A stretch of DNA of 64,000 nucleotides from Limnohabitans sp. T6-5 (lineage in GTDB: Bacteria > Pseudomonadota > Gammaproteobacteria > Burkholderiales > Burkholderiaceae_C), in the NCBI RefSeq assembly GCF_003063315.1, contig NZ_NERV01000001.1, positions 992,001-1,056,000 on the forward strand. The letters run 5' to 3'. Positions 1-64,000 of the stretch are shown piece after piece. The notes under the pieces are model-generated. The model saw nothing but the letters and a program-made list of their open reading frames with translations. It was not told where the DNA came from and did not search any database. Within the stretch, counting starts at the first letter, position 1. The number at the start of each line of letters is the position of its first letter. The position numbers and the translations under genes are program-made.

Positions 1-697
1 CATACAAGGCCTCGCCACCCGTGACGCACAAAACGACGGCGCCCAAAATGATGAAGGTGGTGCCGGGGTTGTTCCAGATGAAACCCACGGCGTAGTGAGG
101 GCTGATGGCGAACAGAATCTCGGGGTGATCCACGATCTGCGACACGCCCAGCAGGGCAATCGTGAAAAACCAGACCAGGGTAATGGGACCAAAGAACTTG
201 CCAATGCCGGCTGTGCCGCGCTTTTGCACCCAAAACAGCAAAAACAAGATCACCAGGGTCAGTGGAATGACCGATTTCTTGAAGGTGGGGGAGATGACTT
301 CCAGCCCCTCCACCGAGGACAAGACGGAAATCGCCGGGGTGATCACCCCGTCACCATAAAACAGACAGGTACCAAAGATGCCCACGACCAGCAACACCTT
401 GCGCAATTGAGGCCGGTCTTTGACCGATTGAGAAGCGAGCGCCAACATGGCGACCAGCCCCCCCTCACCGTGGTTGTCGGCCCGCAGCACCAGCACCACG
501 TATTTGACCGACACGATGGTGGTCAGCGTCCAGAAAAAGATGGACAGAATGCCGTAAATGTTCTCGGACGTTAAGGGCACATGGCCAGAGCCAAAGACCT
601 CTTTCATGGCGTAAAGCACGCTGGTGCCGATGTCGCCGTAAACCACGCCAATGGCGCCCAGGGTCAGGGCAGCGAGTGAGGATTTGGATGAGGACAC
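1..697 (-). CDS. kup: Kup potassium uptake protein, N-terminal part (cut by window edge)
   Basis: This is a low-affinity K+/H+ symporter of the inner membrane, KUP/HAK/KT family. About 232 N-terminal residues are visible, translated leftward; the C-terminus lies outside the window. The family hallmark [19 protein letters not shown] starts about residue 10, followed by further membrane segments and the conserved [15 protein letters not shown] stretch. The start is taken as GTG at 697 (peptide begins [14 protein letters not shown]): it is the only start codon near the conserved N-terminus, and an in-frame TGA lies eight codons upstream. That GTG directly abuts the poly-T end of the terminator hairpin after gshA, so no normal ribosome-binding site precedes it. 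Identity is firm; the exact start is less so. Confidence 0.93.
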
Positions 698-705
698 AAA
701 AAAAC

Positions 706-725
706 AGCCTGACCGGGGTCAGGCT
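706..725 (-). terminator. Rho-independent terminator downstream of gshA
   Basis: On the minus strand a 9-bp perfect stem (AGCCTGACC / GGTCAGGCT, 2-nt loop) is followed by GTTTTTTT. It lies about 90 bp past the gshA stop and ends right at the kup start codon. A second strong imperfect stem occupies 751-792 between gshA and this hairpin (core ATCAAGGA / TCCTTGAT). Confidence 0.8.
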
Positions 726-812
726 TTTGATGACTAAGATGTGCGCTATTTTGCGCCTGATCAAGGACAGATGTCATCCTTGATTGGTGCAATTTGTTGC
801 AGCGCAACAACT

Positions 813-2108
813 TCAGTCGTACACCTCGGCCTCGGGGTCGGTCGCTTCCAGCTCGTAACTGGCCGCCAACATGGCCAGGCGGCCAATCACACCGTACATG
901 TAAAAACGATTGGGCACACTGGCACCGGGCTTGATGCCTGGCTGGGGCAGGTGCGGGGTGTCGGCGAAGGCCAAAGGCACAAAGCTGGCGCCCGGGGCGT
1001 TGAGGTTTTCGTCCACGCCGCGTTCGGCATGCACGCGGTAAAAACCACCCACCACATAGCGGTCCATCATGTAGACGACCGGCTCGGCCACCGCGTCGTT
1101 GATGCGCTCGTTGGTCAGCACGCCTTCCTGGATGATCACATCGTTGACGGTCTGGCCGTCCTTGATGACGTTCATCTTGTTGCGGGTCTTGCGGTTGAGC
1201 GCGTCCAGATCGGCCACGTCGCGCACCGTCATGATGCCCATGCCGTAAGTGCCGTTGTCGGCCTTGACGACCACAAACGGCTTTTCGTTGATGCCGTATT
1301 CCTTGTATTTGCGCTTGATCTTGGTGAGCAGCGCATCCACATTGCTGCGCAGGCATTCCATGCCCGTGCCTTCGGCAAAGTTCACATCGCCGCACTGGCT
1401 GAACATGGGGTTGATCAGCCAGGGGTCAATGCCCAGCAGCTTGCCAAAGCGCTTGGCCACTTCCTCGTAGCTCTGAAAGTGCTTGGTCTTGCGGCGCACA
1501 CTCCAGCCCGCATGCAGAGGCGGCAGCAAAAATTGCTCGTGCAGCTCTTCCAGAATGCCGGGGGCACCGGCCGACAGGTCGTTGTTGAGCAAGATGGTGC
1601 AGGGGTCGAAGTCTTTCAGGCCCAGGCGGTGTTTGCTGCGCACCACGGGTTCGAGCGTGATGCTCTCGCCGTTGGGCAGCTCAATGCGGGTCGGCTCCTT
1701 GATGTCGGGGTTGATCGAGCCCACCCGCACGTTCAAGCCCGCCATGTGGAAGATGCGCTGCAGCTGCAACACATTGGTCAGGTAAAAGGTGTTGCGCGTG
1801 TGGTTTTCGGGAATGATCAGCAGGTTTTTGGCCTCGGGGCAGATTTTTTCGATGGCTGCCTGTGCCGCCTGCACCGCCAACGGCAGCATTTCCTGCGTCA
1901 GGTTGTTCCAGCCGCCTGGATACAGATTGGTGTCCACCGGGGCCAGCTTGAACCCCGCATTGCGGATGTCCACCGAGGTGTAAAACGGTGGCGTGTGCTC
2001 CATCCACTCCAGGCGAAACCAGCGCTCGATCGCGGGCATGGAGTCGAGGATGCGCTGCTCCAGCTCATTGATGGGGCCGTTCAGGGCGGTGACGAGATGA
2101 GGAACCAT
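813..2108 (-). CDS. gshA: Glutamate-cysteine ligase (proteobacterial type)
   Basis: Catalyses ATP-dependent joining of L-glutamate and L-cysteine, the first step of glutathione synthesis, in the cytoplasm. The 431-residue protein matches the GshA family found in beta- and some other proteobacteria, which is unrelated in sequence to the E. coli enzyme. Recognisable stretches include HTPPFYTSVDIRNAGFKLAP near residue 38, VDTNLYPGGWNNL, PENHTRNTFYL and KADNGTYGMGIMTV. The ATG at 2108 has a GAAGG ribosome-binding site about 10 bases upstream. It is followed by two hairpins, the second a clear terminator, and then kup on the same strand. gshB is not in the window. Confidence 0.96.
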   Translation of the reverse strand: MVPHLVTALNGPINELEQRILDSMPAIERWFRLEWMEHTPPFYTSVDIRNAGFKLAPVDTNLYPGGWNNLTQEMLPLAVQAAQAAIEKICPEAKNLLIIPENHTRNTFYLTNVLQLQRIFHMAGLNVRVGSINPDIKEPTRIELPNGESITLEPVVRSKHRLGLKDFDPCTILLNNDLSAGAPGILEELHEQFLLPPLHAGWSVRRKTKHFQSYEEVAKRFGKLLGIDPWLINPMFSQCGDVNFAEGTGMECLRSNVDALLTKIKRKYKEYGINEKPFVVVKADNGTYGMGIMTVRDVADLDALNRKTRNKMNVIKDGQTVNDVIIQEGVLTNERINDAVAEPVVYMMDRYVVGGFYRVHAERGVDENLNAPGASFVPLAFADTPHLPQPGIKPGASVPNRFYMYGVIGRLAMLAASYELEATDPEAEVYD

Positions 2109-2208
2109 GGACTTGCCTTCAGTGAACCAGAAAAATCAAAGGGATCATACGGGGCTGGTTGGCGGCATTGCAAGAACCCACCGGACAGCCCCGCTGTGTT
2201 TCGTGTGC

Positions 2209-3489
2209 TCAGGTACGGACTTCACCTTCGCCCAGCACCACGTACTTGAGCGAAGTCAGGCCTTCGATGCCGACCGGGCCCCGAGCGTGGAACTTGTCGG
2301 TGCTGATGCCGATTTCGGCCCCCAGCCCGTACTCGAAGCCATCGGCAAAACGGGTGCTGGCGTTGACCATGACGCTGGACGAGTCCACCTCGCGCAAAAA
2401 GCGCTGGGCGTGCATGTGGTCGCGGGTCAGGATGGCTTCGGTGTGGTGGCTGCTGTAGTGGTTGATGTGGGCAATCGCCTCATCCACCCCTTCAACCACC
2501 TTGACGCTGATGATGGGCGCGAGGTATTCCTCGGACCAATCCTGCTCGGTGGCGTCTTTCAGGTTCGCGCCGCTGACCTGGCTCAAGATGGCCTTGGCCT
2601 TGGGGCAGCAACGCATCTCGACGCCTTTGGCTGCGTAAATGGCGCCAATCTTGGGCAAAAACTCACCCGCCACACCGCGCGCCACCAGCAGGCTTTCGCT
2701 CGCGTTGCAGGGGCTGTACTTTTGGGTCTTGGCGTTGTCGGCCACGCGGACCGCCATGTCGATGTCACAGGGCTCGTCCACATAGGTGTGGCAATTGCCG
2801 TCCAGGTGCTTGATGACGGGCACTTTGGCCTCGGCGCTGATGCGCTCGATCAAGCCCTTGCCGCCACGCGGAATGATCACGTCCACATACTGCGGCAAGG
2901 TGATCAGCTGGCCCACAGCGGCCCGGTCGGTGGTTTGCACCAGCTGCACAGCGTTGACGGGCAAACCGCTTTCGGTCAGGGCTTGCTGCACCAGCAACGC
3001 CAGCGCCTTGTTCGACTCGATCGCCTCGGAGCCGCCGCGCAAGATGCAGGCGTTGCCGCTCTTGATCGAGAGGCTGGCTGCTTCGATGGTCACATTCGGG
3101 CGACTCTCGAAAATCATGCCGAACACGCCAATGGGCACACGCATCTGACCCACACGGATGCCGCTGGGCATTTGCTTCATGCCCAGGATCTCGCCGATCA
3201 CGTCGGGCATGGCGGCCAGCTGTTCGCAGCCTTGGGCACAGGTCTCCAGCACCTTGGGGGTGAGCTTGAGGCGGTCCACCATGGGCTCAGACAAGCCATT
3301 GGCCTGGGCACGGGCCAAGTCTTTGGCGTTGTCGTGCTGCAAGGCATCAATGTTTTCACGCAGCAAATCAGCCAATCGGCGCAAGGCCTGGTTCTTGACA
3401 GCAGCCGAGGCCTTGGCCATCAAGGCAGAAGCTATCTTGGCCTGCAGCCCCAGGGCCTTCACATGTTCAGCGGTGTTCAGATCGGTCAT
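2209..3489 (-). CDS. proA: Gamma-glutamyl phosphate reductase (proline synthesis)
   Basis: Reduces gamma-glutamyl phosphate with NADPH to glutamate semialdehyde, the second step of proline synthesis. The 426 residues from [14 protein letters not shown] are the usual ProA length. Conserved ALDH-superfamily blocks include [31 protein letters not shown], the [11 protein letters not shown] region, and the catalytic-cysteine region [12 protein letters not shown]. The reading frame is open far upstream into the repeat array, but the ATG at 3489 matches the family start. proB is not adjacent, so proA stands alone here, with the six-copy REP array immediately upstream of its promoter region. Confidence 0.97.
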
Positions 3490-3600
3490 GGGGTCATTTT
3501 CGCAGATGCGGCGGCCGGGTTCTTTGAAAGAAATATGTCGCTGCTTTGAGGGTTTATCAGGTCGGCACCGAGGCCGCAGACAAGCGGTGACTTGGAGTTT

Positions 3601-4440
3601 TGTAGGTCGGTGGTCGAAGACCCCGACATGGGCACGCCACGCGCTCAGGCCCATGCAGCTGGTGCAGGTGATCGGGCAAATGTCGGACTCTTCGAGTGCC
3701 GACCTACGGGTGCATTGATTGCTGCGACGACACTGGCTTGGGGTTTTGTAGGTCGGTGGTCGAAAACCCCGACATGGGCAAACCATGCGCTCAGGCTCAT
3801 GCAGGCGGTGCAGGTGATCGGGCAAATGTCGGACTCTTCGAGTGCCGACCTACGGGTGCATTGATTGCTGCGACGACACTGGCTTGGGGTTTTGTAGGTC
3901 GGTGGTCGAAGACCCCGACATGGGTGGGCCACGCGCTCAGGCCCATGCAGGTGGTGCAGGTGATCGGGCAAATGTCGGACTCTTTGAGTGCCGACCTACG
4001 GGTGCATTGATTGCTGCGACGACACTGGCTTGGGGTTTTGTAGGTCGGTGGTCGAAGACTCCGACATGGGCAAACCCTGCGCTCAGGCCCATGCAGGCGG
4101 TGCAGGTGAACGGGCAAATGTCGGACTCTTCGAGTGCCGACCTACGGGTGCATTGATTGCTGCGACGAAACGGGTTTGGGGTTTTGTAGGTCGGTGGTCG
4201 AAGACTCCGACATGGGCAAACCCTGCGCTCAGGCCCATGCAGGCGGTGCAGGTGATCGGGCAAATGTCGGACTCTTCGAGTGCCGACCTACGGGTGCATT
4301 GATTGCTGCGACGACACTGGCTTGGGGTTTTGTAGGTCGGTGGTCGAAAACCCCGACATGGGCAAACCATGCGCTCAGGCTCATGCAGGCGGTGCAGGTG
4401 ATCGGGCAAATGTCGGACTCTTCGAGTGCCGACCTACGGG
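3601..4440. repeat. Six tandem 146-bp units of paired GTAG-type REP hairpins
   Basis: Units begin at 3601, 3747, 3893, 4039, 4185 and 4331, spaced exactly 146 bp; the last stops after 110 bp. Each unit is a 110-bp palindromic element plus a 36-bp spacer ending CTTGGGGTTT. The element starts TGTAGGTCGG and ends CCGACCTACGGG. Each arm folds on itself: left stem GTCGG-(T)-GGTC, loop GAA, GACC-CCGAC; right stem GTCGG-ACTC, loop TTC, GAGT-(G)-CCGAC. This is a BIME-like array of REP sequences carrying the 5' GTAG tetranucleotide. Copies 2 and 6 share private variants, as do copies 4 and 5. Open frames across it arise only from repetition, since 146 is not a multiple of three. It fills the proA-holA gap (3490-4504); I see no gene there. 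Confidence 0.93.
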
Positions 4441-4504
4441 GGGATTTTTTCGGCGGTGAAACGGATGGACCGACGTGCAACGCTTATTTGGCGCTGGGAC
4501 AGGC

Positions 4505-5557
4505 TCAGCGCACGATGCAAAAGCGCGAAAAGCGCACGGCCAGGCGTTGCAGGGCTTGCCAAGGATCGGTGGGCCAGTCGGCCACTTTCAGGCCTTTGAC
4601 GATGCCGTCGACCTGGTGGGCCGCTTGCAGCAGGCCGTTCAGTCGGGCTTCGGTCATGCGGGGCAATACGCGCTCGAACAGGCGTTCGCGCGGCCCCCAC
4701 ACGCGCTGCTCGCGCAAGGCCATGGGCATGGGTTTGCCTGCGGCGATGGCATCCTTGACGCGTTTCAAGGCGCGGATGTCTTCGGCGATGGTGTAGTGCA
4801 CCAGCACGGCTGCCTCGCCTTCGGCCTGCAGGCCGTCAAGCATGCGCTGCACCCGGGCCACTTGCCCGGCCAGCACAGATTCAGAGAGTTTGAACACGTC
4901 GTAGCGCGCCACATTGAGCACGGCCGATTCGACTTGTGCCTGCGTCAGCTCGCCGGGCGGATGCAGCAAACCGAGCTTTTGAATCTCCTGATGGGCCGCG
5001 AGCAGGTTGCCTTCGACCCGATCGGCAAAAAACTGCAGGGTGCGCTGGCCTTCTTCGCCTGCTGCCACGTTTTGCCCTTGGCGTTGCAGGCGCTGGGCAA
5101 TCCATTGGGGCAAGGCATGGCGTTCGATTGGCTCGACGGGAATCACGACGCCGCCGCCTTCGAGTGCAGTGAACCACGCCCCCTTTCTGGTGGCCGCATC
5201 CAGGCTGGGCAGTAAAAACAGGGTCAGGGTCGAGTCGTTGCCTTGCGCCGAAGCCACCAATTGCTGGATGGCGGTGCTGCCTTCCTTGCCCGGTTTGCCG
5301 GTGGGAATGCGTACCTCGACGATCTGCTTGTCGGCAAACAGGCTGAGCGAGCCGCCTGCGGCCAGCACTTCGCTCCAGTCAAAGTGGGCACCCGACACGG
5401 TGTGCACCGAGCGCTCGGTATAACCCTGGGCGCGGGCGCTGGCACGGATGGTGTCGGCAGCTTCCTGCATCAGCAAGGCTTCGTTGCCGTGCAAGGTGTA
5501 GAGGCTGCGCAAGCCCTTTTGCAGGTGCGCAGCAAGCTGTGGAAGGGCCAGTTGCAT
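4505..5557 (-). CDS. holA: DNA polymerase III delta subunit (clamp-loader)
   Basis: The delta subunit of the clamp loader opens the beta sliding clamp during replication. The 350-residue protein begins MQLALPQLAAHLQKGLRSLY and has the HolA layout: an early YTLHGNEALLMQEAADTIR block typical of the N-terminal AAA+-like domain, then a helical C-terminal part ending in LQRLAVRFSRFCIVR. It lies 8 bp after lptE on the same strand, and the leuS-lptE-holA order is conserved in many proteobacteria, which supports both calls. It is the last gene of this leftward run before the REP array. Confidence 0.95.
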   Translation of the reverse strand: MQLALPQLAAHLQKGLRSLYTLHGNEALLMQEAADTIRASARAQGYTERSVHTVSGAHFDWSEVLAAGGSLSLFADKQIVEVRIPTGKPGKEGSTAIQQLVASAQGNDSTLTLFLLPSLDAATRKGAWFTALEGGGVVIPVEPIERHALPQWIAQRLQRQGQNVAAGEEGQRTLQFFADRVEGNLLAAHQEIQKLGLLHPPGELTQAQVESAVLNVARYDVFKLSESVLAGQVARVQRMLDGLQAEGEAAVLVHYTIAEDIRALKRVKDAIAAGKPMPMALREQRVWGPRERLFERVLPRMTEARLNGLLQAAHQVDGIVKGLKVADWPTDPWQALQRLAVRFSRFCIVR

Positions 5558-5565
5558 GAAGGCGC

Positions 5566-6120
5566 TCAGGATTTGGGAGCGGGCACGGGTCGGGCCTTGA
5601 CGGCCGACAGGCGCCGCATGATCTGCTGCACGATGTCGGTCTGCATGTCGCGGTACATCATGCCCATCTCGATCTCTTTGGACAGCGCCGCCGTTTCGCT
5701 GAAGCTCAGGTCACGCTGCTGGTACAGCTCGACCGACTCGATCAGCTCCACGCCTTGCGGCGTGCGCAAGCGGAATCTGACGCGTAAACGCAATTGCATT
5801 TCGCGAATCTGCCCCGAAGCATTCATGCCCACAATCACCTGCTGGCGATCTTCTCCGAGGATGTCAAGAATCGCATCGGCCTTGAGCATCTGCTTGGCGT
5901 CGGTCCACAAATCGATGCGGCCAGTGCCCAGCAAGTTGCGGCGCAACTCCACTCCCAGGGGCGATGTGGCAGAAAAATTGCCATAAAGGGTCTTGAAGGC
6001 GTAGTCGCCCGCCTGACGCAGCTGAAAGCCGCAGCCCACCAGCAGCGCGGCCACAGGCAACAGGCCCAAGGCATGCAAAACGTGGCGACGGGATGCGGTC
6101 ATGCGGCGCAAGGCGTTCAC
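5566..6120 (-). CDS. lptE: LPS-assembly lipoprotein LptE
   Basis: LptE plugs the LptD barrel and helps place lipopolysaccharide in the outer leaflet of the outer membrane. The N-terminus is a lipoprotein signal with lipobox LLVGC just before [18 protein letters not shown], the typical mature LptE start. The full frame from the GTG at 6120 gives 184 residues and overlaps the leuS stop in a GTGA junction, suggesting translational coupling. An alternative ATG lies at 6102 ([13 protein letters not shown]). It sits between leuS and holA as in related bacteria. Confidence 0.93.
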
Positions 6121-8807
6121 ACCACGATGTTGACCAAACGGCCTGGCACCACGATGACCTTTTTGGGCGCAGCGCCTGCGGCCTGCTTGACGAAGGCTTC
6201 GCTGGCCAGGGCTGCCGCTTCGATCTGCGCTTTGTCAGCCGTTGCAGGCACCAGAATCGAACCGCGCAGCTTGCCGTTGATTTGCAGCATGAGTTCAAGC
6301 TCATCGCGCTGCAAAGCCGACTCGTCCACACCAGGCCATGCCACATCGAGCAGTTCGCCGCAGCAAGCGGCGTAGCCCAATTCGGTCCACAGCTGCTCCG
6401 CAATGTGCGGGCAAGCGGGGTAGAGCACGCGCAGCAGGATCGAGAAGCCTTCAGCCAAAGCAGCCGCGTCTTCGGGGCTTTCAGACAAGGCCACGTCTTC
6501 CAGCGTGTTGAGCATCTTCATCACCGCCGAGACGACGGTGTTGTACTGCATGCGCTCGTAGTCGTAATTGGCCTGCTTGAGCACGGTGTGGATATCCAGG
6601 CGCAGCGCCTTGGCGGCCTTGCTGAAGTCCACCGCTTGGCTGCGGTCGACCGCTATGCCCGCCTTCAAAGCGGCTTCTTGCTTGACGCCAAAGTTCCACA
6701 CGCGGCGCAAGAACCGGTAGCTGCCTTCCACGGCGGCATCGTTCCACTCCAGCGTCACCTCGGGGGGCGCGGTGAACATGGTGTACAGGCGCGCGGTGTC
6801 TGCACCGTATTTTTCGATCAGGTCCTGCGGGTCCACGCCGTTGTTCTTGGACTTGGACATGGTGCCCACGCCCTCGTAGTCGATGGCGGTGCCCACGGGC
6901 AGACGCCCATCGCCGCTGTCGGCTTCGTTTTTGAGCTTGGCGCCCACCACTTTGCCGGTCTCGTCGAGCACATGCTCCACGTCGTGTGGCCAGAAGTAGT
7001 CCTTGCCGCCTTTGGCGGTGCGACGCGAGTAAATGTGGTTGAGCACCATGCCCTGGGTGAGCAGCTTGCTGAAGGGCTCGTCCACCTTGACCAGACCCAG
7101 ATCACGCATGACCTTGGTCCAAAAGCGCGCATACAGCAGGTGCAGAATGGCGTGTTCGATGCCACCGATGTATTGGTCCATCGGCATCCAGTAGTCCGCA
7201 CCCCCTGCCACCATCTTCTCGGTGTTGTTCGGGTCGCAGTAGCGCATGAAGTACCAGGACGAATCCACGAAGGTGTCCATGGTGTCGGTCTCTCGGCGGG
7301 CGGGCTTGCCGCACACGGGGCAGGTCACACCCGCATGGAAACCTTCGTGCTTGTGCAACGGGTTGCCCGAACCGTCAGGAATGCAGTCTTGCGGCAGCAC
7401 CACGGGCAGGTCTTTTTCGGGCACGGGCACCGCGCCGTGCTCCTCGCAATGGATGATCGGGATCGGCGTGCCCCAGTAGCGCTGGCGGCTCACACCCCAG
7501 TCGCGCAGACGCCAGGTGGTTTTCTTCTCGCCCAGGTCTTTGGCGGCGAGCAGTTCGGCCACCTTGATGACGGCGGCTTTCTGGGTCAGGCCATCGAGTT
7601 CGCCGGAGTTGACGCACACACAGTTTTGCTTGTCGGCATACCACTCTTGCCAGGTCTTGTCGTCAAAGGCCTGGTCCTTGACAGACACGACCTGCTGGAT
7701 CGGCAGCGCGTACTTGAGTGCAAACGCGAAGTCACGCTCATCGTGCGCAGGCACGCCCATGACGGCACCGTCGCCGTAACTCATGAGCACGTAGTTGCCA
7801 ACCCAGACTTCTACTTGCGCACCGGTCAGTGGGTGCGTGACGAACAGGCCCGTGGGCATGCCCTTCTTTTCTTGGGTGGCCAGCTCGGCTTCGGTCGTGC
7901 CGCCGGTTTTGCACTCTTCCAAGAAAGCCGCCAAAGCGGGATTGGTCGAAGCAGCGTGCAGCGCCAGCGGGTGTTCGGCCGCCACCGCGCAAAACGTCAC
8001 ACCCATGATGGTGTCGGCACGGGTGGTGAAGACGTACATCTTGCCCTCGCCGATCAAGGCACCGTCAGCGCCCGCAATGCTGTGCGGGAACGCAAAGCGC
8101 ACACCTTCGGATTTGCCGATCCAGTTTTCCTGCATCAGGCGAACCTTGTCGGGCCAGCCGTTCAAAGTGGCTTTGTCGTTGCCGATCTGCACATGGTCCA
8201 GCAGCTCTTGCGCGTAAGCGGTGATGTTCAGGTAATAACCAGGAATCTCGCGCTTTTCGACCGGGGCACCTGTGCGCCAGCCTTTGCCATCGATCACTTG
8301 TTCGTTGGCCAGCACGGTCTGGTCCACCGGGTCCCAGTTCACAACCTGGGTCTTGCGGTAGGCGATGCCTTTTTCGAGCATCTTGAGGAACAACCACTGG
8401 TTCCATTTGTAGTACGTCGGGTCGCAGGTCGCGACTTCGCGTGACCAGTCGATGGCCAAGCCCATCGCCTGCATCTGCTTTTTCATGTACGCGATGTTGT
8501 CGTACGTCCACTTGGCGGGCGGCACTTTGTTCTTGAGCGCCGCGTTTTCGGCGGGCAAGCCAAAGGCGTCCCAGCCCATGGGCATGAGCACGTTGTAGCC
8601 GCGCATGCGCAGCTGGCGCGTGAGCATGTCGTTGATGGTGTAGTTGCGCACGTGACCCATGTGCAGTTTGCCGCTGGGGTAGGGCAGCATGGAGCAGGCG
8701 TAAAACTTCTTTTTGCTCTGGTCTTCGGTGACGCGGTAGGCGTCGCGGGCCGTCCAGCGGGCCTGTGCGGCGGCTTCGACGTCGAGGTGGGTGTACTTGT
8801 CTTGCAT
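6117..8807 (-). CDS. leuS: Leucyl-tRNA synthetase
   Basis: Charges tRNA-Leu with leucine. The 896-residue length is normal for bacterial LeuS. The class I signatures are present: HMGH (HIGH motif) about residue 49 within [19 protein letters not shown], and [12 protein letters not shown] (KMSKS motif, first residue T). The CP1 editing domain with [20 protein letters not shown], the zinc-like [21 protein letters not shown] and the class I anticodon-binding domain follow in order. It is transcribed with exbB/exbD upstream and lptE-holA downstream. Confidence 0.98.
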
Positions 8808-8832
8808 AGCCTGCGATTGTAGAGGGGGCGGA

Positions 8833-8943
8833 TCAGGTCAAACGTGGACCTCGGGCTGCACCGGCAGGCAATGGCCGGGGGGTCGTCAGACGCCAGCGCC
8901 ACAGCATCACCAGACCCCCTGCCCATGCCCAGATGAAGGGCAT
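8833..8943 (-). CDS. Possible 36-residue membrane peptide between exbD and leuS
   Basis: A short frame starts with ATG five bases after the exbD stop and encodes about 36 residues beginning [19 protein letters not shown], a hydrophobic, tryptophan-rich segment followed by a basic tail. It lies in the same direction as exbD and leuS and fills most of their 141-bp gap. No family was recognised, and the only support is position and hydrophobicity. It may be a chance frame. Confidence 0.3.
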
Positions 8944-8948
8944 GCCGC

Positions 8949-9377
8949 TCAGCGCGTGCCAGTGACCGGGGTTTGCGCCACAAAACCGATGCGCGTGAGG
9001 CCGGCTTTCTGGGCCAGACCCATGGCCTCGACCACCCGGCCATAGGGCACGGTCTGGTCGGCGCGCAACTCGAGCTCGGTGTTGGGGTTGCGCTTAGCGA
9101 CTTCGGCCAGACGCAGGCGCAAAGCCTCAGGGCTGATGGCTTTGTCGTTCAGGAACAGGGCGCCCTGGGCATCCACCACTAGGGACACCGCTTGCGGCGA
9201 AGACCCGGCTTCTGCGCCTTCGGCCTGGGGCAAATCCAGGCGAATGGCACTGGTCATGAGGGGGGCCGTGAGGATGAAGATCACCAGCAGCACCAGCATC
9301 ACGTCCACCATGGGGGTGACGTTGATGTCGCTCATGGGCGCATCGGGTTTGGCAGAGGCCAGACGACCAAAGGCCAT
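8949..9377 (-). CDS. exbD: ExbD/TolR family proton-channel subunit
   Basis: An inner-membrane component that uses the proton gradient to energise TonB or Tol-Pal. The 142-residue protein has a short cytoplasmic N-terminus, one membrane helix containing the key aspartate (DINVTPMVDVMLVLLVIFIL, Asp in PMVDVM), and a periplasmic domain. It starts 3 bp after the exbB-type gene. Whether it serves TonB or TolA cannot be settled from the sequence, because no tonB, tolA or tolB is adjacent; the pairing with leuS is common in Burkholderiales. Confidence 0.9.
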   Translation of the reverse strand: MAFGRLASAKPDAPMSDINVTPMVDVMLVLLVIFILTAPLMTSAIRLDLPQAEGAEAGSSPQAVSLVVDAQGALFLNDKAISPEALRLRLAEVAKRNPNTELELRADQTVPYGRVVEAMGLAQKAGLTRIGFVAQTPVTGTR

Positions 9378-9380
9378 GTC

Positions 9381-10025
9381 TCAGTCCTTGGGGCCTGCCC
9401 GCAGACCCAGCACATCGTGCGCGAAGCCTTCGAGTTCGGCCTCAATGTGCCCCACTTGGCGCCCCAGAATGTTGTAGCCCAGCACGGCCGGAATGGCCAC
9501 GGCCAAACCGGCGGCCGTCATGATCAGGGCTTCCCCCACAGGGCCTGCCACCTTGTCGATGCTCAGCGGGCCGCCTTCGGCCATGCCGGTGAGGGCATTG
9601 AAAATGCCCCAGACCGTTCCCAGCAAGCCGATGAATGGCGAAGTGGAACCGGCCGTGGCCAGCAACAACTGCCCCCAGTGCAAACGGCGCACCACGCTTT
9701 GTAAGGCGTCGCGCAAGTTGCGGGTCAATTGCTGGTGGCGGTCGCCCGCAGCAGCCAGCGTACCCCCAGAAGGCGCAGACGTGGCCAGCAGCAAGGGCAG
9801 CACACAAGCATCCCGGTCAAACTGCGCCACCCTGTGCTGGGCATCGTCCCAGGAAGACGCTTGCCAAAAAGCCGCCACGCTGCGGCGCACATCCAACGAC
9901 ACGCGTGCCAGCAGACGCCATTTCCACAAAATCACCACCCAGCTGCCCACCGACAAGGCGAGCAACAACAGGGCCAGCCATCGGCTCACACCATCGCTGT
10001 GCAGCAAAAAGTCATTCAGGTTCAT
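9381..10025 (-). CDS. exbB: ExbB/TolQ family (MotA/TolQ/ExbB) proton-channel protein
   Basis: The polytopic partner of ExbD/TolR in the inner-membrane proton channel. The 214 residues have an N-terminal membrane helix (WLALLLLALSVGSWVVIL) followed by a cytoplasmic loop. A conserved C-terminal pair of helices follows, with STSPFIGLLGTVWGIFNAL and GPVGEALIMTAAGLAVAIPA, the diagnostic MotA/TolQ/ExbB block. It overlaps nothing and precedes exbD by 3 bp, so the two are surely co-expressed. It could equally be named tolQ; context does not decide. Confidence 0.9.
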   Translation of the reverse strand: MNLNDFLLHSDGVSRWLALLLLALSVGSWVVILWKWRLLARVSLDVRRSVAAFWQASSWDDAQHRVAQFDRDACVLPLLLATSAPSGGTLAAAGDRHQQLTRNLRDALQSVVRRLHWGQLLLATAGSTSPFIGLLGTVWGIFNALTGMAEGGPLSIDKVAGPVGEALIMTAAGLAVAIPAVLGYNILGRQVGHIEAELEGFAHDVLGLRAGPKD

Positions 10026-10045
10026 GGCGGCAGCAAATTGGCGAC

Positions 10046-10861
10046 TCAGCGCAGGTTCAGCACATCAAACATGTCGAACAGGCCGCGCTGTTGCCCTGCC
10101 AGGTAGCGCACGGCGCGCAGGCTGCCTTGCGCGTAGGTGGAACGGCTGGATGATTTGTGGGTCACCTCAATGCGTTCGCCGATCCCGGCAAACAAGACCG
10201 TGTGGTCGCCCACAATGTCGCCACCACGGATGGTGGAAAAACCGATGGTGGACGGGTCGCGCTCGCCCGTGTGACCATAACGCTCATACACGGCGCATTC
10301 TTTAAAGTCGCGGCCAATCGCCTCGGCAATCACCTCCCCCATCTTGAGGGCGGTGCCCGAAGGGGCATCCACCTTGTGGCGGTGGTGGGCTTCGATGATC
10401 TCGATGTCGTAGCCGGTGGCCATGGCTTGAGCTGCCATTTGCAAGAGCTTCAGGGTCACGTTCACGCCCACGCTCATGTTGGGCGCCATGACGATGGCGA
10501 TGTCTTGGGCGATGTCAGCGATTTCGGCTTTTTGGGCTTCGGAAAAACCGGTGGTGCCGATCACGGCTTTGACACCCAGCTCGCGGCAGACCTTCAGGTG
10601 CGCCAAGGTGCCTTCCGGGCGGGTGAAGTCGATCAGAAAGCCCGATGGCTTCAAGCCTGCATGCAGATCGGACACGACTTGCACGCCACTGGCCTGGCCC
10701 AGATAAGCGGCCGCATCCTGGCCCAAAGACGCACTGGTCTGGAGGCACAAAGCCCCCGTCAAGCGGCAATCTTCGGAAGCCATGATGGCTTCGATCAACA
10801 TGTGTCCCATGCGGCCAGAGGCCCCTGCAACGGTGATGGACAAATCGGTCATGGCGGTCAT
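10046..10861 (-). CDS. dapB: 4-hydroxy-tetrahydrodipicolinate reductase
   Basis: NAD(P)H-dependent step of the diaminopimelate/lysine pathway. The N-terminal dinucleotide-binding motif is VAGASGRMG (about residue 12). The catalytic signature [16 protein letters not shown] contains the general acid/base histidine and the substrate-binding lysine. Length is 271 residues from the ATG at 10861; a second in-frame ATG at 10852 ([10 protein letters not shown]) is equally plausible, and neither has a clear ribosome-binding site. It lies downstream of bamE on the same strand, and exbB follows 20 bp later. Confidence 0.97.
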
Positions 10862-10916
10862 TTATGTATACAAAGAAACGGGTAATTGGGGGCACCAAAG
10901 CCCTCAGCCCTTCAGG

Positions 10917-11453
10917 TCACCGGGGTGTGGCCTCGAGAGGGGGGTAGCTGGCAGGCAATGCAGCCCCAGTTGGACGTGTGGTGTCCGAGGCCGATTTGGA
11001 GGCGGGAAACTTCTTCAAGTCTTCTTCACTGGCTTGCAAGTTCGGCACCTTGCCAACCTGGCGCTTGCTCACCAGACGCCCCACAAATTCCGACTCACTG
11101 GGCAATTCGTCGTTGTCGATCTGCGCCAACACATCGCCTTTGAAAAACACGGTTACGCGGAAATTTTGTGAGGGTACGCCCTGGCGTTTGATGCTGAAGA
11201 CATAGTCCCAGCGGTCAGCATGGAACACACTGGCCACCAAAGGGGTGCCCAGAATGTCTTTGACCTGAGCACGAGACATGCCCGGACGCAGTGCCTGGCG
11301 CTGCTCTTTGGACACAAAATTGCCCTGCACCACTTCGGCAACGTAGGGTTTGAAGGTGTCTTGATTGATGCCAGAAGACAAGCCGCTGCAGCCCGCCAGG
11401 CCGACGCCCAGCAAGAGCGAAGTGAGGAAGGCACCAGTAAAGCGAAATGTCAT
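10917..11453 (-). CDS. bamE: Outer-membrane assembly lipoprotein BamE
   Basis: A small lipoprotein of the Bam complex that folds beta-barrels into the outer membrane. From the ATG at 11453 (MTFRFTGAFLTSLLLGVGLAGC) it has a lipoprotein signal with lipobox GLAGC. The SmpA/OmlA core follows: QRQALRPGMSRAQVKDILGTP and DRWDYVFSIKRQG. The C-terminus is a low-complexity Ser/Pro/Ala tail. Length is 178 residues; an in-frame ATG four codons upstream (11465) is an alternative. It is divergent from fur, the usual arrangement in beta-proteobacteria. Confidence 0.95.
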   Translation of the reverse strand: MTFRFTGAFLTSLLLGVGLAGCSGLSSGINQDTFKPYVAEVVQGNFVSKEQRQALRPGMSRAQVKDILGTPLVASVFHADRWDYVFSIKRQGVPSQNFRVTVFFKGDVLAQIDNDELPSESEFVGRLVSKRQVGKVPNLQASEEDLKKFPASKSASDTTRPTGAALPASYPPLEATPR

Positions 11454-11494
11454 GAAAGATGTCATGGTTGAAGGCGGGCCGATATGATCGAGGC

Positions 11495-11500
11495 ATTGTA
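11495..11500 (-). promoter_or_regulatory. Candidate -10 element for bamE
   Basis: TACAAT on the minus strand lies about 42 bases upstream of the bamE start in the short bamE-fur divergent region (97 bp between starts). No good -35 hexamer is seen at 16-18 bp, and no clear Fur-box (GATAAT repeats) is visible here, so fur autoregulation cannot be argued from the sequence. Confidence 0.3.
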
Positions 11501-11550
11501 GCGGCTGCTTCACACCCGAGCCTGATGTGCAACACCCAAACACTGCGCCC

Positions 11551-11979
11551 ATGACCCAAATCGATGAACTCAAAAACAATGGCCTGAAAGCCACCTTGCC
11601 CCGTTTGAAAATCCTGGAGATTTTTCAAAGCGGTGTGCAGCGTCATATGACGGCCGAAGATGTTTTTCGTCACCTGATCAACGACAACACCGACATTGGC
11701 CTGGCCACGGTGTACCGAGTGCTGCTGCAATTTGAGCAAGCTGGCATCTTGAACCGCAACCATTTCGAAAGCGGCAAAGCAGTCTATGAGCTCAATGAAG
11801 GGCAGCACCATGACCACATGGTGTGTCTGGACTGCGGTCGGGTGGAGGAGTTCTACGACCCCGAAATCGAGTCACGTCAACAGGCGGTAGCGCAGGCCAA
11901 GGGCTTCGTGATCGCCGAACATGCATTGAGCATTTACGCGCATTGCATGCAAAACCCTTGCCCTCACCGTCAGCGCTGA
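11551..11979 (+). CDS. fur: Ferric uptake regulator Fur
   Basis: An iron-responsive transcriptional repressor. The 142 residues from [15 protein letters not shown] show the winged-helix DNA-binding domain ([10 protein letters not shown] and [18 protein letters not shown]) and the dimerisation/metal domain. The latter has the HHDH cluster, the structural-zinc-type CLDC motif and a C-terminal HCMQNPC pair. The frame is open eight codons upstream, but the ATG at 11551 matches the family start. It is divergent from bamE and convergent with hprK (13-bp gap). Confidence 0.97.
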
Positions 11980-11992
11980 AGGCCGCTGAGTC

Positions 11993-12934
11993 TCATTCCA
12001 TGGCGCGGCGCTGTCGGTCGATGAAATCCTGGTAAGTGTCGATCCCGCGCATCTGCAAGATGGTGTTGCGCACTGCAGCCTCGACCAACACAGCGATGTT
12101 GCGCCCTGCCACCACCTGGATGACCACCTTACGCACAGGGATACCCAGTACATCCTGCGTCAAAGGCTCTGAAGGCAAGCGCTCATAGTCCCGCTCCAGC
12201 GTCTCACGGCGCACCAGGTGCACGATGAGCTTCAGGCGCATTTTGCGACGCACCGCCGTCTCACCAAAAATGGCCCGGATGTCGAGCAAGCCGATGCCCC
12301 GCACTTCCAGCAGGTTTTGCAACAGATCGGGGCACCGTGCCTCGATGGTGGTCTGGTTGATGCGGTAAAGGTCCACCGCATCATCGGCGACCAGACCGTT
12401 GCCACGAGAAATCAATTCCAGGCCCAGCTCGCTTTTGCCCAGGCCAGACTCACCGGTGATCAAGACCCCCATGCCCAAAATGTCCATGAACACGCCATGC
12501 ATGGTCATGCGGTCTGCAAAATGCTTGGACAGATAGGCCCGCAGCACATCGATCACAAAGGCCGAGGACTGGTCTGTGGCAAACATCGGAATCTGGGCAC
12601 GTTCGCACATTGACAAGAGCGCATCGGGTGCGGCTTGTCCATCGGCCAGGACCAGCACAGGCGGCTCCAGGGTCACGATGCGGGCAATGCGCCGGGCACA
12701 GTCTTCAGGCGTTGAGTTGCTCAGATAGGCCACTTCTCGTGGCCCCAGGATTTGCACCCGGTAGGGATGAATGTAGTTCAGGTACCCGACCAGATCGGCA
12801 CCCGAGCGGGCTTCTCGCACCGCGACCTCGTCAAAGCGGCGCTCGGAGGCGCCCAGACCGGCCACCCATTGCCATTTGAGTTTGCTTCGGTGGTCCTCAA
12901 AAAGGACATCAGCACTGATAACGCTGGGCTTCAT
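11993..12934 (-). CDS. hprK: HPr kinase/phosphorylase
   Basis: Phosphorylates and dephosphorylates a serine of HPr-type proteins; in Gram-negatives it belongs to the PTS-Ntr regulatory chain. The 313-residue length is standard. The Walker A motif [16 protein letters not shown] and the HPrK signature block near [16 protein letters not shown] are intact, so the enzyme should be active. It is preceded by ptsN and hpf in the same direction, the usual beta-proteobacterial PTS-Ntr cluster, though rpoN is not next to them here. Confidence 0.96.
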
Positions 12935-12959
12935 GGCTCAAGCTCTATGGGGAACGGGT

Positions 12960-13427
12960 TCAGGCCGGTTGGGCCGATTGCCACTGGGCAATCAATTGGT
13001 GCAGATTTTCCTGAACCGTGCTGTTCTTGATGTTTTCGCGCAAAGCCGTGTCACTGAGCAACTCGGCGATCTCAGACAAGATTTCCAGGTGCTTTTGGGT
13101 GGCAGCTTCTGGCACCAGCAAAAAAATCAGCAGGCTAACAGGTTGCTCGTCCGGTGCGTCAAAGCCAATGGGCTGGGCCAGTCGAAAAACTGCAGCCATT
13201 GGCGCTTTGAGCCCCTTGATGCGACCATGCGGGATGGCCACGCCGTGCCCCAGACCGGTCGACCCCAAACGTTCACGGGCAAACAGGCTGTCTGTGACAA
13301 GTGCACGTGAGAGCCCGTGCAGGTTCTCAAAGAGAAGTCCAGCTTCTTCGAATGCACGTTTCTTGCTGGTGGCTTCCACCCCTACAAGAACTTGGGCAAC
13401 AGGCAATATGGATGAGAGACGGTTCAT
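12960..13427 (-). CDS. ptsN: PTS-Ntr EIIA component PtsN
   Basis: The terminal phospho-acceptor of the nitrogen PTS, which regulates potassium transport and metabolism by protein contact. The 155 residues from MNRLSSILPVAQVLVGVEA carry the EIIA-type domain with the phosphorylated histidine in GHGVAIPHGRIKGL. The frame is open 40 codons further upstream, but that part contains the hpf terminator hairpins and looks non-coding. It lies 25 bp before hprK. Confidence 0.95.
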   Translation of the reverse strand: MNRLSSILPVAQVLVGVEATSKKRAFEEAGLLFENLHGLSRALVTDSLFARERLGSTGLGHGVAIPHGRIKGLKAPMAAVFRLAQPIGFDAPDEQPVSLLIFLLVPEAATQKHLEILSEIAELLSDTALRENIKNSTVQENLHQLIAQWQSAQPA

Positions 13428-13521
13428 GTTCGAGGGCGGATTATGCACCTGTCGCACCAGACCTGGTTGAAGTCGCTTGGCGTCAGGTTCAAACTCCTGC
13501 CCAAAAAAACCAGAAAACACG

Positions 13522-13573
13522 GCCTGCTTCAGAGGCAGGCGCACCATTGAAAAGGGCCGCTTTAGGCGGCCCT
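13522..13573 (-). terminator. Two hairpins between hpf and ptsN
   Basis: Reading on the minus strand after hpf, the first stem is AGGGCCGC / GCGGCCCT (13553-13573) followed by TTTT. The second is GCCTGC / GCAGGC (13522-13540) followed by a T-rich run that includes GGTTTTTTT. They probably end or attenuate hpf transcription before ptsN. Confidence 0.6.
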
Positions 13574-13597
13574 GAAGACATGGTTTTCAACGACGAA

Positions 13598-13927
13598 TCA
13601 CATCATGCGCTTGGGGGCAATGTGGTGGTGATCCGTGAGGCGGTCTTTGTGTTTGACCACTTGCCGGTCCAGTTTATCAACCAATTCATCGACTGCGGCG
13701 TACAAATCTTCATGCGCACATTCAGCGAAAAGATCGCTGCCTTTGACATGGATATTGCACTCAGCACGCTGGCGCTTTTCCTTTTCTTTCTGCTTCTCGA
13801 CGGTCAGCAGCACTTTCACATCGACCACCTGATCGAAATGCCGTGTGATTCGATCGAGTTTCCCCGTGACGTACTGACGCAAGGCAGGGGTCACTTCAAG
13901 ATGGTGTCCGCTGATGGTTAAATTCAT
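13598..13927 (-). CDS. hpf: Ribosome hibernation promoting factor (HPF/YfiA family)
   Basis: Binds the 30S subunit in slow growth and promotes ribosome dimerisation or inactivation. The 109-residue protein from [19 protein letters not shown] has the short-form HPF fold, with the conserved [16 protein letters not shown] and [20 protein letters not shown] helices and a short histidine-rich tail. The ATG at 13927 follows a GGAGG ribosome-binding site 6-11 bases upstream. It is first in the leftward hpf-ptsN-hprK series, separated from ptsN by two hairpins. Confidence 0.95.
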
Positions 13928-14157
13928 AGTCGTAGCCTCCATAGAACCAAGGTTGAAAAAGCCCCACCGAAGCCGGGCTCTGAAACCACCTTGTGCAGGT
14001 GGTTCAGCCCCACTATGCGCCCGACCCCTTATGAAAAGCAACGTATCCACAAGTACCCTCCTAAAGCAGTCCCCCTTTGCCCACAAGCGGGCATTTCAGT
14101 GCTATCGTGCGGGTTTAAACGATATATACCCTAACGCCATCTGAGGCGTCCTCGGCT

Positions 14158-15381
14158 TTATGCCCTGACAGGCGTGCTGGACTCGTGCAACCGAATACGC
14201 CCAGCCAGCCAGACCGACGCCAAGCTGGCAACCACCCCCAAAAGACCCGCGACCCAGTAATGTGTCAATTGGCCCAGCCCATCACGGCCAATGATCAGTC
14301 CGGACACAATGGCCGCCAAACCCATGGCACCCGACTGAACGGCCGAATTGAGCGTCATGAAGGTGCCACGAAGCCTGGGCTCTACCGCAGAAGAGACCAG
14401 CGCCATGCCAGGAATCATGCGGCCACTCATCAAGGTGAAGAACAGCGTGGAAATGGCCAGCAAACCCGCCAAAGGCAGGCCCTGAGACAAGGTGGTGGCC
14501 ATCAAGGGCACCGCCACCGCCAGGGCAAGGCGACGGAAAACCACCACTTTGCCCACCCGGTCGGTCAGCCTCCCAAAAAAGCGCGATGACAGCAAAGTGG
14601 CAACCCCACCGAGCAGGTACACCCAAGGCACTTGATCGGATCGCATGCCCGAATTCGATTGCAGGTAAATCGTGATGTAGGGAATGACGGTGAAGCCCGC
14701 AAACATCATCAAAGCCGACAGGCCAAAGGCTTTGAGGTGGTTGGTATCTGCCAAGACTTGCCCGATGCTGCGCCAAACCGAGGTGCGGTGGGGATGGTGC
14801 AAATGTTCATCCAGACGCGGCAAGGTTTGCCAGGCGGCAAAACACAACACGCCTACCAGGGCGGCTATGCCAAAAAACGGCGCATGCCAGCTCAGGTGTG
14901 CCGCCAAAAACAGGCCCAAAGGCACGCCCGCCACCGTGGACACGGAAAACGAGGTCATTACCACGCCCATGGCACGGCCACGCCGCTCGAACGGGATCAC
15001 ATCGGCCACGATGGTTTGCGACAAGGCCGACAAGACCCCGCCAAACAAACCCGCAGCCACACGGGCCACCATCAACCAGCCATAGCCGGGCGCCAGACCA
15101 CAGGCCAGGGTGGCCAGACCAAACAGGGCGTACATGCTGAGCAACAAGCGCTTGCGGCTGAATTGATCCACATACGTGGCGGCCACCAGGCCCGAAACCC
15201 CGGCTGACAGGGTGTAAGCCGAGACCAACAAGCCGAATTCGGCATTGCTGATGTCAAAAAGTCGGGTGAACTGAGGCCCCAGGGGCATCATGATCATGAA
15301 GTCGAGAATGTGGGTGAACTGGATGCCCGCCAAAGTCAGCAGGAGCCAGCGTTCACGCCGAGGGGTCAAAGGTGCAGTCAT
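14158..15381 (-). CDS. MFS transporter, drug/sugar efflux type
   Basis: A 407-residue major facilitator with about 12 membrane helices, starting MTAPLTPRRERWLLLTLAGIQ. An MFS motif-A-like loop is present (VDQFSRKRLLL after helix 2), and the N-half resembles AraJ/Bcr-type antiporters (GLLVSAYTLSAGVSGLVA; VAAGLFGGVLSALSQTIVAD). Substrate is unknown. It stands alone between the divergent corA and hpf. The frame is open 86 codons further upstream, but the ATG at 15381 suits a first helix near residue 13. The 232 bp between this gene and corA hold no recognisable gene. Confidence 0.85.
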   Translation of the reverse strand: MTAPLTPRRERWLLLTLAGIQFTHILDFMIMMPLGPQFTRLFDISNAEFGLLVSAYTLSAGVSGLVAATYVDQFSRKRLLLSMYALFGLATLACGLAPGYGWLMVARVAAGLFGGVLSALSQTIVADVIPFERRGRAMGVVMTSFSVSTVAGVPLGLFLAAHLSWHAPFFGIAALVGVLCFAAWQTLPRLDEHLHHPHRTSVWRSIGQVLADTNHLKAFGLSALMMFAGFTVIPYITIYLQSNSGMRSDQVPWVYLLGGVATLLSSRFFGRLTDRVGKVVVFRRLALAVAVPLMATTLSQGLPLAGLLAISTLFFTLMSGRMIPGMALVSSAVEPRLRGTFMTLNSAVQSGAMGLAAIVSGLIIGRDGLGQLTHYWVAGLLGVVASLASVWLAGRIRLHESSTPVRA

Positions 15382-15613
15382 GGGAATCAATGGGACGAAG
15401 CGGGGGAATCTAACACTCTCATGGCAAAAAGCATATTCAGAGCCATGGCGCAGTGCGATAATCCGCCAACATTTCTGGAGACATCTGCCGTGGAAACTAC
15501 CCCGAGTCGGTAGCTTTCGGACGCCTTGAGCATTGCGCCCATCGTTCGAAAGCTGCATTCCCCCTTCGCCGCCCCTTTGAACTTTTGGCACCTGGCCATT
15601 TTTCGGATTCGCC

Positions 15614-16600
15614 ATGCTCAACATCTTCACCCTTGTCAACGGTCGCCTTTTTCAGGAAGAAATCGAATCCCTGGAAGAGTTGTCACGCTTTCAGCCCATC
15701 TGGGTCGACCTCGAATCGCCCACGCTGGAAGAAAAACGCTGGATAAAACAGTACTTCGGCCTGTCCATCCCCGAAGATGCAATGGACGAGGACATCGAAG
15801 AATCGGCCCGTTTCTACGAGGAAGACAACGGCGAGCTGCACATCCGTTCGGACTTCTTGATCGCAGACGAGGACGAGCCCCGCACGGTACGCTGCGCGTT
15901 CATTCTGAATCAGCACAACGCCGACCTGAAAAGCTTGGGCGTGCTGTTTTCGATCCACGACGAAGACGTGCCGGTCTTTCGCCTTTTGCGCATGCGGGCA
16001 CGCCGCGCACCGGGCCTGATCGAAGACGCCAAGGAAGTGCTGCTCAAGCTGTTTGACGCTGACGCCGAGTACTCGGCCGACACGCTCGAAGGCATTTACG
16101 ACCAACTCGAAAAAGCAGGCAAGCAGGTGTTGTCGGGCGATGTGACCGACGCCTTGGCGGGAGAGGTGCTGGGCGCGATTGCCCGCCAGGAAGACTTGAA
16201 CGGGCGCATCCGCCGCAATGTGATGGACACACGCCGCGCCGTGAGCTTCATGATGCGCTCCAAGATGCTCAACGCCGAGCAGTTTGAAGAAGCCCGCCAG
16301 ATCCTGCGCGACATCGACTCGCTGGACTCGCACACGGCCTTTTTGTTCGACAAAATCAACTTCTTGATGGACGCGACGGTTGGTTTCATCAACATCAACC
16401 AGAACAAGATCATCAAGATCTTCTCTGTGGCCAGCGTCGCCTTGCTGCCGCCCACGCTGATCGCCAGCATCTACGGCATGAACTTCCAGTACATGCCCGA
16501 GCTGAACCAGTCCTGGGGCTACCCCATGGCCATCGCCCTGATGGCCGCCAGCGCCGTGGTGCCCATGTGGTACTTCCGTCGGCGTGGCTGGTTGAAGTAA
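15614..16600 (+). CDS. corA: CorA magnesium/cobalt transporter
   Basis: A pentameric Mg2+ channel of the inner membrane. The 328 residues have a long acidic, mostly helical cytoplasmic N-domain and two C-terminal membrane helices. The selectivity signature YGMNF sits at the end of the first helix (TLIASIYGMNFQYMPELNQ), with the short basic C-terminal tail YFRRRGWLK. The acidic loop EDAMDEDIEESARFYEED is typical of CorA metal-sensing surfaces. The ATG at 15614 is used because it gives the family-standard start. Confidence 0.95.
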   Translation: MLNIFTLVNGRLFQEEIESLEELSRFQPIWVDLESPTLEEKRWIKQYFGLSIPEDAMDEDIEESARFYEEDNGELHIRSDFLIADEDEPRTVRCAFILNQHNADLKSLGVLFSIHDEDVPVFRLLRMRARRAPGLIEDAKEVLLKLFDADAEYSADTLEGIYDQLEKAGKQVLSGDVTDALAGEVLGAIARQEDLNGRIRRNVMDTRRAVSFMMRSKMLNAEQFEEARQILRDIDSLDSHTAFLFDKINFLMDATVGFININQNKIIKIFSVASVALLPPTLIASIYGMNFQYMPELNQSWGYPMAIALMAASAVVPMWYFRRRGWLK

Positions 16601-16648
16601 GTTTCCAACTTGGGGTGTATCTGTCGGGCTTGGGCTGTACAGGGTCCC

Positions 16649-16738
16649 AGCCTGTCTGATGCGGCTCGGCCGTAGCGGGTGACGATGTTGAGCTTGCGTC
16701 TGAGGAGCCCGGTATGGCCGGGCCGCATCAGACAGGCT
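16649..16738. repeat. 17-bp perfect inverted repeat between corA and mtnN
   Basis: AGCCTGTCTGATGCGGC (16649-16665) is repeated in inverse at 16722-16738, with 56 bp between the arms. The right arm overlaps the last codons and stop of mtnN. It may act as a two-way terminator for the convergent corA and mtnN, or be a remnant of a mobile element; no poly-T follows. Confidence 0.6.
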
Positions 16739-17489
16739 TACTGGACGTCAACCACTCTGACAACATGGCCACACTGTAACGGCTGGCGACGGCACGAATG
16801 AAGCGGCTGAAGTCGGCATGGGCATCGTCGTCGGCTCGGTCTGAAATCGTGCGCAGCGCGGCAAACGGCACGCCGTAATCTGCACAGACCTGAGCCACCG
16901 CCGCGCCCTCCATCTCGACCGCCAATGCCTCGGGCAGCGATTGCTGCAGGCTGCGGCACTCGGCGGTGGTGGAGACAAAGCGGTCGCCGCTGGCGATCAA
17001 GCCCTCATGCACACGGACTGACTGCAGGGCAAACTCGCTCATCGCCTCGGGGCCCACATGGACAGCCACCTGCGCCAGCACAGCTTGGACAGCTGGCAGC
17101 AACTGCGCAGACAAATCGGTATCCGTCTCAAAACGGCTGCGGCCATACAAAGGCACTTCATGCTTGGGAAACAAGGGCGAGGCGTCCATGTCGTGCTGCA
17201 CAAAGCCATGGGCCAGCACCACATCGCCCACCTTCACGCCCGACCCCAGACCGCCCGCCACTCCGGTGAAGACGATCTGGCCCACGCCAAAGCGCTCAAT
17301 CAAGGCCGTGGCCGTGGTGGCAGCCGCCACCTTGCCGATGCGGGAGAGGACTGCCACCACCGGACGGCCATGCCAATGGCCTTGCCAAAAATCGCGGCCT
17401 GCCACCTGCACGCGCTGCTCGTCGGGCAAGACCTGCAAGACGGCCGCGAGTTCTTCGTGCATGGCACTCATGATGCCGATGGGGGTCAT
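16728..17489 (-). CDS. mtnN: 5'-methylthioadenosine/S-adenosylhomocysteine nucleosidase
   Basis: Hydrolyses methylthioadenosine and S-adenosylhomocysteine to adenine and a thioribose sugar (methyl cycle, AI-2 route). From MTPIGIMSAMHEELAAVL the 253-residue PNP/UDP-phosphorylase fold is complete: VFTGVAGGLGSGVKVGDVVL, the substrate block VEMEGAAVAQVC, and RTISDRADDDAHADF with the catalytic aspartate. A GGAG ribosome-binding site lies just before the ATG at 17489. The C-terminal codons fall inside a long inverted repeat. Confidence 0.94.
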   Translation of the reverse strand: MTPIGIMSAMHEELAAVLQVLPDEQRVQVAGRDFWQGHWHGRPVVAVLSRIGKVAAATTATALIERFGVGQIVFTGVAGGLGSGVKVGDVVLAHGFVQHDMDASPLFPKHEVPLYGRSRFETDTDLSAQLLPAVQAVLAQVAVHVGPEAMSEFALQSVRVHEGLIASGDRFVSTTAECRSLQQSLPEALAVEMEGAAVAQVCADYGVPFAALRTISDRADDDAHADFSRFIRAVASRYSVAMLSEWLTSSKPV

Positions 17490-17508
17490 GTCATGTCTCC
17501 AAAAGAAA

Positions 17509-17527
17509 GCGGCCCCCAAGGGGCCGC
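17509..17527 (-). terminator. Hairpin between fadD end and mtnN start
   Basis: An 8-bp GC-rich stem (GCGGCCCC / GGGGCCGC, 3-nt loop). On the minus strand it is followed by TTTCTTTT, but it is upstream of mtnN rather than directly after its stop. On the plus strand it lacks a T run. It therefore most likely limits read-through into mtnN from genes to its right (fadD). Confidence 0.5.
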
Positions 17528-17552
17528 CCAATACCTCACGCGGGGAAACACC

Positions 17553-19235
17553 TCAGCTTGGGTTGCGCAACTCGCGCCGCAGGATTTTGCCCACAGGCGT
17601 CTTGGGCAGTTCGTCGCGGAACTCCACCACGCGCGGCTGCTTGTAGGCCGTCATGTTCTCACGGCAGTAGGCCTGGATCTGCTCGGCAGTCAGCGCCGGG
17701 TCTTTGCGCACCACCACCAGCTTGACGGCTTCGCCGGTTTTTTCATCGGGCACCCCGATGGCGGCGCACTCGAGCACACCGGGGCAGGCCGAGGCCACTT
17801 CTTCGACCTCGTTGGGGTAGACGTTGAAGCCACTGACCAGGATCATGTCCTTCTTGCGGTCCACGATCTTGAAGAAGCCGCGCTCGTCGACGATACCGAC
17901 GTCACCGGACTTGAAATAGCCATCGGCCGTCATGACCTTGGCGGTTTCGTCGGGGCGCTGCCAATAGCCTGCCATCACCTGAGGGCCCTTGATGGCGATC
18001 TCGCCGTGCTGGCCGGGCGTGGTCACCTCGTGGCCATCATCGTCGAGCAGCTTCATCCATGTGCTTGGAATCGGCACGCCAATCGTGCCGGTGAATTCCG
18101 GACTGGTGGTCGGGTTGCAGCTGGCCGAAGGGCTGGTCTCGGACAGGCCGTAACCCTCACAAATAGGACATCCGGTCTTTTCCAGCCACAGCTTGGCCAC
18201 GCTGGGGGTCACGGCCATGCCGCCACCGACCGACACCTTGAGGTTGGACCAATTGACGGTGTTGAAGTCGGGATGATTGACCAAGCCATTGAACAATGTA
18301 TTGACGGCCGGAAAACTGTGAAAAGTGTGCTTGGACAGCTCCTTGAGCACCGCAGACAAGTCACGGGGATTGGGGATCAGGATAGTCTTGCCTCCGGTGC
18401 GCATGGACAGCATCATGTTCACCGTGAACGCGAAGATGTGGTACAGCGGCAAAGCACACACCGAGGCGGGTTGTTCGTTAGCCGGTACGCGCTTCATGAC
18501 CGGGTCGTTCCAGGCCTCAGACTGCAAGACGTTGGCAATCACATTGCGGTGCAGCAGCACAGCGCCTTTGGACACCCCGGTGGTGCCACCGGTGTACTGC
18601 AAAACGGCAATATCTTCCGGTCCAATTTGGGGTTTTCGCCAAGGCAGTTTGCGCCCCCGGGACAATGCCGCATTGAAAGTCACTGCTTCTGGCAAGTTAA
18701 AGGCGGGCACCAGCTTCTTGACCTTGCGCACCACATGATTGACAACCATGCCCTTGAGCAAACCCAGCCGGTCACCCATGGTGGCCAGCACCACATGCTG
18801 AACAGGGGTCTGGGCAATGCATTTTTCCAACGTGGCAGCGAAGTTTTCGATGATCACAATGGCCCGAGCCCCAGAGTCCTTGAGTTGGTGCTCAAGCTCG
18901 CGTGCGGTGTACAGCGGGTTGACATTGACCACCACATAACCAGCTCGCAAGATAGCCGCCACCGTGACCGGGTATTGAGGCACGTTGGGCATCATGATGG
19001 CCACCCGGTCCCCCTTGGCCAAACCCAAGGACTGCAGATAAGCGGCAAGCGCCTGGCTCTCTTCGTCGGTGCGGCGATAGCTGATGTCCTTGCCCATAAA
19101 ACTGTATGCCGTGCGGTCGGCGTAATGGGCAAAACTCTCTTCCATCAAGCCGACCAATGAGCTGTATTGGCCAGGATCGATGTCAGCAGGAACGCCTTCA
19201 GGGTAGCTGCTGAGCCAAACACGGTCGGGGGTCAT
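17553..19235 (-). CDS. fadD: Long-chain fatty-acid-CoA ligase
   Basis: Activates fatty acids to acyl-CoA with ATP, feeding beta-oxidation. The 560 residues match E. coli FadD closely in size. The AMP-binding signature YTGGTTGVSKGAVLLHRN, the GYGLSETSP motif, YFKSGDVG and the C-terminal PKTPVGKILRREL are all present. The ATG at 19235 (MTPDRVWLSSYPEG) is chosen because a GGAG box precedes it by nine bases; an upstream ATG at 19250 contains that box in its second codon. No other beta-oxidation genes adjoin. Confidence 0.95.
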   Translation of the reverse strand: MTPDRVWLSSYPEGVPADIDPGQYSSLVGLMEESFAHYADRTAYSFMGKDISYRRTDEESQALAAYLQSLGLAKGDRVAIMMPNVPQYPVTVAAILRAGYVVVNVNPLYTARELEHQLKDSGARAIVIIENFAATLEKCIAQTPVQHVVLATMGDRLGLLKGMVVNHVVRKVKKLVPAFNLPEAVTFNAALSRGRKLPWRKPQIGPEDIAVLQYTGGTTGVSKGAVLLHRNVIANVLQSEAWNDPVMKRVPANEQPASVCALPLYHIFAFTVNMMLSMRTGGKTILIPNPRDLSAVLKELSKHTFHSFPAVNTLFNGLVNHPDFNTVNWSNLKVSVGGGMAVTPSVAKLWLEKTGCPICEGYGLSETSPSASCNPTTSPEFTGTIGVPIPSTWMKLLDDDGHEVTTPGQHGEIAIKGPQVMAGYWQRPDETAKVMTADGYFKSGDVGIVDERGFFKIVDRKKDMILVSGFNVYPNEVEEVASACPGVLECAAIGVPDEKTGEAVKLVVVRKDPALTAEQIQAYCRENMTAYKQPRVVEFRDELPKTPVGKILRRELRNPS

Positions 19236-19314
19236 TGCGTCGTTCTCCATGCAAGCCAGTCTACCGCACAACTGACTACAAACTGACTTATAAAGATGCA
19301 GGGTTTCCCGAGGT

Positions 19315-20733
19315 TTACGCCTTCAAGGCCACCAACACCTCATCCAGCATCTTCTTGGCATCGCCAAACAGCATGCGGTTGTTCTCTTTGTAGAACAGGG
19401 GGTTGTCCACACCCGCATAGCCGCTGGCCATGGAGCGCTTCATCACGATGCTGGTGCGGGCCTTCCAGACTTCCAGCACCGGCATGCCGGCGATCGGGCT
19501 GGTGGGGTCGTCTTGCGCCGCCGGGTTCACGATGTCGTTGGCGCCGATCACCATGGCCACATCGGTGTCCGGGAAGTCGTCGTTGATTTCGTCCATCTCC
19601 AGCACGATGTCGTAAGGCACCTTGGCCTCAGCCAGCAACACATTCATGTGGCCGGGCATGCGACCGGCCACCGGGTGGATGCCAAAGCGCACATTGACAC
19701 CTTTTTCACGCAGGTGTTTGGTGATTTCATTCACCGTGTGCTGCGCTTGCGCCACCGCCATGCCATAGCCAGGCACGATGATCACGCTCTTGGCATCGCG
19801 CAGCAGTTCGGCAGTTTCGGCCGCGCTGACGGGCACCACTTCGCCTTGCGGCTCGGCAGGCGCGTCATCGGCCTTGGGTGCAGGTTTGCCCGCACCCCCC
19901 CCAAAGCCGCCCGCAATCACGCTGATGAAATTGCGGTTCATCGCGTTGCACATGATGTAGGACAGGATGGCACCGGACGAGCCCACCAGCGCGCCAGTCA
20001 CGATCAGCAAGTCGTTGCTCAGCATGAAGCCGGTGGCCGCTGCGGCCCAGCCGGAATAGCTGTTGAGCATGGACACCACCACCGGCATGTCGGCGCCGCC
20101 AATGGCCATGACCATGTGGATGCCGAACAGCAAGGCGATGGCGGTCATCACGATCAGGGGCGTCATGCCGCTTTGCACATCGTGCGCATTCACGAACTCG
20201 CGGCCAAACCAGATCACGACCAAAAGGCCCGCCAAGTTGAGCCAGTGGCGCGCAGGCAGCAAGAGCGGCTTGCCACCGATCTTGCCGTTGAGCTTGCCAA
20301 AAGCGATCAGCGAGCCCGAGAAAGTGACCGCACCGATCAAGATGCCGACATAAATCTCCACTTCGTGGATGGCTTTTTCAGCCCCGGTGAACTGGATCGA
20401 GGTGTCCACATAGCTGGCAAAGCCCACCAGACAAGCGGCCAGGCCGACCAGGCTGTGCATGAGCGCGACCAACTCGGGCATCTGGGTCATCTTGACGGTT
20501 TTGGCGGCATAAAGACCAACGCTGCCGCCAATGAGCAATGCGCCAATGATCCAGGCGATGCCCGCTGGGGCCACACGCGGACCCACGATGGTGGCGAGCA
20601 CTGCGAGCGCCATGCCGACAACGCCGTAAAGGTTGCCGCGACGCGAGGTTTCCGGGTTGGACAAGCCACCCAGGCTGAGGATGAAGAGAATGGCTGCGCC
20701 GATGTAGGCGACCGTGGCCAGGCTGGAAGTCAT
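19315..20733 (-). CDS. pntB: NAD(P) transhydrogenase subunit beta
   Basis: The membrane and NADP-binding subunit of the proton-translocating transhydrogenase, which makes NADPH from NADH using the proton gradient. The 472-residue protein has an N-terminal membrane domain of about nine helices and a linker rich in Ala/Pro (about 285-300). The soluble NADP-binding domain follows, with [34 protein letters not shown] and the [16 protein letters not shown] signature. It lies 63 bp after pntA, and the gap contains a perfect hairpin. Confidence 0.97.
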
Positions 20734-20761
20734 GAACGTCTCTTTTCTTTCACTTGATCAG

Positions 20762-20791
20762 TTGGGGACAGAGCTGAAGATCTGTCCCCAA
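20762..20791. repeat. 11-bp perfect hairpin TTGGGGACAGA in the pntA-pntB gap
   Basis: TTGGGGACAGA and its exact inverse TCTGTCCCCAA are separated by 8 bases between pntA and pntB. No T-run follows on the minus strand, so it is not an obvious terminator; it could tune pntB expression or be a dispersed palindromic element. Confidence 0.7.
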
Positions 20792-20796
20792 AGAAA

Positions 20797-22374
20797 TTAT
20801 TTTCGGAACATGTCGAGCATGCGACGGGTCACGGCAAAGCCACCAAACATGTTGATGGCCGTGAGCACAATGCCGGCAAAGGCCAGCCACTGGATGAGCT
20901 GATCGGCCCGGCCATTGGTGCCCGCTTCGGGCGGCAGGATCTGCACCAGCGCACCGATGACGATGATGCTGGAGATCGCGTTGGTCACGCTCATGAGCGG
21001 CGTGTGCAGCGCAGGTGTCACGTTCCACACCACCATGTAACCAATGAAGCAAGCCAGCACAAACACGGTGAAGTGGCCCAGGAAAGCCGCCGGGGCATAA
21101 GCACCCATGGCCCAGAAGACCAGTGCACCCAGGCCAAACACCATGGCCAGTGTTTTGACGGGCATCGGGCCGCTGCTGCCGTGGCCGTGACCGCTTTTCT
21201 TTTCGGCCACAGCCGTTGTGGGCTTGGGCGCGGGTTTGGGGGCGACGACCAATGGCGGCGCAGGCCAAGTGATTTCGCCGTCCTTGATGACCGTCAGGCC
21301 CCGGATGGCGTCGTCTTGCATGTTGACGTTGATCACGCCGTCTTTGGTCTTGCACAGCTCTTCGGTCAGGCGGAACAAGTTGGTGCCGTACAGCGTGGAC
21401 GACTGGCGCGCCATGCGCGAAGCCAGATCGGTGTAACCGACGATGGTCACGCCGTGCTTGACCACGGCTTGGCCGGGCTCGGTCAGTTCGCAGTTGCCGC
21501 CTTGCTCAGCAGCCATGTCCACGATCACGCTGCCGGGCTTCATGCTTTGCACCATCGCGGCGGTGATCAACTTGGGCGCGGGCTTGCCGGGGATCAGCGC
21601 GGTGGTGATGATGATGTCGCACTCTTTGGCCTGCTGCGCGTACATCTCGCGCTGAGCGGCCTGAAAGCCTTCACTCATGACCTTGGCGTAACCGCCGCCG
21701 CCCGAGCCTTCTTCTTCGTAATCGACTTTGACGAACTCACCGCCGAGCGACACGACCTGGTCGGCCACTTCAGCGCGGGTGTCGTTGGCGCGCACGATGG
21801 CGCCCAGACTGGCGGCTGCGCCAATGGCGGCCAATCCGGCCACACCGGCACCGGCAATGAACACCTTGGCAGGGGGCACTTTGCCTGCGGCCGTGATCTG
21901 GCCGTTGAAGAAACGGCCAAAGGCATTGGCCGACTCGACCACGGCGCGGTAACCGCTCACGCCGGCCATGGAGGTCAAGGCGTCCATTTTTTGGGCGCGG
22001 CTCAATGTGCGGGGCAGTGCGTCAATCGACAGCGCGGTGACCTTTTTGGCCGCCAACTGCTGCATCAAATCGGGGTTTTGCGCAGGCCACAAGAAGCCGA
22101 TCAGCGTCTGGCCTTCGTGCATCAGCGCGACCTCGTCAGGGGTGGGGGCGCGTACTTTGAAGACAATGTCGCTGCCGCTCCACAGCGCAGCGGCACTCGG
22201 CGCGATGGCGGCACCGGCTTCGACGTAGGACTCGTCCGACAGGTCGGCGAGCGCACCCGCGCCTTGCTCCACGTCCACCTCAAAGCCGAGTTTGACCAGT
22301 TTGGTCACCACATCGGGCACAGTGGCCACCCGTTTTTCGCCGGGGAAAATCTCTCTCGGCACGCCTATGCGCAT
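20797..22374 (-). CDS. pntA: NAD(P) transhydrogenase subunit alpha
   Basis: The NAD-binding partner of PntB. The 525-residue protein is the fused form. An AlaDH/PNT-type N-domain ([40 protein letters not shown] nucleotide-binding loop) is followed by a His/Pro-rich linker (about 395-410) and four C-terminal membrane helices ([19 protein letters not shown] onward). An AGGAG ribosome-binding site precedes the ATG at 22374. It is co-transcribed with pntB. Confidence 0.97.
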
Positions 22375-22518
22375 GGTTGTTCTCCTGAAAATGATGAAAT
22401 CGGTGGGCCTGCTTTTGTGAGGCGCAAGTCAACTGCCCAATATAAACCGAAAGCCACAACACCCAACTCAGTCAGACACCGGGCATACCCTGATAAGCCG
22501 CAACAGATAATCACCCCT

Positions 22519-23013
22519 ATGGACACTCGCTGGAAACCCAACGTCACCGTGGCCGCCATCATTGAAAAAGATGGTCGCTATTTGCTGATTGAAGAACACA
22601 CCCAAGAAGGCTTGCGCCTGAACAACCCTGCGGGACACCTGGACCCGGGCGAATCGCCTGCCGAAGGCTGTGCCCGCGAAGCCCTGGAAGAAACCGCCCA
22701 TCCCTTCACCCCCACGGCCCTGGTGGGGGTCTACCTGTCGCGCTTTCAGCGACCGGCCAGCGGCGAAGACATCACCTATTTGCGCATGGCCTTTTGTGGC
22801 GACATTGGCGATCTGCAAGCAGACCGCGGCCTGGACACCGGCATCGTGCGCACAATTTGGATGACCCCCGAAGAAATCCGGGACAGCGCGGCGCGCCACC
22901 GCAGTCCGCTGGTTTTGCGCTGCATTGAAGACCACCTGGCCGGTCAACGCTATCCGCTGGACCTGATTTACACCGATGAGGCGGTGGCCACATTGCCGCC
23001 CCTGACCCCATGA
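22519..23013 (+). CDS. Nudix hydrolase, NudJ-like
   Basis: A 164-residue Nudix pyrophosphohydrolase beginning MDTRWKPNVTVAAIIEKDG. The Nudix box is GHLDPGESPAEGC-AREALEETA. The glycines and the REXXEE metal-binding glutamates are present, but the usual glycine after EE-x is replaced by alanine. Similarity in layout (N-terminal PNVTVAAII, C-terminal short extension) suggests a NudJ/YmfB-type phosphatase acting on nucleotide or thiamine phosphates; the substrate is not provable here. The frame is open far upstream antisense to pntA, but the ATG at 22519 is the natural start. Its stop overlaps the next gene. Confidence 0.88.
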   Translation: MDTRWKPNVTVAAIIEKDGRYLLIEEHTQEGLRLNNPAGHLDPGESPAEGCAREALEETAHPFTPTALVGVYLSRFQRPASGEDITYLRMAFCGDIGDLQADRGLDTGIVRTIWMTPEEIRDSAARHRSPLVLRCIEDHLAGQRYPLDLIYTDEAVATLPPLTP

Positions 23014-23768
23014 ATGGTGGTCTGCCCTTGGACGCGGTGTGGCTGGTCACCGGCGCCGCCGCATTGGGCGCCGGGGTGCTCAATGCGATAGCGGGCGGCG
23101 GAAGTTTCCTGACTTTTCCTGCCCTGGTGTTTGCGGGCGTCCCTCCTTTGGCGGCCAACGCCACGAGCGCCATGGCCGTCAGCCCCGGCTACCTGGGCAG
23201 CAGCTGGGGCTTCAAAGCAGAAATCCAGGCCCTGCCCACCCACACACTGCGCCGCGAAGTGAGTGTGGCCGCCATAGGCGGTCTGATCGGCGCAGGCTTG
23301 CTGCTGGTGACCCCGGCACGCCTGTTTTCAGGGCTGGTGCCTTGGTTGCTGCTTTTGGCCACCTTGCTGTTTGCTGCGGGGCCGTGGATCGCCAGGCGGG
23401 GCAGCGGACTGGGTCACCCGACCTGGCGTCTGCCTGGCTTGCTGGCCGTGGCCATTTACGGTGGCTACTTCAACGGCGGACTGGGCATCTTGTTGATGGC
23501 GCTTTACACCCTGACCGGTGAGCCGCGCCTGAACACGGTCAACGCACTCAAAAACCTCAACTCCTTTGTGCTGTCCCTGCTGTCCGTGGCGGCCTTTGCG
23601 GCTGCGGGCGCCATCGTCTGGCCGCAAGCCCTCTGGATGATGACCCTGGCCACCGCCGGTGGCTGGCTGGGCGCCCGCTTGGCCAAACGCTTGCCCGTGC
23701 GCTGGGTTCGCTGGCTGGTGATCAGCACAGGCCTGGTGATGAGCGCCGTGTTTTTCAGTCGCTTGTAG
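23010..23768 (+). CDS. TSUP (TauE/SafE) family permease
   Basis: A 252-residue, 7-8-helix membrane protein of the sulfite/organosulfonate exporter superfamily DUF81. Two repeated halves are visible: LNAIAGGGSFLTFPALVFAG near the N-terminus and GGYFNGGLGILLMALYTLTG in the second half. The start ATG overlaps the Nudix stop (ATGA), implying co-translation. Substrate unknown; family members move sulfite, sulfoacetate or similar small anions. Confidence 0.9.
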   Translation: MNGGLPLDAVWLVTGAAALGAGVLNAIAGGGSFLTFPALVFAGVPPLAANATSAMAVSPGYLGSSWGFKAEIQALPTHTLRREVSVAAIGGLIGAGLLLVTPARLFSGLVPWLLLLATLLFAAGPWIARRGSGLGHPTWRLPGLLAVAIYGGYFNGGLGILLMALYTLTGEPRLNTVNALKNLNSFVLSLLSVAAFAAAGAIVWPQALWMMTLATAGGWLGARLAKRLPVRWVRWLVISTGLVMSAVFFSRL

Positions 23769-23833
23769 GCTTGGGGCCTGCACCTAGCTGGTGCTGATTC
23801 GGTCACGCCCCACCCCCAGACAAGACCGCTCCT

Positions 23834-23949
23834 GTAGGTCGGCGGCTTCAGCCCCGACATGAAGCCTGCGCCAAAACCACCAACGTCGGAGCTGAAGCTA
23901 CCGACCTACGGGGAGGTATTTGTAGGTCAGCGGCTTCAGCCCGGACATG
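23834..23949. repeat. Three GTAG-type REP hairpins
   Basis: Three stems of the same family as the 3.6-kb array. GTAGGTCGG-C-GGC-TTCA-GCC-CCGAC starts at 23834. An inverted copy GTCGG-AGCT-GA-AGCT-A-CCGAC ending CCTACGGGG starts at 23885. A third direct copy starts at 23922 with stem mutations. They lie between the convergent TSUP and SGNH genes. The loop is TTCA/TGAA rather than the TTC/GAA of the tandem array. Confidence 0.85.
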
Positions 23950-23997
23950 GGGCACCCAAGGCCGAATCTGCCCCTGTCAGGCCTGAAGGCCAGGCTC

Positions 23998-25485
23998 TCA
24001 GTCTGCGGCGGATGCGGGGGCCGGGCGGGCAAACACGGCGGGGTTCCAGCCCAGGTCATGGGCAAAACTCTGGGCCAAACGCTGGTAGCCTGGCACCGTG
24101 AAATGGATCAGGTCACGGGCCATGAGCGCTGGCGTTTGCTTGGCCCAGCGGTAGGCCCCGCCTGCGCCGCCCATGGCGTCAAGCATGCTCCAGTAACGGC
24201 AGCCGTGCGCCACCGCCACCTGCTGCTGGATGCGGCCAATGTGGGCATGCACCCGCGTGAAACGTAACAGGTCGGTGCCGCCCACTGGCGGGGTATCCGT
24301 TCGAGCGGCATGCGCCTTGTGCGGGCTGGCAGCTGGCGCCCGTTTTTGGGAACGCCGCACCAGCACCCCTCGGTCACCTGGCGCCACCAGCACACAAGCG
24401 GCCTGCGGAAACTGCTGGCGCCAGGCGGCCACCGAAGCTTGCAGCATTTGCGCATAGGCCGGGGCGTCAAACGGCTGCACATTGCCCTCGTTGGTGCCGA
24501 ACTCCAAAATGACCACGTCATAAGGCGCACGCCCCCACCAGGCCGCCAGATCGTCAGGCCTGACCTGCTTCCAACCTGCCACCGTGGCGCCGGGGAAACC
24601 GAACACATCCAGCTGCAAGCGCGTCTGGGCAGGCAAAGGCCACTCCAGCCCCTGCCACCTGAAAGCCCCTTGTACCAAGCGCAGCTGCACCGTCGACAAA
24701 GGCGCATCACCGACCAGCTCCAGCACCGCCGGGCCTTCAGGGCCTTGCAAGTCAATGCGCTGCTCCGCGCCATCGTCCACCCGAATGAGCACGGTGATCG
24801 GGCTGTTCGTTTGTTGGTACAGCCAGCGCACTTGCCGCTTGTCGGGTTGACCCTGGGCGTTTCTCAAATCCCAGGCCAACCAGGCCCCCTCTTGCTGGCT
24901 GAACAGGTTGACCAGGCCCGGCCCGGTGTCAGGCACTGTATGGGGCACATGGGCGGGTTCATACTGCCACTGGGGACTCACGCAACTTTTGCGCAAGGGC
25001 AATCGAACGCCCGCGCGGTTCATGTTGGCCGGCACAAAGCGGCTGGCCACCTGATCGGCAGGCAATTGCGACAGGCGCACCAATTCCGCCGTGAAAAACC
25101 CGGCCGCCAGATGGCTGTCGCCCCAAATGCCCACCCGCAAGGGCCCCTCAGGCTGAGCCGGGCGCCAAAGCCGGGCTGCCGCAGGCCTGCCCCCGCTGGG
25201 CAAGGCCACGGGCACATCGGGGCTGCTGCGAAAATCCTGGAGCTGACGCGCCACCGCTTCGTCGTCTGGCACCTCGGGCGGGTCGGTATCCACCGGCTTG
25301 TCTGCGCGGGGCTTGGCGCGCGCCGGGCTGCATTGCAAGTCCGGCACATCGGACAAGGTCTGGACCCGCAGGCTGGTCAGCGCCGAACGCGGCTGAGGTT
25401 GAGGTTGAGCCTGAGCCCCCGCAACACCCGCGCAGCCGAGCCACAGCGACAGTGCAGCAGCGCCACCCAACAGGCAAGGCTTCAT
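23998..25485 (-). CDS. Secreted SGNH/GDSL-type hydrolase or acetyltransferase
   Basis: A 495-residue exported protein with a signal peptide (MKPCLLGGAAALSLWLGCAG) and a Pro-rich linker. The SGNH fold has block I GDSH at 122-125, a GTNEGN block III-like motif at 330-335, and the catalytic D458-L-I-H461. A beta-rich insert (about 200-300) resembles a carbohydrate-binding module. It is the last gene of the lytic transglycosylase-MBOAT-SGNH-SGNH operon; its ATG overlaps the stop of the gene before. In PatB/Ape-type systems such proteins transfer acetyl to, or remove it from, envelope glycans. The exact reaction here is inference. Confidence 0.85.
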   Translation of the reverse strand: MKPCLLGGAAALSLWLGCAGVAGAQAQPQPQPRSALTSLRVQTLSDVPDLQCSPARAKPRADKPVDTDPPEVPDDEAVARQLQDFRSSPDVPVALPSGGRPAAARLWRPAQPEGPLRVGIWGDSHLAAGFFTAELVRLSQLPADQVASRFVPANMNRAGVRLPLRKSCVSPQWQYEPAHVPHTVPDTGPGLVNLFSQQEGAWLAWDLRNAQGQPDKRQVRWLYQQTNSPITVLIRVDDGAEQRIDLQGPEGPAVLELVGDAPLSTVQLRLVQGAFRWQGLEWPLPAQTRLQLDVFGFPGATVAGWKQVRPDDLAAWWGRAPYDVVILEFGTNEGNVQPFDAPAYAQMLQASVAAWRQQFPQAACVLVAPGDRGVLVRRSQKRAPAASPHKAHAARTDTPPVGGTDLLRFTRVHAHIGRIQQQVAVAHGCRYWSMLDAMGGAGGAYRWAKQTPALMARDLIHFTVPGYQRLAQSFAHDLGWNPAVFARPAPASAAD

Positions 25486-26480
25486 GGCTGAACCGCCTGC
25501 TCAATGTGCTCGACCACCAGCCGCTTGACGCGGTTCAGGCCCGAGGGCGTCATGTGGATGCCGTCTTCAGCGCGCAGGTTGAGCGGACGCCCGCCCTCGT
25601 CGATGACGAATTTCTGGAATGGCTCCGACAGCTTGCCGATCAAGGGCTCGGTGGCCAGGTAGTCCATGCCCCAGGTTTGAGCCCGCGAATGAAAAATCCG
25701 GTTTTGCAGCATGGCGCCGTCGCGAATGCGGCCTTCGCGCATGGCAGGCAGGCCGAGCCAGATCACCCGCACCTGGCGCTGTGCGGCCGCCGCCAGGATC
25801 TCGTCAACCCGCAAGGCGTAGTTCAAAGCCCAACCGGGTGAGGGAAAGCCATGCCGCTGGCCGTCGACCAACATGTCGGCCGGGTCATTGGGGCCCAGAA
25901 ACACCACCACCAGGGTCAGGTTTCGGGCATCCATCTCCTCCTGAATCCGCGCTGGCCAATCGAAATACTTGCGCACCGTCAGGCCCGTGCTCTGGCGGCT
26001 CAGATCGAGCATTTCCCAGTCAGGGTGTTGTGCAGACAGGGCCCGCATCACCAGCGGCGCCACGCCCTGCATCATCGAATCGCCCGCAAACAGGATGCGC
26101 TGCGGCCCGGGCAACAATTTTTGCTGCTGCAAACTGGGCACAAATTCTCCGGTCGGCAAAGGCGCTGGCAGCGGCCCCAATTCGGGTGGCTTTGGCGATT
26201 TGTCCAACAGGGCCACCTGCGCAGGCTCTGACCAGCCTGTGGCCGTGGGCCAGGCCAGACGGAACAACGGTTTGGAGGCGCCCTGGCGCACATGCGCATC
26301 CAGCCAACGCGATGGCCCGAACACCCCATCGGCCAGCGCCTCGGGCAAGGCCGACTCCAGGCTCAGGTGGTAACGGCCGCCCAGATAGCGCTCCAAAGAA
26401 GTCAGCCAACACACACACACGATCAGGCCCATCACGGGCAGCATCCAGCTCAACTGGCGCTCGGACAAACGATCAGACAT
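25482..26480 (-). CDS. DUF459-like SGNH protein with N-terminal membrane anchor
   Basis: The 332-residue product has a membrane helix (about 11-27, WMLPVMGLIVCVCWLTSL) and a periplasmic SGNH domain: GDSMMQG at 133-139, GPND at 196-199 and the catalytic pair D306-G-I-H309. This matches DUF459/SGNH proteins found beside MBOAT acyltransferases. It starts one base after the MBOAT stop and overlaps the following SGNH gene by ATGA, so the three are translated together. Likely acts as the periplasmic acetyltransferase or esterase working with the MBOAT protein. Confidence 0.86.
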   Translation of the reverse strand: MSDRLSERQLSWMLPVMGLIVCVCWLTSLERYLGGRYHLSLESALPEALADGVFGPSRWLDAHVRQGASKPLFRLAWPTATGWSEPAQVALLDKSPKPPELGPLPAPLPTGEFVPSLQQQKLLPGPQRILFAGDSMMQGVAPLVMRALSAQHPDWEMLDLSRQSTGLTVRKYFDWPARIQEEMDARNLTLVVVFLGPNDPADMLVDGQRHGFPSPGWALNYALRVDEILAAAAQRQVRVIWLGLPAMREGRIRDGAMLQNRIFHSRAQTWGMDYLATEPLIGKLSEPFQKFVIDEGGRPLNLRAEDGIHMTPSGLNRVKRLVVEHIEQAVQP

Positions 26481-26481
26481 T

Positions 26482-27885
26482 TCAAAACCGGTAATAAATA
26501 AAGCCTGGCACCCCTTCCGGGCCCAGGTACAACACAGCGCACAGCAGCGCCGACAAACACCCGCACGCGGCCACGCGGCCCATGCGCTGCAAGCCATCGG
26601 TGCACCAGTCCTCCAGGGCTTGGGCCCAGTGGCTCAAACCCAAGACCAGACCCAGGATCAGCAGCAAGGGCGGCCACGGCACGGGCTGCCCCAGACCGGC
26701 GGTTTCATGGGGCAGGATCACCAAACCTTGCAGCATCTGCAGGGCCTGCGGCACGGTATCGGCCCTGAAAAACACCCAGGCCAGGGTCACAAACCCGAAC
26801 GTCATGGCCTGCGCCGCCAGGCGTGGCCAGGGCTTCATGCCCCAGCGGCTGGCCAGATTCAACACGACCACCCCCAGGCCATGCATCAGACCCCAGGCCA
26901 CAAAGGTCCAGTTCGCGCCATGCCACAGACCGCTGATGAACATGCCCGCCAGCACATTCCACTGGGTGCGCGCCCAACCCCGGCGATTGCCGCCCAGAGG
27001 GATGTAGATGTAATCGCGAATGAAACTCGACAAAGACACATGCCAGCGTGTCCAGAAATCGGAGAGATTGCGCGCCAAATAGGGCTGCCGAAAATTGACC
27101 GGCAAGCGGTAACCCATCAACAACGCCAGCCCCGTCACGATGGCGGTATAGCCCGCAAAGTCGAGAAAGATCTGCAAGCTGTAGCCCAGCATGGCCGCCA
27201 CCAGCGAGGCACTGTTGTATTGCTCGGGGAACTTGTAGACAGGATCCACCACCTGGGCCGCCAGCCACGAAGCCAGCACCACCTTTTGCACCAGCCCCAA
27301 AGCGATCAGGTACAGCGCCCGCCAGCCTTCAAACGGGCGTCCGACTTGCGCCGCATCCACCTGGGCAAAGAAATGTTCGGCCCGCAAAATCGGCCCGGCA
27401 AACAAGGTGGGCCAAAAGCTCAAGAAGAGCAGCACATCGGCCCAGGACCGCGCAGGCAGCGACTGCCGCCCCACCGACACCAGATAAGTGATGGCCTGAA
27501 AGGTGAAAAACGACACCCCCACCGGCGCCACCACATCCAGCACCGGCAGCAAGGACTGAAACCCCGTGCCCTCCAGCAGCGCCTGAAACGACTCCCGCAC
27601 AAATTCGTAGTACTTGAGCACCACCAAAAAGCTGCCCGCCAGCCACAGCCCCAAAGCCAGGGGCTTGTGGCTCGACCGGGCCACCTGCATCCAGCGGCCC
27701 AAGGCCCAGACCCCGGTGCTGTAAGCCAGCAGCACGGCGGCAAACACCGGCACCCAGCTTGTGTACAGCGCATAGGCGGACACGATCAACAGTCCACGCT
27801 GCCAGCGCCAGTGATCGGCCAAAGCCCAGTACAGGGGGAAAAACAGCAAACAGGCCAGCGCAAACTCTGGCGATACAAAACTCAT
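26482..27885 (-). CDS. MBOAT family O-acyltransferase (AlgI/PatA-like)
   Basis: A 467-residue polytopic membrane protein. The MBOAT signature is complete: FWTRWHVSLSSFIRDYIYIP at 277-296 and GLWHGANWTF at 319-328, with the invariant histidine His322. Family members (AlgI, PatA, DltB) move acetyl groups across the inner membrane for O-acetylation of alginate, peptidoglycan or teichoic acid. The neighbours are a lytic transglycosylase upstream and two SGNH proteins downstream, with no polysaccharide synthase, which favours a peptidoglycan or general envelope role over alginate. Confidence 0.92.
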   Translation of the reverse strand: MSFVSPEFALACLLFFPLYWALADHWRWQRGLLIVSAYALYTSWVPVFAAVLLAYSTGVWALGRWMQVARSSHKPLALGLWLAGSFLVVLKYYEFVRESFQALLEGTGFQSLLPVLDVVAPVGVSFFTFQAITYLVSVGRQSLPARSWADVLLFLSFWPTLFAGPILRAEHFFAQVDAAQVGRPFEGWRALYLIALGLVQKVVLASWLAAQVVDPVYKFPEQYNSASLVAAMLGYSLQIFLDFAGYTAIVTGLALLMGYRLPVNFRQPYLARNLSDFWTRWHVSLSSFIRDYIYIPLGGNRRGWARTQWNVLAGMFISGLWHGANWTFVAWGLMHGLGVVVLNLASRWGMKPWPRLAAQAMTFGFVTLAWVFFRADTVPQALQMLQGLVILPHETAGLGQPVPWPPLLLILGLVLGLSHWAQALEDWCTDGLQRMGRVAACGCLSALLCAVLYLGPEGVPGFIYYRF

Positions 27886-27895
27886 TGGAATCGAC

Positions 27896-28561
27896 TCACT
27901 GAATGGGCACGTTCACGCCAGCGGCCACCTGATCCAGGCGCGCCTGCTCGGCCAAGACCTTGGCCACGTAACCGCCGTCTTCGACAACCGCGTCGCCGCC
28001 CAGGTAAAACTTCAGCCCCTCTTCGAGCGAGCCGCCTTTGAGCTTGATGGCATCGACCAGCACCCCCACCCCCACGCGCAAATTGGTGATGGGGTCAAAA
28101 GCGGCCAGCCTGCCGCCATAAGCGTCATAGCGTTTGGCGTGGATGCCGGTCATCACCTGCATCAGCCCTTGCGCACCGGCCTGGCTTTGCACAAAGGGAT
28201 GGAAATTCGACTCGATGGCCATGACCGCCAAAATCAGGTGCGGCTCCAATTTGGATTTTTTGGACACGGCATAAGCCTCTGCCACCAAGGCGGCCAAGGG
28301 CTCGGGGGCCACCTTGTATTTGCGCGCCAGCCACTGGGCCACAGCCGCCTGCTTGGGCGGCAAATCGCGGATATTGACGGCAGTGGCGCGCTCGGCCGTG
28401 TTTTCGGGCAACCACGACACCAGCACCTGCCGATCACGCAGCCAATTGAACAACTCCACTTCGGCCGCCTGCAGCCATTGCGGCTCTACCCACAGAGCCA
28501 GCACGCACGCAGCCACCGTCAAGCCCACCATGGCCAGACCACTGTGGGTGACGAGGAACAT
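27896..28561 (-). CDS. Lytic transglycosylase, SLT domain
   Basis: Cleaves the peptidoglycan glycan strand, leaving 1,6-anhydroMurNAc. The start is taken at 28561 (MFLVTHSGLAMVGLTVAAC), which makes the N-terminus a membrane/signal helix and gives 221 residues. A longer frame reaches an ATG at 28624 without a ribosome-binding site. The SLT core has ILAVMAIESNFHPFVQS with the catalytic Glu117, then SQAGAQGLMQVM and a C-terminal motif ending in an N-terminal-like helix. It lies 10 bp before the MBOAT gene, so it leads the envelope O-acetylation operon. Confidence 0.88.
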   Translation of the reverse strand: MFLVTHSGLAMVGLTVAACVLALWVEPQWLQAAEVELFNWLRDRQVLVSWLPENTAERATAVNIRDLPPKQAAVAQWLARKYKVAPEPLAALVAEAYAVSKKSKLEPHLILAVMAIESNFHPFVQSQAGAQGLMQVMTGIHAKRYDAYGGRLAAFDPITNLRVGVGVLVDAIKLKGGSLEEGLKFYLGGDAVVEDGGYVAKVLAEQARLDQVAAGVNVPIQ

Positions 28562-28643
28562 GCCATGGGCAATATCACTCAGGAATATTCGAAAGAGTTG
28601 GCACCAGGTGCAGTGTTTGAGCATGAATTTTTAAGAATTCGGC

Positions 28644-28649
28644 ATTATA
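28644..28649 (-). promoter_or_regulatory. Candidate -10 of the transglycosylase-MBOAT-SGNH operon
   Basis: A perfect TATAAT reads leftward about 83 bases upstream of the chosen transglycosylase start, in the 124-bp divergent gap with mnmA. No convincing -35 hexamer is found at the usual distance, so this is a weak call. Confidence 0.4.
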
Positions 28650-28685
28650 AATTTTCGGACTCAGCGCTCACAGGATAATCGAGCC

Positions 28686-29819
28686 ATGTCTCACCTTCCA
28701 CGCGTGGTCGTCGGCTTGTCCGGCGGCGTCGATTCTGCCGTCACTGCCTACCTGCTCAAGCAGCAGGGTTACGAGGTCATTGGCATCTTCATGAAAAACT
28801 GGGAAGACGACGATGACAGCGAATATTGCTCTTCCAACATCGACTTTGTCGACGCCGCCGCCGTGGCCGATGTGCTGGGCATTGAAATCGAGCACATCAA
28901 CTTCGCCGCCGACTACAAAGACCGCGTGTTTGCCGAATTCCTGCGCGAATACCAGGCCGGGCGCACGCCCAATCCCGACATCCTGTGCAACGCCGAGATC
29001 AAGTTCAAATCTTTTCTGGACCACGCCATGCGCCTGGGGGCAGAAAAGATTGCCACCGGCCACTACTGCCGGGTGCGACGCAATGAACAAACCGGCCGCC
29101 ACGAACTGCTCAAAGGCCTGGACCCGTCCAAGGACCAGAGCTACTTTTTGCACCGCCTGAACCAGGCGCAACTGGCCAAAACCCTGTTCCCGGTGGGCGA
29201 GCTGCACAAGACCGAAGTTCGCCGCATCGCCGAAGAAATCGGTCTGCCCAACGCCAAGAAGAAAGACTCCACGGGGATCTGCTTCATCGGCGAGCGGCCC
29301 TTTCGCGAGTTTTTGAACCGCTACATCAGCAAGGAACCCGGCCCCATCAAGGACCCGACGGGCCGCACCATCGGCCAGCATGTGGGCCTGAGCTTTTACA
29401 CGCTGGGCCAGCGCCAGGGCTTGGGCATTGGCGGCATCAAGGCCAAAGGTGCGCAAAAGGGTGGGGGCGAGCACACGCCCTGGTTTGTGGCCCGCAAGGA
29501 CATCGAGAAAAACACCCTGTGGGTTGTGCAAGGCCACGACCACCCCTGGCTGCTGTCGCCCGCCCTGCTGGCCGATGACGCCAGCTGGTGCGCGGGTGAG
29601 CCGCCAGCGCCCGGCGCCTATGCTGCCAAAACCCGTTACCGCCAGGCCGATGCGCCTTGCCTGCTGGTCGCGGGCGCAGACGGCAGCACCTCACCGGGTT
29701 TTGGTCTGCAGTTTCCCGAAGCCCAATGGGCGGTCACGCCAGGCCAAAGCGCCGTGTTGTACGACGGTGACGTGTGCCTGGGCGGCGGCGTGATCTCTGC
29801 CGCCATCCCCCACGCCTGA
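28686..29819 (+). CDS. mnmA: tRNA 2-thiouridylase MnmA
   Basis: Adds sulfur to U34 of tRNA Glu/Gln/Lys. The 377-residue protein has the PP-loop [13 protein letters not shown] near residue 12. The two catalytic cysteines lie in [12 protein letters not shown] and [12 protein letters not shown], and the C-terminal beta-barrel domain follows. The ATG at 28686 starts [14 protein letters not shown]. It is divergent from the lytic transglycosylase operon and 19 bp before a LysR gene. Confidence 0.97.
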
Positions 29820-29838
29820 GACCGCGCCGGAGCCCGCC

Positions 29839-30744
29839 TTGAAAATCGACTTCGACGGGCTCCAGGCTTTTGTCTGCGTGGCCGAGCTGGGCAGCTTCGT
29901 CAAGGCAGCGCTGCAACTGCACCTGACGCAAACCGCGCTGACCCGCCGCATCCAGAAACTCGAGGGCCTGCTGGACACCCGGCTGCTGGATCGCACCACC
30001 CGCAAGGTGGAACTCACCGCCACCGGGCGCGACTTTTTGCCGCAAGCACGCCACCTGGTGCTGGACGCCACCCGCACACTGACACGTGTGCGCGACAAGG
30101 CGCAGCTGGGCGGCGGGCACTTCACCCTGGCCTGCGTGCCCTCGCTCACTACGCACGTGTTGCCCGAACTCATCCGCGCCTATGCGCAGCAAAGTCCGGG
30201 CAACACGCTGCGGCTGCTCGACGCCTCGTCGCACGATGTGCGCGCTGCCGTGTTGGACGGGCAAGCGGAACTGGGCATCGCCATCAACGGCGAGCAACAC
30301 GCCGAGCTGGAGGAGGTGGCGCTGTTCGAAGACCCGCTGACTCTGTTGTGCCCTACACCGCACACCTTGCAGGCCCGCACCACAGTGAGCTGGACCGACC
30401 TGCAAGGGATCGACCTGATCGTGGTCAGCAGCTTCATGGCCACCCGCATGTTCCTGGACTACCAACTGGCCCAGCGCGGCATCCGCCTGAGTGGGCATTA
30501 CGAAGTACAGCACCACGCCACCGCCATCAACCTGGTGGCCGCAGGCGTGGGCTGCGCCGTCCTGCCGTCATCTACGTTTGAAAACGGTGACCGCCCCAAT
30601 GTGGTCAAGATCCCCTTGACCGGCCCCGTGGTCAAGCGCCGCGTGACCTTGCTGCGCCGCAAGCAGGCCAGCCTGTCGGCTGCAGCAGAGGGGTTTTATC
30701 AATTGAGTTTGCGCCACTTCGGCAAGCGTCGCCGAAAAGATTGA
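29839..30744 (+). CDS. LysR-type transcriptional regulator
   Basis: A 301-residue LTTR. The winged-helix N-terminus is standard (LQAFVCVAELGSFVKAALQL; LTQTALTRRIQKLEGLLDTR), followed by a periplasmic-binding-like effector domain (about 90-295). The start is TTG at 29839, because the conserved N-terminal residues begin there. It lies 94 bp upstream of tcuA in the same direction, so it is a good candidate activator of the tricarballylate genes. The usual T-N11-A operator was not identified with confidence. Confidence 0.9.
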   Translation: MKIDFDGLQAFVCVAELGSFVKAALQLHLTQTALTRRIQKLEGLLDTRLLDRTTRKVELTATGRDFLPQARHLVLDATRTLTRVRDKAQLGGGHFTLACVPSLTTHVLPELIRAYAQQSPGNTLRLLDASSHDVRAAVLDGQAELGIAINGEQHAELEEVALFEDPLTLLCPTPHTLQARTTVSWTDLQGIDLIVVSSFMATRMFLDYQLAQRGIRLSGHYEVQHHATAINLVAAGVGCAVLPSSTFENGDRPNVVKIPLTGPVVKRRVTLLRRKQASLSAAAEGFYQLSLRHFGKRRRKD

Positions 30745-30838
30745 TGCATCAATCGCAATAAATCAGCCAAATATTTCATTTCACAAAAATCCTGCTTTCA
30801 CCGACACTGCGCGCTGACGCGACAAACAAGGACAAGCG

Positions 30839-32236
30839 ATGGGCACCGATGTGCTGGTGATTGGCGGCGGCAACGCCGCCCTGTGCGCGGCCCTGATGGC
30901 CGCAGAGGCTGGCGCCAGCGTGATGCTGCTCGAAGCCGCCCCCCGCGAGTGGCGCGGCGGCAACTCGGGCCACACCCGCAACCTGCGCTGCATGCACGAT
31001 GCCCCGCAAGACGTGCTGGTGGACGCCTACCCCGAAGAAGAATTTTGGCAAGACCTGCTCAAGGTCACCGGCGGCATCACCAACGAAAAACTGGCGCGCC
31101 TGACCATCCGCGCGTCCAGCACCTGCCGCGACTGGATGCGCAAGCATGGCGTGCACTTTCAGCCGCCGCTGTCGGGCGCGCTGCACGTGGCCCGCACCAA
31201 CGCCTTCTTCATGGGCGGGGGCAAGGCCTTGGTCAACGCCTATTACCGCAGCGCCGAAAAACTCGGCGTGCAGATCCGTTACGAGGCACCTGTGGAGCGG
31301 CTGGAGATCGAGAACGGCCGCTTTGTGGCCGCCTGGGTGGGCGATGAGCGCATCACCGCCAAAAGCTGCGTGCTGGCCGCCGGGGGCTTCGAGTCCAACC
31401 GCGAATGGCTGCGCGAGGCCTGGGGCCAAAACGAGCGCGGCGAATGGCCCGCTGACAACTTCTTGATCCGGGGCACCCGCTTCAACCAGGGCGTGCTGCT
31501 CAAGCACATGCTGGCGCAAGGCGCTGACCCCATTGGCGACGCCACACAGGCGCACATGGTGGCGATCGACGCCCGCGCACCGCTGTATGACGGCGGCATC
31601 TGCACCCGCATCGACTGCGTCTCGCTGGGCGTGGTGGTCAACACCGAGGCACGCCGCTTCTACGACGAGGGCGAAGACTTCTGGCCCAAGCGCTACGCCA
31701 TCTGGGGCCGCTTGGTGGCCCAACAACCTGGCCAAACCGCCTATTCGATCATCGACAGCAAGGCCATTGGCCGCTTCATGCCACCCGTGTTTGACGACGT
31801 CAAAGCCAACACCCTGCCTGAGCTTGCCCAAAAAATCGGGCTCGATGTGGACACCTTCATGCAAACCCTGAACGACTACAACGCGGCTTGCCGCCCGGGC
31901 ACCTTTGACCACACCACACTGGACGACTGCCACACCGATGGCGTGACGCCTGCCAAAACCCACTGGGCGCGCACCATCGACTCCGGGCCGTTCTACGCCT
32001 ATGCGTTGCGCCCCGGCGTGACCTTCACCTACCTGGGGCTGGAGACCGACGACACCGCCGCCGTGCGCTTTGGTGGCGTGCCCAGCGACAACCTGTTTGT
32101 CGCGGGCGAGATGATGGCCGGCAATGTGCTGGGCAAGGGCTACACCGCTGGGGTGGGCATGTCGATCGGCACCGCCTTTGGCCGCATCGCGGGCACGCAA
32201 GCGGCGCAAGCCGCATTGGCAGGAGCCCAACCATGA
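30839..32236 (+). CDS. tcuA: FAD-dependent tricarballylate dehydrogenase TcuA
   Basis: Oxidises tricarballylate (a citrate analogue) to cis-aconitate, which then enters the TCA cycle. The 465-residue flavoprotein begins with the FAD-binding motif [20 protein letters not shown]. It contains the fumarate-reductase-type active-site stretch [12 protein letters not shown] and ends with the flavin-binding [17 protein letters not shown]. Family position and linkage to tcuB, whose start overlaps its stop (ATGA), make the call firm. The substrate could also be a related tricarboxylate. Confidence 0.93.
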
Positions 32237-33393
32237 GCTCGCTGCAACAACTCACGCAAGAGGCCAAGGCCCTCGCCAACGGCCAATGGGTGCCCACAGA
32301 AGCCGAGAGCGAAACCGCGCGCCAGCTGCAAATTTGCAATGCCTGCCGCTACTGCGAAGGCTTTTGCGCCGTGTTTCCGGCCATGACACGCCGCCTCTCG
32401 TTCGGGCAAGCCGACATCCATTTCATGGCCAACCTGTGCCACAACTGCGGCGCCTGCCTGCACGCCTGCCAGTACGCCCCGCCCCACGACTTTGCTGTCA
32501 ACATCCCCAAAGCCATGGCGCAGGTTCGCGGCCAAACCTACGCACATTACGCCTGGCCCGCCCCGCTGGGCCAGCTGTACCAGCGCAATGGCTTGACGCT
32601 GAGCTTGGCGCTGGCTGCCGGTCTGGCGCTGTTCCTGTGGCTGGCGCAGCGGAGCGCATCGGCCGGTCCCATCGAGAATTTTTACAGCATCTTCCCGCAC
32701 AACTTGCTGGTGAGCCTGTTCGCACCGGTGTTCCTGTTCGCAGTGCTGGCCCTGTCGCTGGGCGTGCGCCGCTTCTGGCAAGACATCACCCCGGCCACCA
32801 GCGGTGCAGCGCTCACCCCGCCCGCGGCAGCCGAAGCCACACACGATGTGCTGCGCCTGAAATACCTGGACGGCGGTCACGGCGAGGGCTGCAACAACGA
32901 AGACGATGCTTTCTCGCAGGCTCGCCGACGCGCCCACCACCTGACCTTCTACGGCTTCCTGCTCTGCTTTGCAGCCACCAGCGTGGCCACGCTCTACCAC
33001 TATGCGCTGAACCTGCCCGCGCCTTATGACCTGCCCAGCTTGCCCAAACTGCTGGGCGTGGTGGGTGGCGTCAGTTTGACTTTGGGCACAGCGGGCCTGT
33101 TCAAGCTCAAGCTGCAGCGCCACCCCGAGCAAGGCGACGCCGCGCAAAAACCCATGGACCTGGGCTTCATCGCGCTGCTGTTCCTGATCAGCGTGAGCGG
33201 GCTGGGCCTTTGGCTGGCACGCGGTCACGCATCCATGCCCACCTGGCTGGCCGTGCACCTGGGTGCGGTGATGGCCTTGTTCACCACCTTGCCGTACAAC
33301 AAATTCGCCCACGGCATTTTCCGCACCGCATCGCTGCTGCGCCATGCCGTCGAAAAACGCCAACCCAACCCCATCGGGCTGGGCAGTGATTGA
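32233..33393 (+). CDS. tcuB: TcuB, membrane iron-sulfur electron acceptor for TcuA
   Basis: Re-oxidises the TcuA flavin and passes electrons to the membrane. The 386-residue protein has an N-terminal ferredoxin-like part with two 4Fe-4S-type cysteine sets ([12 protein letters not shown] and [11 protein letters not shown]), then about six membrane helices. The conserved [20 protein letters not shown] and a C-terminal [20 protein letters not shown] are present. It overlaps tcuA. Together they form the complete tricarballylate oxidation pair. Confidence 0.93.
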
Positions 33394-33410
33394 CCCCTGA
33401 GGAGACTTCC

Positions 33411-34385
33411 ATGAACAAACGCAACACCCTGCAAGCCATCGCCTGCGCCGCACTGGCCTGTATCGGCCTGAATGCTTTGGCGCAAACCTTCCCACCCAAG
33501 AAAACCATCACCATGGTCGTCGGCTTTGCCGCCGGCGGCGCAGCCGATACCGGTGCGCGCATCATCGCCAAAAAGCTCGGCGAGAACATTGGCGCATCGG
33601 TCGTGATCGACAACAAGCCCGGCGCGGGCGGCAACATCGCCCACCAGTTCACCGCACAGGGCCCGGCCGACGGCAGTGTGATCCTGTTCGGCTCGGTCGG
33701 TCCACTGACCATTGCGCCGCACATGATGAAGCTGCCCTATGACCCCGTCAAAGACCTCTCGCCCATCACCATGGGCGTGAACTTCCCCAATGTGCTGGTG
33801 GTCGGCGCACACACCGGCATCAAATCCTTTGCAGAATTTGTCGCCTACGCCAAAAAGAACCCGGGCAAGCTCGACTTCGCATCGACCGGCGCGGGCTCCG
33901 CATCGCACCTGGCCGGTGAATTGCTCAACGACATGGCCAACATCGACACCGTGCACGTGCCCTACAAAGGCGGCGCACCTGCCATGCAGGACCTGATCGG
34001 CGGCCGCGTGGCAGCCTATTACTCCACCCTGTCCACATCATTGCCCCACATCGAAAGCGGCAAACTGATCCCCCTGGCCAGCACAGGCACCATGCGACTG
34101 AATGCGCTGCCCAAAATCCCGACGATTGCCGAGTCCGGCTACCCCGGTTTTTCCGCCACCAACTGGTACGCCTTTGTGGCCTCTTCCAAGGTACCCGCAC
34201 CCATGCTGGACCGCTGGAACACTGAGCTGGTCAAAGTGCTCAAGAGCCCCGACGTGGTCGAGCAACTCAACAGCCACGGCCTGACACCCCAGCCCAGCAC
34301 ACGCGACGAGTTTGCCAAGTACATGGCCAAGGAAACCGCCACCTGGGGTCGCGTGATCCGTGAGCGCAAGATCACCGCCGAATAA
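33411..34385 (+). CDS. Bug-family (TctC-like) tricarboxylate binding protein
   Basis: A periplasmic substrate-binding receptor of the tripartite tricarboxylate transporter type. The 324 residues start MNKRNTLQAIACAALAC with a Sec signal. The Bug domain shows TITMVVGFAAGGAADTGARI and the VVIDNKPGAGGNIAHQF signature. A GGAG box precedes the ATG at 33411. It follows tcuB by 17 bp. No TctA or TctB membrane subunits are in the window, so it either uses a distant permease or acts as a sensor. Confidence 0.9.
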   Translation: MNKRNTLQAIACAALACIGLNALAQTFPPKKTITMVVGFAAGGAADTGARIIAKKLGENIGASVVIDNKPGAGGNIAHQFTAQGPADGSVILFGSVGPLTIAPHMMKLPYDPVKDLSPITMGVNFPNVLVVGAHTGIKSFAEFVAYAKKNPGKLDFASTGAGSASHLAGELLNDMANIDTVHVPYKGGAPAMQDLIGGRVAAYYSTLSTSLPHIESGKLIPLASTGTMRLNALPKIPTIAESGYPGFSATNWYAFVASSKVPAPMLDRWNTELVKVLKSPDVVEQLNSHGLTPQPSTRDEFAKYMAKETATWGRVIRERKITAE

Positions 34386-34407
34386 AACAACACCCAGGAG
34401 ACACACC

Positions 34408-35208
34408 TTGAAATTTTTGAAGACACTCACCCGCCGCAACTTGCTCGCCAGCGCCTTGCTGGCCTTCGCGTCCTTGGCAGCACAGACTGCAGCGTATTCG
34501 GCTGAAATCCACGTCGTCACCTCCGGCGCTTTCACCGAGGCCTACAAAAAGCTGGTGCCCATCTACGAAGCCGCCAGCGGCCACAAGGTCATCAGCGCAT
34601 ATGGGGCATCCATTGGCAATGCACCCGACTCGATCCCCAGCCGCTTTGCCCGCGGCGAGAAGTTCGACCTGGTGATCCTGTCGGAAGGCGGCCTGGAAGC
34701 CCTGATGAAAGACGGCAAGCTCGTGGTTGGCAGCCGTGTGGACCTGGCCCGCTCGCAAATCGGTGTGGCGGTGCGCAAGGGCACGCCCAAGCCCGACATC
34801 AGCACCGTCGAAGCGCTCAAACAAACGCTGCTGAATGCCAAGTCGGTGGCCTACTCGGCCAGCGCCAGCGGCACCTACCTCTCGACCGAGATGTTCCCCA
34901 AGCTGGGCATTGCCGAGCAAATGCAAAAGACCGCTAAAAAGATCATGAGCGAGCGCGTGGGCGCTGTGGTGGCGCGCGGCGATGCCGAGCTGGGCTTTCA
35001 GCAGGTGAGCGAGCTGATCTATTTCAAAGAACTCGACTTCGTGGGCACCCTACCCGACGCCGTGCAGCAGACCATCTTCTTCTCGTCGGCGCTGGTGCAA
35101 GGCGCTCAGCAGCAAGAAGCCGCCAAACATCTGGTGCGCTTTTTCACATCGCCTGCGGTGGCCGAGATTGTGCGCGGCACAGGCCTGGACCCTGCCGCCA
35201 AACCCTGA
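34408..35208 (+). CDS. Periplasmic substrate-binding protein, ModA-like fold
   Basis: A 266-residue secreted type 2 periplasmic binding protein. The start is TTG at 34408, preceded by CAGGAG, giving the signal peptide MKFLKTLTRRNLLASALLAF cut near AYSAEIHV. The mature part resembles molybdate/small-anion binding proteins (GAFTEAYKKLVPIYEAASG; SVAYSASASGTYLSTEMF; RFFTSPAVAEIV). No ABC permease or ATPase is adjacent; it ends the tcu run. Its ligand is therefore unknown, possibly a carboxylate rather than molybdate. Confidence 0.82.
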   Translation: MKFLKTLTRRNLLASALLAFASLAAQTAAYSAEIHVVTSGAFTEAYKKLVPIYEAASGHKVISAYGASIGNAPDSIPSRFARGEKFDLVILSEGGLEALMKDGKLVVGSRVDLARSQIGVAVRKGTPKPDISTVEALKQTLLNAKSVAYSASASGTYLSTEMFPKLGIAEQMQKTAKKIMSERVGAVVARGDAELGFQQVSELIYFKELDFVGTLPDAVQQTIFFSSALVQGAQQQEAAKHLVRFFTSPAVAEIVRGTGLDPAAKP

Positions 35209-35221
35209 ATGAAAACGACTT

Positions 35222-35299
35222 GCAGGTCGGCGGCTTCAGCCCCGACATGGGCCTGCGCCAAGTCCAGCAATCGTCGGACCTGAAGGCACCGACCTACGG
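35222..35299. repeat. Pair of GTAG-type REP hairpins
   Basis: A left arm GCAGGTCGG-C-GGC-TTCA-GCC-CCGAC and an inverted right arm GTCGG-ACC-TGAA-GGC-A-CCGACCTACGG lie between the convergent SBP and DUF3422 genes. Same TTCA/TGAA loop type as the 23.8-kb set. Confidence 0.85.
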
Positions 35300-35318
35300 G
35301 GGTGACCATTCGGTGGCA

Positions 35319-36650
35319 TCACCCCTGGCTGTGAATGCGGGCGTGAATGCGTTGGACGGTCTTCCATACCCCCAACAGCACGATCGGAATCGACAGGCCC
35401 GCCGCCATTTCAGGGTTCATCGGCAGGCCCAGTTTGTTCAGAGCCTTGGCGCCATACAGCACCAGACTCACCACGTAGTAGCTGATGGCCGCGATCGACA
35501 GGCCTTCCACCGTGGACTGCAGGCGCAGTTGCAGGTCTTGCCCCCGGGTGAGCTTTTCGAGCAGCTGCTGGTTTTGCGATTCGGTGGCGATGTCCACCCG
35601 CGTACGCAGCAAGGCACTGGCGCGTGCCACACGCTCTGACAACGCCGCCAGGCGCTGCGAAGTGGCTACCACCGTGGCCATGGCGGGTGACAAGCGCCGC
35701 TGCATGAACTCCCCCACCGTTTGCGTGCCGGCCAAGGGGCGTTCGCGCAACTCGGCAATGCGCTCACCCACAAGCCGGTCGTACGCCCGCGTGGCCGAAA
35801 ACCGATAACCGTGCTCAGCCGTGGCGCGCTCGACCCGTGCAGCCAGCCCCACCAGATCATCCAGCAGCGACTGGTCGCCGTCCTGCTTGCGCTCCAGCCG
35901 CGCCGTGATGTCGGCGAGCTGCGCCTCGGCCTGAGCCAGCACGGGCGACAGGTGCTTGGCCACAGGCAGCCCGCGCAGCGCCATCAGGCGGTAGGTTTCC
36001 AGCTCCAGCACACGCTGAGAAATGCGCCCCGCACGGCCTTCAGGTGTGTCGGCAGGGGCCAGCACCAGCATGCGCTCAAAACCGTCTTCGCCAATGCGGA
36101 AATGTGTCAGCAAACAAGAGTGCGATTGCCCTTCGCTGGTGTTGCCCATGCGCGAGCCGATGATCGCGCCCGCGCCCAGCCAGGCCTGGGCCTTGTTCAG
36201 CAGATCCGCATCTTGCATGCCCTCGGGCAGCATGGCCAGCTGGATGGCGGCCACCGTTTGCCCCGGAATGCCGCGCAGCCACTCGGTCCCCACCGCCACA
36301 TGGGGCGCCAGCTCAGGCAGCGTGGCCCCCCACTGCGCGTGGACGGGTAAGGCCTGAACAATGGAATAGCGGGTGAACTCGGTGTGCCGCTCCCACTTGA
36401 CCGTGTAGCCATCGCAGCGCAGGCGCAAAAAGTTGCCGCCCAGCTTGTCCAAGTTCAAATCGGCATGCCCGGGCAAGCGGCACAAATGCTGCCATTCCTG
36501 CTCGCGGCTGATGCCTGCATTGAGCACCGCCACATACACAATCAGCGCGGGCAAACGCACCCGCGCTGAAGGGCGGGCATGGATTTCGTTGTGCAGGGTA
36601 CGGCGCTGGGCGTCGTCCAGCGGCAAATAACGCGAAGTGATTTCGTTCAT
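35319..36650 (-). CDS. DUF3422 family membrane protein
   Basis: A 443-residue protein of a conserved but uncharacterised family (DUF3422). It has a soluble N-domain (LPLDDAQRRTLHNEIHARPS; GNFLRLRCDGYTVKWERHTE), a long helical coiled region (about 240-360, Ala/Leu/Arg rich) and two C-terminal membrane helices (GLSIAAISYYVVSLVLYG and EMAAGLSIPIVLLGVWKT). The start MNEITSRYLP at 36650 fits the family. No function is known to me. Confidence 0.85.
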   Translation of the reverse strand: MNEITSRYLPLDDAQRRTLHNEIHARPSARVRLPALIVYVAVLNAGISREQEWQHLCRLPGHADLNLDKLGGNFLRLRCDGYTVKWERHTEFTRYSIVQALPVHAQWGATLPELAPHVAVGTEWLRGIPGQTVAAIQLAMLPEGMQDADLLNKAQAWLGAGAIIGSRMGNTSEGQSHSCLLTHFRIGEDGFERMLVLAPADTPEGRAGRISQRVLELETYRLMALRGLPVAKHLSPVLAQAEAQLADITARLERKQDGDQSLLDDLVGLAARVERATAEHGYRFSATRAYDRLVGERIAELRERPLAGTQTVGEFMQRRLSPAMATVVATSQRLAALSERVARASALLRTRVDIATESQNQQLLEKLTRGQDLQLRLQSTVEGLSIAAISYYVVSLVLYGAKALNKLGLPMNPEMAAGLSIPIVLLGVWKTVQRIHARIHSQG

Positions 36651-36721
36651 GGGAACATTTTGGCGCAAGTGCGCGAAGCCACGCTTTGCCTGAAACAGGA
36701 GACTGAGCTGGAGCGAGCAAC

Positions 36722-36789
36722 GTCGGACTCTTCGAGTACCGACCTACAACATACCCTCTCCGTAGGTCGGTACTCGAAGGGTCCGACAT
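36722..36789. repeat. Pair of REP hairpins, TTC/GAA loop type
   Basis: GTCGG-ACTC-TTC-GAGT-A-CCGACCTAC and, after about 15 bp, GTAGGTCGG-T-ACTC-GAA-GGGT-CCGAC point toward each other. They use the same loop type as the tandem array at 3.6 kb, but in reversed order. They lie between the SLAC1-type gene and DUF3422. Confidence 0.85.
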
Positions 36790-36818
36790 TTGCCTATCTC
36801 CTTAACCGGCTGCGCAGG

Positions 36819-37817
36819 TCAAGCCGATGACGCAACCGGCGCCGCTTCAGCTTGCAGCAACTGCCCCTGCCACAGGCCCCGAAGGGTCCACCACAGCAGC
36901 AAAGCGATCACCAAACTCACACACGTGAGCCAAGCCAATGCCAGCGCCTGAAGCCAGGGCACATCAGGCACCAGGCGCAGCGACAAGGCGGCAAAGCCGG
37001 ACAAGGGGAATGACATGCCCCAGAACGCGACACCAAAGGGCTGGCTGATGCTGCGGCGAAACACGGTCAGCGACAGGAGTGTGAAAAACAGGGCCACCCC
37101 CCAGGCCATCTGCACCAGCAGCAGGGGCGCACCCAGCAAGCCGCCCGACAAGCCCACCAGCGCGGGGGGCGCGATGGTGATGAAGGTGGTGGCCAGCAGG
37201 CGCTCAGGCCACAGGCCGACCATGCCAATGCGCACCAGCACGAGGGTCAGCGCCACCGGCCACAGCAGCAGCGCCACCCCGAACTGGGCGGCAGACCAGA
37301 CCTCGTGGCCCAGGGCCACCCCGGCCAGCGGTGGCAGCACATTGCCCACGACCGGGATGAACAAGGCAGGTGTCATGGCGGGCCAAAATGCGGCCGCTGA
37401 GCGCCCGGCATGCAACCAGCGCTGCACCACCCAGACAGTGGCCAAGAGCAAGGTGGCCGAGCCGAACATCCACACAGCATCGGCCAGCGCACTGGGGCCC
37501 AACAGGGTGACCATCACCGTGGCCACCAGCACAAAGGAAGTGGGCACCGCCGCCACAAACACATGACGCACCGGATGCGCCAGGTCTTCGCGCACCGCTG
37601 CGGCGTAGTGCAGCACACGCCAGCCGGTGGCCAGCAGCAGCACCCCAAAAATCACGCTCGCCAAAGCACCTATGCCCAGCGACACCCTGAAGGCCAGTTC
37701 ACCCAGCAAGGGCGTTGCACGCTGCCAGGCCAGCGACAAGCCGCACAAACCCAGCACCATGGAAAACCACCCCAAAACCAGATGTTGCACAGAAGAAGGG
37801 TTGGGGGTCTGGCTCAT
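36819..37817 (-). CDS. SLAC1/TDT family anion channel or transporter
   Basis: A 332-residue membrane protein with about ten helices. It belongs to the tellurite-resistance/dicarboxylate transporter superfamily, which includes TehA, SLAC1 channels, yeast sulfite pump Ssu1 and malate transporters. Typical features include LGWFSMVLGLCGLSLAWQRA at the N-terminus and GVAFWGMSFPLSGFAALSL near the end. It is the last gene of the RND-DUF2892-OsmC operon (27-bp gap after osmC). Substrate unproven; sulfite or another anion is plausible. Confidence 0.88.
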   Translation of the reverse strand: MSQTPNPSSVQHLVLGWFSMVLGLCGLSLAWQRATPLLGELAFRVSLGIGALASVIFGVLLLATGWRVLHYAAAVREDLAHPVRHVFVAAVPTSFVLVATVMVTLLGPSALADAVWMFGSATLLLATVWVVQRWLHAGRSAAAFWPAMTPALFIPVVGNVLPPLAGVALGHEVWSAAQFGVALLLWPVALTLVLVRIGMVGLWPERLLATTFITIAPPALVGLSGGLLGAPLLLVQMAWGVALFFTLLSLTVFRRSISQPFGVAFWGMSFPLSGFAALSLRLVPDVPWLQALALAWLTCVSLVIALLLWWTLRGLWQGQLLQAEAAPVASSA

Positions 37818-37844
37818 GTGAAAGTGTGGGAAAGGTGAGAGGTT

Positions 37845-38291
37845 CTATTTCAGGATGTGGCCCTGACTGTCCAAGACCTGGATTGTGACCGGAATGCCCT
37901 GCCCGACGCTCTGCGTCACGGTGCAATAGGTCTCGAAGGTGTCCAGCACCCGGTCCAGATGTTCCAGGCTGTCGGCAGGCACACCAAATGTCAGCACGGC
38001 ATGCATGCCCAGCACGCGCAGGCGCTTGTCGGCGTTGCGGCCTACCTCACTCGTGACCACGCAGTGGATCGGCTCGGGCGCCTGATTGAACTTGCGCAGC
38101 GCAAACAGCAGTGAATCCGACAGGCAGTTGCCCACGGCTGCACTGAGCAGCTGCACAGGCGATGGCCCCAGGCCTGTGCCCAGTGGCGCGGGCTCGTCAC
38201 TGGTGAGCATGGGCACGTCGCCGCCAAAGGCGATGTCAAAGCGGTAGTCGTGCTGCTGAATCAGGCGGACCTGAATGGATTTTTCGCTCAT
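37845..38291 (-). CDS. OsmC family peroxiredoxin-like protein
   Basis: A 148-residue OsmC/Ohr-type protein. Both redox cysteines are present: GNCLSDSLL (about residue 58) and FETYCTVTQSVGQGIPV (about 125). Family members reduce organic hydroperoxides or persulfides. It lies 4 bp after DUF2892 and 27 bp before the SLAC1 gene, all on one transcript. Confidence 0.88.
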   Translation of the reverse strand: MSEKSIQVRLIQQHDYRFDIAFGGDVPMLTSDEPAPLGTGLGPSPVQLLSAAVGNCLSDSLLFALRKFNQAPEPIHCVVTSEVGRNADKRLRVLGMHAVLTFGVPADSLEHLDRVLDTFETYCTVTQSVGQGIPVTIQVLDSQGHILK

Positions 38292-38295
38292 GGTT

Positions 38296-38526
38296 TCAGC
38301 AGCATTTGCTGCCGCATGCGGCCTGGTCTTTCACGCCCAGCTTGCGCAAGATGAGGCCCATGGGGCAGAAATTGGTGAAGCCGAACTGAAACAGGTTCAG
38401 ACCCACAAAGGCGGTGAAGGCCAAACACCATTTGTTCACAAACACGGGGCTGCCTTCGACGCCCAGCGCGAGCGAAACCATGATGAACAGGCCAGCAAAA
38501 ATTCGGATGTAACGTTCTACAGTCAT
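38296..38526 (-). CDS. DUF2892 (YgaP-type) small membrane protein
   Basis: A 76-residue, two-helix protein (MTVERYIRIFAGLFIMVSLA ... LNLFQFGFTNFCPMGLILRK) of the DUF2892 family, the membrane part of the YgaP sulfurtransferase. It has the FTNFCP motif and a cysteine-rich end (AACGSKCC) but lacks the rhodanese domain. It sits between the RND pump and osmC. Confidence 0.88.
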   Translation of the reverse strand: MTVERYIRIFAGLFIMVSLALGVEGSPVFVNKWCLAFTAFVGLNLFQFGFTNFCPMGLILRKLGVKDQAACGSKCC

Positions 38527-38545
38527 GCTTTTCTCCAGTTAAAAA

Positions 38546-41500
38546 TCAAACAGATTCGTGCTGCTTGCGGTACAGCGCGTAATACAGCACCGGGATGACC
38601 ACCAGCGTGAGCACGGTGGACACCAAAATGCCAAAAATCAGGGAAATGGCCAGCCCGTTGAAAATCGGGTCGTCCAGAATGAAGAAGGCGCCGATCATGG
38701 CCGCCAGGCCCGTCAGGGCAATCGGCTGGGCGCGCACAGCGGCCGACTGCACCACCGCGTCCTTGAAGGCCATGCCGGTTTTGACCTGCAATTCGATGAA
38801 GTCCACCAGCAAGATGGAGTTGCGCACGATGATCCCGGCCAGCGCGATCATGCCGATCATGCTGGTGGCCGTGAACTGCGACTGCAGCAGCGCATGCCCG
38901 GGCATGACGCCGATGATGGTCAGCGGGATCGGCGCCATGATGACCAGGGGGGTCAAATAGCTCTTGAACTGCGCCACCACCAGCAGGTAAATCAGGATCA
39001 GACCCACGCCATACGCGGCCCCCATGTCACGGAAAGTTTCATAGGTGATTTGCGATTCGCCGTCCCACTTGATGGCGTATTGGCGGTACGGGTCTTGCGG
39101 CTGCGAAATCCAGTATTCGCCCAGTTCACCCATGCCCGGCAAGGCGGCTTCGGCCAAATGCGGACGGATGGCAAACAGGCCATACAGCGGCGAATCGAGC
39201 TGCCCCGCCATGTCGCCAAACACATAGCTCACGGGCATCAGGTCTTTGGTGAACAAGGGTTTGTTGATGACGCCGCGCTCGACCTTGACCAGCTCGGACA
39301 GGGGCACCAGGCGACCGTTCGATGCCCGCAGCGGCAGCGCCAGCAAGCTGTCCAGCCCCACCTGCGAGACCTGGGGCAATTGCAGACGCACCGGCACCGG
39401 CAGCTTCGACTGACCATCGTGCAGATAGGTCGCATCCATGCCAGACAAGGCGCCATACACCGTCTGCGCGATGACGGCCACCGGAATGCCCAGCGACTCG
39501 GCCTGCTGACGGCGCACCGTCAGATGCACGCGGGGCGCGTCTTCCTTGAGCGAGCTGTCCACGCCCACGATGTCGGGCGTCTTGGCAAAAGCCTTGGCGA
39601 TGCGCTGGGCCAATGCCTGGCGACCGGCTTCGTCCGGGCCATAGACCTCGGCCACCAGCGGGCTCATGACGGGCGGGCCGGGGGGCACTTCGACCACTTT
39701 GACGCGGGCGCCGTGGCGCTGGCCTATTTTTTCGAGCGCGGGGCGCAGGCGCTGCGCAATGGCGTGGCTCTTTTCGTGGCGGTGCTTTTTGTCCACCAGA
39801 TTGACCTGCAGATCACCCTGATCAGCATCGGCGCGCAAATAGTATTGGCGCACCAAGCCATTGAACGTGATCGGGCTGGCCGTGCCCGCGTAGCCTTGCA
39901 AATCGCGCACTTCAGGTTGCTGCGACAGGAATGCTCCCATCTCGTGCAAGGCCGACGCGGTGTTCTCCAGCGGGGTGCCTGCAGGCATTTCCAGCACCAC
40001 CTGGAACTCGCTCTTGTTGTCAAAGGGCAGCATCTTGAGGACAACCCCAATCCCCGAAGTTGGCACGAGCGTCAGGCCCACCGACAGCAGCAGCGCCGCC
40101 ACGATGCCCACCAACAGAAACCAGCGCTTGCGGCTGCTCGCCAGGAACGGCGTCAACACTTTGGCAAAAGCGGCTGGCAACTTGCTGGCCAAACCACCAT
40201 GTGCGGCCTGGGCATGCGCTACGCTGTGCGGCTTCATGAGTTTCAGGGCCAGCCAGGGCGTGACGGTGAAGGCAATGCCCAATGACAAGGCCATGCCCAG
40301 ACTGGAGTTGATCGGGATCGGGCTCATGTAAGGACCCATCAAACCGCTCACAAAGGCCATGGGCAGCAAGGCGGCAATCACCGTCAGCGTGGCCAGGATG
40401 GTGGGGCCGCCCACTTCATCGACTGCGGCCGGAATGATGTCTTTGAGCGATTTGCCCGGAAACAGTTGCTGGTGCCGGTGGATGTTTTCCACCACCACAA
40501 TGGCGTCGTCCACCAGAATGCCGATGGAGAAAATCAGTGCAAACAGGCTCACGCGGTTGAGCGTGAAACCCCAGGCCCAGCTGGCAAACAGCGTGGCCGT
40601 CAGCGTCAGGATGACCGCGCCGCCCACGATGACCGCCTCGCGGCGGCCCAGCGCCAGGCCCACCAGCAAGATCACCGAGCCGGTGGCAAACGCCAGTTTC
40701 TGGATCAACTTGTTGGCTTTTTCAGCCGCCGTTTCGCCGTAGTCGCGGGTCACGGTGGCCTGCACGCCAGCCGGGATCACGGTGTTGCGCAGCACATCCA
40801 GCCGCGCCCGTGCGGCCGAGGCCACATCCACAGCGTTTTCGCCGGGCTTTTTGGTCACGGTCAGAGTCACCGCCGGAAACACCTGCCCGGCAGCTGGCCC
40901 GGTTTGCGCCTCTTTGTTGGCATCGCCCTGAGTCTGTCCAGCCGCAGCCCCCGGGGTGTACCAGACATAGCGCTGCGGCATCTGGGCGCCCAAATCCACC
41001 CGCGCCACTTCGCGCAGGTACACCGGTTTGCCCTGGTGCACACCCACCACCAAGCCCGCCACATCGTCTGCCGAGGTCAAAAACTCACCGGTCTCCACCG
41101 TCAGCATCTGGCCGCTGTCGGCTTGCAGCACGGCGCCCGAAGGCATGCCGAAGTTGGCCGCCGCCAGGCTGGCTTTGAGGCTCAGCAAGTCCACACCGCG
41201 CTCACGCAAACGGGTCGGGTCCAGCCAGACTTGCACCGCACGGCCCGGGCCGCCCAAGGTCTGCACCTCGCGGGTGCCTTTGACCTGCTTGAGCTCCATC
41301 TCCAGGGTGCGGGCCACCTGCTCCAGATCGTGCGCCGAATCTCCGTCCTGGCTCCACAGGGTGACACCCAGCACCGGCACATCGTCAATGCCCTTGGGTT
41401 TGACGATGGGCGGCAAAGTGCCCAGCTCACGCGGCAACCAGTCCTGGTTGGCATTGAGCACGTCGTACAGGCGCACCAGCGCTTCGGTGCGCGGCACACC

Positions 41501-41830
41501 CACCTTGAACTGCACCGTGAGCACCGCCACACCCGGGCGGGCCACCGAATACGTGTGCTCAATGCCCGCGATCTGGCTGAGCACCTGCTCGGCCGGCCGG
41601 GCCACCATGTTTTGCACATCCACGCTGCTGGCCCCGGGGAAGGGAATCAGCACATTGGCCATGGTCACATTGATCTGCGGCTCTTCTTCACGCGGCGTGA
41701 CCAGCACGGCAAACAGGCCCAACAGCAGAGCCACAATCGCCAGCAAAGGCGTCAGCGCATTGGACTGAAAGGCTGCGGCCAGGCGGCCTGAAACGCCCAG
41801 TTTTTGTTCGGGGGAGGTGTAGTTGGACAT
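38546..41830 (-). CDS. RND efflux permease (AcrB/HAE1-type)
   Basis: The inner-membrane pump of a tripartite efflux system, driven by protons. The 1094-residue length and twelve-helix two-repeat layout are typical. The RND proton-relay segment IFSIGILVDDAIVVVENIHRH has the paired aspartates, and GLILIYLLVVAQFKSYLTPL and GIIVRNSILLVDFIELQ mark the second half. The start MSNYTSPEQKLGVSG (ATG at 41830) is 7 bp after the fusion-protein gene. The sequence is closest to hydrophobe or general export RND proteins, so the substrate is open. No outer-membrane factor gene is in the cluster. Confidence 0.94.
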   Translation of the reverse strand: MSNYTSPEQKLGVSGRLAAAFQSNALTPLLAIVALLLGLFAVLVTPREEEPQINVTMANVLIPFPGASSVDVQNMVARPAEQVLSQIAGIEHTYSVARPGVAVLTVQFKVGVPRTEALVRLYDVLNANQDWLPRELGTLPPIVKPKGIDDVPVLGVTLWSQDGDSAHDLEQVARTLEMELKQVKGTREVQTLGGPGRAVQVWLDPTRLRERGVDLLSLKASLAAANFGMPSGAVLQADSGQMLTVETGEFLTSADDVAGLVVGVHQGKPVYLREVARVDLGAQMPQRYVWYTPGAAAGQTQGDANKEAQTGPAAGQVFPAVTLTVTKKPGENAVDVASAARARLDVLRNTVIPAGVQATVTRDYGETAAEKANKLIQKLAFATGSVILLVGLALGRREAVIVGGAVILTLTATLFASWAWGFTLNRVSLFALIFSIGILVDDAIVVVENIHRHQQLFPGKSLKDIIPAAVDEVGGPTILATLTVIAALLPMAFVSGLMGPYMSPIPINSSLGMALSLGIAFTVTPWLALKLMKPHSVAHAQAAHGGLASKLPAAFAKVLTPFLASSRKRWFLLVGIVAALLLSVGLTLVPTSGIGVVLKMLPFDNKSEFQVVLEMPAGTPLENTASALHEMGAFLSQQPEVRDLQGYAGTASPITFNGLVRQYYLRADADQGDLQVNLVDKKHRHEKSHAIAQRLRPALEKIGQRHGARVKVVEVPPGPPVMSPLVAEVYGPDEAGRQALAQRIAKAFAKTPDIVGVDSSLKEDAPRVHLTVRRQQAESLGIPVAVIAQTVYGALSGMDATYLHDGQSKLPVPVRLQLPQVSQVGLDSLLALPLRASNGRLVPLSELVKVERGVINKPLFTKDLMPVSYVFGDMAGQLDSPLYGLFAIRPHLAEAALPGMGELGEYWISQPQDPYRQYAIKWDGESQITYETFRDMGAAYGVGLILIYLLVVAQFKSYLTPLVIMAPIPLTIIGVMPGHALLQSQFTATSMIGMIALAGIIVRNSILLVDFIELQVKTGMAFKDAVVQSAAVRAQPIALTGLAAMIGAFFILDDPIFNGLAISLIFGILVSTVLTLVVIPVLYYALYRKQHESV

Positions 41831-41837
41831 GCCCACC

Positions 41838-42941
41838 TCACTTGGCCGCAGGGGCTGCAGGGCTTGCAGACGTCGCCGCCGCTTTGGAGCCCAACAGGCC
41901 CGCCTGCACGGCATTGACCGCCACGGCGTCACCCGCCTTCAGACCTGCCAGCACCTCGATACCGGCTGCGCCATGGTCTTGCCCCACACGCACCGCCTTG
42001 AGGGCAAAGCCCTGGGCCGTGGCCACATACACGCCGGTGATTTCACCGCGCCGCAACACCGCTGCCGCAGGCACCACCATGCGCTGGGTCTGCCCCCCCA
42101 CAAACTTCACACGGGCAGACTGACCGGGAATCATCTGGGCTGCCGCCTGTGCAGGCAAATCAAGTCGCCACGCCAGGGTCTGGCTCACCGGATCGGCCGC
42201 GCCCACCGGCTGGCTGCCCGCAGGCGCCACCCAGGTCATCTGGCCATCGGCACCCGGCACTTGCAGCTGAATTTGCTTGGCGTTTTTGGCCTGTGTGTTC
42301 ATGGATGCGGGCACCTGCACCACCACCCGCAAAGGCTGGGGGGCGTAGACCACCGCCACCGGCTTGCCCGGCACCGCCAGATCACCGGCTTGCGCCAGCG
42401 TTTCCATGACAAAGCCGTCAAACGGTGCGGTCACCTGGGTGAAGGACTGGGCCAAACCGGCCTGGCGGGCACCGGCGCCCGCGCCATCACGGGCGGCCTG
42501 GGCGCCTTTGTATTGGGCAGCGGCCACGTCCAGTGCGGCCTGGCTCACAAAGCCCTTGGCCCGAAGGTCTTGCTGGCGTGCATAGTTGGCTTTGGCATTG
42601 CTCAACTCGGCTTCGGCCTGCGCCACCTGCGCCTGGCTGCGCTGCACGCCGGTCTGGGTGTCGCGGTCATCGATGGTGGCCAGCACCTGCCCGGCCTTGA
42701 CCGAGTCGCCGGCACGCACCAGCAAACGGGCCACACGCCCCGAAGCTTGCGCCGCCACGGTGCTGTAACGCACAGGCTCCACCACCCCATCGATTTCATA
42801 GCCGGTGCTCACCGACTGCGCCCCCATGACCAGAACGGGTACCGCAGGCGCGGCATGCACAGCAGGCACCACACACGCTGCGGTACACAGCACAGCCCGC
42901 AGGCTGAGTGACAGAAAGGGGGGATGAGTGAGCAGGCGCAT
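41838..42941 (-). CDS. RND efflux membrane fusion protein (HlyD type)
   Basis: The periplasmic adaptor for the RND pump. The 367-residue protein has an N-terminal signal (MRLLTHPPFLSLSLRAVLC), the lipoyl-like GRVARLLVRAGDSVKAGQVL, a coiled-coil hairpin (about 95-165), the second lipoyl half VTAPFDGFVMETLAQAGDLA, and a beta-barrel region. An AAGGAG box precedes the ATG at 42941. It heads a five-gene leftward operon, just downstream of a TACCCCATGGGGTA palindrome. Confidence 0.92.
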   Translation of the reverse strand: MRLLTHPPFLSLSLRAVLCTAACVVPAVHAAPAVPVLVMGAQSVSTGYEIDGVVEPVRYSTVAAQASGRVARLLVRAGDSVKAGQVLATIDDRDTQTGVQRSQAQVAQAEAELSNAKANYARQQDLRAKGFVSQAALDVAAAQYKGAQAARDGAGAGARQAGLAQSFTQVTAPFDGFVMETLAQAGDLAVPGKPVAVVYAPQPLRVVVQVPASMNTQAKNAKQIQLQVPGADGQMTWVAPAGSQPVGAADPVSQTLAWRLDLPAQAAAQMIPGQSARVKFVGGQTQRMVVPAAAVLRRGEITGVYVATAQGFALKAVRVGQDHGAAGIEVLAGLKAGDAVAVNAVQAGLLGSKAAATSASPAAPAAK

Positions 42942-42971
42942 GAAAAGTCTCCTTGCGCCCCATTCTACATG

Positions 42972-42990
42972 TACCCCATGGGGTATATAC
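42972..42990 (-). promoter_or_regulatory. TACCCCATGGGGTA palindrome, candidate CsoR-family operator
   Basis: A perfect 14-bp G-tract palindrome lies 31-44 bases upstream of the RND operon start, followed leftward by the candidate -10 TAGAAT. CsoR/CstR/FrmR-type repressors bind sites of this general form (ACCCC-spacer-GGGGT). No such regulator gene is in the window, so the assignment is inference from site shape and position. Confidence 0.45.
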
Positions 42991-43043
42991 CTGACACCAG
43001 CTGTTCACCCCTTTTCAGCACAGTTTTGACAGCGCCGTGCCTT

Positions 43044-43150
43044 GCAGGTCGACGGTCAAAGCCCCCCAACATGCGACCGCATGATCACAACGCTTGCCCT
43101 GGCTCCACCTGTGCTGCAAGGCATGTCGGAGTCTTCGACCACCGACCTAC
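43044..43150. repeat. Partly decayed REP pair
   Basis: GCAGGTCGACGGTCAAAGCC-CCCCAAC (decayed left arm) and GTCGG-AGTC-TTC-GACCA-CCGACCTAC (intact right arm) enclose about 55 bp. They belong to the same REP family, in the 360-bp gap between the RND operon and yqjD. Apart from the upstream palindrome, nothing else was found in that gap. Confidence 0.7.
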
Positions 43151-43301
43151 CAAACACCACGCCCCCTTAGGTCGATGGATGGAGATCATCGGCCATGACC
43201 TTGATGTGACATATCCATAACGGTGTGTCAGGCAACAGACAACCGCGCTTGTAATTTTTAAACTGAACTTTCATTGTTCATTTACTCATGCAAAGGTAGC
43301 C

Positions 43302-43628
43302 ATGTCAGACCCCAAAGTAACTCAAGAAAAAATGTCGGCCGTTGGCGCTGAAATTTCCAGCACAGTCAACGACGTTCTGGATGAGGCACGTCCAGTGCTG
43401 CACCGCATCGCTGATCGCGTCACCGACAGCGCGCAGGAATTGGTCAAGAAAAGCAAAGACGCCGCCTATGAGGCACAAGAAAAAATCGAAAGCGGTGTTC
43501 AAAATGTTCGCGACAACGCAGAACACTACATCCACGATGCACCTCTCAAATCCATCCTGATCGCAGCAGGCACTGGTGCCGCGATGGCGTTGGCCTTGTC
43601 CTGGTTCATGAGTTCCAACAAACGCTGA
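43302..43628 (+). CDS. yqjD: ElaB/YqjD family (DUF883) membrane-anchored protein
   Basis: A 108-residue protein with a long amphipathic, charged helical body (MSAVGAEISSTVNDVLDEA ... YEAQEKIESGVQNVRDNAEH) and one C-terminal membrane helix (ILIAAGTGAAMALALSWFM). The E. coli relative YqjD is known to tether ribosomes to the membrane in stationary phase; that role here is by homology. It overlaps the next gene by one base and starts a three-gene unit. Confidence 0.85.
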   Translation: MSDPKVTQEKMSAVGAEISSTVNDVLDEARPVLHRIADRVTDSAQELVKKSKDAAYEAQEKIESGVQNVRDNAEHYIHDAPLKSILIAAGTGAAMALALSWFMSSNKR

Positions 43629-44011
43629 TGTTCAAGCTGCTGCTCAAACTTCTGGTGTTGCCTCCTGAATTGCTCAAAGTGCATGCACTAGGTTACGCAG
43701 ATTTGGCCAGCCAGGCGTGGGCAGATCACCTGTGCACACTGAAAAACCGTTGGGTGATTTATTCACTCAGCGCATTGAATCTGTTGCTGGCCCTGATATT
43801 TGGAGGCATGGCCTTGTTGCTGTGGAGCACTTTGCCCCTCACCGACTTACCCCATGCCTGGGTCTTGCTGGCGTTGCCACTGACTCTGTTGGTCCTGAGT
43901 GGTCTGTGTTGGGCTTGGGCTCGCAGTCTGCGCACGCGCCCCCTCATGGACGACATCAAATGTCAGATTCAGCTGGACCTTCTGGCCATCCAAAAAGCGC
44001 AAATGTCATGA
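43628..44011 (+). CDS. yqjE: YqjE-like (phage-holin-family) membrane protein
   Basis: A 127-residue protein with two predicted membrane helices (WVIYSLSALNLLLALIFGGMA and HAWVLLALPLTLLVLSGLCW) separated by a short loop. It belongs to the YqjE/DUF1469 group often labelled a phage holin; the context is not phage. Its start overlaps the yqjD stop, and its stop overlaps the next gene (ATGA). Confidence 0.78.
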   Translation: MFKLLLKLLVLPPELLKVHALGYADLASQAWADHLCTLKNRWVIYSLSALNLLLALIFGGMALLLWSTLPLTDLPHAWVLLALPLTLLVLSGLCWAWARSLRTRPLMDDIKCQIQLDLLAIQKAQMS

Positions 44012-44172
44012 GCACCGAATTGACGCCTGCACAGCGCCTGGCCGTGTCGAGGGCCAGACTGGCAGATGCTTTGCGCGACCCGGCGTGGCTGATTTTGCTA
44101 CAGCGCTGGCTCCAGGCCAAAGCAAGGGAATCGTCGACCCGGACACCATCCGGACCCGGTACCGAAAGTTAA
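44008..44172 (+). CDS. YqjK-like small protein
   Basis: A 54-residue basic, helical peptide (MSTELTPAQRLAVSRARLAD) beginning inside the previous gene's stop. Position after yqjD-yqjE and its size match YqjK of enterobacteria. Sequence evidence is thin, because the protein is short. Confidence 0.65.
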   Translation: MSTELTPAQRLAVSRARLADALRDPAWLILLQRWLQAKARESSTRTPSGPGTES

Positions 44173-44249
44173 CACCGTGAACAACAAAGCAATTTGATGA
44201 ACACCCGATTTCGACACAGGCATTTCGCCTATTTTTTGGAGAAAGACAA

Positions 44250-45386
44250 ATGAAACGCTTGATTTTCACCCCACGGCCAGTACTTTTGGTAATGACTGTT
44301 CTGGCCAGTGCCTTGGCACATGCGCAATACGACACCCCCAACAACGGGGTGTATATCGGCATTGGCGCGGGCGAATCCAAAGCCAACTTTGACATGCGAA
44401 GAACCGATCCGGACCTGAACTCCAGAAACTTCGCTCAAGACCGCAGAGGTGCACACTACAAAGCCTTTGTCGGTTTTCCGTTGAGCCCGTTCTGGGCGAT
44501 CGAAACCGGGTACTTTGATCTGGGTCGTTTTGGCTACAGCGGCGCACAGTCTGACATCCCCTGGGCACAATCCCGTAGCAGAGGCCTGAACCTGGATTTG
44601 GTGGGCACACTGCCCATTACTGACCGCTGGTCTTTGCTCGGTCGTGTGGGCGCAGCCTATGCAGAAACCAAAGAAAATTACAGCGGCATTGCTTCACAAA
44701 CCACGCGCGATACCAATTACAAATTTGGTTTTGGTACGGAATACGCATTCACCCCTGCTGTAACCATGCGGCTGGAAGGCGAACGCTACCGCATCAACAA
44801 AATCATGGGCAACCGATCTGATGTGGATGTGGTCTCGCTGTCCCTGATTTACCGCTTTGGCGGATCAACCCCCACAACCAAAACAGCGTACACGCCTTAT
44901 GTGCCCCCAGAGCCCGCCCCCATGGTGGCACAAGCCCCTGTGGTAGCGCCAGAGCCGCCTCCCCCTGCACCAGCGCCTCCTCCACCCAAGCCTTGGGTCA
45001 AAGTGAAGCTGGAAGCCGACTCGCTGTTTGGCTTTGATCAGGACAGCTTGCAAGCCGACGGCAAAAAATCTCTGGACAAACTGTTGGATGAGCTGAAAAG
45101 CGTCAATCTCGAGATGCTCCAGATCACGGGACACAGCGACCGTTTGGGCAGTAAGGCGTACAACACCAAACTGTCCACACGCCGTGCCGAGGCCGTGCAG
45201 AACTACTTGGTGCAAATCGGTGGCATTCCTGCCAGCAAAGTCACTGCAACGGGTGTAGGTTCCAGCCAACCCGAAACCAAGCCCGGCGAGTGCAAAGGCA
45301 ACAAGCCTACTCAGGCCCTGATCACCTGCCTGCGTATTGACCGTCGTGTAGTCGTGGAAGTCACAGGTTCACAACAACAACCCTGA
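44250..45386 (+). CDS. OmpA family outer-membrane protein
   Basis: A 378-residue precursor with a signal peptide ending ALAHAQ. The beta-barrel domain (about 30-205) ends in the aromatic-rich LSLIYRFGG, followed by a Pro/Ala-rich hinge (YVPPEPAPMVAQAPVVAPEP) and a peptidoglycan-binding OmpA C-domain. That domain includes FGFDQDSLQADGKKSL, TGHSDRLGSKAYNTKLSTRR and a two-cysteine loop near the end. A GGAG box precedes the ATG at 44250. It ends in a strong terminator. Confidence 0.93.
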   Translation: MKRLIFTPRPVLLVMTVLASALAHAQYDTPNNGVYIGIGAGESKANFDMRRTDPDLNSRNFAQDRRGAHYKAFVGFPLSPFWAIETGYFDLGRFGYSGAQSDIPWAQSRSRGLNLDLVGTLPITDRWSLLGRVGAAYAETKENYSGIASQTTRDTNYKFGFGTEYAFTPAVTMRLEGERYRINKIMGNRSDVDVVSLSLIYRFGGSTPTTKTAYTPYVPPEPAPMVAQAPVVAPEPPPPAPAPPPPKPWVKVKLEADSLFGFDQDSLQADGKKSLDKLLDELKSVNLEMLQITGHSDRLGSKAYNTKLSTRRAEAVQNYLVQIGGIPASKVTATGVGSSQPETKPGECKGNKPTQALITCLRIDRRVVVEVTGSQQQP

Positions 45387-45397
45387 GCGTTCATGAA

Positions 45398-45429
45398 AAA
45401 GCCTGCACCTTGTCAAAGGTGCAGGCTTT
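45398..45429. terminator. Bidirectional terminator after the OmpA gene
   Basis: A 14-bp perfect stem (AAAGCCTGCACCTT / AAGGTGCAGGCTTT, 4-nt loop) with A-run before and T-run after. It can serve both the OmpA gene (plus) and the small membrane gene ending at 45473 (minus). Confidence 0.92.
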
Positions 45430-45472
45430 TCTATGGGAACTGCCGTTTGTTGAAGGCCCTGATGGCAACTTG

Positions 45473-45619
45473 TTAAAGGCGTCTGCCCTGTATCACACGC
45501 ACCAAAATCACCACCACGGCGATGACCAGAAGAATGTGGATGAACCCGCCCATGGTGTAGGACGATACCAAGCCCACGAGCCACAGCACCAGCAAAATAA
45601 CCGCAATTGTTTCAAGCAT
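45473..45619 (-). CDS. Lmo0937-family tiny membrane protein
   Basis: A 48-residue, two-helix peptide: MLETIAVILLVLWLVGLVSS and a second hydrophobic stretch FIHILLVIAVVVILVRVIQG with a basic tail. This is the common lmo0937 family, often stress-induced. It lies 9 bp after the glycine-zipper lipoprotein gene on the same strand. It is below the usual ORF-calling length, but the fit to the family is good. Confidence 0.8.
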   Translation of the reverse strand: MLETIAVILLVLWLVGLVSSYTMGGFIHILLVIAVVVILVRVIQGRRL

Positions 45620-45628
45620 GGTGACAGC

Positions 45629-45871
45629 TCACTTCTTGGGTTTTGCTTTGGATTTGTCAACTTCATGACCAATCACGCCGCCCACCGCAGCGCCGCCGAC
45701 TGTACCCGCCGTGCTGCCTCCGGTCAGGATCGAGCCACCAATGCCCCCTACGCCAGCACCAATGGCCGTGCTTTTTTCCTGTTGCGTCATGCCAGCACAT
45801 GCGGACAGGCCCATGGACGCCATGGCCAGCGCCACAGCGCCCATGTTTCTTGGGGTGTATTTCTTGAACAT
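45629..45871 (-). CDS. Glycine-zipper small lipoprotein (OsmB-like)
   Basis: An 80-residue lipoprotein precursor with lipobox MGLSAC about residue 25. The glycine-zipper membrane segment (GAGVGGIGGSILTGGSTAG) reads through the second half, with a basic C-terminus KSKAKPKK. OsmB-type and 17-kDa antigen-type proteins have this pattern. It is followed directly by the lmo0937 gene. Confidence 0.82.
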   Translation of the reverse strand: MFKKYTPRNMGAVALAMASMGLSACAGMTQQEKSTAIGAGVGGIGGSILTGGSTAGTVGGAAVGGVIGHEVDKSKAKPKK

Positions 45872-46017
45872 TGCAGAACTCCTTTTGTCGACATGTGGGA
45901 TGGCTTGGCCCCTGTCAGCACGGATTCAGTGCAAACAGACCAAGTCAGTTCAGCATAGAAACTCGAGGGGCCCATGTCTGTGAATTGGTTCACGTTGGCC
46001 TCTTCAAAGTGAACAAA

Positions 46018-46066
46018 TAGGTCGCGCAGGCAAAGCCGCAAACGTCGCACTCGTCGAGTGCCCAAC
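46018..46066. repeat. Decayed REP pair between glycine-zipper gene and ssb
   Basis: ATAGGTCGC-GCAGGCAAAGCCGC and the inverted GTCGC-ACTCGTCGAGTGCCCAAC resemble the intact REP arms with two or three changes each. The rest of the 300-bp gap (45872-46170) holds only the ssb terminator. Confidence 0.45.
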
Positions 46067-46115
46067 AGAGAAACTTCAACAAAGGGTGCGATTCATGCGA
46101 TCGCCCATCGCCCAT

Positions 46116-46138
46116 AAAAAAACGCACCCGAAGGTGCG
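46116..46138 (-). terminator. ssb terminator with TTCG tetraloop
   Basis: On the minus strand CGCACC-TTCG-GGTGCG is followed by TTTTTTTA. The UUCG tetraloop on a GC stem plus U-run is a textbook rho-independent terminator, 33 bp past the ssb stop. Confidence 0.92.
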
Positions 46139-46170
46139 CCAGATTCTGAATGGACTTGATCAAGTCAGAT

Positions 46171-46671
46171 TCAAAACGGGATGTCGTCATCCATGTCGTC
46201 AAAGCTGCTGGCCGCTGGCTTGGGCGCAGGCGCCGGACGCTGTGCGGGAGCTGCGGCTGGGCGAGCGGCCGGGGCCGACTGCCGTGGGGCATAACCGCCG
46301 CCACCACCGCCGTCTTCTGCGGGGCCACCCATGCCCTGGCGGCTGCCCAGCATCTGCATGCTGTCAGCACGGATGTCGGTGGCGTACTTTTCGACGCCGT
46401 TTTTGTCGGTGTATTTACGGGTGCGCAAGCTGCCCTCGACATACACTTGGCTGCCCTTGCGCAAGTACTGGCCTGCGATTTCGGCCAATTTGGCAAAAAA
46501 GCTGATGCTGTGCCACTCTGTGGCCTCGCGCATTTCACCCGTGGCCTTGTCCTTGTAACGGTCGGTGGTGGCCACACGGATGCTGGTGACCGCATCGCCA
46601 GAAGGCAAATAACGGGTTTCTGGGTCGGCCCCCAAATTGCCGACGATGATGACTTTGTTGACAGATGCCAT
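46171..46671 (-). CDS. ssb: Single-stranded DNA-binding protein
   Basis: The replication and repair SSB. The 166 residues have the N-terminal OB-fold ([36 protein letters not shown]), a Gly/Pro/Ala/Arg-rich linker (about 112-155) and the conserved acidic tip DDMDDDIPF that binds partner proteins. It is next to an MFS gene and the divergent uvrA, a common arrangement. No clear LexA box was seen. Confidence 0.97.
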
Positions 46672-46727
46672 GAAAACTCCTCGATGATGTTCGAATTATG
46701 CGGCCTTTAATTGGCCTTTGACTCGGC

Positions 46728-47915
46728 TCAGGCCGCTTGAATAGTGCCTGCAACTCGGCCCGGCGCCTGCATCGGCCACGCCACCACCAACCAGCTCAGC
46801 ATGGCCACACTGCAACACAAGAACAAGGCCGGACTGCCCCAGGCCTTGACCAAGCCCCCCCCCAGCCAGCCCCCCACAAAAAAGCCCAGCGACTGCAAGG
46901 TGTTGTACACCCCCATGGCAGTGCCGCGCACCTCGGCAGGTGCCAGGCGCGAAGCCAGGCTGGGCTGGGTGGCCTCCAGCACGTTGAAGCCGCTGAAAAA
47001 CACAAACATCAAACCCGCCATGGGCCACAAGCGGGCGGTGGCCGAGGATTGCAGCAGCAAACCCAGCTGCACCAGCGCAATCAGGGCAATGGCCAACAGG
47101 AACACCTTTTTCAGGTGCCCACGCCGCTCCATGGCAAACACACCGCCCATCAACACAAACGAGCCCAGCACGGCGGGCAAATAGACATGCCAGTGCTCGG
47201 CCTTGGGCAAACCGGCTTGCACCAGCATGGCGGGCACGGCCACCCACATGGCCAATTGCACGGCATGCAACACAAACACCCCGAAATTCAGTCGCAAAAG
47301 ACCGGCATGGCTCAGCACGGTTTTGAGGCTGCCCCGCGCTTTGGCGGCCACCGGCGCCGGGGCTGCTGGCGCCCCCCACACCACCACGATCACCCCCAAC
47401 AAAGCCAGGATGCCGGTCAACCCAAACAGGCCCGACAGGCCAATGGCCGCAGCCAGCAAGGGCGCCACCACCAAAGACAGTGCAAACATCAGACCAATGC
47501 TGGCCCCCACCAGCGCCATGGCTTTGGTGCGCACCTCGTCGCGCGTCAAATCGGCCAGTAAGGCCGTCACGGCTGCTGACACGGCGCCCGCCCCTTGCAA
47601 ACTGCGCCCAAGCAGCAAGCCGGTCAGATCGGTGGCGCCAGCCGCCCAAAAACTGCCCAAAGCGAAAATCACCAGCCCCAGCACAATCACCCGCTTGCGC
47701 CCGAACCGGTCCGACGCCATGCCAAAAGGCAACTGCAAAAAGCCTTGCGTCAGGCCGTAAATGCCCATGGCCAAGCCCAGCAAAGCCGGGTCTTCGCCTC
47801 CTGGGTATTTGCGCGCCTCCAGGGCAAAGACCGGCAAAACCAGAAACAGGCCCAGCATGCGCAGGGCAAAAATCGAAGCCAGCGAGGCGCTGGCACGGCG
47901 CTCCAAGGGCGTCAT
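46728..47915 (-). CDS. MFS transporter (YajR-like)
   Basis: A 395-residue, 12-helix major facilitator starting MTPLERRASASLASIFALRM. Motif A-like MASDRFGRKRVIVLGL lies after the second helix, and MGIYGLTQGFLQLPFG precedes it. An in-frame GTG at 47966 is an alternative start; neither has a strong ribosome-binding site. The pairing of this transporter with ssb and uvrA is conserved in Burkholderiales, but the function of the link is unknown. Confidence 0.9.
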   Translation of the reverse strand: MTPLERRASASLASIFALRMLGLFLVLPVFALEARKYPGGEDPALLGLAMGIYGLTQGFLQLPFGMASDRFGRKRVIVLGLVIFALGSFWAAGATDLTGLLLGRSLQGAGAVSAAVTALLADLTRDEVRTKAMALVGASIGLMFALSLVVAPLLAAAIGLSGLFGLTGILALLGVIVVVWGAPAAPAPVAAKARGSLKTVLSHAGLLRLNFGVFVLHAVQLAMWVAVPAMLVQAGLPKAEHWHVYLPAVLGSFVLMGGVFAMERRGHLKKVFLLAIALIALVQLGLLLQSSATARLWPMAGLMFVFFSGFNVLEATQPSLASRLAPAEVRGTAMGVYNTLQSLGFFVGGWLGGGLVKAWGSPALFLCCSVAMLSWLVVAWPMQAPGRVAGTIQAA

Positions 47916-48028
47916 TGCATTGGATGGCGCGGGAGCTGTGGCAGAAATGGCTTGAGAATGGGTCACAAGAACAAGAAGCGGGAGGCTTGTCTGGAAAAGC
48001 CGTGATTGTCCCTGATTGACGGGCTGAC

Positions 48029-51016
48029 ATGTCAAAAAGAAGGCCGACGGGGATAATCAAAGGTTTTGCTGAACCGACGCGCACCGTGAACCTTGCCCCA
48101 ACACCCTCTTTGCCTGACGAACCTCAAGAAGCGCGTTATCTGGCGTCAGCGCTGCGGCAAACCCACATCAGCGTGCGCGGTGCCCGCACCCACAACCTGA
48201 AAAACATCGACCTCGACATCCCACGCAACCAGCTGGTGGTGATCACCGGCTTGTCGGGCTCTGGCAAGTCGAGCCTGGCCTTTGACACCCTGTACGCCGA
48301 AGGCCAGCGCCGCTATGTGGAAAGCCTGTCGGCCTATGCCCGGCAGTTTTTGCAGCTGATGGACAAGCCCGATGTGGACCTGATCGAGGGCCTGTCGCCT
48401 GCGATTTCCATCGAGCAAAAAGCCACCAGCCACAACCCGCGCTCCACCGTGGGCACCGTGACCGAGATCCACGACTACCTGCGCTTGCTGTACGCCCGCG
48501 CCGGAACGCCCTATTGCCCCGACCACAACCTGCCCCTGCAAGCGCAAACCGTGAGCCAGATGGTGGACGCCGTGCTGGCCCTGCCCGAAGACATCAAGCT
48601 CATGATCCTCGCGCCCATTGCGCGTGAGAAAAAAGGCGAGTTCGAGAAAGTGTTTGAGCAGATGCAGGCGCTGGGCTATGTGCGCTTTCGCATCAATGGC
48701 CAGACGGTGGAAGTCGAAAACCTGCCCACGCTCAAGAAAACCGAAAAGCACAACATCGACGTGGTGGTGGACCGCATCAAAGTGCGGTCGGAAGAGGATG
48801 CGAAGGCACGCGACGCCCTGCGCCAGCGACTGGCCGAAAGCTTTGAGGCCGCGCTGCAACTGGCAGAACACCGCGCAGTGGCACTCGAGATGGACACGGG
48901 GAAAGAACACCTGTTCAACGCCAAATTCTCCTGCCCGGTGTGCACGTATTCGATCAGCGAGCTGGAACCACGCCTGTTCTCGTTCAACTCGCCCATGGGC
49001 GCGTGCCCGACCTGCGACGGCATTGGCAGCATGGCGTTTTTTGACCCGGAGCGCGTGGTGGCCTTTCCGTCGCTCAGCTTGGCCAGCGGTGCCATCAAGG
49101 GCTGGGACCGGCGCAACGGTTTTTATTTCAGCATGCTCGAAAGCCTGGCCAAGCATTACCAGTTCGACATCGAAGCGCCGTTTGAAAAACTCGCGCCGAT
49201 TCACCAACAGGTCTTGCTGCACGGCTCGGGGCTAGAGGAAATCAAGTTCAGCTACACGATGGAGTCCGGCGCCTCGCAAGGCAAAAAGGTCAGCAAGAAG
49301 CACCCCTTTGAAGGGATCATCCCCAACATGACGCGGCGCTACCGCGAGACCGACTCGGCCGTGGTGCGCGAAGACCTGGCGCGTTACCGCAACATGCAGG
49401 CCTGCACCAGCTGCCAGGGCACGCGACTGCGCCGCGAGGCCCGCCATGTGCGCATTGGCGAAGGCGCGCAGGCCCGCGCCATCTTCGAGATCAGCCACAT
49501 CACCCTTGGCGAGTCGCAGCAGTATTTTCAGGGCCTGAAAATGCACGGGGCCAAGGCCGAGATCGCCGACAAGGTGGTGCGCGAGATTGCACTGCGTCTG
49601 AAGTTCTTGAACGACGTGGGTCTGAATTATTTGAGCCTGGACCGCAGCGCCGACACCCTGAGTGGTGGCGAGTCGCAACGCATTCGCCTGGCCAGTCAGA
49701 TTGGCTCCGGCCTCACGGGCGTGATGTATGTGCTGGACGAGCCCAGCATCGGCCTGCACCAGCGCGACAACGACCGCCTGATCGGCACGCTGCAACACCT
49801 GCGCGACATCGGCAACAGCGTGCTGGTGGTCGAGCACGACGAAGACATGATCCGCGTGGCCGACCACGTCATCGACATGGGGCCTGGCGCGGGCGTGCAC
49901 GGCGGGCGCGTGATGGCGCAGGGCACCTGCGCCGACATTTTGGCTGCGCCCGATTCGGTCACCGGCCAATACATGTCGGGTCGCAAAAAGATCGAGATCC
50001 CCAAACGCCACAAGGCGGGCAAGGATTTCATCGAGATCGTGGGCGCCAAAGGCAACAACCTGAAAAACGTGAACGTGAAGTTCCCGGTGGGGCTACTGAC
50101 TTGCGTGACGGGTGTTTCGGGTTCGGGCAAATCGACGCTGGTCAACGACACGCTGTATGCCGCAGCTGCTCACCAGATCCACCGTGCCCACGATGAAGCC
50201 GCAGCGCACGAAGAAATCAAAGGGCTGGAGCATTTCGACAAAGTCATCAACGTCGACCAGTCTCCCATTGGCCGCACGCCACGCAGCAACCCCGCCACCT
50301 ACACGGGCCTGTTCACCCACATCCGCGAGCTGATGGCCGAAGTGCCCGCCGCACGCGAGCGCGGTTACGGCCCCGGGCGTTTCAGCTTCAACGTGACCGG
50401 TGGCCGCTGCGAAGCCTGCCAGGGCGACGGCATGGTGAAAGTGGAGATGCACTTTTTGCCCGACGTGTACGTGCCCTGCGACGTGTGCCACGGCATGCGC
50501 TACAACCGCGAAACGCTCGAAGTGCAATACAAGGGCCAGAACATCGCGCAGATTTTGAACATGACGGTGGAAGCCGCGCACCAGTTCTTCAGCGCCGTGC
50601 CCAACATCGCGCGCAAGCTGCAAACCCTGCTGGATGTCGGCCTGACTTACATCCGTTTGGGCCAAAGCGCGACCACGCTCTCGGGGGGCGAGGCGCAACG
50701 CGTCAAGCTCGCACTCGAATTGTCCAAGCGCGACACCGGCCGCACGCTCTACATCTTGGACGAGCCCACCACAGGCCTGCACTTTGCCGATATCGACCTG
50801 CTGCTCAAAGTCTTGCACCAGCTGCGCGACGCGGGCAACACCATCGTCATCATCGAACACAACCTCGACGTGATCAAAACCGCCGACTGGCTGATCGACA
50901 TGGGGCCGGAAGGTGGCGCGGGTGGCGGCACGGTGCTGGGCGAAGGCACACCCGAGAAGCTGGCCAAAAACAAAGCAAGCTTCACGGGGCATTACTTGGC
51001 GCGATTGCTCTGTTAA
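48029..51016 (+). CDS. uvrA: Excinuclease ABC subunit A
   Basis: The damage-recognition ATPase of nucleotide excision repair. The 995-residue protein has two ABC modules: Walker [13 protein letters not shown] near 74 and [11 protein letters not shown] in the second half. The ABC signatures are [16 protein letters not shown] and [16 protein letters not shown], and two zinc modules are present (CPVC/CPTC and CEAC/CDVC). The first 40 residues ([19 protein letters not shown]...) extend beyond E. coli UvrA; an internal start is possible. Divergent from the MFS gene. Confidence 0.97.
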
Positions 51017-51050
51017 TTCGGCCCCAAAATGTTTGCATTAACGCTTTTTT

Positions 51051-51122
51051 GTGGGAGCGGCGCCCTCGCCGCGATGGCGCATCGCAGACCACCACACATC
51101 GCCCCGAGGGCGGGGCTCCCAC
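51051..51122. repeat. Large palindrome GTGGGAGCGGCG ... GGGGCTCCCAC
   Basis: An imperfect 72-bp inverted repeat: TGGGAGC-GGCGCCCTCG on the left, CGAGGGC-GGGGCTCCCA on the right, with an inner GCGATG/CATCGC pair. It lies downstream of uvrA, and TTTTTT lies just before it on the plus strand. Similar GGGAGC palindromes form dispersed REP-like families in other proteobacteria. It could also act as a uvrA terminator. Confidence 0.7.
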
Positions 51123-51254
51123 TCTGATCGTAGAGCTGATCGCCATGCCCAAGACAAGCCTTTCACTTCAAACTTCACAGGGCCGGATCAATAAAACGCT
51201 GGCCAGGCCACCCACACCGCTTCATCCATCCCTTTTTTGAAACTTCAAGCCTCC

Positions 51255-51641
51255 ATGAAAACCGTCATCCGTGCTTTTTTCAGAACCTTGCGCACCGTGC
51301 TGGGCCCCGTCATGCTGCTCAAAGAGCGCCTGACCCAACCCGCTGGCGTGGTGCGCGAACCAGCGGCGCAAGCCAGCGTAGACCAGCAGTGCCAAAGCCT
51401 GGCGCTGTACCAGTTCAGCACCTGCCCGTTTTGCATCAAGGTGCGCCAGGAAATGCGCCGCCTCTCGCTGCCCATTGAAAAGCGCGACGCCCAGCACGAC
51501 AGCGCCCACCGCGAACAACTGTTGCTAGGCAGCGGGGCCACCAAAGTCCCGTGTCTCCAGATCACCGAAGCGAATGGCCAGATCCGCTGGCTGCAGGATT
51601 CGGCCGCGATCGCGGCTTATCTGCGCGAGCGTTTTGCTTGA
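51255..51641 (+). CDS. Glutaredoxin/GST-N domain protein with CPFC motif
   Basis: A 128-residue protein. After an N-terminal hydrophobic/basic helix (MKTVIRAFFRTLRTVLGPVM) it has a thioredoxin-fold domain with the redox motif FSTCPFCIKVRQEMRRLSLP, the cis-proline loop TKVPCLQI and a C-terminal helix (DSAAIAAYLRERFA). This is the glutathione-S-transferase-N/glutaredoxin layout. The ATG at 51255 is used; an upstream TTG is also in frame. Confidence 0.85.
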   Translation: MKTVIRAFFRTLRTVLGPVMLLKERLTQPAGVVREPAAQASVDQQCQSLALYQFSTCPFCIKVRQEMRRLSLPIEKRDAQHDSAHREQLLLGSGATKVPCLQITEANGQIRWLQDSAAIAAYLRERFA

Positions 51642-51669
51642 GGGCGAAACCCATAAAAACCTGCCTCAG

Positions 51670-51740
51670 GCAGGTTGGTGGCTTCAGCCTCAACATGACT
51701 GCGCTGAGCAGATAGCCGTGTCGGACCTTAAAGCTCAAAC
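51670..51740. repeat. Decayed REP pair upstream of the CRISPR-Cas locus
   Basis: AGGTTGGTGGCTTCAGCC-TCAACATG and the partner GTGTCGGACC-TTAAAGCTC align with the TTCA/TGAA-loop REP arms at 23.8 and 35.2 kb, with several changes. They mark the border between the glutaredoxin gene and the cas region. Confidence 0.5.
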
Positions 51741-51794
51741 CCGTTGGACACTTGCGCATCGAAGATTGACAAGGCCGCCCCCATGTACCAAGCA

Positions 51795-51838
51795 CCGAAC
51801 AGGCTCATTAAAAAAGTGCCCTGTTCGGCAAGCTTGCC
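51795..51838 (+). promoter_or_regulatory. Stem-loop and GGCAAGCTTGCC palindrome upstream of the CARF gene
   Basis: CCGAACAGG (51795) and CCTGTTCGG (51820) form a 9-bp stem with an A-rich loop. The right arm runs straight into the palindrome GGCAAGCTTGCC (51827-51838). The structure ends about 40 bp before the first cas gene. It may be an operator or a terminator protecting the locus; no U-run follows. Confidence 0.45.
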
Positions 51839-51877
51839 AAGACAAAGCACCGTCCAGAAATTACGCATACTGGCGGG

Positions 51878-53041
51878 ATGCAAGAAATGACACCCAAAAC
51901 AGGTCCGGTAGGACGCGATAAAGCACCCCGCCGCATCTTGATCTGCGTGACTGGGCTATCTCCGCAAATCGTCACCGAAACATTGTTCGCCCTAAGCGTA
52001 TGCCAAATCCCTCCGTGGATACCCGACGAAATCCGCCTCATCACCACGCAGCGTGGCGCAGACAACGCTCGACTGACCCTGCTGTCGGACAACCCCGGTT
52101 GGTTCCACCGCCTGTGCCGCGACTGGCAACTGCCCCCCATTGCCTTTGACGCTTCGCACATCGAAGTGCTTCAAGACGCCCACGGCAAGCCGCTGGAGGA
52201 CATCCGCGACGACCAAGACAACCAACGTGCTGCCGACGGCATTGCCGACCTGGTGCGCCGCATGACCGAAGACGACAACACCGAAATCCACGCCTCGATT
52301 GCAGGTGGGCGCAAAACCATGGGCTTTTTTATGGGCTACGCCATGAGCCTGTGGGGACGCCCACAAGACAAACTCTCGCATGTGCTGATCTCGGCCCCTT
52401 TTGAATCGCGGCCCGAATTTTTTTACCCCACGCCCACACCGCACGTCATCCCGGCACGCGCCCCGGGCCAAGACCCCTTGGACGCCAGCACAGCCAAAGT
52501 CTGGCTGGGCGACATTCCCTTTGTGCGCCTGCGCGGCCTGTTGCCGACCAGCATCACCCAACAAAACAGCGGCTTTGCCCAAGCCGTGGCAGCCGCTAAC
52601 CAAGCGCTGGACCAAATCGACCTTGAAATCGACATCGCCCAATCTTGCGTGCGCGTCAACCAGCAAAGCATCGCCCTGCCCCCCATGCAAATGGGTCTGA
52701 TCAGCCTGCTGGCCTGGCGCTGCCAACAACAACTTCCCCCGCTGACCGCGCCACTCAAAGACATCAACGACCCCGAATGGAAAACCTTGGCACACCACGC
52801 GCTGCGTCAAGCCATGGGCGAGATGCACATTCCAGACAAACTCGATGCCCGATTGAGCGACGATAAGCCCATCGGGGACACCTTCATCCAACAGCTTTCC
52901 AAAATGGAAAAAACCCTGCGTGACAGCGGCGCACTGCCCCTGAGCGGCCTGATTGCCCGCACCAACATCGGCACCCGAAGCCGCCAACAAGGCTACAGCC
53001 TGAACCTGCAAGCCGAGCGCGTGCGCATTACCAAACCCTGA
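51878..53041 (+). CDS. CARF-domain CRISPR accessory protein, NE0113 family
   Basis: A 387-residue type III accessory protein. The N-terminal Rossmann-like CARF domain has the family motif CVTGLSPQIVTETLFAL (residues 23-39) and the ligand-loop signature IAGGRKTMGFFMGYAM with GGRKT at 143-147, as in NE0113/TIGR02584 proteins. The C-terminal part (about 220-387) is helical. It contains R310-x6-H317, which fits the R-x4-6-H pattern of HEPN ribonucleases, but this single motif is weak evidence. It may be a cyclic-oligoadenylate-activated RNase (Csm6/Csx1-like) or a ring nuclease; the family is described in both ways. It precedes cmr1 by 85 bp. Confidence 0.82.
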   Translation: MQEMTPKTGPVGRDKAPRRILICVTGLSPQIVTETLFALSVCQIPPWIPDEIRLITTQRGADNARLTLLSDNPGWFHRLCRDWQLPPIAFDASHIEVLQDAHGKPLEDIRDDQDNQRAADGIADLVRRMTEDDNTEIHASIAGGRKTMGFFMGYAMSLWGRPQDKLSHVLISAPFESRPEFFYPTPTPHVIPARAPGQDPLDASTAKVWLGDIPFVRLRGLLPTSITQQNSGFAQAVAAANQALDQIDLEIDIAQSCVRVNQQSIALPPMQMGLISLLAWRCQQQLPPLTAPLKDINDPEWKTLAHHALRQAMGEMHIPDKLDARLSDDKPIGDTFIQQLSKMEKTLRDSGALPLSGLIARTNIGTRSRQQGYSLNLQAERVRITKP

Positions 53042-53048
53042 CCATGTA

Positions 53049-53064
53049 TCGGCAAGCTTGCCGA
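53049..53064. promoter_or_regulatory. 16-bp palindrome TCGGCAAGCTTGCCGA
   Basis: A perfect palindrome just after the CARF gene stop. The same 16 bases recur at 58364-58379 inside cmr3, and the 12-bp core recurs at 51827. See findings. Confidence 0.55.
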
Positions 53065-53089
53065 ACCAAAAAACACCAATTTATTAACT

Positions 53090-53119
53090 TATAGTCACTT
53101 TAATTAATTCATTAGTGAC
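53090..53119 (+). promoter_or_regulatory. AT-rich cmr1 promoter region with a GTCACT/AGTGAC dyad
   Basis: A TATAGT hexamer (53090-53095) lies in the only AT-rich stretch of the locus. It overlaps the left arm of an inverted repeat GTCACT...AGTGAC (53094-53119) centred near TTAATTAA. This may be the promoter and operator of cmr1-cas6; no good -35 was found. Confidence 0.4.
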
Positions 53120-53126
53120 CAAAAAA

Positions 53127-54191
53127 ATGCAAACACGGCAACTCCAAATTCAGTTCCACACCCCCGCGTTTCTGGGCGATGCCACCCAAAGCGGCCGCTG
53201 GCGCACCCCGCCCTTCAAAGCTCAATTGCGCCAATGGTGGCGCGTGGCCTATGCGACGCAGCAGCAGTTCGCGGTCAACGTACGAGAAATGCGCGACATC
53301 GAAGGGCGTCTGTTTGGGCATGCTTGGCTGGAAGACGACCGGGACGAAGACAACAACAAAGTCGCCGCACGCAAAAGCCTGGTGCGCATTCGCCTGAACC
53401 AATGGAGTGAAGGGCAAGAAACACAATGGGCAGGACAAGACCCGCTGGTGCAACACCCGAACGTGCACGACAGAGACGGCAGACAAAAACCTGTAGGTGC
53501 ACAGCTTTACATGGGCTTTGGCCCCCTGATCTTTGACAGGGGCACCGCCCTGAAGGCGCATGCGGCCATCCAAGCCAATGAGCAAGCCCAACTGTCCATC
53601 GCTTTCCCGGACGAGCACGCCAACACACTGGACCAAGCTCTCTGGCTCATGAACCTGTACGGCACCGTGGGTGGGCGCAGCCGCAACGGCTGGGGCGCTT
53701 ACAGCCTGCATCGCACCGACGGTCAGACCATGCCCAACATCGAAACGCCTGGCCAAGCCCTCGCCAAATGTCTGAGCTTGGACTGGCCTCATGCATTGGG
53801 TACAGACAGCCAAGGAGCGCTGGTCTGGCAGACACTGCCCCACAAAGACTGGGCTGGCCTGATGAAAACACTGGCCCAAATCAAGATCGGATTGCGCACC
53901 CAATTTGTGTTCACGACCGGCAAAACACAAAACCCAGAAGACCGCCACTGGCTGAGCTACCCCGTCACCAACCACACCGTCACCAGCTGGAGCAACAACG
54001 CCCGCCTGCCGAACAGCCTGCGCTTCAAAGTGCGGCCTACATCCGACGGGCAATTGGTCGGGGTCGTCTTCCACATGCCACACAAGCCGCCCGCTGAATT
54101 TGGCTCCAGCCCCCAAACCCTCGAACGCATCTGGCGACAAGTCCACAGCCATTTGGACCAAACCGCCACCTTGAAACGCATCGCCGCCTGA
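53127..54191 (+). CDS. cmr1: Type III-B RAMP protein Cmr1
   Basis: A RAMP subunit that caps the 3' end of the Cmr effector. The 354-residue protein begins MQTRQLQIQFHTPAFLGDAT. The block TPAFLGDATQSGRW-RTPPFKAQLRQWWRV is the Cmr1 hallmark (TP-FLG ... P-K--LR-WWR). The glycine-rich RAMP loop GTVGGRSRNGWGAYSL lies near residue 180. The ATG at 53127 is preferred; a GTG at 53115 is in frame but sits inside an inverted repeat. It is followed 5 bp later by cas10. Confidence 0.9.
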   Translation: MQTRQLQIQFHTPAFLGDATQSGRWRTPPFKAQLRQWWRVAYATQQQFAVNVREMRDIEGRLFGHAWLEDDRDEDNNKVAARKSLVRIRLNQWSEGQETQWAGQDPLVQHPNVHDRDGRQKPVGAQLYMGFGPLIFDRGTALKAHAAIQANEQAQLSIAFPDEHANTLDQALWLMNLYGTVGGRSRNGWGAYSLHRTDGQTMPNIETPGQALAKCLSLDWPHALGTDSQGALVWQTLPHKDWAGLMKTLAQIKIGLRTQFVFTTGKTQNPEDRHWLSYPVTNHTVTSWSNNARLPNSLRFKVRPTSDGQLVGVVFHMPHKPPAEFGSSPQTLERIWRQVHSHLDQTATLKRIAA

Positions 54192-54196
54192 ACACC

Positions 54197-57100
54197 ATGA
54201 CCCACCCCACCACACCAGACAACGTTTGGCACACCAAAATTGCCGCCCGCATCCACGACCCGGCCGAAAAAGCGCTGGTCCTCATGCGCGACCCGGCCGG
54301 CCACGAAAACGGCACCTCGCTGGCGCTCAGCCGCCTCATGGGCCTGCGCAACTACAGCGAAACCGAAGACGCCGATCAGCGCACGCTCAGCGCCCTGCTG
54401 TTCAAAGCCAGCTTGCCCACGGGCATGTACAAAACCGTGCAGCGCGCCGACTGGTGGGCCGCCGCCGCAGACCGCCCGCAATGGCCCATGCAAGCGCTGG
54501 ACGTCACCACGAAGACGGGCAAAGAAGTCACCCTCAAAGTGGCTCCTGGCTCGCAAGTGCGTTTCAGCAGCCAACCCGTGCTGATTCACCCGCTGACTGG
54601 CCAACAAATCGACTTGGGCCAACTCAAAGACACCGAAGTGGCGGACATCAAAGACCGCAGCCTGGACCACCACCTGGGCTTGCTCAAAGCACTGGGCATT
54701 CAGGGCGACCAGCCGCACGACATGCGCCGCACCCTGCTGGCCCTGTGGCGCTTTGCCCCCGAAATGAGCGAAGAGCAAAACAACGGCACTTTGGGTGCCC
54801 TGTGGCACCAACTGCCCGCCGACACCCGCGTGCCCGACCACAGCATCTGGGACCACCTGGACCTGACCAGCGCCTTTGCCGGAGCCTTCGCGGCCGACTC
54901 GCATCAAGAAGTCGCCTTGCTCACCGTCTCCCTCGGCCCGGTGCAAAGCTTCATCGCCGCCGCACGCTCCACCAGCGACCTGTGGGCCGGATCGCACCTG
55001 CTGTCTCGCCTGGCTTGGGAATGCATGCGCCCCCTGTGCGAAGCGCTCGGGCCAGACGCCGTGCTGTTTCCCCGCCTGCGCGGCATCCCGCAAGTGGACC
55101 AGTGGCTGCGTGACCAAATGCACCTGCCCGCAGACCTGTTCAAAGACTGCGAATGGCAAAAGGGTGCCACCGACGCCAACCCCCTGTTCAGCGCCGCCCT
55201 GCCCAACCGCTTTGTGGCCGTGGTTCCCGCATCGCAAGCACAAGCCATTGCCCAGCAGTGCGAACAAGCCGTGCGCGACTGGCTGCAATCCACTGGCCAG
55301 GATGTGGTCAAACGCCTGCTCGACGCCGCAGGCCTGAATACTGGGGCCGAGCAGCACTGCCACCAACAAATGCGCGAGCAACTTGCGGGCTTTCCCGAGG
55401 TGCATTGGGCCGCCGTGCCGTTTTCGCTCATCCACCCGCGCAACGCCGACAAACAAAACGACCTCGACACCACCCAGCTGAGTGCGGCCATGGCCCCGTT
55501 CTTTGGCGTGGCACCCGACCAGCCCAGCGGCTTTCTGGCCAGCCCCGCTTGGCAAGTGCTCAAAGACGACATGGCTTGGGACGACCGCACCACTTTCTGG
55601 TCGCCCAACCCCGGCACGCTCTACCCGGCGGTGTTTGACTTGGCCGAACGCGCCCTGGCCGCCGCGAAAGCCTCGCGCACCTTTGCGCAACTGCCACAAC
55701 ACGGATGGCGCTGCTCCCTCACGGGCGAAAGCGAATGGCTCACCACCGACCCGGCGCAATTGCAAAAGTCTTACCGCCAGCAAAAAGACACCCTCTGGGC
55801 CAAGGTCCACCAGGCCAAAAAATCCTGGGCCAAAGCCGGTGAACACCTGGGCGGCTTGTCGGCGCTCAAACGCCTGTGGCCTACCGTGTTTGCCGACCAA
55901 GTCAGCCAAGCCACGGGCAAGGCTTGCGGGCGTTTTGTGGTCAGCACCCACACCATGGCGCTGGCCAGCCAAATGGAACAATGGCTGCAACGCGGTGCCC
56001 ACACCGCACCGGGTTTTTCTGACACCACTGAAAAATTTAAAGCCGAACCCGTGGCCCTGCCCAGTCGCCTAATTCGACAAGCCCAGCGAGACGGCTTCAG
56101 TGAGAACGTTGTGAGCGACATCAAACGCTTACCCGGCCTGCTTGAAGCGGCCCGTGACCAAGACGATCCACAAGTGCTCATTGAGGTGCAAGGCATCGTC
56201 AAAAACACGCTCCAACAAGGCCACGCTGCGAGCGACAAACCATTTCAACTCGAAACCTACTACAGCCTGATCATGATGGACGGCGACCGCATGGGTGCCA
56301 TCCTCTCGGGCGACACCGCCACCCACACCGCCATCCCCTACCGCGACAGCTTTCACCCCAACGTGCAAAAAGGCTTTGACGCGCAAGCGGCCCAACACAA
56401 AGCCCTCAAGGCCTACGGCCAGCAGCCCCGCGCCATCAGCCCCAACCGGCACCTGGCCATCTCGGGCGCACTCAACGACTTCTCGCAAATCGTGGTGCGC
56501 CATGTCGTGGAACAAGAACACCTGGGCCGCGTGATTTACGCCGGGGGTGACGACGTGCTGGCCATGCTGCCCACGGCCGACCTGCTCAGCACCATGCAAC
56601 GCCTGCGCCACGCCTACAGCGGCAGCGCCCCGCAAGACGCGCAAACCGACTGGGGCATGGTGCGTGACCGCCAAGGCGATGTGCGTGAGCGGCTGGTGCT
56701 CAACAAAGGTTTTGCCTGGCTCAACGGCCGACTCATGCGCATGATGGGCGAACACGCCACCGCGTCGACCGGCGCCATCGTGGCCCACCACCAAGCCCCG
56801 CTGGGTGCTGTGCTGCAAGAGTTACGCGCTGCCGAAAAACGCGCCAAAAACGAGGGCGGCAGAAATGCTTTCTCCATCACCATCGTCAAACGCTCGGGCG
56901 GTGCGCTCTACTTGACCGAAAAATGGGGCGAACCCGTCAACCTGCTGCAGGACCTGATCGGCTTTTTGCGTGCTGATGGCACCAGCCGCCGTGCCGTCTA
57001 CAACAGCCTGGAGTGGATGCGCGACCTGCCCGAACCCACCGGCTCGGCCACAACCGAGATGCTGGCCAGTTTGTTGGCCTACCAACTCGACCGTCAAGCC

Positions 57101-57295
57101 AAAGGCGATGCGAAGCACAACGCACCCGACTTGGCCCATCGCCTGGCCCAACTCTGCGCCGAACAAAAAAGCAAAGGCCTGAACTGGCTCGCCAACTTCA
57201 TGGGCGTGGCCGAATTTTTGGCCCGAGAAACCCGCGCAGGCACCACCACGGCCAACACCCACACCACCAACGAATCCACAGAAACCAACGCATGA
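54197..57295 (+). CDS. cas10: Cas10 (Cmr2), large subunit and cyclic-oligoadenylate synthase
   Basis: The large subunit of the Cmr complex. On target RNA binding it makes cyclic oligoadenylate, and in some systems it cuts ssDNA through its HD domain. The 1032 residues include a short N-terminal HD-like motif (KIAARIHDPAEKAL, H20-D21) and the first palm block SLGPVQSFIAAARSTSDLWA. The second palm follows with LIMMDGDRMGAILSG and the catalytic YAGGDDVLAML (GGDD at 783-786). The GGDD is intact, so the cyclase should be active. The HD region lacks the full set seen in active HD nucleases, so DNase activity is uncertain. It overlaps cmr3 by ATGA. Confidence 0.95.
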   Translation: MTHPTTPDNVWHTKIAARIHDPAEKALVLMRDPAGHENGTSLALSRLMGLRNYSETEDADQRTLSALLFKASLPTGMYKTVQRADWWAAAADRPQWPMQALDVTTKTGKEVTLKVAPGSQVRFSSQPVLIHPLTGQQIDLGQLKDTEVADIKDRSLDHHLGLLKALGIQGDQPHDMRRTLLALWRFAPEMSEEQNNGTLGALWHQLPADTRVPDHSIWDHLDLTSAFAGAFAADSHQEVALLTVSLGPVQSFIAAARSTSDLWAGSHLLSRLAWECMRPLCEALGPDAVLFPRLRGIPQVDQWLRDQMHLPADLFKDCEWQKGATDANPLFSAALPNRFVAVVPASQAQAIAQQCEQAVRDWLQSTGQDVVKRLLDAAGLNTGAEQHCHQQMREQLAGFPEVHWAAVPFSLIHPRNADKQNDLDTTQLSAAMAPFFGVAPDQPSGFLASPAWQVLKDDMAWDDRTTFWSPNPGTLYPAVFDLAERALAAAKASRTFAQLPQHGWRCSLTGESEWLTTDPAQLQKSYRQQKDTLWAKVHQAKKSWAKAGEHLGGLSALKRLWPTVFADQVSQATGKACGRFVVSTHTMALASQMEQWLQRGAHTAPGFSDTTEKFKAEPVALPSRLIRQAQRDGFSENVVSDIKRLPGLLEAARDQDDPQVLIEVQGIVKNTLQQGHAASDKPFQLETYYSLIMMDGDRMGAILSGDTATHTAIPYRDSFHPNVQKGFDAQAAQHKALKAYGQQPRAISPNRHLAISGALNDFSQIVVRHVVEQEHLGRVIYAGGDDVLAMLPTADLLSTMQRLRHAYSGSAPQDAQTDWGMVRDRQGDVRERLVLNKGFAWLNGRLMRMMGEHATASTGAIVAHHQAPLGAVLQELRAAEKRAKNEGGRNAFSITIVKRSGGALYLTEKWGEPVNLLQDLIGFLRADGTSRRAVYNSLEWMRDLPEPTGSATTEMLASLLAYQLDRQAKGDAKHNAPDLAHRLAQLCAEQKSKGLNWLANFMGVAEFLARETRAGTTTANTHTTNESTETNA

Positions 57296-58470
57296 GCGCC
57301 GCCACCCCACACCCCACCGAACACCGCTTCATCGAGCCACTCGACGTGCTCTTTTTGCGCGGCAACAAACTCTTTGGCGACCCCGGCAGCCACGGCGAAT
57401 CGCTGGTGCCCCCTTGGCCATCGGCCGCTGCAGGCGCATTGCGCAGCCACCTGCTGGCGCAAGACGGCACCGACCTGGCCGCCTTTGCCAAAGGCCAAAT
57501 CACCCACCCCAGCCTGGGCACACCCGCTGCACCAGGCCCTTTTGCACTCACCGACTTCACGCTGGCCCGCCAGCTTGACGATGGCTCGCTGCAAACCCTG
57601 CACGCACTGCCCGCCGACCTGGTCGTGACCGACAAAGACGGTGACGCCAAACACATCCAAAGCTTGCGCCCCCAAACGCCGCACACGGGCCTGCTCAGCT
57701 CCAGCGGCTTTGCCCAGGTGCCCGTGCTGGCCGAAACCGAACGGCGCAAAGCCACCAGCGGCCTGTGGCTCAGCCAAACAGGCTGGCAGCGCTACCTGAA
57801 CGGCCAATTGCCCAACGCCGAACACGACCTCGTCAAAACCAGCGAACTGTGGGCCATCGACTCGCGCGTGGGCATTGGCCTGAACGCCGACACCCGCAGC
57901 GCCGACGACGGCAAACTCTTCACCACCCAAGCCGTGGCTTTCAAACCCCGCGTCGGCTTTGTGGCCAGCGTGCGCGGTGCCACCTTGCCCGCGCAAGGCA
58001 GCCTGCGCTTGGGCGGTGACGGCCGCGCCGCCAGCAGCCAAAGCGTGGACCACCAAGCCCCGCAGGCCGACCTGCACGCCATCGCCACCCAAGGCCGCTG
58101 CCGCGTCGTGCTCACCACCCCCGGCTTGTTTGCCCAAGGCTGGCTGCCCAACGGCTTTCAACTCGAAGCCGACGGCCACCACTGGCTCACGCTGCAAGGC
58201 GTGCGTGCCCGCCTGGTCTGCGCCACCGTGCCGCGCTCAGAAACCATCTCGGGCTGGGACTTGGCCGCTAACAACGGAAAAGGGCAACCCAAAGCAGCCC
58301 TGCGCAGCGCCCCTAGCGGCAGCGTCTATTGGCTCGACCAACTGCAAGCCACACCCGAAGCGCTCGGCAAGCTTGCCGACAACGGCTTTTGGTCGGATGC
58401 CTGTGAAGATACGCACCGCCGCGCCGAAGGCTTCAACCGCTTTGCCTTTGCCGCCTACGACTGCATCTGA
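57292..58470 (+). CDS. cmr3: Type III-B protein Cmr3 (crRNA 5'-tag binding)
   Basis: A RAMP-fold subunit that holds the 5' handle of the crRNA next to Cas10. The 392-residue protein starts MSAATPHPTEHRFIEPLDVL. The Cmr3 features FIEPLDVLFLRGNKLFGDPG and SLVPPWPSAAAGALRSHLL at the N-terminus, and SRVGIGLNADTRSADDGKLF in the middle, are characteristic. It begins within the cas10 stop. A 16-bp palindrome (58364-58379) lies in its last codons. Confidence 0.92.
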   Translation: MSAATPHPTEHRFIEPLDVLFLRGNKLFGDPGSHGESLVPPWPSAAAGALRSHLLAQDGTDLAAFAKGQITHPSLGTPAAPGPFALTDFTLARQLDDGSLQTLHALPADLVVTDKDGDAKHIQSLRPQTPHTGLLSSSGFAQVPVLAETERRKATSGLWLSQTGWQRYLNGQLPNAEHDLVKTSELWAIDSRVGIGLNADTRSADDGKLFTTQAVAFKPRVGFVASVRGATLPAQGSLRLGGDGRAASSQSVDHQAPQADLHAIATQGRCRVVLTTPGLFAQGWLPNGFQLEADGHHWLTLQGVRARLVCATVPRSETISGWDLAANNGKGQPKAALRSAPSGSVYWLDQLQATPEALGKLADNGFWSDACEDTHRRAEGFNRFAFAAYDCI

Positions 58471-59909
<1,439 letters not shown>

Positions 59910-59910
59910 C

Positions 59911-61227
59911 ATGCCCATTGCCGCCGTACCCGAATACCTGGGCAAAGATTTCAGCCAAGCCTCACCCGGCTTGCGATTTGGCATGTACCTGCCCCTGTGG
60001 GGCACCAACCAGCGCAGCAAAGAACTGCTCTGGAGCACCCACGACATCGCCTACGAAGTGCGTGGCCAGCAGCAGCAAGAGCGCGAAGTCAAAAAAGAAA
60101 ACAAAGTCACCGCCCTGCAACAGGCCTGCGCATTGAGCGCCGCCGACAAGCACATTGGCAAAGCCATGTTTCAACGTCAAAACCAAATCTTTGACCACAT
60201 GCCCCCTGCTCAAGGCCTGCGCCTGCACGCCACCGCCGTAGCCCCGTTCACCACCGGGCTGGGCAATGAGCACCCGCTCGAAAACGGCTTTGCTTTCCTC
60301 AACCCCTACGGCCTGCCTTATTTGGCAGCCAGCGGGGTCAAAGGCGTGCTGCGCACAGCCGCCAAAGAACTGGCCAGCGGCCAATGGGACAGCCAAGAAT
60401 GGCACCACGCTCAAGATCTGCGCCACGAAGTCCACAACAAACAAGGCCAACGCCTGTTTGACGCCAGCGACCTCGACGTGCTCTTTGGCAGCGAAGCCCT
60501 GGACGGTGAAAACCACCTGCGCGGCGTGCTCAGCTTTTGGGACGTGATCCCGCAAATCGAAGGCAACAGCCTCATGGTCGAAATCATGACGCCGCACCAA
60601 AGCCATTACTACCAAGACAAAGACGTTGCAGGCAGCAACAGCCCACACGACAGCGGCTCACCCAACCCCATCAGCTTTTTAACGGTGCCGCCCAAGTCGC
60701 AATTTGCCTTCCATGTGGTGTGCGACAGCGCCCGCTTGGAACACCTGGCCCCCGACTTGGCCAACAAGGACCGCTGGAAAGCACTGCTGACCGAAGCCTT
60801 TGAACACGCCTTTGGCTGGCTGGGCTTTGGGGCCAAAACCTCGGTGGGCTACGGGGCCATGGACCGCGACACCAAGGCCGAAGCCAAACTGGCCAACGCC
60901 CAAGTGCAAGCACAAGCCGCCGCCGAGCAAGCCGCCAAAATGGCCAGCCTGAGCGACAACGCCCGCCAAATCGAAACCTTTGTACAAACCTGCCAACAAA
61001 AGCTGGTTGCCATGGGTGCCAACGGCAAAAAAGACAAAGCCAACACCGACCTGCACGCCAAAGCCCGCGCCCTGTCCAAAGCCGCCCTTGAGGGTGCCGA
61101 CTGGACCGCCGAAGAAAAGCGTTCCGCCGCCGAAGCGCTGGCCGAATGGCTGCCCCAGGTTGTCGAAGTGGACATGAAAGACGAGCGCAAAAAGCTCAAA
61201 CTCGCCGTGCTGCGGGGCGAAGCCTGA
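59911..61227 (+). CDS. cmr6: Type III-B RAMP protein Cmr6
   Basis: A RAMP subunit at the 3' side of the backbone, next to Cmr1. The 438-residue protein shows GLRLHATAVAPFTTGLGNEH, HPLENGFAFLNPYGLPYLAA then SGVKGVLRTAAKE, the Cmr6 hallmark block. The later glycine-rich loop is HAFGWLGFGAKTSVGYGAMD. A C-terminal 80-residue Ala/Lys/Gln-rich helix extension (about 320-400) is unusual. It starts one base after the cmr5 stop. Confidence 0.92.
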   Translation: MPIAAVPEYLGKDFSQASPGLRFGMYLPLWGTNQRSKELLWSTHDIAYEVRGQQQQEREVKKENKVTALQQACALSAADKHIGKAMFQRQNQIFDHMPPAQGLRLHATAVAPFTTGLGNEHPLENGFAFLNPYGLPYLAASGVKGVLRTAAKELASGQWDSQEWHHAQDLRHEVHNKQGQRLFDASDLDVLFGSEALDGENHLRGVLSFWDVIPQIEGNSLMVEIMTPHQSHYYQDKDVAGSNSPHDSGSPNPISFLTVPPKSQFAFHVVCDSARLEHLAPDLANKDRWKALLTEAFEHAFGWLGFGAKTSVGYGAMDRDTKAEAKLANAQVQAQAAAEQAAKMASLSDNARQIETFVQTCQQKLVAMGANGKKDKANTDLHAKARALSKAALEGADWTAEEKRSAAEALAEWLPQVVEVDMKDERKKLKLAVLRGEA

Positions 61228-61231
61228 GCCC

Positions 61232-61549
61232 ATGACAACCTATTTCATCAGCCGCCACCCCGGTGCCAAGGCATGGGCCGCAGAGCAAGGCCTGCGCATC
61301 GACCAGCATCTGACCCATCTGGACACAGCGCTCATTCAGCGTGGCGACACCGTCATCGGCACCCTGCCTGTGCACCTGGCCGCTGCCGTCTGCAGCCAAG
61401 GCGCACGGTTTTTCAACCTCAGCCTGGACCTGCCCGCCCACTGGCGCGGACGCGAACTCAGTGCCGACGAACTGCGCCAATGCCATGCACGGCTTGAAGC
61501 TTTTCACGTCTCGCCCAGCCCATTGCCCGAATTGACCACTTCACCATGA
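61232..61549 (+). CDS. csx16: Csx16 (VVA1548 family) CRISPR accessory protein
   Basis: A 105-residue protein beginning MTTYFISRHPGAKAWAAEQG, with the family features HLDTALIQRGDTVIGTLPVH, CSQGARFFNLSLDLP and RGRELSADELRQCHARLEAF. Csx16 is found only with type III systems; I recall it being proposed as a ring nuclease that removes cyclic oligoadenylate, but that is not shown by this sequence. It overlaps the next gene by ATGA, so it is made together with the CARF-nuclease, a sensible effector/off-switch pair. Confidence 0.88.
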   Translation: MTTYFISRHPGAKAWAAEQGLRIDQHLTHLDTALIQRGDTVIGTLPVHLAAAVCSQGARFFNLSLDLPAHWRGRELSADELRQCHARLEAFHVSPSPLPELTTSP

Positions 61550-62691
61550 CCACCCCTGCCGCCATCCACCCCATCCAACTCATGCTCGTCTCCGAGCAAG
61601 CCGCGCCCAACTTGCTGCCCGCGCTGGACCCGGCCATTAAGCCCCGTGAAGCCGTGCTGCTGGTCAGTCAAAAAATGGCGCACCGCGCCCAGGCGCTGCA
61701 AGCTGTGCTGCAAGAGTCGGGCATCAAAACCCAAAGCGTGCCCCTGCCCGACGAGCACAACATGGCCGCACTCGAAAGCATCCTGATGGACGTCGCCACA
61801 CAACGCGACGGCCAAGCCATCGCGCTGAACGTGACCGGCGGCAACAAACTCATGGCCCTGGCCGCACAAGCCGTGGCCCAGGCGGCAGGCTGGCCCGCGT
61901 TTTATGTCGATGTGGACACCGACCAAATCATCTGGCTCGACAAAACCCGGCCCGCCCAAGCCCTGACCCAGCAACTGCGCCTGCGCCACTACCTGCGTGG
62001 CTACGGCTTCACCCTGGCCGAAGGCATCGAACGGCCCCAGCCCAACACCGCCTGGCAAACCCTGCTGCAAGACCTGATCATCAACGTCGGCTCACTCGAA
62101 GAAGCCATTGGCCAACTCAACCACCTGAGCCAAGAAGCCCAACGCAGCCTGCGCGTCACCCTCAGCCCCCGCCAGCGCGAGCACCACGGCCTGGACGCGC
62201 TGCTGCGCAAGTTCGAGCAAGCCCAAGTCCTCAAACGCCAAGGCGACACGCTCGTCTTTGCCACCGAAGCCGCCCGCAGCTTTGCCAACGGCGGCTGGAT
62301 CGAGCACCACGTCTACCAAAGCGTGAGCCAAGTCACGGGCGACCTGGCCATCCGCGACAAAGCGGCCAACCTGCAAGTACTGGGCGACAGCGGCCAGCCC
62401 AACGAAATCGACGTCGCCTTCATGGCCCGCAACCGCCTGTTCATGGTCGAGTGCAAAACCGCCCGCATGAACCACGAAGGTGACCTCAAGGCCAACGACA
62501 CCCTGTACAAACTGGCCGAAAACTGCCGCCGCATCGGCGGCCTGGGCACACGCGGCATGCTGGCCACCTACCGCCCCCTGCGCGAATCCGAGCAACGCCT
62601 GGCCAAAGCCCTGAACATCGAAGTCGTGGCCGGCCGCGACCTGAACCGCCTGGGCGAGCGCCTCAAACAGTGGGTCAAACCCAAAGCCTGA
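61546..62691 (+). CDS. can2: CARF-PD-(D/E)XK nuclease, Can2/Card1 type (DUF1887)
   Basis: A cyclic-oligoadenylate-activated nuclease of the Can2/Card1 family. The 381 residues have an N-terminal CARF domain (NVTGGNKLMALAAQAVAQAA, the nucleotide-binding loop) and a winged-helix-like middle. The C-terminal restriction-endonuclease-like domain has the motif NEIDVAFMARNRLFMVECKT: Asp289, Glu302 and Lys304 form the expected D...ExK triad. All catalytic residues are present. Known relatives nick DNA and cut ssRNA/ssDNA after cA4 binding; activity here is by homology. Confidence 0.9.
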   Translation: MTTPAAIHPIQLMLVSEQAAPNLLPALDPAIKPREAVLLVSQKMAHRAQALQAVLQESGIKTQSVPLPDEHNMAALESILMDVATQRDGQAIALNVTGGNKLMALAAQAVAQAAGWPAFYVDVDTDQIIWLDKTRPAQALTQQLRLRHYLRGYGFTLAEGIERPQPNTAWQTLLQDLIINVGSLEEAIGQLNHLSQEAQRSLRVTLSPRQREHHGLDALLRKFEQAQVLKRQGDTLVFATEAARSFANGGWIEHHVYQSVSQVTGDLAIRDKAANLQVLGDSGQPNEIDVAFMARNRLFMVECKTARMNHEGDLKANDTLYKLAENCRRIGGLGTRGMLATYRPLRESEQRLAKALNIEVVAGRDLNRLGERLKQWVKPKA

Positions 62692-62718
62692 CCCGGCACG
62701 CCACTCAACAGACTCGCC

Positions 62719-63630
62719 ATGCACAGCATCACCCGCATCACCACCACCCTGCAAGCCACCCAAACCGTGGCCTGGCCCCACTTTGCGGGCAGCACACTGC
62801 GCGGTGCCTTTGGCCGGGCCTTGCGCCAAGCCACTTGCATTACCGGCCAAGACAAATGCACAGGCTGCCCCCTGCGCCACAGCTGTGCCTATGGCGTGGT
62901 GTTTGACCCTGCGGCCCCTGCCCAGCCGCTGCACCCCTCCTTCAGAGACGGCCTGCCGCGCTATCTGGTGCAACCCCCAGCGCTGGGCGCATGCCAACTG
63001 CACGCCGGGCAAACCCAAAGCTTTGATTTGCTGCTCATGCCCGGCACCCAAGCGCACCATGGCCTGATCGAACACACGCTGCGCAACGCCGTCGAAAAAG
63101 AACTCTTTGCGCCCGGCGTGTTCAAGTTGCTGGGCATACAAATCAACCCAGTCCCCATGCCGCCAGCATCGGCACAAACACGCGCCCCCTTAAGTGGCCC
63201 AGCGGCAACCCACATCATCTTGCGCTGGCTCACCCCCATGCGCCTGCAGCACCAAGGCAGACCCGTCTTCAAAGCCCAACAACTGGATGCGCTCGGCCTG
63301 GTGCGCGCCTTGCTGCGCAGGCAATTGCAGTGGCAGCAAATCAGCGTTCAAAAGCCCGAAGCGTGCACGCCAACACCTTCGCAGCAAGATCTGCTGAGCC
63401 ATGCACAAGCTTGCACGCTCGACACGCGCCAACTGCAGTGGCACGACATCCAAAGGCACTCGGGTCCCCAAAATCAAAAACTGCCTTTGGGTGGGTTGAT
63501 CGGCAGCGCCAGCTTGAGTGGCCCCACAGCAGACTTGCAGGCATTGCTGCCCCTGCTGCAAATGGGTGAGCAACTGCACATCGGCAAGGAAACCGTCATG
63601 GGCTTGGGGCGCTACCGACTCGGCGCTTAA
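62719..63630 (+). CDS. cas6: CRISPR precrRNA-processing RNase Cas6
   Basis: Cuts the repeat-containing precursor to make crRNAs. The 303-residue RAMP protein has a conserved N-terminus (HFAGSTLRGAFGRALRQATC), a Cys-rich loop (CTGCPLRHSCAYG) seen in this Cas6 clade, and the C-terminal glycine-rich RAMP motif GKETVMGLGRYRL. It lies 27 bp after can2. Its stop (63628-63630) shares bases with the stop of the convergent hipA gene. No repeat array is in the window, so the substrate must lie elsewhere. Confidence 0.9.
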   Translation: MHSITRITTTLQATQTVAWPHFAGSTLRGAFGRALRQATCITGQDKCTGCPLRHSCAYGVVFDPAAPAQPLHPSFRDGLPRYLVQPPALGACQLHAGQTQSFDLLLMPGTQAHHGLIEHTLRNAVEKELFAPGVFKLLGIQINPVPMPPASAQTRAPLSGPAATHIILRWLTPMRLQHQGRPVFKAQQLDALGLVRALLRRQLQWQQISVQKPEACTPTPSQQDLLSHAQACTLDTRQLQWHDIQRHSGPQNQKLPLGGLIGSASLSGPTADLQALLPLLQMGEQLHIGKETVMGLGRYRLGA

Positions 63631-64000
63631 GCCAAAAGGGTTTGTGCCTCTTGCCGTGCTGCATGTTCAAACGCAGGCCTGAAATCTGCAATTTCAGCGG
63701 CTTGCAAACCCACATCGGCTGACGTGGCCACCTCTTTCCACCGCACAACAGCAGCCAGCACCTCAGCCAGCACCGTTTGAGCTTGGCCGGGCGTCAACTC
63801 AAATCGAAACGCCTGTGCCATCAACTGTTGCACCGAGGTGATCGGCCCCGTGTCCTCGCTCAACCAGGTTTTCGACTCTGGCGCCTTGTCAGGGAACGGA
63901 TTCAAATCAAACGCAGGCGACAAGTGCCACAAGTTGTAGCCGCTGTACAAAAAGCCGATGTTTTGCAGATGGTCGTCCACATTGGTGATCAGGTGGTTGA
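63627..64000 (-). CDS. hipA: HipA-like kinase toxin, C-terminal part (cut by window edge)
   Basis: About 124 C-terminal residues of a HipA-family serine/threonine kinase. The visible start NHLITNVDDHLQNIGFL contains the catalytic-loop pattern N-x-DDH-xx-N, followed by LWHLSPAFDLNPFPDK, the usual HipA_C signature. In the HipAB system HipA phosphorylates a tRNA synthetase and causes dormancy. Whether a HipB antitoxin is linked cannot be seen. It is tail-to-tail with cas6, overlapping by 4 bp. Confidence 0.85.
   Translation of the reverse strand, partial: NHLITNVDDHLQNIGFLYSGYNLWHLSPAFDLNPFPDKAPESKTWLSEDTGPITSVQQLMAQAFRFELTPGQAQTVLAEVLAAVVRWKEVATSADVGLQAAEIADFRPAFEHAARQEAQTLLA

Follow-up and report, generated by a model that had tools for sequence, protein, structure and literature searches.

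In Escherichia coli, BIME-2 elements consist of REP pairs in tandem, RAYTs are flanked by BIMEs (PMC2817692), and gyrase cleavage sites are over-represented in BIME-2 (PMC6379681). In Pseudomonas fluorescens SBW25, near-identical REPINs are found in tandem together with flanking sequence, and clusters lie beside RAYT genes; the largest of the 16 ordered REPIN clusters comprises four REPINs and one REP, and a table in the same paper also lists two clusters of 12 REPs (PMC3116915). In the GTAG REP super-family, head-head dimers recur in tandem along with stretches of adjacent DNA that vary in length (PMC3733652); a term search in the main text of that paper returned no mention of Comamonad-, Polaromonas or Acidovorax. 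Our searches of the open-licence literature found no paper on REP elements in Limnohabitans and none related to the concerted evolution of repetitive extragenic palindromic elements, and for REP sequences and RAYT in betaproteobacteria they returned only PMC2817692.

The array described here is a tandem array of this known REPIN/BIME-2 type, found in Limnohabitans sp. T6-5. The window, by which we mean the whole 64-kb stretch of the host genome that was analysed, contains a single TRF array (period 146, 5.8 copies, 94% matches, no indels, score 1525; Table 1), and exact 146-nt spacing of its units was confirmed by a direct-repeat search. Twelve exact REP-pattern matches, + and - in strict alternation and with edges running from 3602 to 4437, are separated by inner gaps of 50 nt (spacers) and outer gaps of 40 nt (linkers). 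Each of the six units spans 106 nt and contains two 28-nt REPs in inverted order, their GTAG tags pointing outward, and unit plus linker (106 + 40 = 146) equals the period. In 6/6 units the left REP is of G type (..TGGTCGAAGACC..) and the right REP of A type (..CACTCGAAGAGT..), with point variants. The 28-nt GTAG hairpin has the attributes of a REP (a 20–40 nt palindrome, a GTAG-like 5′ tag and high copy number), the unit those of a REPIN (REPs inverted with GTAG outward, capable of a single long hairpin), and the array those of a BIME-2-like element (REP pairs in tandem, alternating orientation, two REP types). The array lies between a holA-like gene and an aldehyde dehydrogenase family gene that we take to be proA. 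A first-pass annotation of this DNA had recognised six near-identical BIME-like units at exact 146-bp spacing, each with two REP hairpins, between leftward proA and holA; TRF, the repeat search and the REP pattern bear out this structure, the 12 alternating REPs of two types its BIME-like nature, and the - strand of both genes its setting. We regard open reading frames across the array as mechanical by-products of the repetition, and Rfam gave no match within 3300–4800 at E up to 1. A weak REP-like stretch at 3557–3583 (4 mismatches), close to the array on its left, is perhaps a decayed REP or a chance resemblance, and the window contains three more single REPs (23834–23860, 36762–36789 and 43123–43150), one belonging to a 27-nt type and the other two to the 28-nt type.

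Table 1. Features of the array and its surroundings (positions in the window).
Feature	Position	Strand	Remarks
Tandem array, six units, period 146	3591..4440		TRF + repeat search
REPIN unit 1, 106 nt	3602..3707		G-type REP 3602-3629, 50-nt spacer, A-type REP 3680-3707
REPIN unit 2, identical to unit 6	3748..3853		
REPIN unit 3	3894..3999		
REPIN unit 4, one difference vs unit 5	4040..4145		
REPIN unit 5	4186..4291		
REPIN unit 6, identical to unit 2	4332..4437		
Linker, units 4/5	4146..4185		judged least altered right-flank + left-flank junction copy
Left native flank, recurring as linker tail	3591..3601		
Right native flank, recurring (diverged) as linker head	4438..4467		
proA-like gene	about 2209..3489	-	aldehyde dehydrogenase family PF00171
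holA-like gene	4505..5557	-	DNA polymerase III delta subunit, PF06144

Folding of the REPs and of whole units was compared with that of shuffled sequences. When the REPs of unit 1 were folded singly, 1/200 shuffles was as good for each REP. For the 106-nt REP pair, on the two of the six units that were shuffled (1 and 4), z ranged from -5.4 to -6.8 on either strand and 0/200 shuffles were as good. Folding as RNA gives -46.1 kcal/mol on the - strand for the pair of either unit 2 or unit 6, and -54.1 on the + strand for that of unit 2, with z about -5.

The REP family is abundant in the host. A strict REP pattern covering both the 27-nt and 28-nt types gave 241 + 264 = 505 matches in the 4.17-Mb genome and 0 with the reversed-pattern control; 393 copies are of the 28-nt type. 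With the window unit as query, 237 matches were obtained across the genome, six of them accounted for by the array itself. In 32 stretches taken around unit matches, a non-random sample of the genome, together with the window, TRF found 39 arrays with at least 3 REPs, 29 of them with periods of 113–163 nt and the longest with 13.4 units. Six units at 146 nt are ordinary for this genome. The view that such an array is unusual, REP pairs normally occurring once or twice, finds no support, given both the 38 further arrays in the stretches read and the published tandem REP-pair arrays in E. coli (BIME-2) and P. fluorescens, as far as these are covered in the cited texts (PMC2817692, PMC3116915). 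As described in those sources, the host resembles E. coli BIME-2 in its tandem pairs of two REP types and in a RAYT with such arrays on both sides, and SBW25 in its tandem near-identical REPINs that include flanking sequence and in REPIN clusters beside a RAYT; it differs from both in REP sequence, and from SBW25 also in its arrays of up to 13.4 units and in the 39 arrays with at least 3 REPs. The GTAG super-family, as set out in PMC3733652, is matched by GTAG-tagged REPs arranged as head-head dimers in tandem with flanking DNA.

Across arrays, the head-head spacer is narrow in length, 49–55 nt in 30 of the 35 arrays, and diverse in sequence, with identity of 0.52 between arrays (0.48 when shuffled) vs 0.92 within them. 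One A-type and one G-type REP make up 183/215 head-head pairs (de-duplicated, from the host-genome loci examined; most derive from arrays and are hence non-independent), the remainder being A-A (2), G-G (1) and pairs with 27-nt or unclassified REPs. No isolated REPIN with flanks was retained by our filter among the loci examined, and no target-site consensus was derived.

A search for a Y1 (RAYT) transposase, which the first-pass annotation had suggested, was successful. The host genome has three Y1_Tnp genes. One, at C3:222486-222995, scores 178 bits against the REP-associated tyrosine transposase model NCBIfam NF047646 (cut-off 80) and matches PDB 4er8 (TnpArep) with E 1.8e-40; 28-nt REPs of the window type lie on both its sides, partly as tandem arrays, so that this RAYT is flanked by the same REPs, as a cognate enzyme should be. 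The second gene (C2:1228908-1229381) is bordered on either side by a 27-nt REP. With 79.6 bits the third falls just short of the cut-off of 80, and its 3.3-kb locus contains no pattern-matching REP. Among the 90 genomes of the genus set, the host's own included, the 28-nt type is present in 7: the host (393 copies), G042 (620), G046 (71) and four others (1–3). A RAYT at least 82% identical is confined to the host and G042, the two genomes richest in this REP. G046, with 71 copies and a best RAYT match of 56%, shows that enzyme and REP copy number match imperfectly, a point against a simple one-to-one link between RAYT and REP. The 27-nt type is found in 36/90 genomes, namely all 12 with a RAYT match of at least 53% and 24 of the other 78. 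One of these 24, G048, has 123 copies of the 27-nt REP and, in the search made, no RAYT closer than 32%; this could be an orphan REP population or reflect a missing stretch.

We compared the holA-proA gap among relatives, of which the closest named one by holA is Limnohabitans planktonicus II-D5 (97% aa). The gap, measured with the holA stop codon included, is 1018 bp with six units in the host. It is 427 bp with two units, one REP tag being degenerate, in L. planktonicus, and 285 bp with one unit in G046, these two copy numbers coming from draft assemblies (90 and 150 contigs) in which repeats may have collapsed. Beyond the host, REPs are present in the gap only at L067 (L. planktonicus; same sequence as L149, from G042) and L148 (G046). 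At 90 of the 93 loci with both genes (63 named and 27 genus, in partly overlapping sets, at least 6 of 29 genus loci sharing their gap sequence with a named locus) there is no REP in the gap. Of the 80 named loci, 64 have both genes and 16 lack proA in the stretch, and the other genus loci have both in 29/29 cases; holA matches came from 88 of the 90 genus genomes, and the genus loci are the best 30 of these 88, the host's own among them. REP-free gaps measure 32–271 bp (median 60) at the 27 genus loci and 11–3138 bp (median 56, several over 1 kb) at the 63 named ones.

The linkers bear directly on how the array arose. Only the linker between units 4 and 5 departs, at few bases, from the sequence common to the other four, and all five keep the same register. 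This linker (4146–4185), chosen for testing as the least altered of the five, aligns to the first 25–29 nt of the right flank, with the final 10–12 nt of the left flank coming next, scoring 16.5 with the flanks of G046 and 19.0 with the window's own; 200 random pairs of places in the window averaged -1.75, reached 7.5 at most and were never as good (0/200). Given a linker that matches right flank plus left flank, most likely a single REPIN was duplicated together with its native flanks and then amplified. GGAT is common to the two flanks in G046 and might represent a microhomology breakpoint, as is only suggested by a linker in which the expected GGAT junction is not exactly kept. The linker of units 4/5 and that of L. 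planktonicus share the block ATTGCTGCGACGAAAC, which is not seen in the three right flanks. On the strength of this common block, the first duplication probably predates the split between host and L. planktonicus, and G046 may have lost a unit.

Sequence differences among the units point to exchange inside the array. No difference separates unit 2 from unit 6 over their 106 nt, a single site separates unit 4 from unit 5, and 4–10 sites separate each of the other 13 pairs, giving five distinguishable sequences among six units. Five sites are fixed in 6/6 host units and different in all three relatives' units. A tree tentatively groups the six host units together (support 84/97). Given the identity of 2 and 6 and the near-identity of 4 and 5, exchange within the array is likely; the identical units lie four places apart, a pattern that agrees with conversion or with exchange of several units at once. 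Three sites are polymorphic both in the host array and between the two L. planktonicus units, so that homogenisation, though likely, is incomplete. The proposal of copying within the array, made earlier from the variants that 2 shares with 6 and 4 with 5, is thus probable, also in view of the array-fixed sites.

Taken together, the comparisons suggest three steps. A 106-nt REPIN, a G-type/A-type heterodimer with GTAG outward, would first have inserted between holA and proA in the common ancestor of the host species, L. planktonicus and G046, presumably through a RAYT, to judge by its family. A tandem duplication of 146 nt, comprising about 11 nt of left flank, the REPIN and about 29 nt of right flank, would have followed. 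The array would then have grown to six repeats, with homologous misalignment (through unequal exchange or conversion) moving sequence among them, as the 2=6 and 4/5 identities and the sites fixed only in the host array would indicate. We hold it highly probable that a RAYT-dependent REPIN inserted once, was duplicated in tandem with its flanks, grew to six units and underwent internal exchange, with an effect that is most likely modest. In a read-through transcript each unit can form a long hairpin, which could make the holA 3′ end more stable or lessen read-through into proA, and the array may bind gyrase, as BIME-2 do in E. coli. The beginnings of REPIN arrays can rarely be read; here 1, 2 and 6 units stand at one site in three close genomes, with linkers resembling the flanks of that site, so that the general finding of REPINs repeated along with adjacent DNA becomes a specific instance of how an array grows and is homogenised, one that can be put to the test. 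An annotator would see an ordinary repeat.

Selection could instead maintain the array as a regulatory element, separating holA and proA transcription or serving as a gyrase or supercoil site. Strong DNA and RNA hairpins on both strands favour this view, and so does the enrichment of gyrase cleavage sites in the E. coli BIME-2 as reported in PMC6379681; a gyrase role is thereby possible by analogy only. Against it, a scan of 3350–4700 gave no promoter-like site where 0.3 were expected, and the single terminator-like site (1.5 expected) lies outside the array, at 4537–4523; the block to the spread of transcription or supercoiling into proA that the first-pass annotation envisaged is thus no more than a possibility. 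REPs are absent from nearly all gaps compared, unit number varies (1, 2 or 6) in the three close genomes having the array, and 38 further arrays lie at other host loci in the stretches read. We therefore consider a selected role distinctly unlikely. As an intrinsic terminator, the array was rejected: it has no short GC hairpin followed by a T run.

Repeated RAYT-mediated insertion of adjacent REPINs, rather than duplication in place, could also have built the array. A RAYT with REP arrays on both its sides is at hand, and in 5/595 array pairs at different loci both spacer and linker are shared (spacer identity at least 0.79, linker at least 0.78), so that linker-containing pieces do move. Independent insertions would not, however, copy flanks, whereas the linkers here are alike, in register and resemble the flanks of their own site. 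The window array belongs to none of the five sharing pairs; against the other 34 arrays compared, its best spacer match is 0.70, with a linker of 0.43 in that same partner. Such an origin thus seems very improbable. That misassembly expanded a one- or two-unit locus is scarcely credible: tandem repeats are error-prone and units 2 and 6 are identical, but there are five distinguishable unit sequences, the 7-contig assembly also holds arrays of up to 27 REPs, and a two-unit array occupies the same site in L. planktonicus.

Duplication with native flanks, which we favour for the window array, was sought in the 37 arrays with at least 4 REPs. Twenty-nine strictly alternating arrays were scored and 8 dropped; the window array was among the latter, as a looser pattern calls the weak REP-like stretch at its left, and was tested separately as above. 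The scored arrays divide into 15 with an even and 14 with an odd number of REPs, classes that vary with the looseness of the REP pattern (two arrays differ between patterns). Among even arrays, a missing gap derived from the flanks, with no control as good, was found in 7/15, most clearly in the array at C3:58187 (score 43 over 53 nt). The other 8/15 do not clearly stand out, two of them having 2/46 and 4/43 controls as good, and the flank-duplication route is therefore not general. Odd arrays were expected to end exactly on REPs, which held in part only: repeat-like similarity continues past one end with z of 4.5 to 7.7 in 5/14 and of 3.0 to 3.5 in 4 more, and no firm model was drawn.

Similarity between arrays at different loci raises the speculative idea, which we rate as unlikely, that in this Limnohabitans clade whole arrays, rather than single REPINs, are becoming the unit of dispersal, with multi-unit copies carrying their linkers to other loci. 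If so, array growth and spread may be coupled, driven by RAYT or by recombination, a situation not described for REPINs in those parts of the literature that we compared. The array at C1:525291 (locus L206) is 85% identical over 858 nt to that at C3:58187 (L221) on a different contig, spacer and 22-nt linker being shared, a likeness that suggests the spread of multi-unit pieces. The arrays at C3:226964 and C4:207029, also on different contigs and inverted, have a linker identity of 1.00 and a spacer identity of 0.79. Two of the five sharing pairs consist of nearby arrays in opposite orientation, with 2.3 and 3.9 kb between their starts (C1:525291/527574 and C1:903435/907374). Neighbouring arrays that are mutually inverted copies are seen in L206 (892–1716 and 3175–3726) and L211 (936–2607 and 4875–5525), with best matches of 90% over 554 nt and 88% over 666 nt, respectively. 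Between the inverted arrays of L206 lies one longer reading frame, and between those of L211 lie two genes that, judged by eye, probably encode an acyl-CoA dehydrogenase and a LysR-type regulator.
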